From Streptomyces sp. CB09001 (GTDB taxonomy: Bacteria > Actinomycetota > Actinomycetes > Streptomycetales > Streptomycetaceae): a stretch of DNA of 64,000 nt. Within the stretch, counting starts at the first letter, position 1. Each line of letters begins with the position of its first letter. Position numbers and translations under genes: made by a program. Below are positions 1 to 64,000 of the stretch, one piece after another. The stretch is taken from the NCBI RefSeq assembly GCF_003369795.1, contig NZ_CP026730.1:7431001-7495000 (forward strand), given 5' to 3'. Below the pieces are notes generated by a model. It worked only from the letters and a program-made list of their open reading frames with translations, did not search any database and had not been told where the DNA came from.

Positions 1-271
1 CGGTGACCGTGGCGCCCGACTGCGACCAGGCCGCGTTCCAGCCCTGGACGACTCGCTGCCCGGCGTCCGGCATCGTGAACCCGAGCGTCCATCCGTTGAC
101 GGGATCACCCAGGTTGGTGACCTTCACCCCGGCCTGGAAGCCGCCCTCCCACTGGCTGGTGATGGTGTACTCGGCCTTGCAGCCGGTGGCGGCCTGCGCC
201 TGGGGGCCGGCGAGCGCTGTCAGGCCGACGATCGATACGCCGGTCGCGAGCAGGGCCAAAAGGCGTTTCAA
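1..271 (-). CDS. Secreted carbohydrate-binding (CBM2-type) protein, C-terminus cut off
   Basis: Secreted protein expected to bind cellulose or chitin. The 90 visible residues start with a signal peptide (KR, then a hydrophobic stretch, ending near AQAA). They continue with CKAEYTITSQWEGGFQAGV, then GWTLGFTMP and VVQGWNAAWSQ, the start of a family 2 carbohydrate-binding module. The start is the TTG at 271 because a strong AGGAGG lies 7 nt before it and no ATG fits. The rest of the gene is outside the window, so it may be a full cellulase or a stand-alone binding protein. A CebR-type box lies 36 bp upstream. Confidence 0.85.
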   Translation of the reverse strand, partial: MKRLLALLATGVSIVGLTALAGPQAQAATGCKAEYTITSQWEGGFQAGVKVTNLGDPVNGWTLGFTMPDAGQRVVQGWNAAWSQSGATVT

Positions 272-306
272 AGCGTTCCTCCTCGTACGAAGCGGACACG
301 ATGCGA

Positions 307-320
307 TGGGAGCGCTCCCA
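307..320. promoter_or_regulatory. CebR-type operator upstream of the cellulose-binding gene
   Basis: Perfect 14-bp palindrome TGGGAGCGCTCCCA, identical to the known binding site of the Streptomyces cellobiose/cellotriose repressor CebR. It sits just upstream of the TTG start of the CBM2 gene, where it would block transcription until cello-oligosaccharides are present. Confidence 0.85.
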
Positions 321-420
321 AAGCCCATCGGCCCGAGACCGTACACCCGTACGCCGGTGCGCGACAGGTGCCGGAACGCCGAACTCCCCGCCCGTGAGGC
401 GCAGTCGGCCCCCGCTGCCG

Positions 421-885
421 TCAGGTGCCGGTGGCGGACACGTGGTGGGCCAGCTCCTCGGCCAGGCGCCGCATGACCGTGCGGTTGGCGCGCCGCATCG
501 TCACCCGTACGACGGGACCGAGCAGCCGGTCGGTGAGCGGGGCGCGTACCCAGGCGTAGGTGAACGAGACGCGGGCCCCGCCGGTTGGCAGCGCTTCGAC
601 GTCGTAGGTTCCGTGGGCCACGCGCCGGCCCGCGGCGCTGATGTTCCGTTCCACGATGCGTCGTGGCGCCTCGGCCTCGACGACCTCGATGTCGACGTCG
701 GTCGTCCTGCCGCCCAGCGTGGCGGTGACGGCGGCGCGCGAGCCGATGCCGCGGGCGGGGCCGCTGCAGCGCCAGTCGGAGAGGTAGTGATGCGTGAATC
801 GCTCGTGGTGCGCCATGACGTCGAGGAAGTCGTAGACCTGCTCGGGCGTCTGGGGCACGGCGATGGACACGGTGACAGGCTTCAT
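421..885 (-). CDS. SRPBCC (START/Bet v1-like) family protein
   Basis: 154-residue protein of the polyketide cyclase/SRPBCC fold. It opens with VSIAVPQTPEQVYDFL, typical of this family, and a START-like core follows (RAAVTATLGG, then SFTYAWVRAP). Such proteins hold a hydrophobic ligand in a deep cavity; the ligand here is unknown. It is divergent from a TetR regulator, and two 16-bp palindromes lie between the two starts, so the pair is probably co-regulated. The ATG overlaps the first palindrome, which suggests a very short leader. Confidence 0.8.
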   Translation of the reverse strand: MKPVTVSIAVPQTPEQVYDFLDVMAHHERFTHHYLSDWRCSGPARGIGSRAAVTATLGGRTTDVDIEVVEAEAPRRIVERNISAAGRRVAHGTYDVEALPTGGARVSFTYAWVRAPLTDRLLGPVVRVTMRRANRTVMRRLAEELAHHVSATGT

Positions 886-923
886 GTACCACACGGTACA
901 CACGAGATGTACCACTTGGTACA
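885..923. promoter_or_regulatory. Twin 16-bp palindromes between SRPBCC and TetR genes
   Basis: Two copies of TGTACC-N4-GGTACA, at 885-900 and 908-923, 23 bp centre to centre (about two helical turns). They fill the gap between the divergent SRPBCC and TetR starts. This is the expected layout for two cooperative TetR dimers repressing both genes. Confidence 0.8.
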
Positions 924-933
924 CTCGCTGTCC

Positions 934-1539
934 ATGACACGGGACGATCCGCAGCCGGCGTCGGGCACCGCCCGAGGGACGCCGGGAGACCGGCGCGCGC
1001 GGTTGGTGGAGGCCGCCGTCGACCACGTCGCGGCGCACGGCATCGCCGACCTCAGCCTGCGCCGGCTGGGTGCCGCGATCGGCGTCAGTCATCGCATGCT
1101 GATCCACTACTTCGGATCCAGGGAGCAGCTGCTCGTCGAGATCGTCCGGGCGTCGGAGCGACGCCAGCGCGCGTTGCTGGCACGGCTTCGCGCCGAGCCC
1201 GGTCGCTCGCCCGCCGACACCGCGCGGCAGCTGTGGCGGCGGTTGACGGATCCCGAAGTGGCCGGTCAGGAGCGGCTGTTCTTCGAGATCTGCGGGCAGG
1301 CGCTGCGCGGCCGCCCCGAGGCCGCCCCGATCCTCGAAGGGCTCGTGGGGGACTGGCTGGAGCCGCTCGTGCGTGCCGAGGTCGAGGCCGGTGCGTCGCC
1401 GGACGAGGCCCGCGACCGCGCCAGGCTGGGGCTCGCGACCGTCCGCGGCCTGCTGCTCGACCTGCTCGCCACGGGTGACCGTGCCGGAGTCGACTCGGCG
1501 ATGGAGGAGTTCCTCCGGCTCTACTACGGCCCCGGGTGA
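934..1539 (+). CDS. TetR family transcriptional regulator
   Basis: 201-residue TetR repressor. The N-terminal helix-turn-helix spans about residues 25-70 (LVEAAVDHVAAHGIADL, then LRRLGAAIGVSHRMLIHYF). The C-terminal ligand domain is all-helical. It lies divergent to the SRPBCC gene and 10 bp from the second TGTACC palindrome, so it most likely represses itself and the SRPBCC gene. Its ligand cannot be told from sequence. Confidence 0.85.
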   Translation: MTRDDPQPASGTARGTPGDRRARLVEAAVDHVAAHGIADLSLRRLGAAIGVSHRMLIHYFGSREQLLVEIVRASERRQRALLARLRAEPGRSPADTARQLWRRLTDPEVAGQERLFFEICGQALRGRPEAAPILEGLVGDWLEPLVRAEVEAGASPDEARDRARLGLATVRGLLLDLLATGDRAGVDSAMEEFLRLYYGPG

Positions 1540-1696
1540 CGGAGTTGCCGCGGCCGTGCGGTTGCTGACGGCCGTGTGCGCCGCCTCGGTGACCCCGTCC
1601 ATCGGCCCGCCTGCTGACCCGCGGAGAGAGGCTGCGGGCGCTCGTGCCCGCGCGGCCTGGATCTCCACACCGTCGAAAGCCCCTGCTCGGCGCGCT

Positions 1697-1718
1697 GGGC
1701 CGTCACGGCGGACGGCCC
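1697..1718. terminator. Hairpin between convergent tetR and enolase
   Basis: Perfect 8-bp GC stem GGGCCGTC/GACGGCCC with a 6-nt loop, between the convergent ends at 1539 and 1788. A second 6-bp hairpin lies at 1634-1651. There is no U-run, as is common for Streptomyces terminators. No gene is seen in 1540-1787. Confidence 0.5.
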
Positions 1719-1787
1719 ACCTGCCGGTGATGAGCAGCCCGGTCACCGCGCCTCCGGGGCGCCGCGGCGGCCCGCTCCGGTCGCGGC

Positions 1788-3092
1788 TCAGATCCGGCGC
1801 AGTGCGGAACTGCCCGCGAACCGTGCCGAGTCGCCCAGTTCCTCCTCGATCCGGATGAGCTGGTTGTACTTCGCCGTGCGGTCGGAGCGGGAGAGCGAGC
1901 CGGTCTTGATCTGACCGCAGCCGGTCGCCACCGCGAGATCCGCGATGGTGGTGTCCTCCGTCTCGCCGGAGCGGTGCGACATGACGACGGTCCAGCCCGC
2001 TTCGTGCGCCGTGGCCACGGTCGCCAGTGCCTCGGTCAGGGTTCCGATCTGATTGACCTTGACCAGGACCGAGTTGCCGACGCCGGTACGGATGCCCTCG
2101 CGCACGAGCGTCTCGTTGGTGCAGAACACGTCGTCGCCGGTGAGCTGGCAGCGGTCGCCGACGCGCCCGGTCAGCATGCGCCAGCCGTCCAGGTCGTCCT
2201 CCGCCATCGGGTCCTCGACGGAGACGACCGGGTAGGCGTCGATGAGCTCGGCCAGGTAGTCGGCGTGCTCGGCGGGGGTCCGACGCACTCCCTCGCCCGC
2301 GTAGTCGTACACGCCGTCGCGGAAGAACTCCGACGACGCCGGGTCCATGACCAGGCCGATGTCCGGGCCGGCGCGGTACCCGGTGCGCTCGATGGCGGTC
2401 ACCACGAAGTCGAGGGCCTCCTCGGCGGTGCGCAGTGCGGGCGCGAAGCCGCCCTCGTCGCCCACGCCGGTGGAGTGCCCGGCGGCCAGCAGATCGCGGC
2501 GCAGGGTGTGGAAGACCTCGCTGCCCATGCGGACGGCTTCGGCGAACGTGTCCGCGCCCACGGGCACGATCATGAACTCCTGGAAGTCCAGCGGATTGTC
2601 GGCGTGGGCACCGCCGTTGACGATGTTCATCATCGGCAGCGGCAGAAGGTGCGCGTCGGTGCCGCCCAGGTATCGGTAGAGGGGCTGGCGGCGGGACGCC
2701 GCGGCGGCCTTGGCGGCGGCGAGGGAGACGCCGAGGATCGCGTTGGCGCCGAGCCGGGACTTCGTGGCGGTGCCGTCGAGGGCGATCAGTGCGGCGTCGA
2801 GACCCGCCTGGTCCGCCGCGTCGCGGCCGTGGACGGACGCCGCGATCTCCCCGTTCACATGAGCCACCGCGCGGTCGACGCCCTTGCCGTGCCAGCGGGC
2901 GGAGTCTTCGTCGCGCAGCTCCACCGCCTCCCGGGCGCCGGTGGAGGCGCCGGACGGGACGGCCGCCCGCCCCAGGGACCCGTCTTCCAGGACGACGTCG
3001 ACCTCGACCGTGGGGTTGCCGCGGCTGTCGATGATCCGGCGGGCGGTGACGGTCTCGATCGCCGCGGCGCGTTCGACTGCTGTTGCGGACAT
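1788..3092 (-). CDS. eno: Enolase, probable second copy
   Basis: Phosphopyruvate hydratase: converts 2-phosphoglycerate to phosphoenolpyruvate in glycolysis. 434 residues, full family length. It keeps the hallmark segments: [11 protein letters not shown] and SGASTG near the N-terminus, [17 protein letters not shown] and GDDVF for Mg2+, and the [18 protein letters not shown] and [13 protein letters not shown] region with the catalytic lysine. The housekeeping enolase of Streptomyces sits in another context, so this is likely the accessory enolase. It is divergent from a MarR regulator with strong palindromes between, so it may be conditionally expressed, unusual for a glycolytic enzyme. Confidence 0.93.
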
Positions 3093-3165
3093 GGGAGTTC
3101 CTTCCCGTTGTCGGTGCCGTGACCCGCTGCGGCAACGCTGGCGCGGAGCCCGGCAGGACCAGACT

Positions 3166-3284
3166 CTACAGCAATGCTGTTCAGTTTGGCTGAGCAGCAT
3201 TGCTGTAGAGCCTGGCCTGTGCAGATGCGCTGTGCGGATGTGCTGTGCGGACGGGCTGTGCAGGCCAGGTGAACAGCTTTGCTG
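3166..3284. promoter_or_regulatory. Triple palindromic operator region between enolase and MarR
   Basis: Contains CAGCAATGCTG (3169-3179), CAGCATTGCTG (3195-3205) and the near copy CAGCTTTGCTG (3274-3284). The first two are also the arms of a perfect 14-bp inverted repeat (3166-3179 with 3195-3208), so palindromes are nested. The first two lie towards the enolase start, the third 22 bp before the MarR start. Likely MarR binding sites. Confidence 0.75.
3211..3264. repeat. Four 13-14-bp direct repeats with core CTGTGC
   Basis: Imperfect tandem units at 3211-3224, 3225-3237, 3238-3250 and 3251-3264, each carrying CTGTGC followed by AG or GG. They sit between the MarR-type palindromes. The spacing is close to one helical turn plus 3 bp. 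They may be a second protein site or simple slippage. Confidence 0.5.
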
Positions 3285-3306
3285 GTCAGCGGGGGTAAAA
3301 TGCCCC

Positions 3307-3729
3307 ATGCCCTCCCCGGAAGCCGCCGCCGTCGCCGCCGAACTGCGCACCGCGATGAGCAAGCTCACCCGACGCGTCAAGCACGAGGACCGCATCCCGT
3401 TGGGCCAGGTCGCCGTGCTCGGCGCCCTCGACCGCGACGGCGCCATGACCACCAGTGAACTCGCCGCCGATCAGCGCGTACGTCCCCAGTCGATGGCGCG
3501 GGCAGTGGGCCTTCTACTGGAACAGAACCTGGTCACCCGACGGGCGCACCCCACGGACGGCCGCAAGGCGCTGGTCGAGCTGTCGGAGGCGGGCCGCACC
3601 GCGCTGGAGGCGGAGCGTGGCCGCAGGGTCGGCTGGCTCGCGCGGGCCATCGAGGAAGAACTCACGGACAGGGAGCGGGCGTTGCTGGCGGAGAGTGCCG
3701 CCCTGCTCGAACGGCTGGCCACGCGCTGA
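3307..3729 (+). CDS. MarR family transcriptional regulator
   Basis: 140-residue MarR protein with the winged helix-turn-helix ([20 protein letters not shown], then [19 protein letters not shown] with the DGR wing). Divergent from the accessory enolase, with a strong triple-palindrome region between. Probable repressor or ligand-responsive switch of both genes. The ligand is unknown; a sugar phosphate or electrophile is only a guess. Confidence 0.85.
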
Positions 3730-3864
3730 CGCCGTCTCGGTGGGCCGGGGCACCGCTCGGCCCAGGTCTCGTCGGCCGGCGTCGGTCCTCGGGGCCACCG
3801 ATGAGTCTTCCCGCCCGCCTCCGTCCTCCCTGGTGACCGAAGGCCGAGGCAGTGGAGGCAGCAA

Positions 3865-4230
3865 ATGAGCAGGACCACCCGCATCACTCACGTGGCGACG
3901 GTCGGGATCCGCGTCGCCGACCAGCGCAAGGCAACCGAGTTCTATGTGGGCGAGCTCGGCTTCGAAGTGCGCCGGGACGTACCGTTCGGCGGTGGACGCT
4001 GGATCGAGGTGGCCCCACCAGGGGCGACGACGACCGTGGCCCTCGTGCCCGAAGGGATCCCGGCCGGCATCCGGCTCGCCACCCGGGACGCCGACGCCGA
4101 CCACGCGGACCTGCGCGCACGCGGCGTCGACGTGGACGCGGAGGTCCTGCGGACGGGACCCGGAGTGCCGCACATGTTCGCCGTACGTGCCCCGGACGTC
4201 AATGACCTCATTGTCGTCGCAAGCTCCTGA
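3865..4230 (+). CDS. VOC (glyoxalase/bleomycin-resistance fold) protein
   Basis: 121-residue single VOC-fold protein: [19 protein letters not shown], then [11 protein letters not shown], ending with the beta strand [16 protein letters not shown]. Such small proteins act as metal-dependent lyases, isomerases or drug-binding proteins. Some metal ligands of true glyoxalase I are not evident, so the reaction is open. Followed 16 bp later by the DUF1905 gene in the same direction, probably an operon. Confidence 0.75.
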
Positions 4231-4246
4231 ACGGGCGGTGTCGACG

Positions 4247-4516
4247 ATGGACAGGCAGTTCACCGCAACCTTGCTGAAGAGCCCGGCCAAGGGCGGCTGG
4301 ACCTACGTCGTCTGGCCCGAGTCGGTCGAGTACTTCGGCACCCGCGGCCTGGTGAAGGTCCGGGGCACGATCGACGGTCACCCCTTCCGGGGTTCCTTCA
4401 TGGCCCTGGGCGACGGCAGGCACAAACTGCCCGTGCGGGCGGACGTGCGCAAGGCGATCGGCAAGGAAGAAGGAGACACCGTGACCGTCCGCCTGGTGGA
4501 GCGGTCGGGCGCCTAG
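4247..4516 (+). CDS. DUF1905 family protein
   Basis: 89 residues matching DUF1905: [20 protein letters not shown], then [19 protein letters not shown] and [22 protein letters not shown]1905 is a small beta-barrel that often occurs alone or fused to YdeI-like domains; its function is unknown. An in-frame GTG at 4238 would add three residues. Both starts have weak ribosome-binding sites, so translation is likely coupled to the VOC gene. Confidence 0.75.
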
Positions 4517-4558
4517 CGCGCCCGCGCCGGCCGCCTTAGGCACCGTGACCAATACCGC

Positions 4559-5782
4559 TCACCCCTGTTCGCGCAGTCCCCAGGGCGACCCGTACTCGGT
4601 GAGCAGGTCGAGGAACGGCCGGGCGGGCAGCGCCTCGGGACCGAGGACACCTGCGCCGGACCAGGCCCCGGTGGAGACCAGTTCGAGGGCGACGACCGGG
4701 TTGACGGCCGTCTGCCAGACGACGGCCTGTGACCCGTACTCGCGCATGGACCACTGATTGTCGACCACGTGGTACAGGTAGACCTCGCGGGCCTCGCCGT
4801 CCTTGGTGCCCCTGACCCAGGTGCCCGCGCAGGTCTTCCCGGTCATCCTCTCGCCCAGGGTCGCGGGGTCGGGAAGGCAGGCGGCGACCACGTCACGCGG
4901 GGAGACCCGCACCGGTCCGTCCTCGCCCGGCACGGTGACCCTGGCTGTCGAGTCCAGCCCCAGCTCGTGGAGGGTCTTGAGCCGGGCGATGAAATCGTCG
5001 CCGAGGCCGTACTTGAAGGTGACTCGCCGGGCGTCCAGCCAGCGGGGGATCAGCAGCACCTCCTCGTGCTCCACGTTCACGCACTCCACCGGCCCGATCC
5101 CGTCGGGAAAGTCGAACACCTCCGGTTCACTGAAGGGAGCGGTGGTGAACCAGCCACGATCCTTCTCATAGACCACCGGCGGGTTCAGACACTCCTCGAT
5201 CGTGGTCCAGATGCTGAAGGAGGGGGCGAACTCGTAGCCCTCCACGGTGAGGTCGGCACCGTCGCGGACGCCGATCTCCTCGATCTCGTCGAAGAGTTCG
5301 TCCGCGGCGTACCGGGCGAAGACGTCGGACAGACCTGGCTCCACCCCCATCCCCACCAGAGCCATGCGCCCCGACTCCGCCCAGCGCCCGGCCAGTTCGA
5401 ACTGCGCGTCGCCGAGCTTCACCCCGCACTCCTCGTACGGACGGGAGACGTGCGGAGCGGACAGCGACATGGCCATGTCCAGGTAGTGGACCCCGGCGGC
5501 GAGGGCCGCCCGGAACAGGGGCATCACGAACCGCGGATCGGTCGCGTTGAGCAGGAGGTCGCACCGGTGTTCCACGAGCGCCGTCCGCACCGCGGCCTCG
5601 TCGGAGGCGTCGAGGCGAAGGGCACTGAACCGCTCACCCCGTCCCGTCAGCGCGTCGACCGCCGCACGCGCGCGGGAGTGGTCGTAGTCGGCCACGACCA
5701 TGTGGGTCAGGAACTTCCGGCGGGCCACGATCCGGGTGACGGCCGTGCCGACACCGCCCGCGCCGACGAGGAGGACGCGCAT
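4559..5782 (-). CDS. Saccharopine dehydrogenase-like NAD(P) oxidoreductase
   Basis: 407 residues. The N-terminal Rossmann motif is VLLVGAGGVGTAV; VADYDHSRARAAV carries the acidic residue after the second strand. A saccharopine dehydrogenase C-terminal domain follows (VGMGVEPGLSDVFARYAADEL). Relatives work in lysine, spermidine or other amino-acid metabolism, but this branch is uncharacterised. It is divergent from a TetR regulator 107 bp away, whose likely target it is. Confidence 0.8.
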   Translation of the reverse strand: MRVLLVGAGGVGTAVTRIVARRKFLTHMVVADYDHSRARAAVDALTGRGERFSALRLDASDEAAVRTALVEHRCDLLLNATDPRFVMPLFRAALAAGVHYLDMAMSLSAPHVSRPYEECGVKLGDAQFELAGRWAESGRMALVGMGVEPGLSDVFARYAADELFDEIEEIGVRDGADLTVEGYEFAPSFSIWTTIEECLNPPVVYEKDRGWFTTAPFSEPEVFDFPDGIGPVECVNVEHEEVLLIPRWLDARRVTFKYGLGDDFIARLKTLHELGLDSTARVTVPGEDGPVRVSPRDVVAACLPDPATLGERMTGKTCAGTWVRGTKDGEAREVYLYHVVDNQWSMREYGSQAVVWQTAVNPVVALELVSTGAWSGAGVLGPEALPARPFLDLLTEYGSPWGLREQG

Positions 5783-5889
5783 GACAGAGACCTTTCGTGC
5801 GGGAGGCCGCTGCCTCCGGAGCGACCCCGATGCAACAGGACCCGCCGTTGTAAGGTCAACCGTGTTGGCATAAGGACGGGAGCGGGCGG

Positions 5890-6603
5890 ATGCCGAAGAA
5901 GGTGGTGCCCGAGGAGGCGCGACGCAGGCGCAGGCCGACGCGGCAGGGCGCGGTGCTCTCGGAGGGCCTGATCGTGCGGACCGCGCTGCGGATGCTGCGC
6001 GAGCACGGCACCGGCGGACTGACCGCCCGGCGTCTGGGCGCGGCACTGGGGGCGGACCCGAGCACCCTGTACCGCTACTTCGCCGGCATGGACGACCTGG
6101 CACGGGCCGTGGGCAACGAGCTGATGGGGCGGGCCCTGGACGGGTGGACGGCGCGGGGCGACTGGCGCGCGGACCTCCGCTCCCTCGGTCTCGCCCTGCA
6201 CTCCTCGTACCTCGCCCATCCCCAGGCGGCCGTGCTCACCGCCAGCCGGGTGAGCGGACGGCCGCGCGAGATCGCCGTGGACGAGGCGATCCTCGGTCTC
6301 CTGCGGGGCGCCGGGCTGACCGATCGGGCCACGGTCCGCTTTTACCACGCGTTCATCGACCTGGTCCTCGCCTTCGCGGCGCTCGACGCGGGTTCACTGG
6401 TTCTTCCGGAAGAAGCCCGCAGGGCCGACGAGGACATGTGGGGAACCACCTATGCCCGGCTGCCCGCCGCGACCCACCCGAACATCGCCGCGACCGCCGG
6501 CCGGCTCGCGGCCCGCATGCCGCACAGCGCCTACCCCGTGGTCCTGGACACCCTGCTGGACGGCATCGCCGCCGAACTGACCGGGACGGCACCGGAGATG
6601 TGA
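5890..6603 (+). CDS. TetR family transcriptional regulator
   Basis: 237 residues. It has a basic N-terminal arm (EEARRRRRPTRQG), a helix-turn-helix (ALRMLREHGTGGLTARRLGAALGADPSTLYRYF) and a large helical ligand domain. Divergent from the saccharopine dehydrogenase-like gene. The gap holds GTTG-N6-CAAC and further TTGG/CAAC elements around 5826-5870 that could be operator parts, but no single clean palindrome. Confidence 0.83.
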   Translation: MPKKVVPEEARRRRRPTRQGAVLSEGLIVRTALRMLREHGTGGLTARRLGAALGADPSTLYRYFAGMDDLARAVGNELMGRALDGWTARGDWRADLRSLGLALHSSYLAHPQAAVLTASRVSGRPREIAVDEAILGLLRGAGLTDRATVRFYHAFIDLVLAFAALDAGSLVLPEEARRADEDMWGTTYARLPAATHPNIAATAGRLAARMPHSAYPVVLDTLLDGIAAELTGTAPEM

Positions 6604-6737
6604 AGTCGCAGAGGTCCAGCGTGCTGCGCTCCGGGCGGCCTCGCAGTGACGATCCGTAGGTATGAATCGACACCGAGCGGCAACTCGAAGGTTACGCAGG
6701 GAGATACCCACTGATCCACGACAGTCCGGGAGAAAGC

Positions 6738-7010
6738 ATGGCGACCTACAGCAGAACAGGAACCCGAAAGGGCGGCAGGACCAGCGGACTGGCGATCGCC
6801 GGACTGGTCTGCGGCATCGTCGGGCTTTTCGTCCTGCCCATCGTCCTGGGCCCGCTCGCGATCGTCTTCGGTGCCGTGGCGCTGCGGCAGACCGGATCCA
6901 CCATGGCAAAGTGGGCACTCGGCCTCGGAGTGGTCGACGTCCTGCTCATGATCGTGATGTTCGCCGTGGCGGCGAACAACGGCGGCAGCTTCTCCTGGCA
7001 CATCGGCTGA
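6738..7010 (+). CDS. DUF4190 small membrane protein
   Basis: 90 residues. A short basic cytoplasmic N-terminus is followed by two membrane helices (LAIAGLVCGIVGLFVLPIVL and WALGLGVVDVLLMIVMFAVA). The G-L-x-x-G-x-x-x motif between them is typical of DUF4190 proteins of actinomycetes. Function unknown. A GGGAGA-type ribosome-binding site precedes the ATG. Confidence 0.75.
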   Translation: MATYSRTGTRKGGRTSGLAIAGLVCGIVGLFVLPIVLGPLAIVFGAVALRQTGSTMAKWALGLGVVDVLLMIVMFAVAANNGGSFSWHIG

Positions 7011-7318
7011 CACAGCTCGACCGGCCGTTCACCACGGTGCCCGCACAGCTTCCCGCAAGCGGTGCGGGCACCGTGCTGCGCGACGCGGCCGCGGCCTGGT
7101 GGCGAACCCGGCTCGGCTGCTCGTCACCGACGAGGACCGGAAGTCGCGTCCAGGGCAACGGCGTTTCATGCAACGGCCGCGTGGTTTCCGCCCGTTCGTG
7201 TGCTCCCGGCCGCTTTCGCCGACGCGGCGGTGGCAGCGGACCGATAGTGGACGAGCCGCCGGAGATGATGCCGGCGCACTCCGCCGCAAGCCGTCCATCC
7301 GAAAGTCCGAGGTGCACC
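7011..7318. other. 308-bp gap, no gene recognised
   Basis: Lies between two same-strand genes. Open frames here have no homology I recognise and no good ribosome-binding sites. The only useful element is the GAGG ribosome-binding site just before the EF-hand gene. Confidence 0.6.
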
Positions 7319-7846
7319 ATGACGCCCACCAGCGAGGCGACGGATCGCGTCCAGTTGGTCTTCTCCCTCTTCGACGCCGACGGGAACGGCTACCTGGAGC
7401 AGGCCGATTTCGACCTCATGGGCGACCGCGTCACGGCGGCCGTGCCGGCGGCCCGCGACGCGGTGAAGGAGCGGCTCACCGCGTCCTTCGGCGGCTACTG
7501 GGACACGCTCCGGACCGAGTTGGACGCCAACGGCGACGGGCGGATCAGTCCCGAGGAGTTCACCTCCGTCGTCCTGGACCCGCAGCGCTTCGACACCGCC
7601 GTGGACGAGTTCGCCGAGGCGCTGGCCGCGATGGGGGACCCGGAGGGCGACGGCCTCGTCGCACGTCCCGAGTTCGTCGCGCTGATGATCGCCATCGGTT
7701 TCGAACGGCGCAACATCGAGACGCTGTTCGACGCCTTCGAGCCGGACGACGGCGACCGGATCCGGGCGGCCACCTGGGCGGACGGCATCAGGGACTACTA
7801 CCGGCCCGAGAAGTCCGGCATCCCCGGTGACCACCTGACCACCTGA
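7319..7846 (+). CDS. EF-hand calcium-binding protein
   Basis: 175-residue cytoplasmic protein of the calerythrin/CalD type seen in actinomycetes. Loops: DADGNGYLEQAD (about 19-30), the canonical DANGDGRISPEE (about 70-81), and DPEGDGLVARPE (about 104-115). A fourth, EPDDGDRIRAAT, is degenerate. There is no signal peptide, so it probably buffers or senses intracellular Ca2+. The last residues and the stop codon lie inside an 8-bp tandem repeat, so the C-terminal tail may vary between strains. Confidence 0.85.
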   Translation: MTPTSEATDRVQLVFSLFDADGNGYLEQADFDLMGDRVTAAVPAARDAVKERLTASFGGYWDTLRTELDANGDGRISPEEFTSVVLDPQRFDTAVDEFAEALAAMGDPEGDGLVARPEFVALMIAIGFERRNIETLFDAFEPDDGDRIRAATWADGIRDYYRPEKSGIPGDHLTT

Positions 7847-7860
7847 CCACCTGACCGCCT
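7829..7860. repeat. 8-bp tandem repeat (GACCACCT) x4 across the stop codon
   Basis: Units at 7829-7836, 7837-7844, 7845-7852 and 7853-7860; the last has one change. The stop codon of the EF-hand gene lies at the junction of the second and third units. Gain or loss of a unit changes the frame of the tail. Confidence 0.7.
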
Positions 7861-7923
7861 GACTACCGGCCTCTCCGGCTGACCGGCGGCGGGCCGGACA
7901 GGAGCCGGAGCCGGTCCCCATGA

Positions 7924-8400
7924 TCACCCGCTGTCTGAAGGGCGATCAGTAGCACGCCAACGGGTCGAGTAACCCGCGTCGCGGACCAGGAGCGCGATCT
8001 GGACCCGGTTCTCGACCCCCAGCTTGGCGAACAGACTGCCGGTGTGCCCCTTGACCGTCGCGACGGTGATGCGCAGCCGCTCGGCGATCTCCGGGTTGCC
8101 CAGCCCGTCCGCGACGGCCCGGGCGGTCTCCCACTCCCGTTCCGTCAGCACGGACAGCCGTTCGCGCGCGCCCTCGCGGGTGCGGTCCCGGCTGTGTGAG
8201 GAGTCCGGGCCCGTGGCCGCGGCGATCACTCGCGCCGTTGCCGCCGGGGACAGCGCCGGATGGCCGTCCGCGACGGTCCGCACCGCGTCGAGGATGCGCG
8301 GTGGAGGGGTGTCCTTGAGGACGAAGCCGAGCGCCCCGGCACGCAGCGCCCCGAGCACGAGGTCGTCGGAGTCGAAGGTGGTCAGCATCAGCACCCGTGG
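7924..8400 (-). pseudogene. Truncated NarL/LuxR-type response regulator (5' end lost)
   Basis: The C-terminal half of a two-component response regulator. It covers the end of the receiver domain (PRVLMLTTFDSDDLVLGALR, then GFVLKDTPPPRILDAVRTVA) and a complete LuxR helix-turn-helix (LTEREWETARAVADGLGNPEIAERLR, in pieces). The receiver's first half, with the phosphorylated Asp, is missing. In frame upstream of about 8400 the reading turns into antisense of a hydrolase remnant. No partner histidine kinase is nearby. Probably dead. Confidence 0.8.
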
Positions 8401-8401
8401 C

Positions 8402-8634
8402 GGCGCGGGCCGGTGCTGCAGAACGAACGCGACCCGGGCACGCCGCTGGCCGGCGCCAGGGAACTGCGGCGCGCCTTCGGCGGGCGGGCCACGATGGTGA
8501 CCGCCGACCAGGGCGGCCACGGTGTCTATCCGTACGGTCGCAACACCTGCGCCAACGATGCGGCGACGAGGTTCCTCACCACCGGAGAACGCCCCGCGCG
8601 GGACCTCGCCTGCGCGGCGCGACCGAGCGAGTGA
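8402..8634 (+). pseudogene. 3' remnant of a tripeptidyl-aminopeptidase-like alpha/beta hydrolase
   Basis: The frame reads PVLQNERDPGTPLAGARELR, then TMVTADQGGHGVYPYGRNTC and RFLTTGERPARDLACA before the stop. This is the characteristic C-terminus (TAP-like domain, with the catalytic Asp and His regions) of secreted Streptomyces tripeptidyl aminopeptidases. The signal peptide, nucleophile and lid are missing and there is no start codon with a ribosome-binding site. Its truncated end abuts the truncated response regulator. Confidence 0.82.
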
Positions 8635-8635
8635 A

Positions 8636-9229
8636 CTACCCCGCCCCGGCGGCCAGGGCGGCCAGGTAGTCGTCCAGCAGCTCGACCTGCCGCCGCGGCG
8701 TGAACGTCACCGGGTCGAACAGGGCTTGGACCACCAGCCCGAGCACGAACGACTGCGCGGCGGCCGCGACCTGCGCGGGGTCGCCCGGGGCCAGTTCGCC
8801 GCGTTCCTGCGCCGCGACCACCCGGGCGCGCAGCCTTTCACGGCCCTCGGCGTACTTGCGGGCGTAGTCGGTGCTCAGGGCCGGGTCGGAGAGCGCGGCG
8901 TCCCAGGAGGAGACCCAGACGCGGTTGCTGTCCGTGGCCTCGGGGGTCAGCGGCAGGATGTCCAGCAGGGCGTCCCTGAGGGTGGCCGGGCCCCGGCCCC
9001 CGCCGCGGCGGGGGCGGGAGAGGGTGCGCTGTTCGAGCAGGTCGAGGGCGTAGGCGACCAGGGCGCGCTTGGTGGGGAAGTAGTGGGTGAGCAGGCCCGT
9101 GGTCGCGCCGAGTTCGGCGGCCACGGCACGCAGGGTCAGGCCCGCGAAGCCGCGGGTGGCCATGACCTGCCAGACCGCCGCGGAGACGTCCTGCCGCCGG
9201 GCCTCGTGATCTCCCTTGGTGCGTGGCAT
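8636..9229 (-). CDS. TetR family transcriptional regulator
   Basis: 197 residues. Helix-turn-helix at about 12-60 (VWQVMATRGFAGLTLRAVAA, then ATTGLLTHYFPTKRAL) and a helical ligand domain of the AcrR/BetI-like group. Divergent from a GNAT acetyltransferase 51 bp away, with a near-palindrome between the starts, so it probably controls that gene and itself. Confidence 0.83.
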   Translation of the reverse strand: MPRTKGDHEARRQDVSAAVWQVMATRGFAGLTLRAVAAELGATTGLLTHYFPTKRALVAYALDLLEQRTLSRPRRGGGRGPATLRDALLDILPLTPEATDSNRVWVSSWDAALSDPALSTDYARKYAEGRERLRARVVAAQERGELAPGDPAQVAAAAQSFVLGLVVQALFDPVTFTPRRQVELLDDYLAALAAGAG

Positions 9230-9247
9230 GCCGCCACGGTACATTGT

Positions 9248-9263
9248 CATAACAGTTGTTGTG
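9248..9263. promoter_or_regulatory. Imperfect palindrome between TetR and GNAT genes
   Basis: CATAACAGTTGTTGTG matches its own reverse complement at 12 of 16 positions. It is AT-rich against its surroundings and sits in the 51-bp gap between divergent starts. Likely TetR operator overlapping both promoters. Confidence 0.5.
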
Positions 9264-9280
9264 CAAACGGGGAGACTCTC

Positions 9281-9832
9281 ATGTTCTCGGTGTCGCTGGG
9301 TGGCGCTGCTCGACTCGGTCCGCTGGAGGTGTGGCAGGCCGAGGAGTTCGCGGGGCATCTGGACCGGGCTCGTGAGCACATCCGCCCCTGGGTCGGGCCC
9401 GGCTTCGTCACCCGCGACACCGACGGAGCGCGGGCCACCCTCGAGCGGTATGCCGCACGCCAGGCCGCCGACGGCGCCCGTCTGTACGGCCTGTGGAGCG
9501 AGGAAGTACTGGTCGGAGGCGTGATGTTCACCCAGTTCGACGCGGCCTTCGGCAACTGCGAGATCGGCTGCTGGCTGGAGCCGTCGGCCGAGGGCCGGGG
9601 GCTGATCACGCGGGCCTGCGGACTGCTGCTGGACTGGGCCTTCACGGTTCGAGGGCTGCACCGGGCCGAATGGCACTGCCGGGCGGACAACGACCGCAGT
9701 GCCGCGGTGGCCGAGAGACTCGGCATGACACTCGAAGGAGTGCGACGCGAGGCGTGGCCGTACGAGGGTGTGCGCCACGACAAGCAGGTCTGGGCGATCC
9801 TGGCCGCCGACCGGCGGTCAGGGGCGCAGTAG
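9281..9832 (+). CDS. GNAT (RimJ/RimL-type) N-acetyltransferase
   Basis: 183 residues with the acetyl-CoA fold of the RimL branch. Strand GNCEIGCWLEPSAEGRGLITRA carries the pyrophosphate-binding loop, and ADNDRSAAVAERLGM is the typical RimJ/L motif. It ends with EGVRREAWPYEGVRHDKQVWA. Substrate unknown: a ribosomal-protein N-terminus, an amino acid or an antibiotic are all possible. Likely controlled by the divergent TetR protein. Confidence 0.85.
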   Translation: MFSVSLGGAARLGPLEVWQAEEFAGHLDRAREHIRPWVGPGFVTRDTDGARATLERYAARQAADGARLYGLWSEEVLVGGVMFTQFDAAFGNCEIGCWLEPSAEGRGLITRACGLLLDWAFTVRGLHRAEWHCRADNDRSAAVAERLGMTLEGVRREAWPYEGVRHDKQVWAILAADRRSGAQ

Positions 9833-9850
9833 GCGGGCGACGGCGGACGA

Positions 9851-9874
9851 CGGACGGCGGTGCCAAGCCGTCCG
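9851..9874. terminator. Hairpin between convergent GNAT and VOC genes
   Basis: 8-bp stem (core GGACGGC/GCCGTCC) with an 8-nt loop, between gene ends at 9832 and 9902. Likely bidirectional terminator. Confidence 0.55.
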
Positions 9875-9901
9875 CGCCGTGGGATGCTGGGCACCGGGTT
9901 T

Positions 9902-10624
9902 TCAGCCGACGTGTGTCACCGTGAACTCGTTGCCGTCCGGGTCGAGCAGGAACGCCCGGCCGCCAGCCCCCTCATCGGCGGCGGAGCGCGTCGCGCCGAG
10001 CGAGAGCAGGCGGGCGGTCTCCGCCTCGAAGTCGGCGTCGGCGGGCAGCGCGAGCTCGAGGTGGAGCCGGTTGGCGCCGGACTTCGGCGCCACCGGGGGA
10101 CCGCCCCAGGTGATCTTCGTGCCGCCGGCCGGGGACTGGATCGCGGTCTCCTGGTCCTGGTCCCACACCAGCGGCCAGCCCAGGGCCGCACTCCAGAAGT
10201 AGCCGACCTCCTGGGTGCCGTCGCAGGCCAGCGCTCCGACGGCGCCGGTGCCGGCGAGGAAGTTGTTGCCCGCCTCGATGACGCAGAACTCGTTCCCGTC
10301 CGGGTCGGCGAGCACCACGTGCCCCTCCTCCGGGAGCTGGCCCACGTCGATGTGTTTTCCGCCCAGTCGCAGCGCCCTGGCCACCGTCGCCCGCTGGTCC
10401 TCCGGGGACGCGCTCGTGAGGTCGAAGTGTGCCCGGTTCTGTCCGGTCTTCGGCTCCGGGCTCGGCAGGAACCGAATGCGGTACCCGGCGCCGTCAGGAG
10501 GCAGGACCGCGAGGTCGTCGTCCGCGCCGCCGGACAGCTCCCAGCCCAGGACCCCGGACCAGAATCGCGCCAGGTCCAAGGGCACGGAGGTGTTGAAGCA
10601 GATCGCGAACAGTTGACTGGTCAT
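9902..10624 (-). CDS. Two-domain VOC (glyoxalase-like) protein
   Basis: 240 residues holding two VOC modules: FAICFNTSVPLDLARFWSGV at the N-terminus and a second beginning near YFWSAALGWPLVWDQDQETA. Each module ends with the DPDGNEF strand (ADPDGNEFCVIE and LDPDGNEFTVTH). This architecture matches small actinomycete proteins tied to toxin or antibiotic binding or dioxygenase chemistry, mostly uncharacterised. Confidence 0.8.
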   Translation of the reverse strand: MTSQLFAICFNTSVPLDLARFWSGVLGWELSGGADDDLAVLPPDGAGYRIRFLPSPEPKTGQNRAHFDLTSASPEDQRATVARALRLGGKHIDVGQLPEEGHVVLADPDGNEFCVIEAGNNFLAGTGAVGALACDGTQEVGYFWSAALGWPLVWDQDQETAIQSPAGGTKITWGGPPVAPKSGANRLHLELALPADADFEAETARLLSLGATRSAADEGAGGRAFLLDPDGNEFTVTHVG

Positions 10625-10770
10625 ACGCCGTGCAACCCCGATTTCATGACGTGGTTTCGCCCGTCCCGTGGCCGCAGCCTAGGGGTGGCCGCGCCGGCCC
10701 CGCATCCGGGTTTCCGGAGCGGGAGTGGGAGAGGGTGAGACGTGCCCCCCATTCACGTCCCGTACTTCTG

Positions 10771-10797
10771 AATCCAAGAAACCAGAGCTGTTGGATT
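10771..10797. promoter_or_regulatory. Inverted repeat upstream of aldo/keto reductase operon
   Basis: AATCCAA (10771-10777) and TTGGATT (10791-10797) form a perfect 7-bp inverted repeat, about 85 bp before the reductase start. The spacer contains CCAGA and the flank TCTGG. It is an AT-rich island in the 255-bp divergent gap 10625-10879, which otherwise holds nothing I recognise. The cognate regulator is not adjacent. Confidence 0.5.
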
Positions 10798-10879
10798 TCT
10801 GGATCAGCGGTTCCTAGAGTGAGCGCGGGGGACTCGCGCGGCACCCGCGCTCACGAGAGCGTCCAGGACGAGGAGATCC

Positions 10880-11737
10880 ATGCAGCAGCGCACCATCGGC
10901 GACCGGGCCGTCTCCGCGATCGGTCTCGGCGGGATGCCGATGTCGATCGAAGGCCGCCCGGACCCGGAGCGGTCGATCGCCACCATCCACGCCGCGCTCG
11001 ACGCCGGCGTCACCCTCATCGACACGGCCGACTCCTACCACCGCGACGCGAACGAGGTGGGCCACAACGAGGAACTCGTCGCCCGCGCGCTGCGCGCGTA
11101 CGGTGCGGGCGCCGCCGACGTCCTCGTCGCCACCAAGGGCGGCCACCTGCGTCCCGGTGACGGCACGTGGACGCGCAACGGGGACCCCGAGTACCTCAAG
11201 CGCGCGGCCAGGGAGTCCGCCCGTCGGCTCGGCGTCGACGCGATCGGCCTCTACCAGTTCCACCGCCCCGACCCCGCCGTCCCGTACGCCGACTCGGTCG
11301 GTGCCCTCCGTGAGCTGCTCGACGAGGGCGTCATCCGGATGGCCGGGATCTCGAACGCCGGCATCGCGCAGATCGACGAGGCCCGCCAAGTCCTCGGCGG
11401 GCGGCTCGTGTCGGTGCAGAACCAGTTCTCGCCCGCGTTCCGCTCCAGCCGGTCCGAACTCGAACACTGCGCCGGGCTCGGTATCGCGTTCCTGCCGTGG
11501 AGCCCGCTCGGCGGCATCGCCAACGCCAAGGACCTGGCAGCACGACACGGCGTGTTCCAGCAGGTCGCCGACGAGACCGGCACCAGTGTCCACCGGGTCG
11601 CGCTCGCCTGGCAGCTCGCGCTCGCACCGGTGGTGATCCCGATCCCCGGCGCCTCGCGCCCCGCGAGCATCCGCGACTCCGCCGCGGCGGCAGACCTCGA
11701 ACTCACCGCCGACCAGGTCGCGCTCCTGTCCACCTGA
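10880..11737 (+). CDS. Aldo/keto reductase
   Basis: 285-residue (beta/alpha)8 NADPH oxidoreductase. It has GLGGMPMSIEG, then LIDTADSYH with the catalytic Asp and Tyr, VATKGGH with the Lys, and YQFHRPDP with the His. The NADPH-binding end IPGASRPASIRDSAAA is complete. Probable reduction of aldehydes or ketones. A second reductase follows 63 bp later on the same strand. Divergent from the VOC gene. Confidence 0.88.
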   Translation: MQQRTIGDRAVSAIGLGGMPMSIEGRPDPERSIATIHAALDAGVTLIDTADSYHRDANEVGHNEELVARALRAYGAGAADVLVATKGGHLRPGDGTWTRNGDPEYLKRAARESARRLGVDAIGLYQFHRPDPAVPYADSVGALRELLDEGVIRMAGISNAGIAQIDEARQVLGGRLVSVQNQFSPAFRSSRSELEHCAGLGIAFLPWSPLGGIANAKDLAARHGVFQQVADETGTSVHRVALAWQLALAPVVIPIPGASRPASIRDSAAAADLELTADQVALLST

Positions 11738-11800
11738 CCGGCCTCCGTCCGATCCGTCTCCTGATCCGTTGATCCCTCCGAGCCACAGCGAAAGAGCCGC

Positions 11801-12733
11801 ATGAAGACCTTCACCCTGCCCGGCACGGACATGGTCGTGCCCAACGTCGTCCTCGGCCTGATGCGCATCCAGGACATGAACGACGACGAAGTGCGCACAC
11901 TCGTGCACACCGCACGCGACGCCGGCATCACCTTCCTCGACCACGCGGACGTGTACGGCTCGGGCAGTCACGGCTGCGAGCGCCGTTTCGCGCAGGCCAT
12001 GAAACTCGGCTCCTCGGAGCGCGAGCAGTTCGTCATCCAGACCAAGGCCGGCATCGTCAAGGACGGCCCGTACTTCGACTTCTCCCACCAGCACCTCGTG
12101 GAGTCGGTGAACGGCTCGCTGGAGGCACTGGGCACGGACTACCTCGACATCCTGCTGCTGCACCGTCCCGACGCGCTCGTCGAACCGGAGGAAGTGGCCC
12201 GCGCCTTCGACGAGTTGTCCGCGGCGGGCAAGGTGCGCGCCTTCGGCGTCTCCAACCAGACGCCGCGCCAGCTCGACCTGTTGCGCAAGTACGTGACGCA
12301 GCCGATCGTCGCGAACCAGCTCCAGCTCTCGATCACGCACGCACCGATGATCGCCCAGGGCATCGCCGCGAACATGCAGGGTCTCGACCAGTCGGTCGTG
12401 CGCGACGACGGAATCGTCGACTACTGCCGACTGCACGACATCACCGTCCAGGCGTGGTCGCCGTTCCAGGCCGGGTTCTTCGACGGCCCGTTCCTCGGCT
12501 CGCCCCGCTACCCCGAGCTGAACGCGGTGGTCGACCGGCTGAGCGAGAAGTACGGCGTGCCGGCCGAGGCGATCGCCGTCGCCTGGATCACCCGCCACCC
12601 CGCGCGGATGCAGGTCGTGCTCGGCACCACCACGCCGGAGCGCGTCGAGGCGGCCGCGCTCGGCTCGGACCTCCCGCTCACCCGGCCCGAGTGGTACGAA
12701 CTGTTCCGCGCCGCCGGCTACACGGTGCCGTAA
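11801..12733 (+). CDS. Aldo/keto reductase (YdhF-like)
   Basis: 310 residues. The family core is present: FLDHADVYGSG (Asp, Tyr), VIQTKAGI (Lys), LLLHRPD (His), VSNQTPRQLDLL and the C-terminal cofactor clamp VVLGTTTPERVEAA. Length and the HADVYG variant place it near E. coli YdhF. Probably co-transcribed with the preceding reductase, though the two are not close paralogues. Confidence 0.88.
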   Translation: MKTFTLPGTDMVVPNVVLGLMRIQDMNDDEVRTLVHTARDAGITFLDHADVYGSGSHGCERRFAQAMKLGSSEREQFVIQTKAGIVKDGPYFDFSHQHLVESVNGSLEALGTDYLDILLLHRPDALVEPEEVARAFDELSAAGKVRAFGVSNQTPRQLDLLRKYVTQPIVANQLQLSITHAPMIAQGIAANMQGLDQSVVRDDGIVDYCRLHDITVQAWSPFQAGFFDGPFLGSPRYPELNAVVDRLSEKYGVPAEAIAVAWITRHPARMQVVLGTTTPERVEAAALGSDLPLTRPEWYELFRAAGYTVP

Positions 12734-12780
12734 CCGACGGCACAGCCACCGGGGGCCGACGAGGTGCGGGGAGGAACGAG

Positions 12781-13290
12781 GTGGACCGGACGGGAACGAC
12801 GGCCGTCCTGGCGCTGTTGCCGGACGCCGAGCCGCTGCTGGAGTCGGCCGCCTCGGTGGACGGGTCGGCGGTGCGACCGGGCTTGCCCGCACACGCCGCC
12901 CTGCTCTATCCCTGGCTGCCCGCCCACGAGGTGGGAGCGCCGGAGCTGGACCGGCTGCGGGCCGCCCTACCGCTCGGCCCGGTCCCCGTCAGGCTGGCCA
13001 CGGTCGAACGAACCGGCGGGTTCGTCGGCGTCCCGGTGCCCGGACTGAGCCGGGTGGCCGACGCCGTTCGTACGGCATTTCCGGCGCAGGTGCCCTACGG
13101 CGGCCGGTTCGGCCCCCGCCCCCAGGTACACGTCACCGTGGCCCTGGACGCGGCACCGCACGCCGCCGCCGACATCGCCCGCCGTACCGCCGCCGCCCTG
13201 CCGATCACCACGGCGGTCAACACCCTGCACGTGGTCGGCCTCGCCCGGACGGGTTGGCAGGGTCTCGCGGAACTGTCGCTCAGTCGCTAG
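12781..13290 (+). CDS. 2H phosphoesterase / 2'-5' RNA ligase-like protein
   Basis: 169 residues. Two His-centred motifs mark the 2H fold: HAALLYPW (about residues 40-47) and HVTVALD (about 119-125). The first is H-A-A rather than the classic H-x-T/S, so activity may differ. The GTG start has a strong GGGAGGAA site. Relatives act on cyclic nucleotide ends; the substrate is unknown. It lies 47 bp after the second reductase. Confidence 0.7.
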   Translation: MDRTGTTAVLALLPDAEPLLESAASVDGSAVRPGLPAHAALLYPWLPAHEVGAPELDRLRAALPLGPVPVRLATVERTGGFVGVPVPGLSRVADAVRTAFPAQVPYGGRFGPRPQVHVTVALDAAPHAAADIARRTAAALPITTAVNTLHVVGLARTGWQGLAELSLSR

Positions 13291-13344
13291 CGCTGCAACC
13301 GGCAACCGGCAAGCTGCAATTGCGCCAACGACGCGCGGCATGCC

Positions 13345-13779
13345 TCAGTCGAGACAGAACTCGTTGCCCTCCACGTCCCGCATCACGATGCACGACTCGT
13401 TCTCCTCATCGGCGAGCAGGACACGCTCGCGCACCGCGCCGAGGGCCACCAGCCGCGTGCACTCGTCCTGAAGCGTGGCGAGACGCTCCTCGCCCACGAG
13501 TCCGGTCCCCACCCGCACGTCGAGGTGCACCCGGTTCTTGACCACCTTGCCTTCGGGAACGCGCTGGAAGAACAGCCGCGGGCCCACACCAGAGGGGTCA
13601 CCGCACGCGAACCACGCGTCCCGGTCCTCGGGAGGCAGCGAAGCGTTGTAGTCGTCCCACGTGCCGAACCCCTCCGGCGGCGACGGTGCGACGTACCCCA
13701 GCACCTCACACCAGAAGCGGGCGACACGCTCGGGTTCGGCGCAGTCGAAGGTGACCTGTACCTGCCTGATCGAAGACAT
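13345..13779 (-). CDS. VOC family protein
   Basis: 144-residue glyoxalase-fold protein. It begins IRQVQVTFDCAEPERVARFW, continues with NRVHLDVRVG and ends with the strand CIVMRDVEGNEFCLD. Typical of the large uncharacterised actinomycete VOC family. Convergent with the 2H gene, divergent from the HyaS-like gene 172 bp away. Confidence 0.8.
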   Translation of the reverse strand: MSSIRQVQVTFDCAEPERVARFWCEVLGYVAPSPPEGFGTWDDYNASLPPEDRDAWFACGDPSGVGPRLFFQRVPEGKVVKNRVHLDVRVGTGLVGEERLATLQDECTRLVALGAVRERVLLADEENESCIVMRDVEGNEFCLD

Positions 13780-13951
13780 CCGCGCACCCTAGCAGGGCGC
13801 GACGAAGGCACCGCGATCCGGCCAACCTCCCACCGTTTCCCACCTTCTGGACAACCGGGCATCCGACCTCTCCCTCTCACAGCGCGGGCACAGCATGTGC
13901 CGCCTGCTTCCTTCCCACCGCACCCCCCAGCACCTGAAGGACGAGGGATCG

Positions 13952-15709
13952 ATGACCAGAACGCGCACCACCCGGCTGCGACGTCCGCTGCTCACAGCTA
14001 CCACGGCGGTCGCCGCCATGGCCGTGACCGCGGGGCTCGTGGCCGCCACCGCGGAGCCGGCGAAAGCGGCGACAGGACCCAAGCTGAGCCTCATCGCCGC
14101 GACCACCTCACTCACGCTCACCTCCTGGAAGGAGGATCCTGGCGTCTACCTGGACCTCGGCACCTACCTCACCGCGGAGGGCAGGCCGCTGGAGCTGAAG
14201 GTGACCCGGAAGTCCTACAAGGACCCGGTGATCATCACCCAGACCGTGTACGAGGGCGGCAAGGCCAAGGCCAAGGTATTGCCCAAGGGCACGGTGAAGG
14301 ACTTCTCCGGGCTGCCCGGCTTCGCGGAGATCACGGTCACCGACAAGGCGGGCAAGAAGGTCCTCGGCCGGACCGAGGACTTCTGCCCGAACAACGCCAG
14401 CGGCCGGGTACGCCCCGACGCGCCCGCCACCTCCAAGTATCCGGAGAGCTGCTCCACCAACCCGTTCACCCTCGGTTCGGTGTGGGGCGTCGAGCAGGGC
14501 TGGGCGGCCAACACCTACGCGGGTTCCTACACCGAGCCCGTCTCCCTGGCGGCCGGAACCTACACCGCCAAGGTCGGGGTCGCCAAGAAGTACCGTGACC
14601 TCTTCGGCATCGCGAACAAGCCCGCCACCGTCAAGGTGACCGTGGTGGAGCGGAGTTACGAGGACGACCAGGGTGCCGCCGGGTCGGCCGCGTCCCGGTC
14701 CGCGACGGCGGGCGAGCACGCCGGTCACGGGGCCGCCCACCAGGCTCCGGCCGCCCACGCGGGCCACGGGCCGGGGCACGCCCCGACCCCCGCCCAGGCC
14801 GCCGCACCCGTCACGAGCGGGGCGGGTGCCTCGTACAACGTGGGCCACGGACCGCTCAGGGCGGCACCGCCCGCCCTGCCGTGGGCGCTGAAGAAGCAGC
14901 AGGCCGCGCGGTCCGCGCCGGTCGGCGACAAGGGAGGCCAGACCGACGGCTCGCGCAAGGCCCCGGCACTTCAGCCGCTGGCCGCGCGACCCGCGGGCGA
15001 GCCCGCCGTCCCGGACGTCCCCAAGCCCGACCTGCGCTCGCTGCCGGCCTACGGCATCGTCGTCAGCGACGGGGAGGAGGACGTCCGCGGCAAGGACTAC
15101 CTGGCCTTCAGCGCCAACGTGTGGAACGCCGGTCCGGCGCAACTGGTGGTGGACGGCTTCCGGTCCCCGGGCAAGGACAAGATGGACGCCTACCAGTACT
15201 TCTACGACGCCAAGGGCAAGCAGGTCGGCTACGCCCCGACGGGCACCATGGAGTGGGACCCGCGTCCGGGGCACGTGCACTGGCACTTCACCGACTTCGC
15301 CAGCTACCGGCTGCTGAAGGCGGACAAGAAGGAGGCCGTGCGCAGCGGCAAGGAGGCATTCTGCCTGGCCAACACCGACGCGATCGACTACACGGTGAAG
15401 AACGCCAACTGGCACCCGTTCAACACCGATCTGGCCACCGCCTGCGGCGAGGAGAACTCCATCTCCGTCCGCGAGGTCCTCGACGTCGGTTCCGGCGACA
15501 CCTACTCCCAGGACCTGCCGGGCCAGTCCTTCGACATCACGGACGTGCCCAACGGCACGTACTACATCCAGGTACTGGCCAACCCCGAGAAGCGGCTCAA
15601 GGAGACCAGCCTCGACAACAACAGTGCGCTGCGGAAGATCGTGCTCGGCGGCAAGCCGGACGCCCGGACCGTGACCGTACCGGCACACGACCTGGTGAAC
15701 GCGAACTGA
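13952..15709 (+). CDS. hyaS: Secreted HyaS-like protein with lysyl-oxidase domain
   Basis: 585 residues. A twin-basic N-terminus and hydrophobic stretch form a signal peptide cleaved near AKA-AT (about 40). A beta-rich N-terminal region (about 41-240) is followed by a His/Ala/Pro linker (about 250-325, repeated HAGHG, AAHAGHGPGH). A bacterial lysyl-oxidase domain lies at about 355-570, with the copper motif HVHWHF near residue 441 and the end DNNSALRKI. In S. lividans such a protein (HyaS) promotes hyphal aggregation; assignment rests on domain layout. The His-rich linker could bind copper. The ATG follows a GGACGAGGG site; a hairpin follows the gene. Confidence 0.82.
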   Translation: MTRTRTTRLRRPLLTATTAVAAMAVTAGLVAATAEPAKAATGPKLSLIAATTSLTLTSWKEDPGVYLDLGTYLTAEGRPLELKVTRKSYKDPVIITQTVYEGGKAKAKVLPKGTVKDFSGLPGFAEITVTDKAGKKVLGRTEDFCPNNASGRVRPDAPATSKYPESCSTNPFTLGSVWGVEQGWAANTYAGSYTEPVSLAAGTYTAKVGVAKKYRDLFGIANKPATVKVTVVERSYEDDQGAAGSAASRSATAGEHAGHGAAHQAPAAHAGHGPGHAPTPAQAAAPVTSGAGASYNVGHGPLRAAPPALPWALKKQQAARSAPVGDKGGQTDGSRKAPALQPLAARPAGEPAVPDVPKPDLRSLPAYGIVVSDGEEDVRGKDYLAFSANVWNAGPAQLVVDGFRSPGKDKMDAYQYFYDAKGKQVGYAPTGTMEWDPRPGHVHWHFTDFASYRLLKADKKEAVRSGKEAFCLANTDAIDYTVKNANWHPFNTDLATACGEENSISVREVLDVGSGDTYSQDLPGQSFDITDVPNGTYYIQVLANPEKRLKETSLDNNSALRKIVLGGKPDARTVTVPAHDLVNAN

Positions 15710-15746
15710 CCTGACCTCAGGGGCGCCGGCGCCCCGGTCCGAGGAG

Positions 15747-15773
15747 CCGACGGCCACCCGCGGTGGCCGTCGG
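15747..15773. terminator. Strong bidirectional terminator hairpin
   Basis: Perfect 12-bp stem CCGACGGCCACC/GGTGGCCGTCGG with a 3-nt loop, between the convergent ends of the HyaS-like gene (15709) and the oxidoreductase (15812). One of the most stable hairpins in the window. Confidence 0.8.
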
Positions 15774-15811
15774 TTCCCCACACCAGGCCCGCCCCACCGT
15801 CCAGGTGCCGG

Positions 15812-16837
15812 TCACCCGCGCACGCGGACGAGCTGCTTGCCCAGGTTGTGGCCCCGGAAGAGCCCGGCGAGGGCGGCGGGAGCCTGGGCGAGGCCCTCCG
15901 CCACGGACTCCTCCAGGACGATGTCGCCCTTCGCGGACCAGGTGGCGAGCGCGCCGAACGCCTCGGGGAAGCGCTCGACGTGGTCGAGGAAGACGAAGCC
16001 CTCCATGCGGGCCCGGCGCAGGCCGAGCTGGAGGTAGTTGCGGGGGCCGGTCGCGGGCGACTCGCCACGGTAGCCGGAGGCCACGCCGCCGCACACCACG
16101 ATGCGGGCGTGCAGGGCGAGGCGGTCCAGGACCGCCTCCAGGAGATCACCGCCTACGTTGTCGAAGTACACGTCGACGCCGTCGGGGGCGAGCTGGGCCA
16201 GTTCGGCCGGGACGTCGTCGCGGGTGTGGTCGATGCACGCGTCCAGGCCGGCGGTCTCGACCGCCCAGCGGCACTTGCGTCCGCCGCCCGCGATGCCGAT
16301 CACGCGTGCGCCGCGCGCCTTCGCGATCTGGGCGGCGATCGCCCCGGTGGCGCCCGCGGCAGCCGAGACGACGACGGTCTCACCCGGTCCGGGGCGGCCC
16401 ACGTCGGTCATCCCGAAGTAGGCGGTCAGGCCGGTGGCGCCGAACAGGCCCAGCATGCTGCGCGGTTCGACGCCGGGCGGAACGGGGTGGATGCCGTACA
16501 GGCCGTCGGGCCCGCCGACGGCGTAGTCCTGCCAGCCGAGTTCGCCGTACACGTGCGTGCCGATCGGGAGCGCGGGGACGTTCGAGACCACCACCTCGCC
16601 GACGCCGCCGCCTCGCATCACCTCTCCCAGTCCCACCGGCGCACGGTAGTTGGGGCCGGCGTTCAGCCACCCCCGCTGAGTGGGGTCGATACTCAGCCAG
16701 TCGACGCGGACGAGGACCTGGTCCGGCCCTGGTTCGGGCGCCTGCGCGACGCGCAGCTCGAAGCAGTCGGGACGGGACGGGTCGAGGTCGCCCCGGGGGC
16801 GGCGGGCCAGCACCCACTGGCGGTTCCTGACAGACAT
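15812..16837 (-). CDS. NADP-dependent medium-chain oxidoreductase (CurA/PTGR-like)
   Basis: 341 residues of the zinc-free MDR group that reduces enones with NADPH. N-terminal catalytic domain with WLSIDPTQRGW; nucleotide-binding motif VVVSAAAGATGAIAAQIAKA; then ARVIGIAGGGRKC and CIDHTRDD. The family segment RMEGFVFLDHVERFPEA lies near the C-terminus. The MarR gene upstream ends 3 bp before this ATG, so the two are co-transcribed and the enzyme is probably part of an electrophile response. Confidence 0.87.
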   Translation of the reverse strand: MSVRNRQWVLARRPRGDLDPSRPDCFELRVAQAPEPGPDQVLVRVDWLSIDPTQRGWLNAGPNYRAPVGLGEVMRGGGVGEVVVSNVPALPIGTHVYGELGWQDYAVGGPDGLYGIHPVPPGVEPRSMLGLFGATGLTAYFGMTDVGRPGPGETVVVSAAAGATGAIAAQIAKARGARVIGIAGGGRKCRWAVETAGLDACIDHTRDDVPAELAQLAPDGVDVYFDNVGGDLLEAVLDRLALHARIVVCGGVASGYRGESPATGPRNYLQLGLRRARMEGFVFLDHVERFPEAFGALATWSAKGDIVLEESVAEGLAQAPAALAGLFRGHNLGKQLVRVRG

Positions 16838-16840
16838 GGA

Positions 16841-17269
16841 TCACATCAGCTCCGTGAACCGGTGGAGCAGGGTGGCGAAGGCCTCGCGGTCCACGGGGCC
16901 GAGCGCCCGGCCCAGCAGCGCCGAGGCCTTGTCGGCGGCGACGGCCGTCGCCTCCCCGGCCAGTGCGGCCCCCGCGCCGGTCAGGGTGACCAGCGCGCGT
17001 CGGGCGTCGCGCGGGTCGGGGCAGCGGTCGACGTACCCCTGCCTCTCCAGCGGCGCGAGGAGCCGGGCCACGCCGGACGGGGTGATGCCGAGCAGCTCGA
17101 CGAGGTCGAGCCGGCGCAGCCGCCGTTCGGGAGAGCGCGCCAGGTGGTGCAGGACGGCGAACTCCCGAAAGGAGAGCCCCTGTACGTCGAGCCGCCGCCG
17201 CAGTCCCGAGGCGGCGCGGGTCAGCTCCAGAGCGAGCGCGAGGTCGTCCGCCTTCCGCGAGCGGTCCAT
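16841..17269 (-). CDS. MarR family transcriptional regulator
   Basis: 142 residues: winged helix-turn-helix (RLRRLDLVELLGITPSGVARL), wing DPRDARRALVTLT. The ATG at 17269 is preferred because AAGGA lies 6 nt upstream; a GTG at 17281 is also open but has no ribosome-binding site. First gene of a two-gene unit with the NADP oxidoreductase, so likely autoregulates through the inverted repeat in front of it. Confidence 0.85.
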   Translation of the reverse strand: MDRSRKADDLALALELTRAASGLRRRLDVQGLSFREFAVLHHLARSPERRLRRLDLVELLGITPSGVARLLAPLERQGYVDRCPDPRDARRALVTLTGAGAALAGEATAVAADKASALLGRALGPVDREAFATLLHRFTELM

Positions 17270-17282
17270 GATGTCCTTCACA

Positions 17283-17320
17283 CGTTGAGATCACGTTGAC
17301 TATTCGGTGAGTACTCAACG
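17283..17320. promoter_or_regulatory. Inverted repeat in front of the MarR/oxidoreductase unit
   Basis: CGTTGAG (17283-17289) and CTCAACG (17314-17320) form a perfect 7-bp inverted repeat; an extra CGTTGA lies between. AT-richer than the surroundings. Candidate MarR operator overlapping the promoter. Confidence 0.55.
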
Positions 17321-17382
17321 ATAGGTCCACTACCGAGTGCGTGGCAAACCGCGGCGACGGCCGCGTCCCGGGTGCGATCGCA

Positions 17383-18504
17383 TCACCGGCCGTTGTCGGT
17401 GACCAGGTCGATCAGGCCCTGGGCCGTGTGGTCGGGGGAGTTCATGTCGATCATGTCGTCGCTCGCCGCCTCGGCGCTGCGGGGGAACATGGCCCGCTCG
17501 TACTCGCTCAGTGCCGCCTCGACGTCACCGGGGTGCGCGGCGAGGGCCGCACCGAGTTCCGCGCCGTCGAGCATCGCGAGGTTGGCGCCCTCGCCGTTGG
17601 GAGCGGCGAGGTGGGCGGCATCGCCCAGCAGGGTCACCCCCGGTACCCGCTCCCACCGGTGTCCGGTCGGCAGCGCGTAGAGGGGGCGCAGGGCCGGCGC
17701 GACATCGCTGTCGGTGATCAGCGCGGTGAGCTCCGTCGCCCAGCCGTCGAATTCCTGGGCGATGCGTGCGCCTGCCGCGGCGCCGTCGGTGAAGTCGATC
17801 CCGGCGAACCAGTCCAGCGGCCGGTTCAGCCCCACGTAGGCGTGCAGGGTGTCGCCCTTCTCCCGGTGGGCGAAGATCTCCTTGCCCGGTGCGGGAGCGA
17901 TCAGCATTCCGCCACCGACCGTCTTCGCGGCCACCGGGTGTCGTGTGCCGGTGTCGAACAGGTAGGTCTCGACCACCGACTTGCCGACGTACTCGGGTGT
18001 GGCGGAGGACAGCAGCGGCCGGACACGTGACCACGCGCCGTCCGCCCCGACCAGCAGGCGGGTGACGACGGCGCCACCGTCGGCGAACGTCACCTCGTGC
18101 CGGCCGTCGCCGAGGGAACGGGCCCGGCCGACCTTGTGTCCCCACCGCACGGTGCCGGCCGGGAGCGAGTCGAGCAGGATCTGCCGCAGGTCGCCGCGCT
18201 GAACCTCCGGCCGTCCACCGGTGCCGTCGTCGGCCTGGTCGAGCCGGACCGTGCCGTCCCGGTCGAGTACCCGCAGTGCCTGACGGCCATCGAGAACAAT
18301 GGCCCGGAACTCGTCCGTCAGCCCGGCCGCCTCGACCGCGAGCTGCCCGTTGTAGTCGTGGATGTCCAGCAGCCCGCCCTGGGCGCGCGCCGAAGGCGAG
18401 GAGTCGGCCTCGTAGACGGTGACCGGGATCGCGTGGACGTGCAGGACGCGGGCCAGTGTGAGTCCGCCGAGCCCGGCGCCGATGATCGTGACAGGGGTGT
18501 GCAT
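17383..18504 (-). CDS. FAD-dependent monooxygenase (TetX-like)
   Basis: 373-residue class A flavoprotein monooxygenase. Motifs: VTIIGAGLGGLTLARVL (FAD ADP part), VYEADSSPSARAQGGLLDIH, LLVGADGAWSRVR (the DG motif) and VTLLGDAAHLAAPNGEGAN (the GD motif). Length and the QGGLLDIH segment resemble TetX-type enzymes that hydroxylate tetracyclines and other aromatics. The true substrate is unknown; resistance is only a possibility. No adjacent regulator is obvious. Confidence 0.85.
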   Translation of the reverse strand: MHTPVTIIGAGLGGLTLARVLHVHAIPVTVYEADSSPSARAQGGLLDIHDYNGQLAVEAAGLTDEFRAIVLDGRQALRVLDRDGTVRLDQADDGTGGRPEVQRGDLRQILLDSLPAGTVRWGHKVGRARSLGDGRHEVTFADGGAVVTRLLVGADGAWSRVRPLLSSATPEYVGKSVVETYLFDTGTRHPVAAKTVGGGMLIAPAPGKEIFAHREKGDTLHAYVGLNRPLDWFAGIDFTDGAAAGARIAQEFDGWATELTALITDSDVAPALRPLYALPTGHRWERVPGVTLLGDAAHLAAPNGEGANLAMLDGAELGAALAAHPGDVEAALSEYERAMFPRSAEAASDDMIDMNSPDHTAQGLIDLVTDNGR

Positions 18505-18666
18505 GGTGGCTCCTTCGGGATCGGGCCGACCGGTTCTTTTCCGGCCGGCCACCTCCCGAAAGGTGCCGGGTGCCGCCGACGAACCACCGACATCCGGCCG
18601 ACAGCCCCCGACATCGCTCCTGCGCGGTGCCGACACGACACCGACACCGCAGGTCGGACAACGCGC

Positions 18667-19650
18667 TCAGGCGCGGCGCGCGCGGATCACGATGGCCGTG
18701 CCCGCCGCGACGGCGAGCACCGCCGCGCCGCCGAGGAACGCGGTCCGTCCGCTCGTGCCGGTGCTGGCGAGGCTCGGCCGTGAGTCGCCCGCGGCCCGCA
18801 GGATCAGTTTGGTGACGTCCTCCGGGTTGGTCTCCATGACGGCATGCGGCGCGTCGACCTCGACGGTCGTGGCCTCGGCCCGCTTCGCCATGAAACGCAG
18901 GTTCTCGGTGCCGATGGTGCGGTCGTCGGTGGGGACGAGGTACCAGGACGGAATGGTCTTCCACGCGGCGGCCCGCGTCGGTTCGTTGCCGGAGGCGGCG
19001 GTCGCGGGCCGCTGGGTGGCGGCCAGCACCTTGACCCGGCTCGCGTCGAGCCGGTCGCTCAGGAAGACGTCGCTGAACTTCTCCGGCTTGAGGTACAGGT
19101 CCACGTTCGTGGCGTCGCCGCCGAGCGGTACGGCGTTCAGCGCGGTGGGCACCGGCGCGTTCGGGTCGTCCGTCACCCGGCTGCCCGGGAACTTGGCCGC
19201 GAGCTGGAAGGCGGACTCGCCCTTGTCGGGTGCGAAGCCGGCGATGTAGACGAGGGACTCGACGTTGGGGTTGCCGGCGGCGGCGTTGGTGATGACGGCT
19301 CCGCCGTAGGAGTGCCCGACGAGGACGATGGGGCCCTCGATGGCCTTGAGCCGGGCGGCCAGGTAGTCGGCATCGCCGGAGAGACTGCGCAGCGGATTCG
19401 CCGTGGCCACCACCGGATAGCCCCGGGACTGCAGGTTCTCGACGACCCGGTCCCAGCCGGAGGCGTCCGCCCAGTACCCGTGCACCAGTACGACCGTCGG
19501 CTTGCCGCCTCCGGACGTCCCGCCGGGCGGCGTGGCACCGCCTCCGCTCTCGGACGCCGGCGAGGGGCCCGCGGCCATCAGGGCGGCCGCCGGGAGGAGG
19601 ACGGCCAGGGGTAGCGTCCGCCGGGCGGCGGCGCGTCGTATCTGCTCCAT
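18667..19650 (-). CDS. Secreted alpha/beta hydrolase with LAxTG sortase signal
   Basis: 327 residues. N-terminal signal peptide (RTLPLAVLLPAAALMAAGP), Gly/Ser-rich spacer, then an alpha/beta-hydrolase core: TVVLVHGYWADASGWD (oxyanion), LVGHSYGGAV (nucleophile Ser) and VDAPHAVMETNPEDV (His). At the C-terminus is LASTG, then a hydrophobic helix (AFLGGAAVLAVAAGTAIVI) and RARRA. This is the LAxTG signal used by class E sortases, so the enzyme should be anchored to the cell wall. No sortase gene lies in the window. Substrate unknown. Confidence 0.85.
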   Translation of the reverse strand: MEQIRRAAARRTLPLAVLLPAAALMAAGPSPASESGGGATPPGGTSGGGKPTVVLVHGYWADASGWDRVVENLQSRGYPVVATANPLRSLSGDADYLAARLKAIEGPIVLVGHSYGGAVITNAAAGNPNVESLVYIAGFAPDKGESAFQLAAKFPGSRVTDDPNAPVPTALNAVPLGGDATNVDLYLKPEKFSDVFLSDRLDASRVKVLAATQRPATAASGNEPTRAAAWKTIPSWYLVPTDDRTIGTENLRFMAKRAEATTVEVDAPHAVMETNPEDVTKLILRAAGDSRPSLASTGTSGRTAFLGGAAVLAVAAGTAIVIRARRA

Positions 19651-19813
19651 GACCCTTCTTTCTCTGAGGGGAGGGACTGCTGACCACACTGCGTTCGGGT
19701 GATGGACGCGGCACCACGGATATGGCCATGGGAGTGAAGATCGATCACGGAGCGTAAAGGAGCGCCTCGCGTACGGCGCGGTGCCGCATCGTCGACCCGG
19801 CCGGTGGCGGAGC

Positions 19814-20296
19814 ATGCCGCCCATGCTGTCCGGTCTCCTGGCCAGATTGGTCAAACTGCTGCTCGGGCGCCACGGCGGTGCGCTGCACTGGAGGGCCGCG
19901 GGTGCCGCGACGGTCGTCCTGGTGATCGTGCTCCTCGCGGGTTCGTACGTCGCCGTCCTGGCTGAGCGCGGCGCACCGGGTGCGCAGCTGATCACCTATC
20001 CGCGGGCGCTGTGGTGGTCCGTGGAGACCGCGACGACCGTCGGCTACGGCGACCTGTATCCCGTGACCCTGTGGGGACGGGTCGTGGCCGTGGTGGTGAT
20101 GGTCGCCGGGATCACCTCCTTCGGTCTGGTCACCGCCGCGCTGGCCACCTGGTTCGTCGGAAGGGAACAAGAACGCCGGGGCCACTTCGTGCGCCACACC
20201 GAGAAGGCCGCCGAGGAGGCGTACACCCGGGCGACGCGAGCGCTGCACGAGCGCTTCGACGGGTTGGAGCGGATGCTCGACGACAACCGAGGGTGA
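19814..20296 (+). CDS. Two-helix potassium channel
   Basis: About 160 residues. First membrane helix AAGAATVVLVIVLLAGSYVA, pore with the K+ selectivity filter TVGYGD, second helix VVAVVVMVAGITSFGLVTAA. It ends in a charged coiled segment (VRHTEKAAEEAYTRATRALH). KcsA-like two-helix design, likely tetrameric. The start is uncertain: ATG 19814, ATG 19823 or GTG 19781 are in frame, and the GGCGGAG site best suits the ATGs. Confidence 0.88.
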   Translation: MPPMLSGLLARLVKLLLGRHGGALHWRAAGAATVVLVIVLLAGSYVAVLAERGAPGAQLITYPRALWWSVETATTVGYGDLYPVTLWGRVVAVVVMVAGITSFGLVTAALATWFVGREQERRGHFVRHTEKAAEEAYTRATRALHERFDGLERMLDDNRG

Positions 20297-20369
20297 CTCC
20301 TCGCCGGACGCCGCACCGATGAGTTTCCGGCGGTCGCCCGGTCTACCCGTCGACGGAAGGGAGCGCACC

Positions 20370-20975
20370 ATGCGCGAGATCATCGTTTGCACGTTCCTGA
20401 CGCTGGACGGCGTCATGCAGGCGCCGGGCGGCCCGGACGAGGACGCCGAGAGCGGCTTCGAGCACGGCGGCTGGCAGAAACCGGTGGACGACGACGAGGT
20501 CGGCACGGCCATCGCCGGGTGGTACGAGGACTCCGACGCCATGCTGCTCGGCCGCAAGACCTACGACATCTTCGCGTCGTACTGGCCCACCGCCGACCCC
20601 GACAACCCGTTCACCCATCGGATGAACAGCATGCACAAGTACGTGGCGTCCCGGACCCTGACGTCCCTCGAATGGCAGAACTCGACACTGCTGGAGGGCG
20701 ACACCGTCGACGCCGTACGCAGGCTGAAGGCGTCCGACGGCGGAAACCTCAACGTCGTCGGCAGCGGCGACCTCGCCCAGACCCTCATGCGCCACGGCCT
20801 CGTCGACGAGTACCGGCTGACCATCCACCCGGTGATCATCGGGACCGGCAAGCGGCTGTTCGCCGACGGAGCGATTCCCACCGCGCTGGAGCCGGTCGGC
20901 GTCTCGACGACGAAGGGCGGCACCGTCGTAGGCGTCTACCGGCCGAACGGTGCGCCCAGCTACGACAGTTACTAG
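20370..20975 (+). CDS. Dihydrofolate reductase-like (RibD C-terminal) protein
   Basis: 201 residues of the RibD_C/YyaP branch of the DHFR fold: VCTFLTLDGVMQAPGG, then AMLLGRKTYDIFASYWP, NVVGSGDLAQTLM and YRLTIHPVIIGTGKRLF. Such stand-alone proteins bind NADPH; true substrates are usually unknown. The ATG has a GGAAGGGAG site. Follows the K+ channel by 73 bp. Confidence 0.85.
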   Translation: MREIIVCTFLTLDGVMQAPGGPDEDAESGFEHGGWQKPVDDDEVGTAIAGWYEDSDAMLLGRKTYDIFASYWPTADPDNPFTHRMNSMHKYVASRTLTSLEWQNSTLLEGDTVDAVRRLKASDGGNLNVVGSGDLAQTLMRHGLVDEYRLTIHPVIIGTGKRLFADGAIPTALEPVGVSTTKGGTVVGVYRPNGAPSYDSY

Positions 20976-21031
20976 ACGGGCGGAGGAATCCAGGTGCTCC
21001 GGCGGGCCGGGGTCGGGTACTGTGCGGCTCA

Positions 21032-21097
21032 TGTCGAGTCCTGAGTCGGACAGGGTGGGGGCTTTCGGTCACCCCGTCAGCCCCCTGAATCGCTGAG
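21032..21097 (+). CDS. Possible 21-residue leader peptide upstream of the efflux pump
   Basis: Short frame reading MSSPESDRVGAFGHP, then VSPLNR and stop. It ends 114 bp before the efflux-pump start and overlaps a strong hairpin (21058-21086). Leader peptides that stall ribosomes often control phenicol and macrolide resistance genes. Evidence is position and structure only; no clear ribosome-binding site is visible. Confidence 0.4.
21058..21086. promoter_or_regulatory. Hairpin with competing pairings in the efflux-pump leader
   Basis: GGGGGCT (21058-21064) pairs with AGCCCCC (21080-21086). The upstream GGGTG (21054-21058) can pair with CACCC (21071-21075), which lies in the loop, so the pairings compete. 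Downstream, CTCC and GGAG near 21190-21205 can pair over the ribosome-binding site of the pump. Looks like an attenuation leader. Confidence 0.45.
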
Positions 21098-21211
21098 TTC
21101 GCAGCCCTGCGTCGTCCTACCGCTTTCGTCGGTCGGACGCGCACGCGCATGGGGCCGGCCGCGGTGACGAGATGACCCTTCTCGTGCTTCTCCTCACCTC
21201 GGAGCCACTCG

Positions 21212-22390
21212 ATGCCTCTTCCGCTGTACCTGCTCGCCGTGGCGGTGTGCGCCATGGGCACCTCGGAGTTCATGCTCGCCGGCCTCGCGCCGGACATCGC
21301 CTCGGATCTCGACATCACCGTCGGGACCACAGGCATGCTCACCTCGGCCTTCGCGGCCGGCATGGTAGTCGGCGCTCCCCTCGTGGCGGCGCTTGCCCGC
21401 ACCTGGCCCAGGCGTTCCAGCCTCCTCGGCTTCGTCCTCGCCTTCGCGGCGGCCCACGCCGTGGGAGCCGGCACCACGAGCTTCCCCGTCCTGGTGGCCT
21501 GCCGCGTCGTGGCCGCGCTCGCCAACGCGGGGTTCCTCGCGGCCGCTCTGACCACTGCCGCAACACTGGTCCCTGCCGACAGGAAGGGACGCGCGCTGGC
21601 CGTGCTGCTGTCCGGCACGACGGTGGCCACGATCGCCGGGGTCCCCGCCGGGTCACTCCTTGGCACCTGGCTCGGCTGGCGGGCCACGTTCTGGGCCGTC
21701 GCCCTCTTCTGCCTGCCCGCGGCCCTCGGCGTGCTGAAGGGAGTCCCCGCGGGACGTGCGAAGGCAGCGGCGACCGGTGGGTTGCCGCTGCGAGTCGAGC
21801 TCGCCCGGCTCAAGTCCCCCCGGTTGATCCTGGCCATGCTGCTGGGCGCGCTGGTGAACGCGGCCACCTTCGCGAGCTTCACCTTCCTGGCCCCCGTCGT
21901 GACCGACACGGCCGGGCTGGGCGAACTGTGGATCTCCGTCGTCCTGGTGCTCTTCGGTGCCGGTTCCCTCGTCGGCGTCACCGTCGCCGGACGGCTGTCC
22001 GACCAACGCCCCGCCCAGGTTCTCGCCGTCGGCGGTCCGCTGCTGCTCGTCGGCTGGCCCACGCTGGCGATGCTGGCCGACCGGCCGTTCGCGCTGCTGA
22101 CCCTCGTGTTCGTCCAGGGCGCGCTGTCGTTCGCGCTGGGCAGCACGCTGATCACACGGGTCCTCTACGAGGCGGCCGGAGCGCCCACCATGGCTGGTGC
22201 GTACGCGACCGCCGCCCTCAACGTGGGCGCCGCGGGCGGACCACTCGTCGCCGCGACCACCCTGGGCACCACGACAGGCAACCTCGGGCCGCTGTGGGCG
22301 AGCGGGCTCCTGGTCGCCGTCGCGCTGCTCGTCGCGTTCCCCTTCCGCACGGTGATCACGACTGCCGCGCGAGCCGAGGCGATCCGATGA
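21212..22390 (+). CDS. cmlR: MFS efflux pump, CmlR/chloramphenicol-resistance type
   Basis: 392 residues with 12 predicted membrane helices. The N-terminus LLAVAVCAMGTSEFMLAGLA is the hallmark of DHA1 arabinose/chloramphenicol exporters. The motif-C-like segment LSGTTVATIAGVPAGSLLG and the loop RKGRA follow. The closest family I recognise is the phenicol exporter of Streptomyces (CmlR). It probably exports chloramphenicol-like drugs by proton antiport. The leader region suggests induced expression. Confidence 0.85.
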   Translation: MPLPLYLLAVAVCAMGTSEFMLAGLAPDIASDLDITVGTTGMLTSAFAAGMVVGAPLVAALARTWPRRSSLLGFVLAFAAAHAVGAGTTSFPVLVACRVVAALANAGFLAAALTTAATLVPADRKGRALAVLLSGTTVATIAGVPAGSLLGTWLGWRATFWAVALFCLPAALGVLKGVPAGRAKAAATGGLPLRVELARLKSPRLILAMLLGALVNAATFASFTFLAPVVTDTAGLGELWISVVLVLFGAGSLVGVTVAGRLSDQRPAQVLAVGGPLLLVGWPTLAMLADRPFALLTLVFVQGALSFALGSTLITRVLYEAAGAPTMAGAYATAALNVGAAGGPLVAATTLGTTTGNLGPLWASGLLVAVALLVAFPFRTVITTAARAEAIR

Positions 22391-22421
22391 CGCGAACTCC
22401 CGCTGCCCACCGTGGACGGTG

Positions 22422-22706
22422 TCACGGCGTCCAGTGGTGGCGGGCACGGGCCATGTCCACTCGCGCCCCGCGCATCGGCGTGCCCTCGTCCCGCAGAAGG
22501 AGCGGCGCCCGCCCACCGTGGCAGGAGGGAGGCGTGCCGTCCGCGTAGACGACACGCCACCACGGCACCCCCTCGTCGAGCAGGCTCATGGCGCGACCCG
22601 CCTGGCGTGCACCGACACCGGCCCGTCGACCGACGTCACCGTAGGAGGCCACGGCACCCGCGGGGATCGAGCACACCGCATCCCGGACATCGTCGACGAA
22701 GGTCAC
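22422..22706 (-). CDS. MGMT-family alkyltransferase-like DNA-binding protein
   Basis: 94 residues covering only the DNA-binding domain of O6-alkylguanine alkyltransferases: VRDAVCSIPAGAVASYGDVG, then ARQAGRAMSLLDEGVPWWRV. The active-site PCHR is replaced: the segment reads DGTPPSCHGG, so Cys-His survive in altered context. It resembles alkyltransferase-like proteins, which flag lesions for excision repair. The GTG start has GGAGGT 5 nt upstream and overlaps the DUF488 gene by 4 bp. Confidence 0.75.
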   Translation of the reverse strand: MTFVDDVRDAVCSIPAGAVASYGDVGRRAGVGARQAGRAMSLLDEGVPWWRVVYADGTPPSCHGGRAPLLLRDEGTPMRGARVDMARARHHWTP

Positions 22707-23239
22707 CGCACCTCCGAGTCGGGGGGCGGGTAGGTGAGGCGGCCGTCGCGGAGCCGTGCGTGCTCGTTCAGCACGGCCGGCTTCGTGGCCGTCCGCGACA
22801 TGATGTGCACGACCTCCACCCCGGCGACCAGCAGGGCGTCAGTGATCAGCCGGCGGTGGCACCGCCACGGCACCGCCTCGCTGCACATGATCGCGGGCCG
22901 CTCGTGCCGCGCGATGCGGATCAGCTCGTCGAGGCCCTCGGCGAATTCGTCCCCCGCCATGTAGTCGGCGTAGTCGCGGAACGCCTTTACCCGCCACGCA
23001 CCATTCTCACTGGGGACCCCCTTGGGGGTGTGTCGCCGACCGCCGAGCCGAGGGAGCCAGCGGTACTCGATGTCGGACGGCAGATTCCGCACGACAGCGG
23101 ACTGGTTCCACTGGGGATGTTTCCTCGACGAAGGGTAGGAGCGCACATCGACCAGGCAGGTGATGTCATGGCCGCGCAGCATGTCCAGCACCTCGTCGAA
23201 TTCACGCGTCGAATGCCCGATCGTGTGGACCCGGCTCAC
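22703..23239 (-). CDS. DUF488 family protein
   Basis: 178 residues. HTIGHSTREFDEVLDMLRGH, then LVDVRSYPSSRKHPQWN and the Cys/His-rich IMCSEAVPWRCHRRLITDAL are the family signature. DUF488 proteins are thought to be nucleic-acid or redox related because of the conserved Cys-x-H segment, but their function is unproven. Middle gene of a three-gene operon with DUF2945 and the alkyltransferase-like protein, which hints at DNA-damage handling. Confidence 0.85.
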   Translation of the reverse strand: MSRVHTIGHSTREFDEVLDMLRGHDITCLVDVRSYPSSRKHPQWNQSAVVRNLPSDIEYRWLPRLGGRRHTPKGVPSENGAWRVKAFRDYADYMAGDEFAEGLDELIRIARHERPAIMCSEAVPWRCHRRLITDALLVAGVEVVHIMSRTATKPAVLNEHARLRDGRLTYPPPDSEVR

Positions 23240-23247
23240 CTCGGCCC

Positions 23248-23457
23248 CTACGCCTTCTTCAGTGCTCCACCCTTGTGCATGGCGACATGGCCGGTCTTGT
23301 CGCTCTCAATCTCGTACTGCGGGTCGTCCGCCGAGCAGTGACGTGTGCGGCCCTTGAATTCCACATCGTGGGTGTGCTTCTTGATGACGACGCCCTCGAC
23401 GTAGCCGGCCTCGGAGTTCCAGCGCACGTGGTCTCCCACGGAAAAATCGTCCGCCAT
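23248..23457 (-). CDS. DUF2945 (tudor-like) small protein
   Basis: 69 residues: FSVGDHVRWNSEAGYVEGVV, then IKKHTHDVEFKGRTRHCSAD and PQYEIESDKTGHVAMHKGGA. This is the DUF2945/HVA-1 tudor-like fold, found in fungi and bacteria, sometimes beside DUF488 genes. First gene of the operon, 8 bp before DUF488. Probably a small nucleic-acid- or protein-binding barrel. Confidence 0.8.
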   Translation of the reverse strand: MADDFSVGDHVRWNSEAGYVEGVVIKKHTHDVEFKGRTRHCSADDPQYEIESDKTGHVAMHKGGALKKA

Positions 23458-23610
23458 GTGCTCCAGAATCTCACGCGGGCAGGCCGACGGCCATCCGGTG
23501 AATGGCTCAGTCCCCCGGGGCCGAAGTGGCCCACACGGACGAAGTGGCGGGAGCATACGGTCGGGGGCACCGTGTGCGTGAGGACCGCCGCTCGACCCCG
23601 AGGATCCGCT

Positions 23611-24558
23611 ATGCAAGCCATCTCCGTCCATGACCGTGACGCGGGCACCGAAGGGCTCGCCCTGACGGAAATGCCCTACCCGCACGCCGCCGAGAACGAC
23701 GTCGTAGTGCGTGTGCATGCCGCCGGCTTCACCCGCGGGGAACTCACCTGGCCGGGTACGTGGACCGATCGCGCCGGCCGCGACCGCACACCGAGTGTGC
23801 CCGGGCACGAGCTGTCAGGGGTGGTCGAGGAGTTGGGGTACGGCACCACCGGACTCACCGTCGGCCAGCGGGTGTTCGGGCTGGCCGACTGGACGCGCAA
23901 CGGATCGCTGGCCGAGTACACCGCGGTGGAGGCACGCAACCTGGCCCCGCTTCCCGCCGACGTCGACCACACCGTGGCCGCCGCGCTGCCCGTCTCGGGG
24001 CTGACCGCGTGGCAGGGGCTGTTCGACCACGGCCGGCTCGCGCCGGGGCAGACGGTCCTGATCCACGGCGCCGCCGGCAGCGTCGGTTCGATCGCGGTCC
24101 AACTCGCCCGCGAGGCGGGTGCCCGGGTGGTCGCCACCGGTCGTGCCGCCGACCGGGACACCGCTCTCGGCCTGGGCGCCGAGGTCTTCCTGGACCTCCA
24201 GTCGGACCGGCTGGAGGACGCGGGCGAGGCCGACGTCGTGTTCGACGTCATCGGCGGCGAGATCCTGGACCGCTCGGCCGCCCTGGTACGTCCCGGCGGA
24301 ACCCTCGTCACCATCGCCGCGCCCCCGGTCGTCAGGCCGGAGAACGGGCGGGCGGTCTTCTTCGTCGTCGAATCCGACCGGGTCAGGCTCGGCGACCTCG
24401 CGCAGCGGGTGAGGGACGGGCGGCTCACGGTGTCCGTCGGGGAGGTGCGCCCGCTTGCCGAGGCACCCGCCGCCTTCGCGTCCGGCCGGGGCAGGCACGG
24501 CAGGACGATCATCCGCGTCGTGACCGGGGGACCCGACGAGGCGGCGGGCCTCCGGTGA
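23611..24558 (+). CDS. Zinc-free alcohol dehydrogenase-like NADP oxidoreductase
   Basis: 315 residues of the quinone-oxidoreductase MDR group: VVVRVHAAGFTRGELTWPG, PGHELSGVVEELG, VLIHGAAGSVGSIAVQLAR (nucleotide motif) and DVVFDVIGGEILDRSA. No structural zinc loop. Probably reduces quinones or enones with NADPH. Its stop overlaps the GTG of the HD-domain gene, so the two are translated together. Confidence 0.87.
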   Translation: MQAISVHDRDAGTEGLALTEMPYPHAAENDVVVRVHAAGFTRGELTWPGTWTDRAGRDRTPSVPGHELSGVVEELGYGTTGLTVGQRVFGLADWTRNGSLAEYTAVEARNLAPLPADVDHTVAAALPVSGLTAWQGLFDHGRLAPGQTVLIHGAAGSVGSIAVQLAREAGARVVATGRAADRDTALGLGAEVFLDLQSDRLEDAGEADVVFDVIGGEILDRSAALVRPGGTLVTIAAPPVVRPENGRAVFFVVESDRVRLGDLAQRVRDGRLTVSVGEVRPLAEAPAAFASGRGRHGRTIIRVVTGGPDEAAGLR

Positions 24559-25160
24559 CCCGGATGTCGCTCGACGCCCTGCCCGTGCCCGGCAGCCCGG
24601 CATCGGCCGCCGCCCTGGACGTCGCGACCGCCTATCTTCCGCCCGCACTGCTCAACCACTCGCTGCGCGCCTATGTGTGGGCGGCCGCCCGCGGCACGGC
24701 GGACGGCCTCTCGTTCGACGCGGAACTCCTCTACGTGGCCGCGCTCCACCACGACATCGGGCTGGTCCCGGCGTTCGACAGCCACACCGTCGCGTTCGAG
24801 GAGGCCGGCGGCCACGTCGCCCGCGTCTTCGCGGCGGGCGCCGGGTGGCCGGCGGAGCGCCGCGAGCGCCTGGCGGAGGTGATCGTCCGTCATATGGCGC
24901 CGCAGGTGGATGCCGCCACGGACCCCGAGGGACATCTGCTGGCCCGCGCCACCGCGACCGAGATCGTCGGCAGGGACGCGGACGACTACCCGCCCCGTTT
25001 CCGCGACGAGGTGCTGGCACGCTACCCCCGGCTGGACCTCACCGAGCGGTTCCTGGCGTGCTTCGAGGCCCAGGCCGCCCGCAAACCCGGCAGCGCCGCG
25101 GGAGGTGCGGTGCGGTCCGGACTCGCCGGCCGGATGGCCTCCAACCCGCTCGGCCCCTGA
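24555..25160 (+). CDS. HD-domain hydrolase (cyanamide hydratase-like)
   Basis: 201 residues. H-HD-D metal motif: LLNHSLRAYVWA, then VAALHHDIGLVP and, further on, VIVRHMAPQ. HD proteins of this size include cyanamide hydratases and (p)ppGpp- or nucleotide-type phosphohydrolases. The GTG start at 24555 overlaps the previous stop (GTGA); an ATG at 24564 is possible. Confidence 0.82.
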   Translation: MTRMSLDALPVPGSPASAAALDVATAYLPPALLNHSLRAYVWAAARGTADGLSFDAELLYVAALHHDIGLVPAFDSHTVAFEEAGGHVARVFAAGAGWPAERRERLAEVIVRHMAPQVDAATDPEGHLLARATATEIVGRDADDYPPRFRDEVLARYPRLDLTERFLACFEAQAARKPGSAAGGAVRSGLAGRMASNPLGP

Positions 25161-25187
25161 GCCCGGCTCATGTTCCCCGAACCGGGC
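25161..25187. terminator. Hairpin between convergent HD and reductase genes
   Basis: GCCCGG/CCGGGC, 6-bp stem with a 15-nt loop, directly after the HD stop codon and 18 bp before the reductase stop. Confidence 0.45.
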
Positions 25188-25204
25188 CCGTGGGCCGTAC
25201 CGGT

Positions 25205-25948
25205 TCAGCGCGACGCCGTGAGGTAGCGCAGCAGCAGGGTGTCGTCCTCGGCGAGTGCGGTGGCCAGACGCAGGCCGGTGGGTGGGACGGGTGGCCCGGT
25301 GGCGATCCGGCCGGCCGGGCCCGCGGTCAGCAGCGGGGAGACGGTCAGACGGAGTTCGTCGACCAGCCCGGCGGCGGTCAGTGCCCCGAACAGGCGGGGT
25401 CCGCCTTCGCAGTCGATGCGCCGCAGCCCCCGCCGGGTGAGTGCCGAGACCGCGGCGGCCAGGTCGACGGTGTCCTCGCCCGCGTAGACGACCTCCGCCC
25501 CGGCCTCCTGCCAGGCCCGACGTGTGGGCTCGGGTACCGAAGCGCAGGTGAGGACGATGGTCGGGACGCGCGCCCGGGTGATGACGGGGGCGTCGGCGGA
25601 CAGTGTTCCGCCGGTGCTCACGACGGCCGTCGGCGGGACGTCGGCCAGGCCGTGGCGGCGCCGGCGGTCGAGGGTCTGCCGGTCGGGGTGGACGCCGCGG
25701 AAGCCCTCGACCACGGCCGTGGTGGCGCCGATCAGCAGGACGTCGGCGAGGTCGCTGCCGAGTTGCAGCACCTTGCGGTCGGGCGGGGTCGACAGGGGCC
25801 TGGCCAGGCCGCCGACTTCCACGGCCCCGTCGGCGCTGGCGACGAAGTTTACGGCGAGCCAGCGCTCACGGTCCGGGTAGGTGTAGAGGCGTTCCAGTTC
25901 GTCGTCGTCGATGGGCCGGGCCTGTTCGGCGGGCCAGATCAGGTGCAT
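25205..25948 (-). CDS. RibD-type pyrimidine reductase-like protein
   Basis: 247 residues of the RibD C-terminal/DHFR fold. WLAVNFVASADGAVEVGG is the N-terminal strand and substrate loop. Next come DVLLIGATTAVVEGF, IDCEGGPRLFGALTAAGLVD and LRLTVSPLL. In riboflavin synthesis this fold reduces a pyrimidine ribosyl intermediate with NADPH. Here there is no deaminase domain and no riboflavin gene nearby. The ATG shares its A with the stop of the FolP2-like gene (TGATG), so translation is coupled. Last gene of the pterin cluster. Confidence 0.85.
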   Translation of the reverse strand: MHLIWPAEQARPIDDDELERLYTYPDRERWLAVNFVASADGAVEVGGLARPLSTPPDRKVLQLGSDLADVLLIGATTAVVEGFRGVHPDRQTLDRRRRHGLADVPPTAVVSTGGTLSADAPVITRARVPTIVLTCASVPEPTRRAWQEAGAEVVYAGEDTVDLAAAVSALTRRGLRRIDCEGGPRLFGALTAAGLVDELRLTVSPLLTAGPAGRIATGPPVPPTGLRLATALAEDDTLLLRYLTASR

Positions 25949-26823
25949 CAGGCGATCCAGGTACTCGTACGGGCGGGAGGACGGGTGCCGTTGATGCCCG
26001 CGGCCATCTCGACGACGTGCCGGGTGGGCAGGACCTCGTGGGCCCGGAAGACTGCGGCGCCGTCCCTGGCGGCGATGGCTGTCGCCGCCAGGGTGCCGGC
26101 CAGCCGGTCCCGCAGTTCCACATCCAGCATCTCGCCCACGAAGGTCTTGTTGGACAGTGCCATCAGGACCGGCCACCCGGTCTCGGTGAACTCGCGGAGG
26201 CTGCGGAGCAGGAGGAGGTGGTCGGCGGTGTTCTTGCCGTAGCCGGTGGCGTCGATGAGGATGCCGCCGCGGGGCACGCCGGCGGCTTCGGCCCGCTCCG
26301 CCAGCTCGACGACGGAGGTGCGGACGGCGGCCACCACGTCGGGGTAGTCGGGCCGGAAGGGCTCGGCGCGGGGGGTGCGGCCGCCGGTGTGCGTGCACAC
26401 GTAGCCGGCACCGTGGTCGGCGGCCACCTCGATCAGTTTCGGGTCGGCGGCGGCCCAGGCGTCGTTGAGGATGTCCGCTCCGGCCCGGCAGGCGGCGTCG
26501 CCGACCTCGTGGCGCCAGGTGTCGATACTGATCAGCAGATCGGGGTAGCGGTCGCGGGCCCATTCCACCAGCGGAACGACACGGGCGACTTCTTCGGTGG
26601 TCGTGACGTCCTCCCCCGGACTGGCCGCGACTCCGCCGAGGTCGATCATGTCGGCGCCCTCGGTGACGGCCCGGGCGATGGCGGACCGGGCCGCCTCGGC
26701 GGCGAAGGTGGCACCCCGGTCGTAGAACGAGTCCGGTGTGCGATTGACGATCGCCATCACCAGGGGACGGTCGCCGACGACGCGGCGGCCGCGGAACTCC
26801 AGGTCGACTGCTGTGGTGGGCAT
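25948..26823 (-). CDS. folP2: Dihydropteroate synthase paralogue (FolP2-like)
   Basis: 291 residues of the pterin-binding TIM-barrel fold: VMAIVNRTPDSFYDRG, then MIDLGGVAASPGEDV, LISIDTW, ILNDAW and the C-terminal AHEVLPTRHVVEM. Several spots differ from true FolP: VNRTPDSF for NVTPDSF, GGVAASPG for GGESTRPG, and SNKTFVGE where FolP has an S-R-K motif. These match the mycobacterial FolP2 branch, which is not a functional sulfonamide-target enzyme. It may bind a pterin without making dihydropteroate. The ATG at 26823 has AGGAG; ATG 26865 has none. Confidence 0.82.
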   Translation of the reverse strand: MPTTAVDLEFRGRRVVGDRPLVMAIVNRTPDSFYDRGATFAAEAARSAIARAVTEGADMIDLGGVAASPGEDVTTTEEVARVVPLVEWARDRYPDLLISIDTWRHEVGDAACRAGADILNDAWAAADPKLIEVAADHGAGYVCTHTGGRTPRAEPFRPDYPDVVAAVRTSVVELAERAEAAGVPRGGILIDATGYGKNTADHLLLLRSLREFTETGWPVLMALSNKTFVGEMLDVELRDRLAGTLAATAIAARDGAAVFRAHEVLPTRHVVEMAAGINGTRPPARTSTWIA

Positions 26824-26861
26824 GGTGTGTGCGGCTCCTGTCGTCGGCCGGTCGAGGGCGC

Positions 26862-28109
26862 TCATCGTTGCGGTGGTGCGTCGCCGGTGGCGAGCGCGTC
26901 GAGGTCTGCCTCGGTGAGCTGCCGGGCGGACACCCGTGCCCGGGTGCCGACCAGGGCGGTGAGCGCGTCGCCGTGGTCCCAGGAGTTGACGTTGAGGGCG
27001 GCGGTGATCCGCCCGTCGCGCAGCCAGAAGGCGAGGAACTCGCGGGTGGCCGGGTCGCCGCGCAGGACCAGTTCGTCGTGGACGGGGTCGGCGAGGCCGC
27101 GGTACTCGCAGCCGAGGTCGTACTGGTCGGAGAAGAAGTACGGGTCGGCGCTGTAGGCGTCGTGGCCGCCGAGGAGGCTGCCCGCCACGTGGGCGCCCTG
27201 CTCCTTGGCGTTGGACCAGTGCTCGACGCGTACGCGTCCCTCGTGGCGCGGGTGGTCGTGGGCGGCGATGTCGCCGGCCGCGTAGACGTCGGGGGCCGAG
27301 GTGCGCAGTGCGGCGTCGGTGGCGACCGCGCCCGCCGCGAGGTCCAGCCCCGCGGCTGCGGCGAGTTCGGTGCGGGGCAGGGCGCCGACTCCGACGACCA
27401 CCACGTCGGCGGGCAGTTCGCTGCCGTCGTCCAGGAGCACCGTCCGGCCGTCGCGGCGGACCGCTGTGCCGGTCGCCCCGACGCCCAGGCGCAGGGTGAC
27501 GCCGTGGTCGGCGTGCAGGTCGCGGAAGACCGCTCCGACCTGGTCGCCGAGGACGTGCCGCAGTGGCAACGGCACGGGGTCGACCATGGTCACCCGTGCG
27601 CCGTGGGCGCGGGCCGCGGAAGCGACCTCGCAGCCGATCCATCCGGCGCCGACGATCACCACACGGGCTCCGTCGGTCAGCTTCTCGCGCAGGGCCAGGG
27701 CGTCGTCGAGGGTGCGCAGCGTGTGCACCCCCGGACCCTCGAAACCGGGCGGGACGCGAGGGCGGGAACCGGTCGCCAGCAGCAGCCGGTCGTATCCGTG
27801 GGTCGCACCGTCGGCGTCGACGATCTCGTGGTCGGACGGTTTCAGAGCGGCGACGACGGTGTCACGGCGCAGGGTGATGCCGTGGTCCCCGTAGTACCCG
27901 GCCTCGCGCACCCAGTCCGGCTCGTCCCGCTCGCCCAGCAGGACCGCCTTGGACAGTGGGGGGAGTTCGTACGGGTCGTGGGCCTGCTCGGCGAACAGGG
28001 TGAGGTCTCCGTCGAACCCCTGCTCGCGCAGGGCGGCGGCGGCCGACGCGCCGGCCAGGCCGGCGCCCACGATCAGGATCCGCCGGGGCGTGCGCTGCGG
28101 TGTGCTCAT
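26862..28109 (-). CDS. FAD/NAD(P) ferredoxin reductase-like oxidoreductase
   Basis: 415 residues. ILIVGAGLAGASAAAALREQ binds FAD, VVIVGAGWIGCEVASAA binds NAD(P), and DVYAAGDIA closes the FAD site. The C-terminus (CEYRGLA, then WLRDGRITAALNVNSWDHG) matches reductases of oxygenase and P450 systems. It lies between folE and folP2 in one unit, so it probably supplies electrons for a redox step on the cluster product or a missing partner. Confidence 0.87.
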   Translation of the reverse strand: MSTPQRTPRRILIVGAGLAGASAAAALREQGFDGDLTLFAEQAHDPYELPPLSKAVLLGERDEPDWVREAGYYGDHGITLRRDTVVAALKPSDHEIVDADGATHGYDRLLLATGSRPRVPPGFEGPGVHTLRTLDDALALREKLTDGARVVIVGAGWIGCEVASAARAHGARVTMVDPVPLPLRHVLGDQVGAVFRDLHADHGVTLRLGVGATGTAVRRDGRTVLLDDGSELPADVVVVGVGALPRTELAAAAGLDLAAGAVATDAALRTSAPDVYAAGDIAAHDHPRHEGRVRVEHWSNAKEQGAHVAGSLLGGHDAYSADPYFFSDQYDLGCEYRGLADPVHDELVLRGDPATREFLAFWLRDGRITAALNVNSWDHGDALTALVGTRARVSARQLTEADLDALATGDAPPQR

Positions 28110-28143
28110 GACTGCCTCCCAATGGGGCTGGTGCGTTGCTGTG

Positions 28144-28758
28144 CTACCGCTGTACGCCGGTGAGGGCGAGGAACTCCTGCCGGGACGCCGCGTCGTCGCG
28201 CAGCGTTCCGAGCAGGGTGGAGGTGACGGTTCTCGATCCGGTGGCCCGCACTCCGCGCAGGGTCATGCAGGTGTGTTCGGCTTCGACGACGACCCCGACT
28301 CCCCGGGGCTGCAACTGTTCGGCGAGGCGGTCCACGATCTGTTTGGTCAGCCGTTCCTGCACCTGGGGACGGCAGGCGTAGTGCTCCACCACCCGGGCCA
28401 GCTTCGACAGCCCGAGGATCCGTGCGCCGGGCAGGTAGCCGACGTGTGCCACCCCAACGAAGGGCAGCATGTGGTGCTGGCAGACCGAACGCAGGGGGAT
28501 GTCGCGGGCCAGGACGAGTTCGTCGTAGCCCTCGTCGTTGGGGAACGTGGTCATCCGGAAGGGGCGCGCGTTGAGCAGTTCGGCGTAGCCGCGGGCCATC
28601 CGGCCGGGCGTGTCCCGCGTGCCCTCGCTGTCCACCACCACCCCGAGCGCCTCCAGGAACTCCCGGGCGGCCCGCTCGGCGGCCTCCAGGTCGGGCCCGG
28701 TGACCTCGTCGGGCCCGGTGAGATCCTCGATCACCTGCAGTGCGGCTGTGGCAGTCAT
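28144..28758 (-). CDS. folE: GTP cyclohydrolase I
   Basis: 204 residues, family length. Makes 7,8-dihydroneopterin triphosphate from GTP, the first step to folate and pterins. Zinc and active-site motif SVCQHHMLPFVGVAHVGYLP, then ILGLSKLARVVEHYACRPQVQ (in pieces) and CMTLRGVRATGSRTVTS. The usual folate folE of Streptomyces sits beside ftsH/folP; this copy is in an unusual cluster, so likely a second, specialised copy. First gene of the minus-strand unit, divergent from a SufR-like regulator. Confidence 0.9.
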   Translation of the reverse strand: MTATAALQVIEDLTGPDEVTGPDLEAAERAAREFLEALGVVVDSEGTRDTPGRMARGYAELLNARPFRMTTFPNDEGYDELVLARDIPLRSVCQHHMLPFVGVAHVGYLPGARILGLSKLARVVEHYACRPQVQERLTKQIVDRLAEQLQPRGVGVVVEAEHTCMTLRGVRATGSRTVTSTLLGTLRDDAASRQEFLALTGVQR

Positions 28759-28867
28759 ATCCACGGACCCTCCTGTGCCATGTGCACGGCCCTCTGTGTA
28801 TCGACAAGTTCTGTTGTTTTTACAGGCTGGCCACCTCGCCGAAGGTTTGTCAAATCTCATTGGTGTT

Positions 28868-28880
28868 ACATTGGGAATGT
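28868..28880. promoter_or_regulatory. Inverted repeat and probable leaderless start of the SufR-like gene
   Basis: ACATT-GGG-AATGT perfect inverted repeat that reaches into the GTG start at 28879. A -10-like TACATT (28867-28872) lies 7 nt before the GTG and no ribosome-binding site is present, so the mRNA probably starts at the GTG itself. A repressor bound here would block its own gene. Confidence 0.5.
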
Positions 28881-29586
28881 GGGTACGAACGAGGACCGTG
28901 ACAGGGACGCCATCAGCGAGCTGAGCAGCCTGGACGATCCGGTGCGGCGTCGGCTGTACGACTACGTGCGGACCTGCGACGAAGCCGTCAGCCGGGAGGA
29001 CGCCGCGAAGGCGGCGGGGATCAGCCGCACGCTGGCGGCCTATCACCTGGACAAGCTGGCCGAGGCGGGCCTGCTGACCGTTGGCTACGCGCGGGCGGCC
29101 GGGCGCGGTGGCCCGGGAGCGGGCCGCCCCGCCAAGCGCTACACGCGAACGGACCAGGAGCTGTCGGTCAGCGTGCCGCCCCGCGACTACGGTCTGCTGG
29201 CCGGGGTGCTGGCCGAGGCCGTCGCCGCGGACGGCTCCGGGGCGGTGCGGGAGGCCGTGGCCGCCGCCGCGCACGCGGCGGGCAGGTCGGCCGGCGGCGA
29301 GGACCTGACTTCGGCGCTGCGTGGCTGCGGCTACGAGCCCGCGACCACCGCCGAGGGAAGCATCGACCTGCGCAACTGCCCCTTCCACCGGCTCGCTCGC
29401 GAGCACACGGAACTGGTGTGCTGGCTGAACCTGCACCTGGTACGGGGCGTGCTCGAAGCCGGCGGACAACAGCCCGGCCGTGCGGTGCTCGCACCCCGCC
29501 CCGGCCGCTGCTGCGTGGTCGTCGACCCGCCCGAGCAGGAGTCCGAAGCCGCCGCGGCACGACAACCGCACCGGGACGCTCGGTAG
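28879..29586 (+). CDS. SufR-like Fe-S transcriptional regulator (first copy)
   Basis: 235 residues. N-terminal winged helix-turn-helix of the ArsR/MarR-like type (ELSSLDDPVRRRLYDYVRTC, then AAKAAGISRTLAAYHLDKLA), ending in a GRPAKRYTRTDQELSVSVPP wing. C-terminal Cys motif NCPFHRLAREHTELVCWLNL, that is C-x13-C, with further Cys (RCC) near the end. This is the layout of SufR/Rv1460-type Fe-S sensors. It is divergent from the folE cluster and probably controls it. Confidence 0.8.
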   Translation: MGTNEDRDRDAISELSSLDDPVRRRLYDYVRTCDEAVSREDAAKAAGISRTLAAYHLDKLAEAGLLTVGYARAAGRGGPGAGRPAKRYTRTDQELSVSVPPRDYGLLAGVLAEAVAADGSGAVREAVAAAAHAAGRSAGGEDLTSALRGCGYEPATTAEGSIDLRNCPFHRLAREHTELVCWLNLHLVRGVLEAGGQQPGRAVLAPRPGRCCVVVDPPEQESEAAAARQPHRDAR

Positions 29587-29688
29587 TCCCCGCGTCCCAG
29601 GGCCCGCGCGGACGAAGTCGACGCCGGCCGGCCGAGGTACGAGAAGGCCTGGGGGTCTTCGCCCTGACGAAGCGCTGACGCCGCCCGT

Positions 29689-29730
29689 GCTTCCTGCTTC
29701 TCGCTTCCCGCTTCCTGCTTCTCGCATCTC
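29689..29730. repeat. 7-bp tandem repeat, six units (GCTTCYY)
   Basis: Units at 29689, 29696, 29703, 29710, 29717 and 29724 read GCTTCCT, GCTTCTC, GCTTCCC, GCTTCCT, GCTTCTC, GCATCTC. A pyrimidine-rich strand tract just upstream of the DUF2249 promoter. Confidence 0.75.
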
Positions 29731-29739
29731 GCCGAGCAA

Positions 29740-29765
29740 TTTTTACGACAGTGCATGTAATAATT
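29740..29765. promoter_or_regulatory. Promoter motif shared with the second SufR-like gene
   Basis: TTTTTACGACAGTGC followed by ATGTAATAAT. Nearly the same string, TTTCTACGATGAGTGC and then TAAAAT, occurs at 30538-30564. The shared part TTTYTACGA-AGTGC plus a TAAWA -10-like box suggests a common binding protein. Confidence 0.5.
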
Positions 29766-29820
29766 GGCGGCGGTATCCGCGGGGGCAGACCGCCCCGGCC
29801 GGGACGAAGAGGGATCACGC

Positions 29821-30519
29821 ATGGCACCCGCTGCAGACGTGTACATCCAGGCGACCGACACCGACCCGGACATCCGGGCCCAGGCCGTCATCGAGGAAGC
29901 CCACCGGAAGGTCCTGGAACGGCTGAGCGCGCTCACCGGGCCCGGAGCCGCCGCGGAGTCCGCCGCCGCGGTGGCCGGACAGGTGCGCGTCCTCGGGGCG
30001 GCTACCGACCGGACGCTGTACGCCGCCGCCTCCGGCGCTGCCGGGACGCGGCTCCTGGTCCGGGCGCTCCGCGCGGCGGCCGACGCGATCGGCCGGCACG
30101 CCGACTCCCTGACCGCCGCGACGGACGACGGCGAACGCTCCGGCACGGCCCGCGTTCTCGAAGCGATGCTCACCGTTCACCTCGGCATCGAGCGTGCGGT
30201 GCTGCTGCCCGCTCTGGCGGCCCTGCCCGGAGTGGACCTGTCCGCCCTCGCCGGCGACTTCGCCACCGTCCTGGCGGGCGGCCGACTGGAAGATCCGGCG
30301 GTCGTCGATGTGCGCGAGATCCCGCACGGCCAGCGTCACCCGCGCATCTTCACCCGCTTCGCCCGTCTGGCGGCCGAAGAGAGCTTCGTCCTGGTCAACA
30401 ACCACGACCCCAAGCCGCTGCGCCGCGAGTTCGAGGCCACCCACCCAGGCCGCTTCACCTGGGAGTACGTCGAGTCCGGGCCCGAGCGGTGGCAGGTGCG
30501 CATCACCCGGGTGGCATAG
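29821..30519 (+). CDS. Hemerythrin-like/DUF2249 two-domain protein
   Basis: 232 residues. The N-terminal helical domain (about 1-155) resembles hemerythrin-like metal proteins, with scattered His/Glu (IGRHADSLT, VHLGIERAVLLPALA), but a full HHE set is not evident. The C-terminal DUF2249 domain (about 160-232) begins VVDVREIPHGQRHPRIFTRF and ends FTWEYVESGPERWQVRI. DUF2249 proteins often neighbour nitric-oxide and denitrification functions. It lies between two SufR-like regulators, which suggests an NO or redox stress link. Confidence 0.75.
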   Translation: MAPAADVYIQATDTDPDIRAQAVIEEAHRKVLERLSALTGPGAAAESAAAVAGQVRVLGAATDRTLYAAASGAAGTRLLVRALRAAADAIGRHADSLTAATDDGERSGTARVLEAMLTVHLGIERAVLLPALAALPGVDLSALAGDFATVLAGGRLEDPAVVDVREIPHGQRHPRIFTRFARLAAEESFVLVNNHDPKPLRREFEATHPGRFTWEYVESGPERWQVRITRVA

Positions 30520-30537
30520 ACGGCGGGTTTTTCCTCG

Positions 30538-30564
30538 TTTCTACGATGAGTGCCGGGTAAAATC
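30538..30564. promoter_or_regulatory. Shared promoter motif before the second SufR-like gene
   Basis: TTTCTACGATGAGTGC followed by CGGGTAAAAT. The TAAAAT box (30558-30563) lies 7 nt before the ATG at 30571, and there is no ribosome-binding site, which predicts a leaderless transcript. See the similar string at 29740-29765. Confidence 0.5.
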
Positions 30565-30570
30565 CACGAA

Positions 30571-31281
30571 ATGAGCGAACGGACGCTGCACGATCCGCCG
30601 GGCCCTCCCGCCGTGGGGGAGAGCCGCGCCCAGGTACTCGACATACTGCGCGCCACACGCGACGCGGTCGGTGTACGGGAGATCGCCGAGCGCACGGGAC
30701 TGCACTCCAACACCGCGCGCTTCCACCTCGACACCCTGGTCAAGGAGGGGTTCGCCGAGCGCACCACCGAGGGAAGCGGCCGCCCCGGCAGACCCCGGGT
30801 CGTCTACCGCTCCGTGGCCTCCTCCGCGGAACCGACCGGTCCCCGCAGCTATCAGCTGCTCGCCCGGATGCTCACCGGCCTCATCACCGAGGCCCTGTCC
30901 CAACCTGCGCAGGCCGCCGTCGGCGCCGGGGAGGCGTGGGGCCGCTACCTCGTCGACACCCCCTCGCCCGCCCGGCGCATCGACGCCGAGGAGGCGGTCC
31001 GGCGGCTGACCCAGGTGCTCACGGACGTCGGCTTCGCCCCCGGCCCCGTCGAACACCGTCCGGACCCGGTCGTCCCGCTGCGTCACTGCCCGTTCCGGGA
31101 GGTCGCCGAAGAACACCGCGACACGGTGTGCTCCCTGCATCTGGGCCTCATGCGTGGCGCCCTGAAGGAAGTGCGCGCCCCGCTCGGCGTCGACCGGCTC
31201 GACCCCTTCGTCGAGCCGTCACTGTGCCTGGCCCATCTCGCACCCGCGGACGAACACCGGGCGGCGGACCGCGCCGCCTGA
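30571..31281 (+). CDS. SufR-like Fe-S transcriptional regulator (second copy)
   Basis: 236 residues. Helix-turn-helix VLDILRATRDAVGVREIAER, then TGLHSNTARFHLDTLVKEGF and the basic wing GRPGRPRVVYRS. The Cys motif HCPFREVAEEHRDTVCSLHL again gives C-x13-C, with a third Cys in EPSLCLAHLA. Same architecture as the regulator at 28879 with moderate similarity, so they look like paralogues with related sensing. Ends 127 bp before the SulP stop. Confidence 0.8.
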   Translation: MSERTLHDPPGPPAVGESRAQVLDILRATRDAVGVREIAERTGLHSNTARFHLDTLVKEGFAERTTEGSGRPGRPRVVYRSVASSAEPTGPRSYQLLARMLTGLITEALSQPAQAAVGAGEAWGRYLVDTPSPARRIDAEEAVRRLTQVLTDVGFAPGPVEHRPDPVVPLRHCPFREVAEEHRDTVCSLHLGLMRGALKEVRAPLGVDRLDPFVEPSLCLAHLAPADEHRAADRAA

Positions 31282-31407
31282 GTGTCCACGACCCGCGGAC
31301 ACCGGGGCGGCGTCATCGCCGTCGTGGAGCGAGTGGGCCCGGGCCGGACGGTCTTCGGGGCGGGCGTCCTCGTCGTCGTGGCGCCGGCCGTTCTCGGCCT
31401 GCGCCGG

Positions 31408-33123
31408 TCACACCGCTTGTTCCGTCTCCGTAGCAGCGGTCCCGGACACCTGGGCGGGTCGCGGGGGCAACAGTCCGGCGCCCTCCAGGTGCGTACGCGC
31501 ACCCCGGATCGCCTCCGGCGTGGTCACGTACTCGCGCCCCGCCGGGCGGAGGAGATCCAGCGCGCCGACCGAGTCGAGCACGCGGCGCTGGCCGGAACGG
31601 ATACCGGAGGCCATGACGACGATGCCGCGCCGGTTCAGCTTTTCCACGACGTCCTTCAGGACCAGGGCGCCGGTGGCGTCGACGGTGGTCACCCTCGACA
31701 TGCGCAGGATGACCACCTGGACGTCGGAGGCCTCGGCCAGCTCCAGCAGGAAGCGGTGGGCCGCGGCGAAGAAGAGGGGCCCGTCGATGCGGTAGGCCAC
31801 GATGTGCTCGGCCAGCAGGGCGTGCTCCTCGGCACTGTGGTCCCCGCGGTCGAGCGGCACCTGATCCAGACGGGCCTGCTTGGCGACCGCCCGCAGCGCC
31901 AGCGCTCCCGCGACCACGAGGCCGATGACCACCGCGTAGACGAGGTCCAGCGCGAGAGTGGCCACCGCGGTGAGCACCAGGATCAGCGCGTCCGAGCGTG
32001 TGGCCCGGGCCATGGCCCGCAGCGAGCCGACCTCGATCATGCGGACCGCGGTGGCCAGCAGGACACCGGCGAGCGCGGCGAGCGGAATCCGGGACACGAG
32101 CGGCGCGAGGGTGAAGACGATCACCGCCAGAACGACGGCGTGGGTGAACGACGAGAGCCGGGAGCTCGCGCCCGCACGCACGTTGACGGCGGTGCGGGCG
32201 ATGGCTCCGGTCGCGGGAACTCCGCCGAACAGGGGTGCGGCGATGTTCGCCAGCCCCTGCCCGAACAGCTCGCGGTCGGGGTCGTGCCGCTGGCCGACTG
32301 TCATGCCGTCGGCGACGGACGCCGACAGCAGCGACTCCAGGGCGGCCAGCGCCGCCACCGCCACGGCGGGAGTGAGCAGCGAACCGAGTGCGGACAGGTC
32401 CAGGAAGGCCAGTGAGGGTGCCGGCAGACCGGACGGGAGGTCGCCGATCGGCCGGGCGCCGTCCAGACCCGCGAACCGGGCGACCGCCGTGGCGGCGATC
32501 ACCGCGAGGATCGAGAAGGGGACCTTCGGCCACCGGCGGGCACCGAGCAGCATGACGGCGGCGACCGAGAGGGCGAGCGCAACCGCGGTCCAGTTCGGGT
32601 GCTGCGCGAACTCCCGCAGGGCGCGCCAGGCGACGACCAGCACCCGCTCGCCCTCGGGCTTGGCCACGCCCAGCGCGTCCGGGAGCTGTTGCAGGGCGAT
32701 CACGCAGGCGATGCCGAGGGTGAACCCCTCCACCACCGGCGCGGGCACGTACCGCATGTACGTGCCGGCCCGGAGCGCCGCCAGCGCGACGAGCAGCACG
32801 CCCGCCATCAGCCCCACGGCGAGAACCCCGGACGGCCCGTGCTCGGCCACGATGGGCACAAGGACCACCGTCATGGCGCCCGTCGGCCCGGAGACCTGGA
32901 GGTTCGAACCGCCGAACACGGCGGCCAGGGCGCCCGCGACCACCGCGGTCGCCAGCCCCGCCTCGGCGCCGAGTCCGGAGGAGATCCCGAAGCCCAGAGC
33001 GAGTGGCAGTGCCACGATCGCCACCGTCAGCCCGGCCAGCAGATCCCTGCGCGGGCTTCGGCGCAGCTGCGCCACATCGGTACGCCTGGGCAGCAGCTCC
33101 CAGAGCCGAGCGCCTGCCGACAC
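31408..33123 (-). CDS. SulP family anion transporter with STAS domain
   Basis: 571 residues. The N-terminal transporter domain has 10-14 membrane helices (LLAGLTVAIVALPLALGFGI, LQVSGPTGAMTVVLVPIV, GLANIAAPLFGGVPATGAIA). The C-terminal STAS domain (about 430-550) has GPLFFAAAHRFLLELAEA and ILRMSRVTTVDATGALVLKD, keeping the DATG loop. Likely a sulfate, bicarbonate or other anion symporter or exchanger. No carbonic anhydrase or sulfur gene is adjacent. The GTG start has GGGAGG 7 nt upstream. Confidence 0.9.
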   Translation of the reverse strand: MSAGARLWELLPRRTDVAQLRRSPRRDLLAGLTVAIVALPLALGFGISSGLGAEAGLATAVVAGALAAVFGGSNLQVSGPTGAMTVVLVPIVAEHGPSGVLAVGLMAGVLLVALAALRAGTYMRYVPAPVVEGFTLGIACVIALQQLPDALGVAKPEGERVLVVAWRALREFAQHPNWTAVALALSVAAVMLLGARRWPKVPFSILAVIAATAVARFAGLDGARPIGDLPSGLPAPSLAFLDLSALGSLLTPAVAVAALAALESLLSASVADGMTVGQRHDPDRELFGQGLANIAAPLFGGVPATGAIARTAVNVRAGASSRLSSFTHAVVLAVIVFTLAPLVSRIPLAALAGVLLATAVRMIEVGSLRAMARATRSDALILVLTAVATLALDLVYAVVIGLVVAGALALRAVAKQARLDQVPLDRGDHSAEEHALLAEHIVAYRIDGPLFFAAAHRFLLELAEASDVQVVILRMSRVTTVDATGALVLKDVVEKLNRRGIVVMASGIRSGQRRVLDSVGALDLLRPAGREYVTTPEAIRGARTHLEGAGLLPPRPAQVSGTAATETEQAV

Positions 33124-33184
33124 GAACGCCTCCCTCGTCGGGGCCCGCGGCTACCGGCGGGCCCAGCCAATGAAGGATCTAATG

Positions 33185-33204
33185 AATTGCAAAGTTTCGC
33201 AATT
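33185..33204. promoter_or_regulatory. Inverted repeat in the SulP promoter region
   Basis: AATTGC-AAAGTTTC-GCAATT, a perfect 6-bp inverted repeat. It lies 61 bp upstream of the SulP start, in an AT-rich patch (33175-33212). Candidate operator. Confidence 0.5.
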
Positions 33205-33289
33205 TCGCATGTCGTGGACCGGGCTGCGCGGGGCCGGAGCCGGGGCCGGGGCTGGGGCCCGCAGACGTGCGGCACGGGGCCGGAACGGC

Positions 33290-34321
33290 TCAGGCCAGCG
33301 CGTTCACCGCGGCCGAGAACACGCGGGGCAGACGAGCGGCGGCGGGCATGATGCGGGGAGCGAGCGCGGGCTGGAGGCGGGCCCGCAGCAGCAGTTCGGT
33401 CAGCAGCCGGTGCCGGCGGGTCGCTCTGCGCCAGTCGGTCTCGTAATGGCCGGGCGTGCCCCGGCGCAGGTTGGCGACCAGGGCCTCGGCGCCGACGAGG
33501 GCGAGGGCGACGCCCTCACCGGTCAGGGCATCGACGTAGCCGGCGGCGTCGCCGACGAACAGGATCCTGCCGTGGGCCCGGGTGCGGGCCCGCTGCCGCA
33601 GGGGTCCGGCGCCCCGCACCGAGGTGACGGCCCGGTCCGGCGACAGGCGGGCCGCCAGAGTGGGAAAGCCCTCCAGCTGGGTGGTGAAGGAGGCGCGCCG
33701 GGTGGTCAGCACGGCGATGCCGACGAGCCGGGGGCCGATCGGGGTGACGTACGCCTCCGCGTCGCTGCCCCAGTGCACTTCGACGTACGGCGACCAGGGC
33801 GCCACCGCGTAGTGCCGGCGCAGCCCGTAGCGGGGTGCGCCGCGGGTTTCCACCTCCAGACCGAGCGAACGGCGCACACGTGAGTGCAAGCCGTCCGCCG
33901 CGACCAGCCACCGGGAGCGCAGCCCCGTCCCGGGCACGCTCACGCCCGCGTGGTCCTGCCGCACCTCTCCCACGCGCAGCGGCAGCACGGGCACGCCGGC
34001 CGCCAGCACGGCGCGGTGCAGCACGCCGTGCAGGTCGGTGCGGCGGACGCCCATGCCGGGGCCGTGGCGGAAGGCGGCCTGGACCCGGCGAGCGCCCTGG
34101 ACGTACCGGATGCCGCTGACGGGGACGCCGGGGACCTCCAGGCCGAGCGCGGCGAGCGAGCGGACCGCGCCCGGCATCAGCCCCTCGCCGCACGCCTTGT
34201 CGACCGGCGCCGGGCGCGGCTCGACGACGACCGTGTCCAGACCGGCGCGCGCCGCGTGCAGGGCGGTGGCGAGACCGGCGGGCCCGCCCCCGACGATCAC
34301 CAGGTCGTGGCGGGCACTCAC
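33290..34321 (-). CDS. FAD oxidoreductase (geranylgeranyl reductase-like)
   Basis: 343 residues. FAD motif VIVGGGPAGLATALHAARAG, then VDKACGEGLMPGAVRSL, which marks the geranylgeranyl-reductase/PHBH-like branch. It continues with WLVAADGLHSRVRRS and ILFVGDAAGYVDALTGEGVAL. The gene overlaps the methyltransferase by 4 bp (GTGA). Next to a type III PKS and a UbiA homologue it could either reduce a prenyl chain or hydroxylate an aromatic ring. Confidence 0.87.
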   Translation of the reverse strand: MSARHDLVIVGGGPAGLATALHAARAGLDTVVVEPRPAPVDKACGEGLMPGAVRSLAALGLEVPGVPVSGIRYVQGARRVQAAFRHGPGMGVRRTDLHGVLHRAVLAAGVPVLPLRVGEVRQDHAGVSVPGTGLRSRWLVAADGLHSRVRRSLGLEVETRGAPRYGLRRHYAVAPWSPYVEVHWGSDAEAYVTPIGPRLVGIAVLTTRRASFTTQLEGFPTLAARLSPDRAVTSVRGAGPLRQRARTRAHGRILFVGDAAGYVDALTGEGVALALVGAEALVANLRRGTPGHYETDWRRATRRHRLLTELLLRARLQPALAPRIMPAAARLPRVFSAAVNALA

Positions 34322-34833
34322 GCGGGCGCCGCCTGGGCGAGGGCCGTGTTCTCACAGCGCAGGCGGACGGTGAGCAGCATCGCGTTGGCCGCGGTGAAGG
34401 CGGCCGCGGTCAGCCACGCGGAATGCACCAGGGGCAGGGCCGCCACCTCCACCACCACCGCGACGTAGTTGGGGTGCCGCAGGAAGCGGTACGGTCCGGC
34501 ACCGACCGGCCGCGCTCCCGGAACGACGATCACCCGGGTGTTCCAGAAGGGCCCGAGCGTCGCGATGCACCACCAGCGCACGGCCTGCGCCAGGAGCGCG
34601 AGGGCCAGCATGGGCCACCCAAGGGCGGGCAGGAACGGGCGGTCGGCCAGCAGGGGTTCGAGCAGACAGCACGCGAGCAGCCCGGTGTGCAGGGCGACCA
34701 TCACGGGGTAGTGGCCACGGCCGTGCTCCACTCCGGCGCGGGCGAGCGTCCACGCCGCGTTGCGGCGGGCGACGACGAGTTCGGCCACGCGTTCGGCGGC
34801 GACGGCGAGGACGAGAAGCGTGTACCACGGCAT
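34318..34833 (-). CDS. ICMT-type membrane methyltransferase
   Basis: 171 residues, about four membrane helices. The C-terminal motif GAGPYRFLRHPNYVAVVVEV, with the RHPNY sequence, defines the isoprenylcysteine carboxyl methyltransferase family. In PKS clusters such enzymes O-methylate a phenol or pyrone. It follows the type III PKS by 9 bp and overlaps the FAD gene, so it is a tailoring enzyme of the same product. Confidence 0.9.
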   Translation of the reverse strand: MPWYTLLVLAVAAERVAELVVARRNAAWTLARAGVEHGRGHYPVMVALHTGLLACCLLEPLLADRPFLPALGWPMLALALLAQAVRWWCIATLGPFWNTRVIVVPGARPVGAGPYRFLRHPNYVAVVVEVAALPLVHSAWLTAAAFTAANAMLLTVRLRCENTALAQAAPA

Positions 34834-34842
34834 GAGAGCACC

Positions 34843-36036
34843 TCACCAGCGCAGCAGGACGAGTTCGGAGCAGAACCCCGGGCCCATCGCCAGGAGCAGT
34901 CCCCAGGTGCCGGACTCCGGTGTACGTCGGGCCCGGATGCCCTCCAGGATGTGCAGCACGGACACGGACGACATGTTCCCCACCGCGGCGAGGGAGCGCC
35001 GTGAGGCGTCCAGGGCGTCCTCGGACAGGCCGAGGGTCTCGCTCACCGCCGACAGGATCCGAGGGCCTCCGGGGTGGCAGATCCAGGTTCCGATGTCGTC
35101 CACGGTCAGCTCGTGCTCGGCCAGGAACGCGCGCAGCTGCCGGCCGAAGTGGCCCCGGACGATGTCCGGGACACCGGCGTCGATCACGACGCGGAAGCCG
35201 TCGGCGCCGATCTCCCATCCGAGGAGCTGCTCGGTACCCGGGTACAGGTGACTGCGCGTGGCGACCACGCGGGGACCGGCGGAGGGTGCGACCGTTGCGC
35301 TGCTGCTGCTGCTGCTGCTGCCGCCGCCGTCGGTGTTGTCGCCGCGGGCGACGAGTGCGGCGGCGCCGTCGCCGAAGAGCGCCCCGGCCACGAGGTTGGC
35401 ACGCGAGCCGTCACCGCGCTGGAGCGTCAGCGAGCACAGCTCCACGGTGAGCAGCACGGCGGTGTCGTCGGGGTGCCCGCGGAGGTGGTCGTGCACCCGG
35501 GCGAGACCGGCGGCGCCCGCGACGCAGCCGAGCCCGAACAGCGGAAGCCGCTTGACGTCGGGTCGCAGCCCCATGCGCCCGGCCAGCCGGGCGTCGAGCG
35601 ACGGAGCGGCCACGCCCGTGATCGAGGCGAACACCAGCAGGTCGACGTCGGCCGGTGCCAGCCCCGCCTCCCGCAGCGCGCCCGAGAGGGCCTCCTCGCC
35701 CAGGGCGAGACCCGCCTCGATCCACGCGTCGTTGCTCTGCCCGAAGTCACCGAGCCCGGCGTACTGCTCGATCGGCAGGGCGAGGTGACGCGTACGCACC
35801 CCCGCGGACGCGTGCACGCGGTGCAGCAGGGCGCGGTCCGCCCCGGGGGACAGGCACAGGTCGCCGATGGGCCCGGTGAGCTCGTGCTGGGCGTACCGGT
35901 GCGGGGGCAGCGCGCAGCGCACGGCGGCGATACGGGGACCCGCCTCCCACGGCGGCGTCGGGCGCCGCGCGGGGGAAGGGGGAGGCGACGGGGAGGGAGC
36001 ATGGTCGACGATCACGGGGACACGCATGTCGTCCAT
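34843..36036 (-). CDS. Type III polyketide synthase (chalcone synthase-like)
   Basis: 397 residues. Catalytic Cys in LFGLGCVAGAAGL, His in WICHPGGPRIL, Asn in AVGNMSSVSVL; the usual KAS III-like core lies between. Makes pyrones, resorcinols or naphthalenes by repeated malonyl-CoA extension. The ATG at 36036 follows GAGGAAGG; ATG 36027 is a weaker choice. An unusual Gly3-Ser7 stretch (about residues 237-246) comes from a trinucleotide repeat in a surface loop. Divergent from a UbiA gene only 36 bp away. Confidence 0.92.
   Translation of the reverse strand: MDDMRVPVIVDHAPSPSPPPSPARRPTPPWEAGPRIAAVRCALPPHRYAQHELTGPIGDLCLSPGADRALLHRVHASAGVRTRHLALPIEQYAGLGDFGQSNDAWIEAGLALGEEALSGALREAGLAPADVDLLVFASITGVAAPSLDARLAGRMGLRPDVKRLPLFGLGCVAGAAGLARVHDHLRGHPDDTAVLLTVELCSLTLQRGDGSRANLVAGALFGDGAAALVARGDNTDGGGSSSSSSSATVAPSAGPRVVATRSHLYPGTEQLLGWEIGADGFRVVIDAGVPDIVRGHFGRQLRAFLAEHELTVDDIGTWICHPGGPRILSAVSETLGLSEDALDASRRSLAAVGNMSSVSVLHILEGIRARRTPESGTWGLLLAMGPGFCSELVLLRW
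35299..35328. repeat. Trinucleotide repeat (GCT)7(GCC)3 in the PKS gene
   Basis: Seven GCT then three GCC on the plus strand, read as AGC x7 and GGC x3 (Ser7, Gly3) in the PKS. In-frame length change would alter only a loop. Confidence 0.85.
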
Positions 36037-36072
36037 GCCTTCCTCGGCCGCCGGTCCCACTACCGTGCGTAC

Positions 36073-36933
36073 GTGTCACTCCACCCGTCTGGGGTTCTCC
36101 CGCGCCCGTCGAGCAGAGTCGTGGCGCTGCTGCGGGCCTGCCATCCGGAACCGACGATCGCCGTCACCGTCTTCGTGTCGGTCCTGGCGGTCGGAGCCGG
36201 CCGCGGGCCGGCCGGGTCGGCGGCCGTGGCCCTCGCCGTACTCGCCGGCCAGCTCTCGATCGGTTGGTGCAACGACGCGGTCGACGCACGGCGCGACACG
36301 GCCTGCCGACGCGGTGACAAACCGGTGGGCACCGGGGAGCTTCCGCGTGCCGCTGCCGCCGCCGCGGCGGGCACGGCCCTGGTCCTGTGCGTACCCCTGT
36401 CCCTGGTCTGCGGGCTCGCCGCGGGAGCGGCCCACCTCGTGGGGGTGGCCGCCGGCTGGGCGTACAACCTGCGGCTGAAGCGGACGGTCCTCTCGCCGCT
36501 GCCGTACGCCGTGGGCTTCGCCTCCCTGCCGGCCTTCGTCGCCCTCGGTCCGCCCCTGTCGGCCTGGCCCGCCTGGTGGGCGATGACCGCGGGAGCCCTG
36601 CTGGGCGTGGGGGCCCACCTGGCGAATGTGCTTCCGGACATCGAGGACGACCTCGCCACGGGGGTGCGCGGGCTGCCCCAGCGGCTGCACCGCTCGGCGT
36701 GCCGCCGGCTGGCGCCGGTCGTGATGTCGGCCGCCGTGGGAGTGCTCGTCGTGGGACCGCCCGGCGCGGCCGGAGTCATGGACCGGGTGCTGACGGGGGC
36801 GGCGGTGGTCGCCGCCGTGGCGGGCACGGCCGTGCGGTCGGGAGCCCGCAGCCGGTGGCCGTTCCGGGCGGCCATCGTGGTGGCCGGCATCGCGGTGACG
36901 CAACTGCTGCTGCACGCTCCCGACATGAGCTGA
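36073..36933 (+). CDS. UbiA-family prenyltransferase
   Basis: 286 residues, about eight membrane helices. Aspartate motifs WCNDAVDARRDTACRRGDKP (first) and LPDIEDDLATG (second) bind prenyl diphosphate-Mg2+. It would attach a prenyl chain to an aromatic acceptor. The GTG at 36073 lies 36 bp from the divergent PKS start, so promoters must overlap and both genes are probably controlled together. The combination suggests a prenylated polyketide. Confidence 0.88.
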   Translation: MSLHPSGVLPRPSSRVVALLRACHPEPTIAVTVFVSVLAVGAGRGPAGSAAVALAVLAGQLSIGWCNDAVDARRDTACRRGDKPVGTGELPRAAAAAAAGTALVLCVPLSLVCGLAAGAAHLVGVAAGWAYNLRLKRTVLSPLPYAVGFASLPAFVALGPPLSAWPAWWAMTAGALLGVGAHLANVLPDIEDDLATGVRGLPQRLHRSACRRLAPVVMSAAVGVLVVGPPGAAGVMDRVLTGAAVVAAVAGTAVRSGARSRWPFRAAIVVAGIAVTQLLLHAPDMS

Positions 36934-37120
36934 GCGCGGGTTCCGAACCGGGGCCCCGGCCGCTCTCGAACGTGCCGGCGGCAGCGTGCGCCGTCGGCCG
37001 CACTCCGAACAGACGCGGTGCGTTGGTCGGTTCGCCGGTCCTGAGGTGCACTGAGACCGGTGGCCCCGCAGTGGGGCCGTGTGCCGCCCGCGAGGCGGCC
37101 CGACGGTCGAGGAGACCCTC

Positions 37121-37675
37121 ATGAAACGCATCAGGACAGTCACCGCGCTGGCCGCGGCGCTGCTGATCGCCGGCGCGGCGGCCGGGTGCTCGGACGACGG
37201 TGGCGCAGGCAGCGCCGGCGGTACGGAGACCCGCAACGCCGCGGACGCACCGGACACCGACGTCGTACCGGCCGCGACCTCGTCGAGCGCCCCCGCGGTC
37301 GACGTCAAGGACGGCACCTACGGGAAGACGCTCGTCGACGAGAAGGGCCGGACCCTCTACCTCTTCGAGAAGGACTCGAAGGACAAGTCGAAGTGCGACG
37401 ACGACTGTGCCAAGGCGTGGCCACCGTTCACGGTCAAGTCGACCCCGACCGCGGGCAAGGGGGTGAAGAAGGACCTGCTCAAGACCACCAAGCGGGACGA
37501 CGGCTCCGAACAGGTGACGTACAACGGGCACCCGCTCTACCGGTTCGCCGACGACCAGAAGCCCGGTGACACCAACGGGCAGGACGTCGACGCCTTCGGC
37601 GCCAAGTGGTTCGTCGTCGACCCCGACGGCGACAAGATCACCACCAAGCCCAAGACCGGCGACGGCGGCTACTGA
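37121..37675 (+). CDS. Lipoprotein with COG4315-type repeats
   Basis: 184 residues. Signal peptide with lipobox AGAAAGC. Then repeated beta modules: GKTLVDEKGRTLYLFEKDSK, with Cys pair SKCDDDCAKAWPPF, and YNGHPLYRFADDQKPGDTNG, ending AKWFVVDPDGDK. This is the COG4315/secreted repeat lipoprotein family. Its role is unknown, but it is often next to copper or redox proteins. First gene of an operon with the cupredoxin. Confidence 0.85.
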   Translation: MKRIRTVTALAAALLIAGAAAGCSDDGGAGSAGGTETRNAADAPDTDVVPAATSSSAPAVDVKDGTYGKTLVDEKGRTLYLFEKDSKDKSKCDDDCAKAWPPFTVKSTPTAGKGVKKDLLKTTKRDDGSEQVTYNGHPLYRFADDQKPGDTNGQDVDAFGAKWFVVDPDGDKITTKPKTGDGGY

Positions 37676-37713
37676 CCTTCGGCCCGACCGGCCCATCAGC
37701 GCTCGGAGACTCC

Positions 37714-38115
37714 ATGCCGTTCCCGTTCCCCACCCGTGCCGCGCGACTCGCCGCGGCCGGCGCCTGCGCGCTCGCCCTGACCACCCTCGTCGGATGTTCC
37801 GACGGGGGAGGCGGTGGCGGCGACGGTGCGACCGAGTCGGCCACCCGCTCCTCCGCGAGCGGCGGGACGCAGATCACGATCAAGGACTTCAAGTTCCAGC
37901 CCGCCTCCCTGACCGTCTCTCCCGGAGCGAAGGTCACCGTCGTCAACAAGGACTCGACCACGCACACCGTGACGGCGTCCAAGGGCGGATCCTTCGACAC
38001 CGGAGACATCGCCCCCGGCAAGAGCGCCACCTTCACGGCACCGTCCACGGCGGGCGACTTCCCCTACACCTGCACGATCCACCCGTTCATGAAGGGCACG
38101 CTCACCGTCGAGTGA
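37714..38115 (+). CDS. Cupredoxin-type copper lipoprotein
   Basis: 133 residues. Lipobox TLVGC; then a cupredoxin beta-barrel: ITIKDFKFQPASLTVSPGAK, STTHTVTASKGG (first His) and the loop YTCTIHPFMKGTLTV with Cys, His and Met. These are type 1 copper ligands, like plastocyanin-class electron carriers. Likely a small periplasmic electron donor anchored to the membrane. Confidence 0.88.
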   Translation: MPFPFPTRAARLAAAGACALALTTLVGCSDGGGGGGDGATESATRSSASGGTQITIKDFKFQPASLTVSPGAKVTVVNKDSTTHTVTASKGGSFDTGDIAPGKSATFTAPSTAGDFPYTCTIHPFMKGTLTVE

Positions 38116-38158
38116 GCCCGGCCGGCGGCCCGGCCGGCCGCGAGAACGGAGACCTGCC

Positions 38159-38608
38159 ATGTCATCACAGCCCACCGCTCCACCCCCGCGCCGAGGCGGC
38201 GCCGGCCAGGTCGTACGGGGTGCCGTGCGGGTGCTCGCCGCGGCCGGTCTCGCCGTGGACGCGTACCTGCACGCGCACCTCGCCGACCGCTACGACGCCA
38301 TCGCGTCGAGTGTCGGCCAGGGCACCCTCTTCCGCCTCGAGGCGGCCCTCGCGGCACTGGCCGCCCTGCTCGTCCTCCTCTGGCGCCGCTTCCCCGGAGA
38401 CCTCTTCGCCGCGTCGGTGGCGGTCGGCGGACTCGCCCTGCTGCTCGTGTACCGCTACGTGGACGTCGGCGAACTGGGGCCGATCCCGGACATGTACGAG
38501 CCGATCTGGTACGGCCAGAAGGAGGCCACCGCAGTCGCCCAGGCCGTCGCCGCGCTCGCCACGCTGTACCTGCTGCTCGTCCGCCCCCGAAGCGGTCGCG
38601 GCAACTGA
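38159..38608 (+). CDS. Integral membrane protein (four helices)
   Basis: 149 residues: AVRVLAAAGLAVDAYLHAHL, LEAALAALAALLVLLWRRFP, AASVAVGGLALLLVYRYVDV and AVAQAVAALATLYLLLVRPR. No recognised family; His residues in the first helix and the charged loop between helices 3 and 4 are the only features. Third gene of the lipoprotein/cupredoxin operon, so it may be its membrane redox partner. Confidence 0.7.
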   Translation: MSSQPTAPPPRRGGAGQVVRGAVRVLAAAGLAVDAYLHAHLADRYDAIASSVGQGTLFRLEAALAALAALLVLLWRRFPGDLFAASVAVGGLALLLVYRYVDVGELGPIPDMYEPIWYGQKEATAVAQAVAALATLYLLLVRPRSGRGN

Positions 38609-38797
38609 GCCCGCGGGCACACCGCCGGACACCCGCCCGCGGGGGGTGTTGAGGACGAGCTTTCGGGCCGGACCGGAAGTCGGCTGCCCGTGCGCGGGAA
38701 CCCTGTGCCCGTTGACGTGCTCGTACGCGTTGCCGCTCGGGCGGGCATCGGCCCCGGCCGTCCGGCGGGACGACCGGGGGCGCCGCGGCCTCGCCGG

Positions 38798-39256
38798 TCA
38801 GGCGTAGTGCCGGTACACCGCCCGTGCCACGCAGGCCGGCTTCTCGCTGCCCTCGACCTCCACGGTGAAGGTCAGCGCCATCTGCACCCCGTTGCCCTTG
38901 ACCGCGTCGACCGAGTCGACCGCGCCGTGCAGGCGGATCTTCGCGCCGACCGGCACGGGGCTCGGGAAGCGCACCTTCTCCAGGCCGTAGTTGACGCTCA
39001 TGGAGATGCCGGAGATCTCCAGCAGGTCGCCGAACATCGGGATGATCAGGGACAGGGTGAGGTAGCCGTGGGCGATGGGGCCGCCGAAGGGGCCGTGCTG
39101 GGCCTTCTCCGGGTCGGTGTGGATCCACTGGTGGTCGTCGGTGGCGTCGGCGAAGGTGTTCACGCGATCCTGCGTGATCTCGAGCCAGTCGGTACGGCCG
39201 AGGTCGCGGCCGGCGAGGGAGACGATGCCTTCGAGGCCCTGGGCGGTGGTGGTCAC
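38798..39256 (-). CDS. MaoC-like dehydratase (hot-dog fold)
   Basis: 152 residues. Hydratase motif FADATDDHQWIHTDPEKAQ and GPIAHGYLTLSLI (Asp and His). It would hydrate an enoyl-CoA. Its GTG overlaps the CoA ligase stop by 4 bp (GTGA). Last gene of a four-gene operon with CoA ligase, amidohydrolase and SDR. Confidence 0.88.
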   Translation of the reverse strand: MTTTAQGLEGIVSLAGRDLGRTDWLEITQDRVNTFADATDDHQWIHTDPEKAQHGPFGGPIAHGYLTLSLIIPMFGDLLEISGISMSVNYGLEKVRFPSPVPVGAKIRLHGAVDSVDAVKGNGVQMALTFTVEVEGSEKPACVARAVYRHYA

Positions 39257-40821
39257 GGGGTGCTGCCTTTCCACGGGGTCGGGTTGGTGGGTTCGGGGGA
39301 GGGGGCCGGACGGGCCTCGCGCACTGCCGATTTGATGATCTTGCCGGAGGCCGTCCGGGGCAGTTCCGCGGCGAAGGCGACGGTCTTCGGGATCTTGTAC
39401 TTGGCGAGCCGGCCCCGCAGATGCGCGAGGATCCCGGGCCCGTCGGCGAGGCGGCCGGCCGCCAGGACGACGACGGCGTGACCGACCTCGCCCCAGACCT
39501 CGTCCGGCACGCCGACGACGGCGCACTCGCGCACCGCCGGGTGACCCATCAGGGCGTCCTCCACTTCGGCCGGGTACACGTTCTCCCCGCCGGAGACGAA
39601 CATGTCCTTGACCCGGTCGACGATGTAGGCGTAGCCGTCCTCGTCCGTGCGGGCGACGTCGCCCGTGCGCAGCCATCCGTCGTCGGTGAAGGCCGCGGCG
39701 GTGTCCTCGGGGCGGCCCCAGTAGCCGGACATCACGTGGGGTCCCTGGACGAGGACCTCGCCGCGCTGCCCGGGCTCTGCGGAACTGCCGTCGGCGAGGG
39801 CGACCCGGGTGTCGGTGAAGAAGTGCGGGACGCCCGCCGAACCCGCCTTGGCCGAAGTCTGTTCCCGGTCCAGGAAGAGCACGCCGGGGGATGCCTCGGT
39901 CATGCCGTATCCCTGGCTGAAGGCCAGGCCGCGGGCGAGGTACCGCTCGATGGTGCGTGCCGGGACGGGTGACCCGCCGCAGGTCACGGTGCGCAGGCTG
40001 GACAGGTCGGTCGTCCGCCAGCGCGGATGGGCGGCCATCGCGTCGTACATCGTCGGCACACCGAACATGTACGTCACGCGCCTGCGCTCGACGACCTCCA
40101 GCACCGTCCCCGGGTCGAAGGCCTCCAGCAGCACGACCCGGCCCCCCTTGAGCAGGGTCGGCAGGCAGGTCATGTTGAGCCCGGCGGTGTGGAACAGCGG
40201 GGCGACGACCAGGGTGACCTCGTCACCGGTCAGGTCGGTGTCGACGAGGACGTTGACGCTGTTCCAGGTGATGTTGGCGTGCGAGAGCACCGCGCCCTTG
40301 GGGCGGCCCGTCGTCCCGGAGGTGTACATGATGAGGCAGGGATCGTCCGGGGCGACCGGCTCGTCCAGTGGACCGGCGTCACTGCCCGCCAGCAGGTCCT
40401 CGTAGCCGCGGGCCTCACCGTCCGGCGTGCCGAGGGTGATGCGGTGCCGGACTCCGCCGTCCGCGGCGGCCGCGGCGGCCGTCCCGGCCTGCGCGGCGCC
40501 GTGGACCAGCACCGTACTGCCCGAGTCCCGGAGGCTGTATGCCAACTCGGGTGCTGTCAGGCGGGTGTTGAGCGGCACGAACACGGCACCGAGGGCACCC
40601 GCCGCGAACAGGGTCTCCAGGAAGGCCGGGTGGTTGGGGCCCAGGTGGGCGACCCGGTCGCCGCGGGCGACGCCGAGGGCGCGCAGCCCGTGCGCCAGAC
40701 GCAGGACCCGTTCGTGCAGCAGGCGGTAGGTGATCTCGGCGTCCCGGTGGACCAGGGCCGTGCGCCCGGGGGTCTTGCGTGCCCGGCGGGCGGGCCAGGA
40801 GCCGATGCCTTGGTTCAACAC
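39253..40821 (-). CDS. Acyl-CoA synthetase (AMP-forming)
   Basis: 522 residues. A3 loop MYTSGTTGRPKGAVLSHANI, A5 GYGMTEASPG, A8 DGWLRTGDVARTDEDGYAYI and C-terminal PRTASGKIIKSAVRE (Lys). Activates a carboxylic acid to its CoA ester. The GTG follows GGGAGGA. The four-gene context (MaoC, amidohydrolase, SDR) suggests beta-oxidation-like breakdown of a side chain; the substrate is not set. Confidence 0.9.
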   Translation of the reverse strand: MLNQGIGSWPARRARKTPGRTALVHRDAEITYRLLHERVLRLAHGLRALGVARGDRVAHLGPNHPAFLETLFAAGALGAVFVPLNTRLTAPELAYSLRDSGSTVLVHGAAQAGTAAAAAADGGVRHRITLGTPDGEARGYEDLLAGSDAGPLDEPVAPDDPCLIMYTSGTTGRPKGAVLSHANITWNSVNVLVDTDLTGDEVTLVVAPLFHTAGLNMTCLPTLLKGGRVVLLEAFDPGTVLEVVERRRVTYMFGVPTMYDAMAAHPRWRTTDLSSLRTVTCGGSPVPARTIERYLARGLAFSQGYGMTEASPGVLFLDREQTSAKAGSAGVPHFFTDTRVALADGSSAEPGQRGEVLVQGPHVMSGYWGRPEDTAAAFTDDGWLRTGDVARTDEDGYAYIVDRVKDMFVSGGENVYPAEVEDALMGHPAVRECAVVGVPDEVWGEVGHAVVVLAAGRLADGPGILAHLRGRLAKYKIPKTVAFAAELPRTASGKIIKSAVREARPAPSPEPTNPTPWKGSTP

Positions 40822-40832
40822 GGCGTCCTCCC

Positions 40833-41720
40833 TCAGTCCTTGACCAGGCCGAGCAGGCGGGCGGCGTTGTCCTTGAGGATCCTGGGCCGGACCTCGGGTT
40901 TGATGTCGAGCCTCTCGAAGTCGGCCAGCCAGCGGTCCGGGGTGATGACCGGGTAGTCGGAGCCGAACAGCACCTTGTCCTTGAGCAGCGTGTTGGCGTA
41001 CCGCACCAGCTGCGGAGGGAAGTACTTCGGGGACCAGCCCGACAGGTCGATGTGGACGTAGGGCTTGTGCGTGGCGACGGCGAGGGCCTCGTCCTGCCAG
41101 GGGAAGGACGGGTGCGCCAGGATGATCCGCAGTTCGGGGAAGTCCACGGCCACGTCGTCGACGAGCATGGGGTTGGAGTACTTCAGCCGGATGCCGCCGC
41201 CCCCGGGCACTCCGGCGCCGATCCCGGTCTGCCCGGTGTGGAACAGTGCGGGCACACCGAGTTCCTCGATGACCTCGTAGAGCGGGTAGGCCATCCGGTC
41301 GTTCGGGGCGAACGCCTGGATGCTGGGGTGGAACTTGAAGCCGCGTACCCCGTACTCCTCGACCAGGCGGCGTGCCTCGCGTACGCCCGCGCGGCCCTTG
41401 TGCGGGTCGACACTGGCGAACGGGACGAGCACGTCGGCGTGGGCGGCGCAGTTCTCGGCGACCTCCCCGTTGGCGATGCGCGGATGGCCGGTGGCGTGTT
41501 CGGCGTCCACGGTGAACACCACGGCGGCCATGTGCCGTTCCCGGTAGTACGCGGCCATCTCGTCGATGGACGGCTGCCGGTGGCCGTGCGCCTTGAAGTA
41601 CTCCTCGGAGGCCCCGAAGAGCTCGGGACTCAGGGCGCCGTGACCGGTGCGGGAGATCTCCGCGTGGGTGTGGACGTCGATGGCGGTCAGGGCGTCGACA
41701 TCGATGACCGGATCGCTCAT
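40833..41720 (-). CDS. Amidohydrolase-2 family (decarboxylase-like)
   Basis: 295 residues. Metal motifs AIDVHTHAEIS (HxH), GFKFHPSIQAFAPNDR, ILAHPSFPW and GSDYPVITPDRW (Asp). The ACMSD/gamma-resorcylate decarboxylase group. It likely decarboxylates or hydrolyses an aromatic or beta-keto acid. Between the CoA ligase (11 bp) and the SDR (1 bp). Confidence 0.85.
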   Translation of the reverse strand: MSDPVIDVDALTAIDVHTHAEISRTGHGALSPELFGASEEYFKAHGHRQPSIDEMAAYYRERHMAAVVFTVDAEHATGHPRIANGEVAENCAAHADVLVPFASVDPHKGRAGVREARRLVEEYGVRGFKFHPSIQAFAPNDRMAYPLYEVIEELGVPALFHTGQTGIGAGVPGGGGIRLKYSNPMLVDDVAVDFPELRIILAHPSFPWQDEALAVATHKPYVHIDLSGWSPKYFPPQLVRYANTLLKDKVLFGSDYPVITPDRWLADFERLDIKPEVRPRILKDNAARLLGLVKD

Positions 41721-41721
41721 G

Positions 41722-42633
41722 TCAGGCCTCCGGTGCCTTGGGAGCGGGGATGCCGAACGTCTCGGGGGCGGCGCCGACGCCGTCGTGCCAGCGCTCGCCG
41801 ATCGCGTCGGCGCTCCAGCCGCCGTCGGCGAAGGCGACCGCCGCCTCCTTGGGGTGGGCCCACAGGGCCAGCCGGTCGCCGCCGATGCCGATGGCCTGCC
41901 CGGTGACGTCCTTGGCGGTGTCCGAGGCGAGGAAGGTGATCAGACCGGCCACGTCCTCGACGGTGCCCAGTCCCTCGTCCTTGCGCAGCCAGTCCGGCAG
42001 GGGCGCGCCGGTGCGCTCGGCCTCCTCGATGACCGGGGCGAAGGCCGGGATGGTCTTGGTCATCTCGGTGGCGGCGACGGGGACGACCGCGTTGACGGTG
42101 ATGCCCGCCCGGGCCAGCTCGAGTGCCCAGGTCCGGGCCATCGCCACGATGCCGGCCTTGGCGGCGGCGTAGTTGGTCTGGCCGAAGTTGCCGCGCTGGC
42201 CGGCGGGGGAGGAGATCAGGATCAGCCGTCCGCCCTCACCCTGCTCGCGCATCCGCACCGCCGCGGCCCGGGCGCAGGTGAAGGTGCCGCGCAGGTGGAC
42301 CTTGACCACGGAGTCGAAGTCGTCGTCCGTCATCTTCCACAGCACCCGGTCGCGGAGGATGCCGGCGTTGGTGACGAGGACGTCCAGCCGGCCGAACTCG
42401 CGCACCGCCGCCTCGGTGAGCTGTTCGGCGGCCTCGCCGTCGCCCACGGCGGCCACGACGCCGGTGGCCCTGCCGCCGGCCGCGGTGATGGCGCCGACCG
42501 CCTCGTCGACCACCTCGGCGTCGACGTCGTTGACCACGACGGCGGCGCCCGCGGCGGCCAGGGCCCGGGCGTAGGCGAGTCCCAGTCCGCGTCCGCTCCC
42601 GGTGACGACGGCGACCTTGCCCTGCAGATCCAT
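41722..42633 (-). CDS. SDR family dehydrogenase (3-hydroxyacyl-CoA type)
   Basis: 303 residues, first gene of the operon. NAD motif VAVVTGSGRGLGLAYARAL, NAG loop, catalytic SSPAGQRGNFGQTNYAAAKAG (Ser, Tyr, Lys). The long C-terminal extension with ADGGWSADAIG is typical of MFE/17-beta-HSD4-like enzymes. Would oxidise a 3-hydroxyacyl-CoA. Confidence 0.88.
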   Translation of the reverse strand: MDLQGKVAVVTGSGRGLGLAYARALAAAGAAVVVNDVDAEVVDEAVGAITAAGGRATGVVAAVGDGEAAEQLTEAAVREFGRLDVLVTNAGILRDRVLWKMTDDDFDSVVKVHLRGTFTCARAAAVRMREQGEGGRLILISSPAGQRGNFGQTNYAAAKAGIVAMARTWALELARAGITVNAVVPVAATEMTKTIPAFAPVIEEAERTGAPLPDWLRKDEGLGTVEDVAGLITFLASDTAKDVTGQAIGIGGDRLALWAHPKEAAVAFADGGWSADAIGERWHDGVGAAPETFGIPAPKAPEA

Positions 42634-42708
42634 GACAGTGCCTCTTCCTGATGGCGGTGGGATTCCTGTGGAGCGGTGCGGCAGACCGGCCCGGCACCCA
42701 CGATTGAT

Positions 42709-42761
42709 CGACAGGAATCCTGTCGGTTGGCTTCAGTGTTCTCTTTTAACAGGAATCCTGT
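42709..42761. promoter_or_regulatory. Twin ACAGGAATCCTGT palindromes (MarR operators)
   Basis: ACAGGAATCCTGT at 42711-42723 (flanked to a 17-bp palindrome, 42709-42725) and again at 42749-42761, 38 bp apart. A half copy (GATTCCTGT) lies at 42661-42669. Located between the divergent SDR operon and the MarR gene. Confidence 0.85.
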
Positions 42762-42818
42762 CAATGGCTTAGGGTGGTCCACCGTGAGACACGGATCGGC
42801 AGTCGGTGGAGGCACAGG

Positions 42819-43289
42819 ATGACGCGCACGCGAACGCCGGACCGGCCCGCGGAGGAGGCCGGATCCGAGACCGGAGCGGGGCCGTCGCTGCTCTACCTGC
42901 TCAAGCGGACCGAGCTCGTGGTCCGCGCGCGCCTGGAGGACGTGCTCAAGCCCGCCGGTGTCACCGCGCTGCAGTACACGGCGCTGACCGTGCTGGAACG
43001 CCACGACGGCATCTCCGCCGCGCAGTTGGCCCGCGACTCGTTCGTGACGGCGCAGTCCATGGCGGACATGGTGCGCGCGCTGGAGAACCGGGGTCTGGTG
43101 CGACGCGAGCCGAACCCGTCGAACCGGCGGGAGAAGGTGATCCTGCTCGCGGACGCCGGACGACGGCTGCTCGCGGACTACGCCGAACCGGCCCGGCTCC
43201 TGGAGCGGCGCATGGTGGCGGAGCTCGGCCCCGCCGACGTCCAGCGCTTCCGTGACGCCCTGAAGAGCGCGCACCGCGCGCTGTCCTGA
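42819..43289 (+). CDS. MarR family regulator of the CoA-ligase operon
   Basis: 156 residues: LLKRTELVVRARLEDVLKPA, then helix-turn-helix SAAQLARDSFVTAQSMADMV and wing PNPSNRREKVILL. Divergent from the SDR operon with two perfect palindromes between, so it almost surely represses both. MarR proteins in this setting usually respond to an aromatic acid or its CoA thioester. Confidence 0.87.
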   Translation: MTRTRTPDRPAEEAGSETGAGPSLLYLLKRTELVVRARLEDVLKPAGVTALQYTALTVLERHDGISAAQLARDSFVTAQSMADMVRALENRGLVRREPNPSNRREKVILLADAGRRLLADYAEPARLLERRMVAELGPADVQRFRDALKSAHRALS

Positions 43290-43350
43290 CCGAGCCGGGT
43301 GACTCGCGGCGCGGGTGACGTGTGGCCGGGCCCGGGTCCGGCTGCCCGGT

Positions 43351-44355
43351 TCAGGACTTCGAGTGCGTCACCTCGTCCAGCCGCCGGGCCGCCGCCGCCT
43401 GCTCGAACGGGGTGTCCCCGTGCGCCCTGCGGTCGCCCAGTGAGGCGTACAGGTCGGCTATGGCCGCGGAGTCGTGATGGGAGACCAGTTCTGCCAGAGC
43501 GGGTGAGACCGTGCCGAGGATCTGCCGGAACCGCAGCTCGGCCAGGGGGCCCAGGCGGTCGTAGATCTCCAGGAAGACCTGCTGGGCACGCGGCCGGTCC
43601 CAGTCGGACGGCAGCAGCTCGGCCGGCAGGTCCGGGTCGGTCTCGGGGAACCGCCGCCAGGCCACCCGGAGTTCGGTGCGGGTGCGCAGTGCCTCGGCCG
43701 GACTGATCAGGCCCGCCGCGAGGCTTTGCAGCACCGGCTCGTAGCGTTCGGTGAAGGCGCGGTACTCCTTGCTCAGCGACGTCAGGTCGAACGCCGAGAC
43801 CGGGTCGCCCCGGCGAGTGCCGGGCACCGCCGCGCAGCGCAGTACGGTCGCCGTCTCGATGCCGAGTTCCCGCAGCAGTGCCTGCGCGTCGGCGCCGAGG
43901 TCGTGGGGTGACACCCATACGCCGTCGTACAGCGCGGCGAACCGCAGCAGCCGCAGCCGGGAGCGGAGCGCGGTGCGAAGACCGCGGGCCTGCTCGGGGA
44001 CGGAAAACGCGACGACCGTCCACTGTCCGTCCCACTCGGGCGCGGTCGTGCCGAAGGTCAGCATCCGGTGCGTGCGTTCGACGATCACCTCGGAGGTGCG
44101 CGCCGGGATCCCGTACGCCGTGGTGCGTCCGCTGCGGGAGGTGTCCAGGAGCCCGCGGGTCGCCAGCCGGCGCATCGCGGCTCTGGCGCCGTCGGACGTC
44201 ACGTCGAAGTCGGCGAGCAGTCTCACCAGGGCTGTGGCGGGGATGTGTTCGTCGCGCCAGTACCAGAAGTCGCCCAGCAGGGACGTCAGCAGGAGCTGGG
44301 GCTCCGCCCCGTTCTGAGCCCGGGGCAGCTCGGCCTTCGGCAGGTCCTTCCCCAT
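43351..44355 (-). CDS. PaaX family transcriptional regulator
   Basis: 334 residues. N-terminal winged helix (LLTSLLGDFWYWRDEHIPAT, then DFDVTSDGARAAMRRLATRG), the central PaaX domain (GQWTVVAFSVPEQARGLRTA, YDGVWVSPHD) and the C-terminal DIYDRLGPLAELRFRQILG-type region. PaaX proteins repress phenylacetate catabolism and bind aryl-CoA esters. Divergent from the ABC/CapA/CoA-transferase/dehydratase operon, which it likely controls. This suggests an acyl- or aryl-CoA effector. Confidence 0.85.
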   Translation of the reverse strand: MGKDLPKAELPRAQNGAEPQLLLTSLLGDFWYWRDEHIPATALVRLLADFDVTSDGARAAMRRLATRGLLDTSRSGRTTAYGIPARTSEVIVERTHRMLTFGTTAPEWDGQWTVVAFSVPEQARGLRTALRSRLRLLRFAALYDGVWVSPHDLGADAQALLRELGIETATVLRCAAVPGTRRGDPVSAFDLTSLSKEYRAFTERYEPVLQSLAAGLISPAEALRTRTELRVAWRRFPETDPDLPAELLPSDWDRPRAQQVFLEIYDRLGPLAELRFRQILGTVSPALAELVSHHDSAAIADLYASLGDRRAHGDTPFEQAAAARRLDEVTHSKS

Positions 44356-44398
44356 GGCACCTCGGTTCCCTCAGGGGTCTTCGCGTCGCGTCGAAGTA

Positions 44399-44434
44399 TC
44401 GCACGACTCTTGTCATAGGCGACACCTCGTGCGA
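44399..44434. promoter_or_regulatory. Nested inverted repeat between PaaX and ABC operon
   Basis: Outer arms TCGCACGA (44399-44406) and TCGTGCGA (44427-44434) are perfect reverse complements. An inner pair TGTC (44411-44414) and GACA (44421-44424) sits between. Likely PaaX operator, in the 137-bp divergent gap. Confidence 0.65.
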
Positions 44435-44492
44435 CGCTCGGCATCGATACCGACAATGACGCGGATCTCCTCCCATGCAAGGGAACACCTTC

Positions 44493-45416
44493 ATGCGTAA
44501 CTTTCGAGGCCACCGTCGGTGGCGAACATGTTGCACCCTCACGACCGCGCTCGTCTCCGCCGTGGCACTCGCCGGCTGCGCCGCGGACGAGGAGGACGGC
44601 GTCTCCAAGCCCTCCATTCCCGAGGTGACCGCGCTCCACGACGCACTGCCGCAGTCGGTCAGGGACTCGGGTGTCCTGCGGTTCGCGGGTGACTCGCACC
44701 CGCCCTTCCGCTCGGTGGGCGCCGACGGCTCCGTGACGGGCATCGACCAGGACCTGCAGGAAGCACTCGGGCAGGTACTCGGAGTACGCACCGAGATCAA
44801 GATCGTGAACAACCTCCCCGCCGCGCTCCAGGGCATGCTCAGCGGACGCTACAACGGCTTCAACGGGCCCGTGCAGGCCACCGTCGAACGCGAGCGCCAG
44901 TTCGACACCATCACCTGGATGACCAGCCGCACCTCCTACGTCGTGCCCAGGACCGGCAAGACCCGGATCTCCTCCGCCGCCGACCTGTGCGGAAAGCAGG
45001 TCGCCGTGGTGAAGTCGAGCGTCGTCGAGAGTCAGCTGGCCAAGCTGTCCGCGTACTGCACCGACCAGGGCAAGCAGGCCACCAGGTCGATCGGACTCGA
45101 CGACACCAACGCCACCCTCCTCGCCGCCCAGTCCGGCCGCGCCGACGCCGCCGGGATGACCCAGGCCGCCGCCATCGACGTCACCGGGTCCCAGTCGGAG
45201 AAGTACGACTACGTCACCCAGACCGAGGAGCAGGGCGCCACCACCGACAACCTCGCCCTCCTCGTGCCCAAGGAGAGCAAGCTCGGCCCGGTGATCCAGA
45301 AGGCCTTCCAGAAGCTCGTCGACGACGGTGAGTACCGACGCGTCATGGAGCACTGGGGACTGAAGGACGTGATGGTCGACAAACCCGTCCTCAACATCGC
45401 CAGCAAAGAGAGCTGA
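44493..45416 (+). CDS. ABC transporter solute-binding lipoprotein (amino-acid type)
   Basis: 307 residues. Lipobox AVALAGC; SBP_bac_3 fold: [39 protein letters not shown] and [20 protein letters not shown]. Catches a polar amino acid or an analogue outside the membrane. ATG 44493 chosen because GGGA lies 8 nt before it; ATG 44475 has none. First gene of the operon. Confidence 0.87.
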
Positions 45417-45419
45417 ACC

Positions 45420-46349
45420 GTGGCCGGACCCATCCCACTGACGGAGAGCAGGATCCCCACCGACCCGAAGACCGACGACGTCGCCCTGTCCAGGCGGCGC
45501 GTGCGGCCCTGGCGGGTGGTGGCCGGCGCGGTACTCGCGCTCGTCGCCGTGCTCCTCGTCCACTTCCTGGTGACCAATCCGCGCCTGGAGTGGGGCGTCG
45601 TCGCGGAGTACCTCTTCGAACCCTCGGTGCTCTCCGGGCTCGGCACCACGGTGTGGCTCGCCGTCGCGGCCACCGTCGTCGGCGCCGTCGTCGGCGCGGT
45701 GCTCGCCGCGGCGCAGATGTCCCAGTTTCCGCCGGTCCGTTGGGCGGCCACGCTCTACATCGGCGTGTTCCGCGGCATCCCGCCCCTGGTGCAGCTCATC
45801 TTCTGGTTCAACCTCGCCTACCTCCTGCCGCGCATCTCCCTCGGCATCCCCTTCGGCCCGGAGTTCGCCTCCTGGGACGCCAACGAGGTGATCACGCCGG
45901 TCACGGCCGCCGTCATCGGCCTGTCGCTGGTCGAGTCCGCGTACATGGCGGAGATCATCCGCGGTGGACTGCTGGGCGTGGAGCAGGGACAGCGCGACGC
46001 GGCCCGGGCGATGGGCTTCACCCCTGTCCAGACCTTCTTCCGGGTGGTGATCCCGCAGGCGATGCGCGTGATCATCCCGCCGGCCGGCAGCCAGTTCATC
46101 AGCGTGCTCAAGGGGACGGCGCTGGTCTCGGTGATCGCCATGTCCGACCTGCTGCACTCGGTCCAGGTCGTCTACAACCGCACCTACGAGATCGTCCCCA
46201 TGCTCATCGTGGCCTGTCTCTGGTACCTCGCCGTGGTCACCCTGTTCACCGTCGGACAGCGCTGGCTGGAACGGCACTTCTCCAGGGGCCACACCGCCGG
46301 CGGCCCGACCCGCCGCCCGAAGAAGACCACAGACGGAGCGTCCGCATGA
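45420..46349 (+). CDS. Amino-acid ABC transporter permease (HisMQ type)
   Basis: 309 residues. Long N-terminal cytoplasmic tail, then membrane segments and the EAA-like loop [40 protein letters not shown] and [20 protein letters not shown] are typical HisM/Q signatures. The GTG start lies 3 bp after the SBP stop. A single permease gene implies a homodimer. Confidence 0.88.
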
Positions 46350-47146
46350 CCACTGGACCCGCCCTGCGCGTGCGGGGCATACGCAAGAACTTCGGCGACC
46401 ACGCCGCCCTCGACGGAGTCGACCTCGACGTCGCCGACGGAGAGGTCGTCACGATCATCGGGCCCTCCGGCTCCGGCAAGTCCACCCTCATCCGGTGCGT
46501 GCACCAGCTGGAGACCATCGACTCCGGCGCGATCTACCTGGACGGCGAACTGCTCGGCCACGAACACCACCGCGGCGCCCTGCGCCCCCTCAACGCCCGC
46601 CGGGTCGCCGCCCAGCGCGGCCGGATGAGCATGGTCTTCCAGCAGTTCCACCTCATCCCGCACTTCACCGTGCTCCGCAACATCACCGAGGCCCCGGTCC
46701 GCGTCCACGGCAGGTCCCGCGAGGAGGCCGAGGCCGAGGGACGCGATCTGCTCGCACGCGTCGGGCTCGCCGACCGCGCCGCCCACTACCCGCGTCAGCT
46801 CTCCGGAGGCCAGCAGCAGCGGGTGGCGATCGCGCGGGCCGTCGCGGCCCGGCCGCGCGTGATGCTCTTCGACGAACCCACCAGCGCCCTCGATCCCGAA
46901 CTCGTCGACGAAGTACTCGCCGTCATGCGGAAGCTGGCCACCGAGGGCATGACGATGGTCGTGGTGACCCACGAGATCGCCTTCGCCCGCGAGGTCGCCG
47001 ACCGCTGCGTCTTCATGGAGGCGGGCCGCATCGTCGAGAGCGGAACGCCCGACGAGATGCTCACCAACCCCCGTACCGCGCGCCTGCGTTCGTTCCTCGC
47101 CCGGCACCGCGACAGCAACGACTCACCTCAGGAGCCCGTCTCGTGA
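46346..47146 (+). CDS. Amino-acid ABC transporter ATPase
   Basis: 266 residues. Walker [11 protein letters not shown], signature [17 protein letters not shown], Walker [20 protein letters not shown], His loop [10 protein letters not shown]. GlnQ/HisP class. ATG overlaps the permease stop (ATGA) and its own stop overlaps the CapA GTG. Confidence 0.9.
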
Positions 47147-48285
47147 TCACCGTCGCCTCGGTCGGGGACCTCATCCTCGACGAGCCCGATCCCGCCTCGT
47201 TCCTGGCCCCCTCGGCACCCCTGCTGAGCGCCGCGGACGTCACCGTCGGGCACGTCGAGGTCCCGCACTCGACCACCACCGTCCAGCAGAGCACCGACGT
47301 CCCCGCGCCCCCGGCCGACCCCGCCGCCCTCACGGCGCTCGCCCAGGCCGGCTTCGACATCGTCACGCTCGCCGGGAACCACATCTACGACGCGGGCGAC
47401 ACCGGGGTCGCCGACACCGTCGCGCACGCCCGTCGGGCCGGCCTGGCCACCGTCGGCGCCGGAGCCAACCTCGACGAGGCGAGCACCCCCGCCCTGGTCG
47501 AGCGCGGCGGGCTGCGGATCGGTGTCCTCTCCTACAACTGCGTGGGCCCGCGCGAGTCCTGGGCCACTTCGCGCAAGGCGGGGTGCGCCTACGTCCACGT
47601 CCTCACCCACTACGAACTCGACCACGCCAGCCCCGGCGGCCCGCCGAAGACCTACACCTTCGCCGACCCGGACAGCCTGACCCGCCTCCAGACCGACGTG
47701 GCGGCCCTGCGCGAGCGTGCCGACGTCGTCCTCGTCGGTCTCCACAAGGGCGTCGGCCACACCCCCGCCGCCGTCGCCATGTACGAGTCACCGGTGGCCC
47801 GCGCCGCCATCGACGCCGGCGCCGACGCCGTCTTCGGCCACCACGCCCACATCATGCGCGGCATCGAGACCTACCGGGGCCGCCCGATCTTCCACGGCCT
47901 CGGCAACTTCGTCACGGTCACCCGTGCGCTGACACCGGACGCGAGCAGCCGCTCCAGCGCGGAACTGACCGCATGGGCCCGCCGCCGCAAGGAGCTGTAC
48001 GGCTTCGCGCCGGATCCCGACATGCCCGCCTACCCCTTCCACCCGGAGAGCCGCAACACCGCGATCGCCGTGTGCCGTTTCGACGGCGAGGGACTCGTCG
48101 AGGCGGGCTTCGAACCCTGCCGGATCGACGACCGGGGGCGCCCGGTGCCCTGCGGCGACACCGACGAGGGCCGACGGGTCACCGACTACATCGAGCACAT
48201 CACCCGCGCCGCGGGCCTGAACGGCCGGTTCGTCCGCGAGGACGGCCGCGTCACGATCGAGCTGAACACCGAGAGGGCATCATGA
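47143..48285 (+). CDS. CapA-family metallophosphoesterase-like protein
   Basis: 380 residues of the PGA-capsule CapA fold: [15 protein letters not shown] with GD motif, [18 protein letters not shown] (GNH), [14 protein letters not shown] and [14 protein letters not shown] (GHHxH). CapA proteins are calcineurin-like. No signal peptide or capsule gene is present, so the role may be hydrolysis of a small molecule. Coupled on both sides by 4-bp overlaps. Confidence 0.85.
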
Positions 48286-49520
48286 GCGACCAGCCACTGG
48301 CCGGACGGACCGTCATCGACCTGACCACCGCGCTGGCCGGCCCCTACGCCACCCTGCTCCTGGCCGGGCTCGGAGCCACCGTCATCAAGGTCGAGAACCC
48401 GGCCACCGGCGGTGACTCCTCGCGCAACAACGCCCCCTACGTCGGCGGCGACGGCCTCTCCGTGTCCCGGCGGAGCCCCGACGACATGTCGGTCTCGATG
48501 CTCGCCCGCGGCCGCAACAAGCTCAGCGTCACCCTCAACCTCAAGGACGCGCGCTCCCGGCGGGTGTTCGAGGACCTCGTACGCGACGCCGACATCCTCG
48601 TGGAGAACTACAGTCCCGGCGTCACCGGCCGCCTCGGCATCGACTACGCCGCCGTCCACGAGCTCAACCCGCGGCTCGTCTACACGTCCATCACCGGCTT
48701 CGGCAGCCAGGGCGGCCCCGGCTCCGGCAAGGCGATGGACTCCATCATCCAGGCGCTGTCCGGCGTCATGCTCACCGCGGGCGAACCGGAGGAGGGACCG
48801 GTGCGCTTCGGACTGCCCGTCGGCGACATGCTCGCCCCGCTGTTCGCGGTCATCGGCACCCTGTCGGCGCTCATGCAGGCCGACCAGAGCGGCGAGGGAC
48901 AGCACGTCGACGTCTCCATGCTCGGGGCACTCACCTCTCTGGTGGCGTGCGAGCCCTTCGACGCCTTCGCGGCGGTCGGCATGCCGCAGCGCACCGGCGC
49001 GATGGTCCCGCGCCTCGCCCCCTTCGGCATCCTGCCCACCGCCGACGGCCACATAGCCCTGTCCGCGCCCACCGACGCCTTCGCCCACGGTGCCCTGCGC
49101 GCCGTCGGCCGGCCCGACCTGATCGACGACGCCCGCTTCCACAGCCGCGACCAGCGGGTCCGCCACGCCGACGAGATCCACGCCCTGATCCGGGAGTGGA
49201 GCAGCGCCCGCCCCACGGCCGAGGCGCTCGACGCGTTCACCGAGCACGGCGTGCCGGCCGCCGAGGTGCGCGACCCCAGGGACGCCGTACGGGACCCGCT
49301 CGTGCGGCAGCGCGAGGAGGTCGTCCCCGTCACCCACCCGACGCACGGCCCCGTCGAAGGCCTGGCCACCACCGGCGTCCCCATCAGGTTCTCCGCCGCC
49401 CGCGCCGGCTTCGACCGGCCCGCGCCGGCGCTCGGCGAGCACAACGACACGGTGTACCGCGAGCGGCTCGGCTACAGCCCCGAGGAACTCGCCGAGCTGG
49501 CCGCCGAGTCGGTGATCTGA
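48282..49520 (+). CDS. CaiB/BaiF (class III) CoA-transferase
   Basis: 412 residues. LAGRTVIDLTTALAGPYATL, the catalytic-Asp region SGKAMDSIIQALSGVMLTAG, GLPVGDMLAPLFAVIGTLSA and the C-terminal HPTHGPVEGLATTGVPIRFS. Transfers CoA between carboxylic acids. Its pairing with the two following genes matches FldA-FldBC of clostridial aromatic amino acid fermentation. Confidence 0.9.
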   Translation: MSDQPLAGRTVIDLTTALAGPYATLLLAGLGATVIKVENPATGGDSSRNNAPYVGGDGLSVSRRSPDDMSVSMLARGRNKLSVTLNLKDARSRRVFEDLVRDADILVENYSPGVTGRLGIDYAAVHELNPRLVYTSITGFGSQGGPGSGKAMDSIIQALSGVMLTAGEPEEGPVRFGLPVGDMLAPLFAVIGTLSALMQADQSGEGQHVDVSMLGALTSLVACEPFDAFAAVGMPQRTGAMVPRLAPFGILPTADGHIALSAPTDAFAHGALRAVGRPDLIDDARFHSRDQRVRHADEIHALIREWSSARPTAEALDAFTEHGVPAAEVRDPRDAVRDPLVRQREEVVPVTHPTHGPVEGLATTGVPIRFSAARAGFDRPAPALGEHNDTVYRERLGYSPEELAELAAESVI

Positions 49521-49579
49521 TCCCGCCGCACCCGGGTCGCCGCTCCACCGCACACCCGCACCACCTGGAGGAACTCCCC

Positions 49580-50731
49580 ATGTCCGCTGCCCTCGCGCGG
49601 CTCACCTCCCACGGCACCGACCGCCGCGCGGCCGCCGACGAGTTCAGAGCACGCCACCACGGCGGGGTGATCGGCTACGTCGGCGCCGACGTCCCCGTCG
49701 AGTACATCACCGCCGCCGGACTGCTGCCCCTGCGCCTGTCCGGGAGCCCCGGCACCCCGAGCACGGCCGGCGACCGCTACCTCGGCACCGGCCTGGACCC
49801 GGCGGCCCGCTCCGTCCTCACCCGCCTGCTCGCAGGCGACTTCGGCCCGCTGGACGGCATCGTCGTCTCCCACGACTGCGAGGCGTCCCTGCGGTTGTTC
49901 TACGCACTGCGCGAGCTGCGCCGGGTGGACCCCGCCCTGGCCCTGCCGCCGGTGCACCTGGTCGACGTACTGCACCTGCCGCACCGCACGACCACGCGCT
50001 ACGTGCGCGCCAAGCTCGCCCAGTTGCGCGCCACCGTCGAGACCTGGGCCGGCCGGCCGATCGACGACCGTGCACTCGCCGACGCCATCACCGCCCACGA
50101 CCGGCTCCGGGAGCTGCTCACCCGGGTCGCCGCCCTGCGCCGGTCGCGGCCGCCCCGCCTCACCGGTACTCAGACGCTCACCGTCGTGGCCGCGACCACC
50201 GCACTGCCCGTCGGGCGTGCCACCGCACTCCTCGAAGAACTGCTCACCGAGGCGGACCACCTGCCCGAGCACGAAGGACTCAGAGTGTTCCTCACCGGAA
50301 GCCCGCACGACACGGGACACGTCTACACCGCCCTGGAGGACGGCGGCCTGTTCGTCGTCGGCGAGGACCACGACTGGGGGGACCTGCTCTTCCTGCGCCG
50401 GACCGCCGCCCCCACCGAGGCCGCGCTCGCCGAGCGCTACCAGTACAACGGGCCCGCGGCCCCCCGCGCCTCGATCCGCGCCCGCGCCGGACACACCCGG
50501 CGTGCCGCGCGGGAGTGCGGTGCGCAGGCACTCGTCTGCTACGCCCGGGTGCGCGACGACGCCCCGGGCTGGGACTACCCGGCCCAGCGGGAGGCGACCG
50601 GACTGCCGGCCGTGCTGCTGAACCGGCAGCCGTACGGCGCGCTCGGCGCCGAGGCGGCCGAGGAGCTGGCGGGGCTGAGGAGGACGATGCGACCGACCGG
50701 GTCGCGTGCCCGGGCGGAGGTCGCCCGATGA
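49580..50731 (+). CDS. 2-hydroxyacyl-CoA dehydratase-like subunit, most Fe-S Cys missing
   Basis: 383 residues of the HgdA/HgdB/FldBC fold: VGADVPVEYITAAGLLPLRL, then LDPAARSVLTRLLAGDFGPL and DGIVVSHDCEASLRLFYALR. In family members a Cys precedes the P-x-ARS motif; here Asp73 stands there. Cys100 (HDC) is kept. The third expected Cys near the C-terminus is replaced (VRDDAPGWDYPA). So the [4Fe-4S] site of oxygen-sensitive dehydratases looks incomplete. ATG follows GGAGGAA; the stop overlaps the partner's ATG. Confidence 0.82.
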   Translation: MSAALARLTSHGTDRRAAADEFRARHHGGVIGYVGADVPVEYITAAGLLPLRLSGSPGTPSTAGDRYLGTGLDPAARSVLTRLLAGDFGPLDGIVVSHDCEASLRLFYALRELRRVDPALALPPVHLVDVLHLPHRTTTRYVRAKLAQLRATVETWAGRPIDDRALADAITAHDRLRELLTRVAALRRSRPPRLTGTQTLTVVAATTALPVGRATALLEELLTEADHLPEHEGLRVFLTGSPHDTGHVYTALEDGGLFVVGEDHDWGDLLFLRRTAAPTEAALAERYQYNGPAAPRASIRARAGHTRRAARECGAQALVCYARVRDDAPGWDYPAQREATGLPAVLLNRQPYGALGAEAAEELAGLRRTMRPTGSRARAEVAR

Positions 50732-51981
50732 GCGCCGCCCGACTGGCCTCCGCGTCGGCGGCGACCGCCCACCAGCGGCAGTGGTTCGCCGACCTCGGGA
50801 AGGAAGTCGCGGACGGCGGGCACCTCGCGCTGGTCAACGCCGACGCCCCCCAGGAGATCTTCCGCGCCATGGGCATCCCGTACGTCGTCAACCAGTGGTG
50901 GTCCTCGATCGTCACGGCCAAACGACGCGCCCAGGACTACCTCGGTCTCCTGCGCGAGCGGGGCTACCCCGACGACAGCGAGCAGTACAGCTCCATCCCC
51001 CTGGCCTCGGCCTTCGACCCGGACCCGGCGAACGCGCCCTGGGGCGGACTGCCCCGGCCCTCCATCGTCCTCGCGGAGACAACGGGCGACGCCTCCCGGA
51101 AGATCTTCGACATCTGGGACACCCAGCCCGGCGTCTCCTTCTACCCTCTGGAGAGCGCCGCCGAGAACGACGTCCCCACCCGCTGGTGGGAACTGATGCC
51201 ACGGGACTGGGAGCGGGCCGTCGGCAGCGACCGCCTGGACCTCATGACCGGCGAACTCGAAGGCCTCATCAGGTTCCTGGAGCAGACCACCGGCCGAGTC
51301 TTCTCCGAGACCCGCTTCGCCGAGGTCATGACCCTCGTCAACGAGCAGCAGGAGTGGAACCGCCGCACCCGCGACCTGATCGCCCGGGCACGTCCCTGCC
51401 CGCTGCCCGTCAACGACAGCATCCCCAGCGTGATGATCCCGCAGTGGCACCGCGGCACCACCTGGGCGCGCGACGCCGCCCGCGCCTTCCACGACGAGGT
51501 CGCCGAGCGCGTGTCCACCGGCATGTCCGTCGGCCCGGAGGAACGGGCCAGGCTCATGTGGATCGGCCGCGGGCTCTGGTTCGACCTCGACTTCTACCGG
51601 CGCTTCGAGGAGAGCCACGGCGCGGTGTTCGTCTGGTCCATGTACCTCGCGATCGCCGCCGACGGCTACCTGCGCTACGGCGGCGACCCGCTGCGCGCCC
51701 TCGCCGCCCGCTTCGCAGCCTTCTCCGACCAGCTCTACACGCCGCCCTGGTCGGCCGAGTGGTACGTGAAGGAGGCCCGCCTCCACGGCGTCGACGGCGT
51801 GGTGCACCTGGTCTCCGAGGACGCCCGGGGCAGCTACTTCACCACCCGTGCCCTCGAGGCCGCCGGCATCCCGGTGCTCGAACTGCACGCCGACAACGTG
51901 GACGCCCGCGGCGCCGACGGCGACGCGCTCACCCGCACCGTCGGCGACTGGCTCGACGGGCACGTCCTCGCCGCTGACTGA
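50728..51981 (+). CDS. Second 2-hydroxyacyl-CoA dehydratase-like subunit, no cluster Cys
   Basis: 417 residues. NADAPQEIFRAMGIPYVVNQ and the C-terminal AAGIPVLELHADNVDARGAD match HgdB-type subunits. The usual Cys positions are filled by Ser, Thr/Gly and acidic residues (EQYSSIPLAS, AETTGDASRK, SEDARGSYF). The only Cys is in RARPCPLPV, not at a cluster position. No ATPase activator (HgdC/FldI type) is present. Frame and codon use look intact, so it is probably functional in a changed way. Confidence 0.82.
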   Translation: MSAARLASASAATAHQRQWFADLGKEVADGGHLALVNADAPQEIFRAMGIPYVVNQWWSSIVTAKRRAQDYLGLLRERGYPDDSEQYSSIPLASAFDPDPANAPWGGLPRPSIVLAETTGDASRKIFDIWDTQPGVSFYPLESAAENDVPTRWWELMPRDWERAVGSDRLDLMTGELEGLIRFLEQTTGRVFSETRFAEVMTLVNEQQEWNRRTRDLIARARPCPLPVNDSIPSVMIPQWHRGTTWARDAARAFHDEVAERVSTGMSVGPEERARLMWIGRGLWFDLDFYRRFEESHGAVFVWSMYLAIAADGYLRYGGDPLRALAARFAAFSDQLYTPPWSAEWYVKEARLHGVDGVVHLVSEDARGSYFTTRALEAAGIPVLELHADNVDARGADGDALTRTVGDWLDGHVLAAD

Positions 51982-52003
51982 ACCGGCGCCGGCCCTGCGG
52001 AGG

Positions 52004-52261
52004 GTGCTCTCCGGGGCGCCGGCCGCCCGGTTCGTCGGTTCGCTCACCAACACGATCGTCGGCATCGCGCTGCCGACGATCGCCGGGGAGCTGGGCACCT
52101 CGGAGCGCGTGGCCGAACTGTCCGCCCAGGTCGCGGACTCCGTTCGGGCCTCCTGCACGGCGGGTCTCGCGCCCGTCCTCCTCGTGGCCGCACCGCTCGC
52201 GGCGGCCGCCCTCGCCGCCGTACTCCTGGTCCGCGAGACGCCGCTCGACGCGCGCGGGTAG
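52004..52261 (+). pseudogene. MFS transporter remnant
   Basis: 85 residues from GTG 52004. RFVGSLTNTIVGIALPTIAG resembles the first helix of a DHA2-type MFS pump. It is joined directly to a last-helix-like segment, APLAAAALAAVLLVRETPL. The 10 or more helices between are gone. Looks like an internal deletion derivative; could also be an unrelated two-helix protein. Confidence 0.5.
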
Positions 52262-52270
52262 TCTTCCGGA

Positions 52271-52314
52271 CCCCAAGGGCGCCGCAGGACGAGCGTCCGG
52301 CGGGGCCCTTGGGG
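52271..52314. terminator. Long terminator hairpin after the dehydratase operon
   Basis: CCCCAAGGGC (52271-52280) and GCCCTTGGGG (52305-52314) form a perfect 10-bp stem. The loop carries a further GCCG/CGGC pair. Lies between convergent genes. Confidence 0.75.
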
Positions 52315-52328
52315 CCGGGGTCGGCCGG

Positions 52329-53753
52329 TCAGCCGACGTAGGGGCGGTTGAAGACGGGCGGTCGGTAGTGCACGTAGCGGCCCGGCGTCTCCCCGGCCCG
52401 GCGGGCCAACCGGTTCAGGCCGTCCGGGGTGGCCGAGCCGGACCAGTGCCCGGTCCTCAGTCGCTCCGTCATCGCCGTGATCGCCGCGACCTGCTCGCCG
52501 GGCGTGAAACCGCAGTGCCCGACGGACCGCACGTAGCTCTGCCGCAGCAGCGCCGCCTTCCCGGCCGCGCGCGCCGCCTCTCCGTACGACTGCTGCTGGG
52601 CGACGGTGGAGATCTGGTCGCCGATCGGATTGACCGTGAGCACCGGGACCGCCAGGTCACCGTCGAAGACGATGCCCTTCTCCAGGTACGCCACCGCCGC
52701 CGGGTCGGCCCCGATCCTCGGCGCACGGGACAGGATCCCAAGGTCGGCGTGGAGGGCCAGGCCGGCACGGGCATACAGCTCCCGGACCGTGCGCCGCTGC
52801 TCCGGGCTCGCCGACGCGAACTGACGGGCGTAGTCGATGCCGGTGTTCCACGAGGGGTTGCCGCCCGCCAGCGTCTCGATGGCCCGCCGGCTGCTCATCG
52901 CCTGGCCGATGTACGGCTGCGCGCCGCCGGCGAGCGCCAGGTACATGCCCTCCTGCACGGCGTCCGCGTCGCCGGGATCGGGCATCGGCGTGGCCGCCCC
53001 GCCCGCGTCCAGGCCCCAGCCCGGCAACTGCCCGATCGCCGCGGCCAGCGCGATCCGGGCACGGCCCGCAGGGGTCTCCTGGGCCGAGGCCAGCGCCGAC
53101 CTCCAGGCCGCGGTGGCCCGTCCGGTGTCCGCGGGAATCTCCGTGACCGGCAGCGTACTGCCCGCGAAGAGCAGGTTCTTCAGCGTGAAGACGGTGTCCA
53201 GCTTCTGGTTCCACTGCCCTACGGCGCCGCCGAGACCACCGCAGAAGGGGACGGCGGCGTCGAAGACGCCGGGGTGGACCTGCGCGACGCCCGCCGACAC
53301 GAATCCGCCCATCGAGCGGCCGGAGGCGACGGCCCACCGGGGACGGCCGACGGCCTCCTCGAACCGCCCGAGGGCGGAGGCCTGGTTGTCGATGGCCTCG
53401 GCGATGCGCCAGCCGGTGACGTCGCGGGTGGTGCCGCCCACGGCGTAACCCCGCCCGGTGAGTTCCGCCGTCAGCGCCTCCTCGGCGGGGCGGCTCGCGA
53501 AGTCGAGGTCGACGATCACCACGCCGTTCCAGCGGTCGGGGACCACGAACCGGTACGGCGTGCCGTCGGCCAGCTCCCCTCCCGTACAGGTCACGTCGGC
53601 GGGGCTCCCTCCGGGACACGGCCCGGTGCCGCGCGGCGCGGCAGCCGCCGTCGGGGCGGCGAGCGCCGCCACTCCGACGGCAGCCAGGCACACGGCGACG
53701 GCGTCGCGCAGCCTTCGCGCTCCCTTCGTCCTTCTCCTCGTCACGACGCTCAC
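52329..53753 (-). CDS. Secreted alpha/beta hydrolase
   Basis: 474 residues. Signal peptide (AVAVCLAAVGVAALAAPTAA), then RFVVPDRWNGVVIVDLDF, nucleophile loop VASGRSMGGFVSAGVA (G-x-S-x-G) and SVGHCGFTPGEQ with the likely His. A late strand has VNPIGDQIS (Asp). It resembles uncharacterised Streptomyces esterases. The GTG at 53753 overlaps the stop of the upstream hydrolase (GTGA), so the two form an operon. Confidence 0.82.
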   Translation of the reverse strand: MSVVTRRRTKGARRLRDAVAVCLAAVGVAALAAPTAAAAPRGTGPCPGGSPADVTCTGGELADGTPYRFVVPDRWNGVVIVDLDFASRPAEEALTAELTGRGYAVGGTTRDVTGWRIAEAIDNQASALGRFEEAVGRPRWAVASGRSMGGFVSAGVAQVHPGVFDAAVPFCGGLGGAVGQWNQKLDTVFTLKNLLFAGSTLPVTEIPADTGRATAAWRSALASAQETPAGRARIALAAAIGQLPGWGLDAGGAATPMPDPGDADAVQEGMYLALAGGAQPYIGQAMSSRRAIETLAGGNPSWNTGIDYARQFASASPEQRRTVRELYARAGLALHADLGILSRAPRIGADPAAVAYLEKGIVFDGDLAVPVLTVNPIGDQISTVAQQQSYGEAARAAGKAALLRQSYVRSVGHCGFTPGEQVAAITAMTERLRTGHWSGSATPDGLNRLARRAGETPGRYVHYRPPVFNRPYVG

Positions 53754-55534
53754 CACGCGATCGGAAGGGTGATCGACGATGCGCGGGACGGCTCGCGGTG
53801 CACGGTGTACACGGGGGCCGGGCTCAGCTCGGTGCGGTCACTCTCGCGCACGTCGGCTCCGGTGACGGTCACCCGCAGCCGGTGCCCGGCGGGCACCACC
53901 GCGGAAAGGGGGAGCATGTCGAAGTCGACGCGTTCCGCGCGGCCCTCGGGCATGGGGTCGGCATCGTCGGCGTTGCCGCGGTGCCAGGGTGTGCCGAGCA
54001 CGTCGTAGGGCGCCCGCTGCGTGCCGCGCAGCGCGAGGCGGAGCCGACCGTCGGTGAGGATGCGTACCGTGCCGTCCGGGGCGACGTCGGAGAGGTAGGC
54101 GAAGACGTTGCCGTCGGGCGCGGTGGAGGACAGGCGCAGCGAGACTTCGGGGTGGCCGGTGAGTTCGGTGTCGTCCCGCAGCGGAGCCGTGGTGTAGGTC
54201 AGCCCCTTCTCGTCCTGGGGGCAGGTCTGCGCGAGCCCCACCGGCTCCGGGCAGCTCACCGAGTAGTCGACCCGGTAGGCGTCACCGGCGCCGTGGCCGC
54301 GTGGCCGTGAGCGGTCCAGTGTGCCGTCGTTGACCGAGTCGACGGTGCCGCTGCCGCCGCCGCCCAGGTAGTAGCGAGTCTGGCGGGCAGGCGGGTTCGG
54401 CGGCCACTGCCGGGCGTCGCGCCACCGTCCCGTGCCGTCGGACGAACCGGTGTAGTAGTGCAGCGGCGGCTCCTGCATGATGCCGTTGTCGACGCCCTTG
54501 AGCCAGTAGTCGAAGAACCGGTGCCGCTCGGCGACGATGTCGAAGCCCTCGTTGCCGCAGTGCGGCCACGGGCCGACGAGAACCTTGTGCGGGTTCGACA
54601 AGGTCGCCGCGCTGACCAGACTCTCCTTGCGGAAGTCGTCCTCCCAGCCGTCGAAGCTGTAGACGGGGACGCCGGAGCGCTCGATCGCGTCCCGGTAGGT
54701 GGCGACGCTGTACTCGAGCCACGGCCGCGTGCCGACCGAGGCGACCTCGCTGTCCCGGTAGGGGGCCGCCCGCCACATGTCCTTCAGGGAAGTGTTCGCC
54801 CGGTGCTCCTCCACCGCCCGACGAAGCAGCGCGCCGTCCCCGTCCGCGTCGACCGGCAGGTTGCGCAGGTCTTCCGCAGGCGTGCGGTTGGGCCCCACAC
54901 CCCAGTTGGCCCTGATCCCGCCCCGCTGGAAGGCGTCGTACTTGTGGAAGGAGTAGTTGCCCGCGAAGACGGCCTTGAGGTGGGGTGCGCCCACGGTCGC
55001 CGCCTGCATCGCCGCGTCGCCCGTGTTGGAGCAGCCGAACACGCCCACCTGGCCGTCGCTCCAGGGCTGTGCGGCCAGCCATTCGGTGACGTCGTAGGCG
55101 TCGGACGCCTCCGTGCGGGAGTGATAGCCCGTCATGGTGCCGAAGGAGGCGCCGTTGCCCCGGCGGTCGACGAACGCCACCGTGTAGCCGTACTTGGTGA
55201 GTTCGGCCATGCCGCTGGTGACCCCGCGCAGGTCGACCGAGCCGTCCTCGGCGCGCGAGGCCCTGCTCAACTGGTGCTCCCACAGCACCGGGAAGGGACG
55301 CTCGACCGCCTTGCCGTTCACGGCAGGACGGTAGAGGTCGACGGCGAGCCGGGTGCCGTCCCGAGTGGGCAGGTACCGCGAGGTGCGCACCCACTCGTCG
55401 TAGAGCACGGGGGCGTAGCCGGCGTACTCACCTGGCCGGGACACCCGTTCGGGTGGGCCCGCCACAGCTGGTGCTCCGGCGGCGGCGGTGACCAAGAGCG
55501 CCGTGAGCGCGGTCGTCAACCGTTTCAGTCTCAC
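53750..55534 (-). CDS. Secreted CocE/NonD X-Pro dipeptidyl-peptidase-like hydrolase
   Basis: 594 residues with a signal peptide (LTTALTALLVTAAAGAPAVA). The peptidase S15 core has VDRRGNGASFGTMTGYHSRT, nucleophile GVFGCSNTGDAAM (G-C-S-N-T-G), FDGWEDDFRKE (Asp) and GPWPHCGNEG (His). A C-terminal jelly-roll follows (HPEVSLRLSSTAPDGNVFAY). Cocaine-esterase-like acyl hydrolase. GTG start at 55534. Unlinked in function to the zincophore genes upstream. Confidence 0.88.
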   Translation of the reverse strand: MRLKRLTTALTALLVTAAAGAPAVAGPPERVSRPGEYAGYAPVLYDEWVRTSRYLPTRDGTRLAVDLYRPAVNGKAVERPFPVLWEHQLSRASRAEDGSVDLRGVTSGMAELTKYGYTVAFVDRRGNGASFGTMTGYHSRTEASDAYDVTEWLAAQPWSDGQVGVFGCSNTGDAAMQAATVGAPHLKAVFAGNYSFHKYDAFQRGGIRANWGVGPNRTPAEDLRNLPVDADGDGALLRRAVEEHRANTSLKDMWRAAPYRDSEVASVGTRPWLEYSVATYRDAIERSGVPVYSFDGWEDDFRKESLVSAATLSNPHKVLVGPWPHCGNEGFDIVAERHRFFDYWLKGVDNGIMQEPPLHYYTGSSDGTGRWRDARQWPPNPPARQTRYYLGGGGSGTVDSVNDGTLDRSRPRGHGAGDAYRVDYSVSCPEPVGLAQTCPQDEKGLTYTTAPLRDDTELTGHPEVSLRLSSTAPDGNVFAYLSDVAPDGTVRILTDGRLRLALRGTQRAPYDVLGTPWHRGNADDADPMPEGRAERVDFDMLPLSAVVPAGHRLRVTVTGADVRESDRTELSPAPVYTVHREPSRASSITLPIAW

Positions 55535-55892
55535 TGTCCGACCTCTCTGTCCAGGTTCCTGAGAACCGGTGCGGGTCTCTGGCGTGGAACACGCGGAACA
55601 GGGTGGTCGTCTTCAAAGTCGTCCGTCAATGAGACTGTCGCCTAATTTTCTCGGCGGGGCGGTCGAATCGAGCCTCGCCCCTTCTGGCGATTCCAGCGTT
55701 GTTCAGGAAGTTTGATCTGTTTTGATCGACATTTCGACATCCTGACGGTCGTCTTTCTGTCTCCTGTGTGGCGATGGCTGGGCAGGAGAGGGCTCGACGG
55801 TGCGGACTGATGGTTGAAGATGAATGTCGTTTTCTATTAACGTCTGGGCATCGCGTGTCGGCCGCGCCCGCGGCTGCAGGGGAGGGGCCCTC
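55535..55892. other. 358-bp divergent gap before the coelibactin-type locus
   Basis: No gene seen. It is AT-richer than the rest and holds the Zur-like box (55816-55834) and probably both promoters. Confidence 0.6.
55816..55834. promoter_or_regulatory. Candidate Zur box upstream of ferredoxin
   Basis: GAAGATGAATGTCGTTTTC: arms GAAGATGA and TCGTTTTC (6 of 8 complementary) around a 3-nt spacer, the same spacing as the stronger box at 63072-63094. It lies 59 bp before the ferredoxin start. Matches the idea that Zur represses this cluster in S. coelicolor. Confidence 0.5.
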
Positions 55893-56114
55893 ATGACCTT
55901 GGCAGGCCAGGCGTTCGGATCCGGGAGAGTCGGCGCCGAGCGGGACCGGTGTGTCGGGGCGGGGCAGTGTGTCCTCGCCGCGCCGGGTGTCTTCGACCAG
56001 GACGAGGAGGACGGGCTCGTGCGCGTGCTCGCCGAGAGGCCCTCCGCTGCCGAGTCGGACGCCGTGCGTGCGGCCGTGCGGGCCTGCCCGTCCGGAGCGC
56101 TCACTCTTCGGTAG
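55893..56114 (+). CDS. Small [3Fe-4S]/[4Fe-4S] ferredoxin
   Basis: 73 residues. Cys pattern ERDRCVGAGQCVLAAPGVF, then VRACPSGALTL. Three Cys plus a Gly/Ala at the fourth place is typical of 3Fe-4S ferredoxins that serve P450s. First gene of the zincophore locus; the P450 or reductase partner is probably downstream of the window. GGAGGGG site. Confidence 0.88.
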   Translation: MTLAGQAFGSGRVGAERDRCVGAGQCVLAAPGVFDQDEEDGLVRVLAERPSAAESDAVRAAVRACPSGALTLR

Positions 56115-56131
56115 CCCCGCGCGGGCCGCCC

Positions 56132-56161
56132 GCCTTCCGGCCTCCTGCCTTCCGGCCTCCC
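56132..56161. repeat. 15-bp tandem repeat, two units
   Basis: GCCTTCCGGCCTCCT (56132-56146) then the same string ending in C (56147-56161), followed by GCCTCGTCCTCCC. A pyrimidine tract upstream of the SBP gene, similar in kind to the 7-bp repeats at 29689. Confidence 0.7.
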
Positions 56162-56242
56162 GCCTCGTCCTCCCGCCTCACTTCACGCGCCGCAGGCGTC
56201 GCGCGGCGCCCGGTTCAGCTCAGCAGAACGTCAAGGAGAAGC

Positions 56243-57829
56243 ATGTCCAGACAGATCGATCGCCGTGCCTTCCTCCGTCGCGGCGCGGCGGGCGCCGCGG
56301 CTCTCGCGGTGGGACCCGGCCTGTTGGCGGCGTGCTCCACCGACGAGCCCGGCTCCGCGGGAAAGCCCGGAACGGGGTCCTCGCCCCGATCCGGTGGCAC
56401 GCTCCGCGCCGCCTTCGTCGGCGGCGGTGCCTCCGAGACCCTCGACTTCTTCAACGGCCCCTCCGCACTGGACCTCGTGCGGGCCCGGGCCTGGCACGGC
56501 ACCCTGGGAAACCTCGATCCCACCGGTCCCGACGGGGTGCGTTACGGCGTGCTCAAGGGGATCGACATCGCCGACGACCTGTCGGCCTACACGCTGCACG
56601 TGCGGCCCGGCGTCCGCTTCACCGACGGCTCCCGGCTGACCTCCGCCGACATCCTGCACTCGCTCAGCGCCCTCGCGGCCCGGAGCAAACTGCCCGTCTA
56701 CCGGCTCGCCGCCGCCAACTTCGACCTCGCGCGCGCCAAGGCTGACGGCGACCTGAAGGTCGTACTGCCCACCCTGCGGCCCATCGCCGACGGCCGGCTG
56801 ATCCTCTGCCAGGGCAACTTCCTCGTCGTCAAGGACGGCACCAAGGACTTCCGCGAGTCCATGCCCAGCTGCGGCCCCTTCCGGCTGACCGAATTCACGG
56901 CCGGCCAGGGCTCGGCGTTCGAGCGCTACGACGACCACTACGGTCACGTCCCCCACCTCGACGGCCTGGAGCTGCGGTCCATCGCGGACTCCACGGCCAG
57001 GGCGGGGGCGCTCACCGGCGGCGCGGTCGACTTCGCCCACGACCTCTCGCCCGTCACCGCGCGCACCCTCGCGGACGACGCGAAGGTCGAACTGGCCCCC
57101 ACGAAGAGCCCCTACCTGGTCGGTCTCTCCTTCCAGCTGAACATGAGCGCCGAGCCCTTCGACGACCCGCGGGTCAGGGAGGCGTTCAAACTCGCGGTCG
57201 ACCGCGAGGCCATGGTGAAGACCGTCTTCTACGGCAACGCGGAGACCGGCAACGACCTGCCCTCCCTCGGCTTCCCCGACTACGCCGACGGCATCCCCCA
57301 GCGCGCCCACGATCCCGAGCGGGCCCGCGCCCTCCTCGAGGAGGCCGGTGCCGACGGGGTGAAGGTCGAACTGACCACCGGCCCCGAGACGCCGGGCATG
57401 GTGGAGATGGCCACCCTCTTCGTCGAGGACCTGAAGAAGATCGGCGTGCGGGCGTCCGTCCGTGAGCTGCCCCCGGGCCAGCTCTACGCCGACTTCCCCG
57501 CGTACTCGGCACTGCCGCTGGCCGGCTCGTACCAGATGCCCATTCCCGCCCTGTCCACCTACCAGATGAACACGGCGGGCGGATCGCCGTCCGCGTTCGG
57601 CTGGAAGAGGTCCGAGACCGACGCCCTCGTGGCCAAGGCGCGCGCCGAGCGCGACCCGGAGCGGGCGAGGGAACTGGGCACGCAGGCCCAGCGCACGCGT
57701 TGGGACGAGGGCAACCAGGTGGTGCCGGTCTTCAAGCCGAACCTGAACGCCCAGGCCAAGGGGGTCGACGGGATACCCGACGACCTCTTCGAACAGTTTC
57801 CCGGCTTCTCCCGGGCGTCGCTGGCGTGA
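56243..57829 (+). CDS. Tat lipoprotein, peptide-type ABC substrate-binding protein
   Basis: 528 residues. Twin-arginine signal DRRAFLRRGAAG, lipobox LLAAC. SBP_bac_5 (DppA/OppA) fold: LHVRPGVRFTDGSRLTSADI, DDPRVREAFKLAVDREAMV and PVFKPNLNAQAKGVDG. Likely binds the metal-loaded peptide siderophore. AAGGAGAA site. Confidence 0.87.
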   Translation: MSRQIDRRAFLRRGAAGAAALAVGPGLLAACSTDEPGSAGKPGTGSSPRSGGTLRAAFVGGGASETLDFFNGPSALDLVRARAWHGTLGNLDPTGPDGVRYGVLKGIDIADDLSAYTLHVRPGVRFTDGSRLTSADILHSLSALAARSKLPVYRLAAANFDLARAKADGDLKVVLPTLRPIADGRLILCQGNFLVVKDGTKDFRESMPSCGPFRLTEFTAGQGSAFERYDDHYGHVPHLDGLELRSIADSTARAGALTGGAVDFAHDLSPVTARTLADDAKVELAPTKSPYLVGLSFQLNMSAEPFDDPRVREAFKLAVDREAMVKTVFYGNAETGNDLPSLGFPDYADGIPQRAHDPERARALLEEAGADGVKVELTTGPETPGMVEMATLFVEDLKKIGVRASVRELPPGQLYADFPAYSALPLAGSYQMPIPALSTYQMNTAGGSPSAFGWKRSETDALVAKARAERDPERARELGTQAQRTRWDEGNQVVPVFKPNLNAQAKGVDGIPDDLFEQFPGFSRASLA

Positions 57830-58776
57830 ACCTGCTCGCCTTCGCGGCCCGTCGCCTCGCGGGGGCCGCCGTCCTGCTCGTCCTGCTGTCGGCCGCGGTC
57901 TTCGCCGCCACGGCGGTCCTTCCCGGAGACGCCGTCAGCGCGGTCGCCGGCGTGGACGCCTCCGAGGCGCAACGCGCCGAGGTCCGGGCCGGACTCGGGC
58001 TGGACCGGCCCGCCGTCGCACGGTACGCCGACTGGGCGGCGGGCGCGGTCCGGGGGGACCTGGGCCGCGGCTTCGTGGGGGAGCGGCCGGTCGCCGACGT
58101 CCTTGCCACCCGCCTGCCCAACAGCCTGCTCCTCGCCGGACTGACCCTCGCGGTCACCGCGCCGCTCGCCACGCTGCTCGGCCTGTGGACGGGGCTGCGC
58201 GGCGGCGTCGCCGACCGGGTCGTCTCGACGTCCGCCCAGATCCTGGCCGCCATACCGGAGTTCGTCGTCGCCGCACTGCTCGTCGCCGTACTGGCGGTGT
58301 GGCTGGAGGTGCTGCCGCGTGTCTCGGTCATCCCCCTGGGAGGCACCCCGCTCGACGTCCCGCACGCGCTGGTGCTGCCCGTACTGACGCTCAGTGCGGT
58401 CGGCCTGGCGGTGGCCACCAGACTGCTGCGGGCCTCCGTCGCGGACACCGCGGCCACACCGTACTGCGAAGCCGCACGGCTCAACGGCGTGCGGGGCGTG
58501 CGACTCGCGGTACGCCACATCCTGCCCAACGCGGCCGGGCCGGCCGTGCAGGCGCTCACCCTCACCACGGGGGCCCTGGTCGGCTCCGCGGTGGTGGTGG
58601 AGAACGTCTTCGACTACCCGGGCATCGGCCGGGAGCTGCAACTGGCCGTCGCGGCACGGGACGTACCGATGGTGCAGGGCATCGCCACCGCCCTGGTCGC
58701 GGTGATGCTCGCGGTGCTGCTGCTGGGCGACGTCTGCGCACGTCTGCTGGGAGCACGGGAGGGGCACGGCCGATGA
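57826..58776 (+). CDS. Peptide-type ABC permease (DppB-like)
   Basis: 316 residues, about six membrane helices. EAARLNGVRGVRLAVRHILP (EAA loop) and VENVFDYPGIGRELQLAVAA. GTG overlaps the SBP stop (GTGA). Pairs with the next permease. Confidence 0.87.
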   Translation: MNLLAFAARRLAGAAVLLVLLSAAVFAATAVLPGDAVSAVAGVDASEAQRAEVRAGLGLDRPAVARYADWAAGAVRGDLGRGFVGERPVADVLATRLPNSLLLAGLTLAVTAPLATLLGLWTGLRGGVADRVVSTSAQILAAIPEFVVAALLVAVLAVWLEVLPRVSVIPLGGTPLDVPHALVLPVLTLSAVGLAVATRLLRASVADTAATPYCEAARLNGVRGVRLAVRHILPNAAGPAVQALTLTTGALVGSAVVVENVFDYPGIGRELQLAVAARDVPMVQGIATALVAVMLAVLLLGDVCARLLGAREGHGR

Positions 58777-59627
58777 CTACGGTGCTGACACCACCGCGGA
58801 GGCGGGCACGGACGACCCGCACCGTCGGGCGCCGGCGACCGCCGCTGCTCACCGGGGCCCTCACGCTGTTCGTACTCCTCCTCGCCCTCCTGGGGCCGCT
58901 GGTCGCGCCGCACAGCCCCACCGCGCAGCTCGCCGCGCCCTTCCAGCAGCCGGACGGGCAGTTCCTCCTCGGCACCGACGTGCTGGGCAGGGACGTGGCG
59001 AGCCGGGTCCTGGGCGGCGGCCGCACCATCGTTCTCACCGCGCTGGCGGGAACGGCCGCGGCCGGCGCCGTCGGAATCGCCGCCGGAGTCCTGGCGGCCA
59101 TGGTCTCCCGTCGACTGGGCGACCTGACGGTCCGCTGTGTGGACGCCCTCGCCGTGCTCCCCGCCCTCCTGGTCGTCCTCGTGCTGGCCGCCGGTTTCCC
59201 CGGCAGCGACGCCGCCCTCGTCGCGGCCGTCGCCCTGGCCACCGCCCCCTTCTCCACCCGGGTGCTGCGAGCCGCTGCGGACACGGTGCTGCACAGCGGG
59301 TACGTCGAGGCGGCCCTGGCCCGGGGCGACTCCCGCAGGGCCGTGCTGCGCCACGACGTGCTGCCCAACATCGCCGGACCGGCCCTCATGGACACGGCGC
59401 TGCGCCTGGTCGCCTCCCTGCACCTCACCGCCACCGCGGGCTTCCTCGGCCTCGGACGGGGAGGAGCGGCACCCGACTGGGGACGCATGGTGAGCGAGAA
59501 CGCCCCCGGCGCGACACTGGCCGCCGCGCCCTTCCTCGCGCCCGCCCTGCTGCTCGTACTGCTGTCCGTCTGCGTCGGTCTGCTGGCCGGACGACTGGCG
59601 GACACGGTGGGGAAGGGAGCCGCATGA
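58773..59627 (+). CDS. Peptide-type ABC permease (DppC-like)
   Basis: 284 residues. Cytoplasmic basic N-terminus, then LLALLGPLVAPHSPTAQLAA, LGTDVLGRDVASRVLGGGRT and the EAA loop ARGDSRRAVLRHDVLPNIAG. DppC class. ATG overlaps the previous stop (ATGA). Confidence 0.87.
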   Translation: MTTVLTPPRRRARTTRTVGRRRPPLLTGALTLFVLLLALLGPLVAPHSPTAQLAAPFQQPDGQFLLGTDVLGRDVASRVLGGGRTIVLTALAGTAAAGAVGIAAGVLAAMVSRRLGDLTVRCVDALAVLPALLVVLVLAAGFPGSDAALVAAVALATAPFSTRVLRAAADTVLHSGYVEAALARGDSRRAVLRHDVLPNIAGPALMDTALRLVASLHLTATAGFLGLGRGGAAPDWGRMVSENAPGATLAAAPFLAPALLLVLLSVCVGLLAGRLADTVGKGAA

Positions 59628-61249
59628 CCGGGAACGTGACCGCCCGACCGTCGGGGGCGGACCCGCTCGTCGAGATCAGCGGGCTGACCCTCGGCCCGGC
59701 GCAGGGCGGCGCGCCCGTCCTCCACGACGCCTGCCTGACCATGCCGCGCGGACAGGTGCTGGGAGTGGTCGGCAGGTCCGGATCGGGCAAGAGCAGCCTG
59801 GCGTACAGCCTGCTCGGGCATGTCCGCCCCGGTCTGGAGGTGCGCTCCGGAACCGTCCGGGTGGCGGACCTCGACCCGTTCGACCGCGCGGACGCCCGTC
59901 GACTGCGTGGACGGGTCGTGTCGTTCCTGGGGCAGGACCCCGCCTCCTCGCTCAACCCCGCCCTCCGGATCGGCACGCAGATCGCCGACGCGGTCCGACT
60001 GCGCTCGCCCGCGAGGCGTGCGCACGAGGTCCGTGCGCAGGTCGAGGAACTGCTGCTGTCCGTGCGGCTGCCGGCCGACCGGGCCTTCCGGCGACGGCTG
60101 CCGCGTCAGGTGTCGGGAGGACAGGCGCAACGGGTCGCCCTCGCCCTCGCCCTGGCGGGTGCGCCCGCCCTCCTGGTCCTCGACGAGCCCACCAGCGGTC
60201 TGGACACGGTGCTGGCGGACCGGATGCGCGGCCTGCTGGCCGAGGTTCTGTCCGACGGGGAGCGCGCCGCGTTGCTGGTCAGCCACGACCCGGCGTGGAT
60301 CGCGTCCGTGGCGCACGAAGTCGTCCGCCTGGAAGGAGGCCGGATCGCCGGTGCCGGGAAGCCCGACGCGCCGGTGCCCGCCCCGCGGTCGTCCGCGAGC
60401 TCCGCGAACGGCGGCGGCCCCGGCCCGAGCGGTGTGCCGCGTACCGGCTCCGGCGGTGTGCCGCATACCGGCTCCCGCGGTGTGCCGCGTACCGGCTCCG
60501 GCGGAGCGCTGTCCGTGCGCGGGCTGGACGCGGCCCACGGGCGTGTGCCCGTGCTGCACGACATCTCCCTCACCGTCCCGGCAGGTTCCTGCACCGCCGT
60601 CGTGGGTCCCTCGGGTTCCGGCAAGACCACCCTCGCCCGGTGCCTCGCGGGGCTGCACCGGCCCGCGCGGGGGAGCGTCGAGTGGCGGGAGGACGGTGCG
60701 GAGGGCGGGCACGGCGCCCCGGTGCTGCTCGTCGCGCAGGATGCGCGCGGCGCCCTCAACCCACGGGAGTCCGTGCGCGCCGCGCTCATGCGACCCCTCG
60801 GGCGGCACCATTCCGCCGCCGACGCCGCCCGCGAAGCCGCACGCCTGCTCGGCCTGGTCTCACTGGACGCCGACGTGCTGGCCCGCCGGCCGGGGGAGCT
60901 GTCGGGAGGCCAGCGCCAACGTGTCACGCTGGCCAGGACGTTGGCCGCGCAGCCACGTGTCCTGGTCTGTGACGAGATCACCTCCGCGCTGGACCGGGAG
61001 ACGGCGAGCGGGGTCCTGGCCCTGCTGGACTCGCTGCGCCGGACGCTGGGGGTGACGGTCGTGATGGTGACGCACGACCTGACGGCCGCCGCCCACCACG
61101 CGGAGCGGGTCGTGGTCCTGGACGCGGGCCGGGTGGCCGAGACCGGTCCCGTGGACCGGGTGCTCACCGCCCCCGAGCACCCCGTCACCAGGGCACTGCT
61201 CACCCATGCCGACGGTGCCGTCCTCGCCGTACCGGATCAGCGTCGGTGA
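59624..61249 (+). CDS. Fused double ABC ATPase (DppD-DppF)
   Basis: 541 residues holding two ATPase domains. First: VVGRSGSGKSSL, QVSGGQAQRVALA, VLDEPTSGLD. Second (from about 300): VGPSGSGKTTL, LSGGQRQRVTLA, VCDEITSALD. A linker with three 8-residue repeats (GVPRTGSG units, about residues 270-292) comes from a DNA minisatellite. The second Walker B has EITS in place of EPTS. ATGA overlap with the permease. Confidence 0.9.
   Translation: MTGNVTARPSGADPLVEISGLTLGPAQGGAPVLHDACLTMPRGQVLGVVGRSGSGKSSLAYSLLGHVRPGLEVRSGTVRVADLDPFDRADARRLRGRVVSFLGQDPASSLNPALRIGTQIADAVRLRSPARRAHEVRAQVEELLLSVRLPADRAFRRRLPRQVSGGQAQRVALALALAGAPALLVLDEPTSGLDTVLADRMRGLLAEVLSDGERAALLVSHDPAWIASVAHEVVRLEGGRIAGAGKPDAPVPAPRSSASSANGGGPGPSGVPRTGSGGVPHTGSRGVPRTGSGGALSVRGLDAAHGRVPVLHDISLTVPAGSCTAVVGPSGSGKTTLARCLAGLHRPARGSVEWREDGAEGGHGAPVLLVAQDARGALNPRESVRAALMRPLGRHHSAADAAREAARLLGLVSLDADVLARRPGELSGGQRQRVTLARTLAAQPRVLVCDEITSALDRETASGVLALLDSLRRTLGVTVVMVTHDLTAAAHHAERVVVLDAGRVAETGPVDRVLTAPEHPVTRALLTHADGAVLAVPDQRR
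60429..60500. repeat. 24-bp minisatellite, three units, in the ABC linker
   Basis: Units 60429-60452, 60453-60476 and 60477-60500; first and third identical, the second differs at two bases. Encodes the GVPxTGSx linker repeats between the ATPase domains. Confidence 0.9.
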
Positions 61250-61272
61250 AGGACGTCTTACGGCAGGCGGAA

Positions 61273-61298
61273 GGAGCGCCCCGGTCACCGGGGGCTCC
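61273..61298. terminator. Hairpin between ABC ATPase and AMP ligase genes
   Basis: GGAGC and CCCCGG pair with CCGGGG and GCTCC across a 3-nt loop with one bulged G. Between convergent ends at 61249 and 61312. Confidence 0.6.
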
Positions 61299-61311
61299 TC
61301 CGCGCCGGGCC

Positions 61312-62997
61312 TCACGGCCGGGGCAACTGCCGCGCCAGTGCCGCCTTGTCGACCTTCCCGACCGCGGTGAGCGGAAGCCGGGGAACCCGCACCACCTCGT
61401 CCGGAGCCTTGTACCCGGCCAGCCCGCGCGCCCTCAGATGGGCGGCGAGCGCCCGGATGCCGGGAGTCGCGCCCGTACACACGACGAAGGCGACCGACCG
61501 TTCACCCCACCGCTCGTCCGGCACCCCGACCAGCGCCGCCGCCGTGATCGCGGGATGCGTCAGCAGCTGCTCCTCCACCTCCACCGCGGCGACCTTCTCG
61601 CCGCCACGGTTGATCTGGTCCTTGAGCCGCCCCACCACCACGAGGTGACCGGACGGCAGTCGCCGCACCACGTCTCCGGAGCGGTAGTAGCCGTCCGGCG
61701 TGAACGCGGTGCGGTTGTGCTCCTCGGCGCGGTAGTAGCCACGCAACGTGTACGGACCCCGGGTGAGCAGCTCACCCGCCGTACCGTCCGGCACGGGCCT
61801 GCCGTCGGCGTCCACCACGAGCACCTCGTCGTCCGGCGAGACCGGCCGGCCCTGGGTGGCGCAGACCAGGTCCTCGGGGTCGTCGAGGCGGGTGAGGTTG
61901 ATCAGGCCCTCCGCCATGCCGAAGACCTGTTGCACGGTCACCCCGAGCGCCGGTCCGAGCTTGCGGGCGTGGTCCTCGGGCAGCCGCGCCCCGCCGACCT
62001 GCACCACCGAGAGGCTGCCGAGGTCCCAGGAGCCGGACGCGGCCTCGTCCGTCCAGTGGGGGACGAGCGGGGGCGTCAGCGAGGTCAGGGTCACGCCCTC
62101 CCGCTCGACGAGGGCGAACGCCGTCTGCGGGCTGGGGTCGGGCGCGACGACGACGGTTCCCCCGGCCATGAGGGTGCCCAGCACACCGGGGCAGGCGAAG
62201 GCGAAGTTGAACCCGAGGGGCAGCACCGCGAGGTACACGGTGCGGGCGTCGAGTGCGCAGACCTCCGCGCAGGCGCGCGCGTTGTAGGAGTAGTCGTCGT
62301 GGGTGCGCGGGATGAGTTTGGGAAGTCCCGTGGTGCCGCCGGACAGCAGCAGGAGGGCGACATCGGCGGCGTCGGCAGCGTCCTCGCCGGATGCGGCACC
62401 GGATGCGGCACCGAATGCGACACCGGACGCGGCACCGGACCCGGGGCCCGACGCGGACGGTGTGTCCGTCCGCAGCGCCTCGAAGGGGACGAAGCCTTCC
62501 TCGGTCCCGGGATCGCCGACCACCACGACGTGCCGCAGCGAGCCGCCCGGCCCCTGCTCCGCCCGTACCTCGCGCATCAGTTCGCGGTGGTCGAACCGGG
62601 CGTGCCGGTCGGGCACCACGCAGGCCACGGCGCCCGCCACGCGCACCAGGTGGCCGATCTCCAGGCGCCGGTGGCCCGGCATGGCGTGCACCGGAACGGC
62701 ACCGACGCGCTGCAGCCCGAACCACACGAGCACGAACTCCGCGCAATTGGGGAGCTGGACCACCACGCGGTCGCCCCGCCCGATTCCGAGTCCTCCCAGT
62801 CCGCGGGCGACACGGTCGGCCTCGGCGTCCAGCTCCGCGTAGGTCCACCGCCGGTCGCCGTCAACCAGGGCGACATGCCCCGCATGGACCGCCGCAGTCT
62901 CCCGCAGCCGGGCGGCGAAGGTCACCCCCTGCCAGTGCCCGGCGGCGCGGTAGTGCGCCGATTCGGCCTCGGACCAGGTCCGTTGAGTCTCGCTCAC
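61312..62997 (-). CDS. Aryl-acid AMP ligase (EntE/DhbE/PchD-like)
   Basis: 561 residues. DRVVVQLPNCAEFVLVWFGL, A3 LLLLSGGTTGLPKLIPRTHD, YPHN-type region, A5 VFGMAEGLINLTR, A7/A8 GYYRSGDVVRR, A10 LTAVGKVDKAALAR. Loads salicylate or 2,3-dihydroxybenzoate as adenylate onto the aryl-carrier domain of the divergent NRPS. The GTG start is at 62997. An Ala/Gly/Ser linker just before A3 (about residues 184-204) comes from a 12-bp repeat. Confidence 0.92.
   Translation of the reverse strand: MSETQRTWSEAESAHYRAAGHWQGVTFAARLRETAAVHAGHVALVDGDRRWTYAELDAEADRVARGLGGLGIGRGDRVVVQLPNCAEFVLVWFGLQRVGAVPVHAMPGHRRLEIGHLVRVAGAVACVVPDRHARFDHRELMREVRAEQGPGGSLRHVVVVGDPGTEEGFVPFEALRTDTPSASGPGSGAASGVAFGAASGAASGEDAADAADVALLLLSGGTTGLPKLIPRTHDDYSYNARACAEVCALDARTVYLAVLPLGFNFAFACPGVLGTLMAGGTVVVAPDPSPQTAFALVEREGVTLTSLTPPLVPHWTDEAASGSWDLGSLSVVQVGGARLPEDHARKLGPALGVTVQQVFGMAEGLINLTRLDDPEDLVCATQGRPVSPDDEVLVVDADGRPVPDGTAGELLTRGPYTLRGYYRAEEHNRTAFTPDGYYRSGDVVRRLPSGHLVVVGRLKDQINRGGEKVAAVEVEEQLLTHPAITAAALVGVPDERWGERSVAFVVCTGATPGIRALAAHLRARGLAGYKAPDEVVRVPRLPLTAVGKVDKAALARQLPRP
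62387..62446. repeat. 12-bp tandem repeat, five units, in the AMP-ligase gene
   Basis: Units start at 62387, 62399, 62411, 62423 and 62435 with consensus CCGGATGCGGCA; the last is diverged. Encodes an Ala/Gly/Ser-rich loop. Confidence 0.85.
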
Positions 62998-63071
62998 GGG
63001 CTACGCCTCTCATCTTTTGCCGGGCCTCCGGCTCTGGCGCCGAGTCCCGTCATGTGATTACGATGTGAACT

Positions 63072-63094
63072 ATAGAAATGATAATCATTTCTAT
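63072..63094. promoter_or_regulatory. Zur/Fur-type palindrome between AMP ligase and NRPS
   Basis: Perfect 23-bp palindrome: ATAGAAATGAT, a central A, then its exact reverse complement. The only AT-rich block around. Located 31 bp before the NRPS start and 75 bp before the divergent ligase start. The AATGATAATCATT core is of the Fur-family type; Zur control of the coelibactin genes is known in S. coelicolor. Confidence 0.85.
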
Positions 63095-63124
63095 CTAGCA
63101 CCGTCCGACCGGAAGGCAGCACCA

Positions 63125-64000
63125 GTGAGCGATGAAGCAGTCGTCCAGGCGCGGACAGCGGAAGGAGACGTCGGCAGCCGCGACCGCCACGCCCCCGCCG
63201 CGGTGCGGGAAGCCGTGGCAGGCGCGCTGGAGATCGCACCGGAGGAGTTGGAGGACGACCGTGACCTCTTCGAACTCGGCCTCGACTCACTGGTCTTGAT
63301 GTCCCTGGTCGGTACCTGGCGGCGCGAGGGCAGCACGGTCACGTTCCAGGACCTCACGAGCAGGCCGACCCTGCGGGACTGGACGACCCTGCTCGCGCGG
63401 GCCGGGAACGACGACACGGTCACCACCGCCCCGCCCGGGCCGCCCGCGCCGGTGACCGGTGCGGATCGGGACTCGGACTCCTTCCCGCTGGCCACGATGC
63501 AGCACGCCTACTGGATCGGACGCCAGGACGGACAGCCCCTCGGCGGCGTCGCCGCGCACTTCTACGTCGAACTCGACGGCCACGGCGTCGATCCGGTCCG
63601 GCTGGGCACCGCCCTGCGGGCGCTCGTGCTGCGGCACGGCATGCTGAGGGCCGTCTTCGACGAGGACGGCCGTCAGCGCTTCGGTGCCGCCGGGGTGCCG
63701 CTCACCGTCCACGACCTGCGCGAACTCGCTCCCGTCGAGGCCGAGTCCGAGCTGGAACGGCTGCGCGAGCGCAACACCCACGCCCGCCCGGACATCGGCG
63801 CCGGTGACGTCTTCCGCGCGGCCCTGTGCCTGCTCCCCGACGGCAGGACCCGCCTCCAGATCGACCTGGACATGATGGCCGGTGACGCGCTGAGCCTGCG
63901 GGTCCTCCTGTCCGACCTGCGCCGCTTCTACGAGTGTCCCGACGAACCGCCGCGCGAACTCGGGCTCGACTACCGGCGCTACCTCGCGGAGCACGACGCC
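63125..64000 (+). CDS. NRPS, first module (aryl carrier and heterocyclisation domains), runs off the window
   Basis: First 292 residues. An aryl carrier domain (about 25-95) holds the phosphopantetheine Ser in FELGLDSLVLMS. A cyclisation (Cy) domain starts near 120 with FPLATMQHAYWIGRQDGQPL and contains DMMAGDALS, the DxxxxDxxS motif that replaces HHxxxDG in Cy domains. So the enzyme takes the aryl group and couples it to Cys/Ser/Thr with ring closure, as in PchE or HMWP2. GTG with GGAAGG 8 nt upstream. Confidence 0.92.
   Translation, partial: MSDEAVVQARTAEGDVGSRDRHAPAAVREAVAGALEIAPEELEDDRDLFELGLDSLVLMSLVGTWRREGSTVTFQDLTSRPTLRDWTTLLARAGNDDTVTTAPPGPPAPVTGADRDSDSFPLATMQHAYWIGRQDGQPLGGVAAHFYVELDGHGVDPVRLGTALRALVLRHGMLRAVFDEDGRQRFGAAGVPLTVHDLRELAPVEAESELERLRERNTHARPDIGAGDVFRAALCLLPDGRTRLQIDLDMMAGDALSLRVLLSDLRRFYECPDEPPRELGLDYRRYLAEHDA

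Follow-up and report, generated by a model that had tools for sequence, protein, structure and literature searches.

What does a Streptomyces gain from a second set of pterin-type genes, kept together and apart from its folate genes? The window, by which we mean the whole stretch of 64,000 nucleotides of Streptomyces sp. CB09001 DNA that was analysed, holds five genes at 25205-29586 that a first-pass annotation read as a dedicated route to a modified or reduced pterin. Elsewhere the same genome encodes another folE, a folP1, a native folP2 and an Rv2671-type reductase. Gene calls, together with Pfam and NCBIfam assignment, bear out the presence of all five genes (Table 1). The tight coupling ascribed to them amounts to an overlap at one junction only: the start of RibD2 and the stop of FolP overlap by one base, but FolE and the FAD gene are 34 bases apart and the FAD gene and FolP 38, so that only the FolP and RibD frames overlap. 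Similarly, the remark that no other folate or riboflavin gene lies nearby stands except for a generic RibD_C protein 4 kb off (20370-20975). A search of the whole 64-kb window found no tRNA, at the ends of the cassette or elsewhere. G+C content is 0.68-0.75 over 22-33 kb, dipping to 0.68 at 23 kb and at 28-29 kb; base composition shows no clear cassette border over this interval, and skew tracks gene strand.

Table 1. Features of the five-gene unit (positions within the window)
Feature	Position	Strand	Basis and remarks
RibD-type reductase ('RibD2')	25205..25948	-	Pfam PF01872, single RibD_C domain
FolP2-class pterin-binding protein	25948..26823	-	Pfam PF00809, Pterin_bind/DHPS; alternative start 26865
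FAD/NAD(P)H oxidoreductase, ferredoxin/putidaredoxin-reductase type	26862..28109	-	PF07992+PF14759 (Pyr_redox_2+Reductase_C)
FolE, GTP cyclohydrolase I	28144..28758	-	PF01227 (GTP_cyclohydroI)
27-base block, probable operator/promoter of the divergent pair	28846..28872	.	intergenic alignment
Divergent winged-helix regulator	28879..29586	+	PF12840 (HTH_20)

The FolP of the cassette has Rv1207 as its best PDB match (2vp8, E 7e-99). Eight residues, N27, D35, D101, N120, D191, K226, R260 and H262, are kept in all 94 aligned FolP2-class rows and in all 36 intact rows paired with a RibD (8 from cassettes, 28 others); we take the Asn, Asp, Lys, Arg and His positions to be the pterin pocket and phosphate residues of dihydropteroate synthase (DHPS). 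Loop 2 is different. The Thr-Arg of its STRPG motif is present in the genome's own FolP1 and in two aligned true DHPS chains, while all 94 FolP2-class rows have Ala at position 67 and Ser or Gly at 68 (in the cassette rows, A67 in 8/8, S68 in 7/8 and Gly in 1/8). Pro283 of the C-terminal tail is also found in 94/94. The loss of Thr-Arg, the pocket residues and the C-terminal R-x-P tail are common to the cassette protein and Rv1207. Its likeness to housekeeping FolP1 and the Sul enzymes consists in the DHPS fold and in a TIGR01496 score of 250 bits against an NCBIfam equivalog cut-off of 162.6, so that annotation pipelines would label it a DHPS; it is, however, only 37% identical to the genome's FolP1, and falls far below the cut-offs for Sul1-Sul4. 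A plain DHPS paralogue is thus weakened by loop 2, though the family score allows it, and at the level of sequence the replacement of Thr-Arg by Ala-Ser agrees with the earlier assignment as FolP2-like rather than ordinary DHPS.

Native actinobacterial FolP2 genes lie in the order dapE-LOG-folP2-tagA (with gpgS in some), and this neighbourhood in the window genome holds a separate FolP2 copy with no RibD beside it; FolP2 does not, therefore, require pairing. The cassette FolP instead overlaps RibD2 and, unlike native FolP2, is accompanied by FolE, the FAD reductase and its own regulator. The two kinds can also be told apart by the residues after Asp191, which are (A/G)-T-G-Y-G-K in cassette FolP and P-(G/T/A)-D-F-G-K in the rows of unpaired FolP2. 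In 22 of 31 genomes with an intact pair (31 of 34 such loci, the metagenome assemblies L103, L105 and L108 being set aside), the paired FolP is the sole FolP2-class match at an identity of at least 53%, a count that ignores weaker DHPS-like matches and is drawn partly from draft genomes. Paired FolP can thus probably carry the FolP2 role.

RibD2, for its part, most closely matches Rv2671 in the PDB (4xrb, E 7e-43). Its N34, D57 and E181 correspond to N44, D67 and E193 of Rv2671, residues that antifolates contact in a simulation study of that protein. They are invariant in 27/27 aligned homologues, and since these include unpaired as well as paired relatives, the three residues single out no particular substrate. 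A Pfam search found the RibD_C domain only, with no N-terminal deaminase domain, and a riboflavin gene of the bifunctional RibD kind is ruled out on that ground. RibD2 thus resembles Rv2671 in its single RibD_C domain and conserved Asn/Asp/Glu, but differs in its clade, which is a distinct one and goes together with FolP.

A genome scan matched 153 stretches, 128 of which encode a relative; the best 80 of these were kept, so that counts out of 80 describe the closest relatives. L076 was omitted from the RibD and FolP trees because it comes from the same genome as L112. The RibD tree places the window's RibD2 in a FolP-linked clade of 49 rows (support 100/96), next to which stands a clade of 35 rows that have no FolP. 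The linked clade accounts for 47 of the 80 loci, with the FolP adjoining RibD intact in 34, degenerate in 11 and absent in 2; no FolP was found in the stretch examined at the remaining 33. For two loci, L151 and L170, gene calling yielded no RibD, and what lies beside them was assessed with tblastn only. At 1e-8, tblastn failed to detect four degenerate FolPs (L117, L123, L127 and L131) that gene calling recovered; a FolP that has decayed very far could therefore have been overlooked elsewhere. Linked-clade RibD was seen in only 3 of 394 genomes of the class (E 1e-45). In the FolP tree the cassette protein groups with the paired FolPs of Pseudonocardiaceae (99/98). The sister RibD clade mostly adjoins a ZapE-like ATPase, a position held in the window genome by the other RibD copy (L010/L177), not by RibD2; this genome has one RibD of each kind, FolP-linked and Rv2671-type. 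Our conclusion from these sequence comparisons is that the FolP2-class protein and RibD2 are an inherited pair, the frames of which usually overlap.

In Streptomyces, as gene content and order indicate, FolE, a flavin reductase and a regulator of the unit's own are added to this pair. Besides the window, 5 of the 80 closest related loci carry the full unit, all of them Streptomyces, in varying settings and with flanks that differ between genomes. Gene order, orientation and the 27-base block are alike in the six full units, including one of a diverged S. montanisoli type with protein identities of 74-82%. The proposal of a conserved unit thus holds, since co-occurrence extends to other genomes, while that of a dedicated four-gene route needs revision: FolE is absent from a Nocardiopsis copy and the FAD gene from the Nocardiopsis and Kitasatospora copies, making a fixed four-step pathway unlikely. 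The core is the FolP-RibD pair, with FolE and the FAD reductase as optional members. Plasmid copies were considered and rejected: the two best among the matches listed are FolP2 (61-63%), one on a Tsukamurella plasmid (L077) in a dapE-folP-gpgS neighbourhood and the other in a Nocardia record without annotation.

The optional FolE is indeed a second GTP cyclohydrolase, the other folE lying at G000:C1:3134562, near folP1 and genes read as folB and folK. The two FolE proteins are 52% identical. C93, H96 and C164, presumably the Cys, His and Cys ligands of zinc, are invariant in 8 rows, the other genomic FolE included. PDB matches of the FAD reductase are putidaredoxin and ferredoxin reductases. 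A search of the window genome for a FolA-type dihydrofolate reductase (DHFR) found none (0/1), the control being found in 9/14.

The divergent regulator had been called SufR-like, a description that survives for its architecture but not for statistical similarity. It shares with SufR (of cyanobacteria, S. avermitilis and Rv1460) an N-terminal winged helix, a GRPAK motif and CP-type C-terminal cysteines, and the protein read as the window genome's own SufR has this architecture too. Across eight aligned cassette regulators five C-terminal cysteines are invariant (150, 167, 181, 211 and 212); their spacing, C167-x13-C181-x29-C211, is near that of SufR, C-x12-C-x27-C, without being identical to it. 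However, at E 0.001 it matches only HTH_20, three cassette regulators show no match to the TIGR02702 SufR model at E 5, and BLASTP gave no significant match between the cassette regulator and the protein read as the window genome's SufR. Unlike SufR, it is not found at a suf operon, and by eye the CAAC-N6-GTTG palindrome, given for SufR promoters in PMC8593673, is not conserved in the intergenic alignment of cassette promoters. On cysteine spacing and general architecture, the regulator may be an Fe-S protein. A protein search found one other such regulator, 31% identical and within the same window; SufR beside sufB/D escaped this search, which evidently misses distant regulators. A neighbouring regulator at 30550 has a weak match to TIGR02702 (E 0.047, below cut-off).

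The 27-base block, just before the start of the regulator, is identical in 7/7 Streptomycetaceae units and is probably an operator/promoter of the divergent pair. Searched as a degenerate pattern with three mismatches allowed, it occurs once in the window and once in the genome, and a genome-wide regulon is rejected accordingly.

In 11 Amycolatopsis genomes the paired FolP lacks the catalytic loops yet keeps the C-terminal tail. Pocket residues are lost as well, as counted in 9 of the 11 (L117 gave no match and L127 is cut to 66 aa). These degenerate FolPs belong to one clade of one genus and may reflect a single event. Their frame, which overlaps that of RibD2, is open in 11/11, and omega is 0.40 overall, double the value for intact FolPs; along the gene it runs 0.61 (first 28 codon columns, where both rates are low), 0.49, 0.41, 0.20 and 0.23 (last 27), by pairwise NG86 estimates that carry no tree correction and are rough in high-GC DNA. 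Open frames and an omega below 1 lead us to reject the reading of these genes as dead pseudogenes. A structure model predicts a DHPS barrel (pLDDT 88.7) with Rv1207 as its best PDB match. The input alignment, in which 10 intact FolPs stood beside the 11 degenerate ones, favours the FolP fold, and pLDDT drops below 50 over the final 10 residues, which belong to the tail.

All 11 of these genomes encode an intact FolP2-class protein at another locus, and it is this second protein that lacks the tail (11/11), while 12/12 controls keep it (RPP in 8, KPP in 1, HPP in 3). In two of the 11 proteins without a tail, about ten unrelated residues follow instead. The 23 genomes of this check were a non-random choice, made up of the 11 with a degenerate FolP, 8 without linked RibD and 4 of the 9 in which a separate FolP2 accompanies an intact pair. 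Three native FolP2 matches crossed a stop codon, and on inspection this stop is the protein end. The complementary loss of loops and tail suggests that FolP2 acts as a dimer in which the tail has a function, and does so alongside a pterin reductase.

Taken as a whole, the locus is best explained, tentatively and at a little under even chances, as a mobile, self-regulated FolP2-RibD2 cassette with a pterin-reducing role. The extra FolE would increase the supply of dihydropterin, which FolP2 would bind in its conserved pocket; lacking the loop-2 Thr-Arg, FolP2 would not condense it with pABA as a DHPS does. RibD2, being related to the DHFR analogue Rv2671, would then use NADPH to reduce the dihydropterin to its tetrahydro form, and the flavin reductase, where present, would supply or recycle electrons. 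FolP2 would probably be dimeric, its C-terminal tail serving as a docking or gating part, and the regulator, perhaps an Fe-S protein, would keep the unit repressed until a disturbance reaches its cluster or cysteines. The comparison across genomes suggests that FolP2 and RibD2 act jointly on a reduced pterin, not in ordinary folate synthesis. A bolder form of this explanation, which we think doubtful, makes FolP2 half of a two-protein pterin-processing enzyme with an Rv2671-like partner, pocket and tail being able to lie on different dimer subunits; in Amycolatopsis a tail-bearing, barrel-only pseudo-DHPS would complement a tail-less catalytic FolP2, and the Streptomyces cassette would be a portable version that supplies its own precursor and yields an undescribed reduced pterin.

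A different function, which we consider rather unlikely, is folate backup or antifolate tolerance: with the housekeeping enzymes blocked, flux would be restored by FolE, by a FolP insensitive to sulfonamides and by a DHFR analogue. The cassette genes do span the entry, DHPS-like and DHFR-like steps, the genome has no FolA-type DHFR, FolP passes the DHPS cut-off, and two papers describe Rv2671 as a DHFR (PMC12855090) and report that deletion of mycobacterial folP2 raises sulfamethoxazole sensitivity (PMC7809127). However, Pfam and NCBIfam place no FolB, FolK or FolC in the unit, the cassette FolP has lost the loop-2 Thr-Arg, the paired FolP of the 11 Amycolatopsis has shed its pocket residues (in the 9 counted), and M. 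leprae folP2 is stated in PMC1971073 not to complement an E. coli folP mutant. FolP might instead serve RibD2 chiefly without catalysis, in a structural or regulatory capacity, as a pterin-loaded scaffold or allosteric subunit. The degenerate Amycolatopsis proteins speak for this: their frames stay open and overlap RibD2, omega falls to 0.20-0.23 in the last quarter, and the predicted barrel resembles Rv1207. We nevertheless think this improbable, given the eight pocket residues kept in 36 intact paired rows and the intact FolP2 elsewhere in all 11 degenerate genomes, for which catalysis still seems needed.

It could also be that FolE, the flavin reductase and the regulator merely hitch-hike with FolP-RibD and have no common pathway. 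Copies without FolE and FAD and the varied flanks fit such a chance collection, but the uniform six full units, S. montanisoli type included, and a block that occurs once in the genome make it a poor prospect. FolE opens actinomycete pyrrolopyrimidine pathways and RibD_C is a riboflavin domain, so that the unit might begin a 7-deazapurine or riboflavin-type pathway; this we regard as very improbable, as the five assigned genes include no QueD/QueE-type gene, RibD2 has no deaminase domain, and we know of no role for FolP in either route.

The preferred reading, a pterin-reducing FolP2-RibD2 cassette, bears on a protein that is nearly universal in this family: a FolP2-class match turned up in 120 of the 121 genomes sampled from the family to which the window belongs, the one exception being a genome 76% complete with a best identity of 44%. 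In the open-licence PMC literature we found no paper joining Rv1207 with Rv2671, or FolP2 with a pyrimidine reductase, and the one paper that has FolP2 together with GTP cyclohydrolase and Streptomyces draws no such link in its FolP2 passages. Loss of FolP2 in mycobacteria alters sulfonamide sensitivity, according to PMC7809127. Testable clues to the role of FolP2 come from its reductase partner, from the FolE that accompanies some pairs, and from the way in which pocket and tail are divided in nature between two proteins.

All five genes of the cassette lie exactly where the first-pass annotation had placed them, and each was assigned the domain expected of it. The window covers positions 7431001-7495000 of the source genome, a single contig of 7.79 Mb, and ordinary members of these families lie elsewhere in that genome: folP1 shares a neighbourhood with another folE and with genes that we take, from sequence and recall, to be folB and folK; native folP2 occupies a separate neighbourhood without a RibD_C gene, presumably ordered dapE-LOG-folP2-tagA; and an Rv2671-type reductase adjoins a gene that we likewise take to encode a ZapE-like ATPase. 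With the cassette the genome thus gains its second FolE, its third FolP-type protein and one more RibD_C protein. Neighbouring genes are listed in the table.

Coordinates of the cassette, its neighbours and related features at other loci (L numbers)
Feature	Sequence	Position	Remark
Cassette: RibD2, FolP, FAD reductase, FolE (-), regulator (+)	window	25205-29586	
Generic RibD_C protein	window	20370-20975	just 4 kb from cassette
DUF2249 protein, then second regulator	window	29824-31281	adjoins cassette; weak hemerythrin match (DUF2249 protein); regulator of similar architecture, 31% identical, cysteines 180, 194, 226, weak match to SufR model (E 0.047)
Flank shared with S. tendae: flavoprotein reductase, type III polyketide synthase-like, prenyltransferase-like genes (presumed, named from sequence only)	window	33290-36933	
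Same flank	S. tendae, L098	530-4152	
Methyltransferase-like protein after FolP-RibD pair	L075	9761-10738	
Same	L076	9067-10122	only locus where domain was checked; same genome as L112
Same	L103		
Same	L108		

A scan of genome_contigs, a collection described as covering 84,980 species, took four aligned FolP-linked RibDs as its query; of the 128 relatives found, we analysed the best 80. The full five-gene unit recurs in five of these 80 loci (Streptomyces sp. MH60, S. hyderabadensis, S. montanisoli, S. sp. NRRL F-5126 and S. tendae), so the unit is conserved and the annotation is not refuted on that count. The Kitasatospora aureofaciens unit lacks the FAD gene, and the stretch examined in Nocardiopsis trehalosi holds regulator, FolP and RibD only. 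Such units are uncommon. Of 121 genomes sampled from the window's family, only the source genome itself has a cassette-type FolP, the next-best match (60%) being itself part of a FolP-RibD pair, and RibD matches at E 1e-45 occur in 13 of 394 class genomes, three of which, the genome itself included, fall in the FolP-linked clade described below. Flanks are unlike between several cassette genomes, so the unit seems to travel as a block. In the drafts of S. montanisoli and S. sp. NRRL F-5126 the cassette copy is the sole FolP2-class match found, as if it had replaced native folP2. S. tendae and the window have a polyketide/prenyltransferase-type flank in common, which in S. tendae abuts the cassette directly, without the DUF2249, regulator and SulP-like genes present in the window.

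At the core of the cassette stand FolP and RibD. A FolP-linked clade (support 100/96) takes up 49 of the 93 rows in our RibD tree; beside it is a clade of 35, most of which have a ZapE-like ATPase as neighbour, just as the genome's own Rv2671-type gene does. The FolP-linked clade takes in 47 of the best 80 loci, where RibD adjoins an intact FolP in 34 (order reversed in one), a degenerate FolP in 11 and no FolP in two; no FolP was found at the remaining 33. Cassette FolPs cluster with paired Pseudonocardiaceae FolPs (99/98), as sister to the unpaired FolP2 rows. In four Actinomycetospora and one further genome (G216) the pair lies within the native folP2 neighbourhood, such that native FolP2 itself has a RibD neighbour there. 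At four loci a methyltransferase-like neighbour follows the pair, hinting at a further modification step.

The FolP2-class alignment has 94 rows: 8 cassette and 28 paired FolPs, 29 from the window's family and 29 others. N27, D35, D101, N120, D191, K226, R260 and H262 are kept in all 94, and D31 is Asn in three paired rows. Position 67 is Ala and position 68 Ser or Gly in every row, where the loop-2 pair Thr-Arg, taken to handle pABA and pyrophosphate, stands in the genome's FolP1 and in the aligned dihydropteroate synthases (DHPS) of Klebsiella and Xanthomonas. The separate FolP2 of several Pseudonocardiaceae (L196-L201, L203) reads NRTRDSF in loop 1 rather than NRTPDSF.

The nearest solved relative of RibD2 is Rv2671, termed a DHFR in a passage of PMC12855090. 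Its antifolate-contacting residues in a simulation study, N32, D55 and E181 in the passage available (PMC10530724; N44, D67 and E193 in PDB-chain numbering, by an inferred offset of 12), match N34, D57 and E181 of RibD2. As these are invariant in 27/27 aligned RibD rows, pterin binding by RibD2 is plausible; since unpaired rows keep them too, they do not tell paired from unpaired RibDs.

The paired FolPs of 11 Amycolatopsis are reduced to 187-212 residues: the NRTPDSFYD loop and loop 2 are gone, and so are the GKN stretch and the SNK lysine. Nevertheless their reading frame is open in 11/11. Median omega is 0.40 for these degenerate FolPs and 0.22 for the adjoining RibDs (55 pairs each), and 0.20 for eight intact Amycolatopsis FolPs (28 pairs); within the degenerate FolPs the ratio falls to its minimum, 0.20-0.23, over the final quarter (54 of 219 codon columns). 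Their Pfam Pterin_bind match is weak (three of four tested below cut-off, one without a match), and a structure model predicts a barrel (pLDDT 88.7) whose best PDB match is Rv1207. A second, intact FolP2-class gene is present in all 11 genomes, compared with a separate additional one in only 9 of 31 searched intact-pair genomes. In 11/11 this separate FolP2 retains all eight pocket residues that were checked, but in 11/11 it lacks the conserved tail of ordinary FolP2 (P283 in 94/94 rows, and in 12/12 controls). Pocket and tail are thus divided between two genes. As DHPS is dimeric, this division is most simply read as a mixed dimer, in which the tail would do its job near RibD; the 11 species are one clade.

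We weigh three leading explanations for the cassette. Our tentative preference is that FolE would supply a dihydropterin, FolP2 would hold or process it without pABA, RibD2 would reduce it, and the flavin reductase would assist in units that have one. That the cassette is instead a folate backup we consider less likely, though in its favour the cassette FolP exceeds the NCBIfam DHPS cut-off, and no FolA-type DHFR was found in this one genome by a search whose control succeeded in 9 of 14 known genomes. In its favour, too, deletion of M. tuberculosis FolP2 raises sulfamethoxazole sensitivity, even though that protein is predicted to be defective (passage of PMC7809127). M. leprae folP2 gave no complementation (passage of PMC1971073), and together these published passages suggest that FolP2 is not a normal DHPS. 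The third explanation, that FolP is a non-catalytic partner, takes its basis from the degenerate Amycolatopsis FolPs, and we think it slightly less likely again.

The SufR-like regulator of the first-pass annotation holds up in part. Five C-terminal cysteines are invariant in 8/8 cassette regulators; the spacing of three of them (C167-x13-C181-x29-C211) is similar to that of the sufB/D-adjoining regulator of the genome, which we take to be SufR, and GRPAK is common to both. Statistical similarity to SufR did not back this up: BLASTP gave no significant match to this putative SufR, the SufR family model gave none, and no relative was found in the PDB at E 0.1. Rv1460 has a similar spacing (C203-x12-C216-x27-C244), and these three cysteines are needed for its function (passage of PMC6034842). 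From this architecture we infer that the cassette regulator may sense Fe-S status. Between regulator and FolE lies a 27-base block that is the same in 7/7 Streptomycetaceae units and recognisable in the Nocardiopsis unit. The window has a single copy of it, and so does the whole genome (degenerate pattern, 3 mismatches allowed), where a reversed control pattern has no match; the regulator therefore probably acts locally.

Neither the gene combination nor the FolP2-RibD2 link was found in the open-licence PMC papers searched. The families are already known; the cassette they make up is a real, small unit, and apparently a mobile one.
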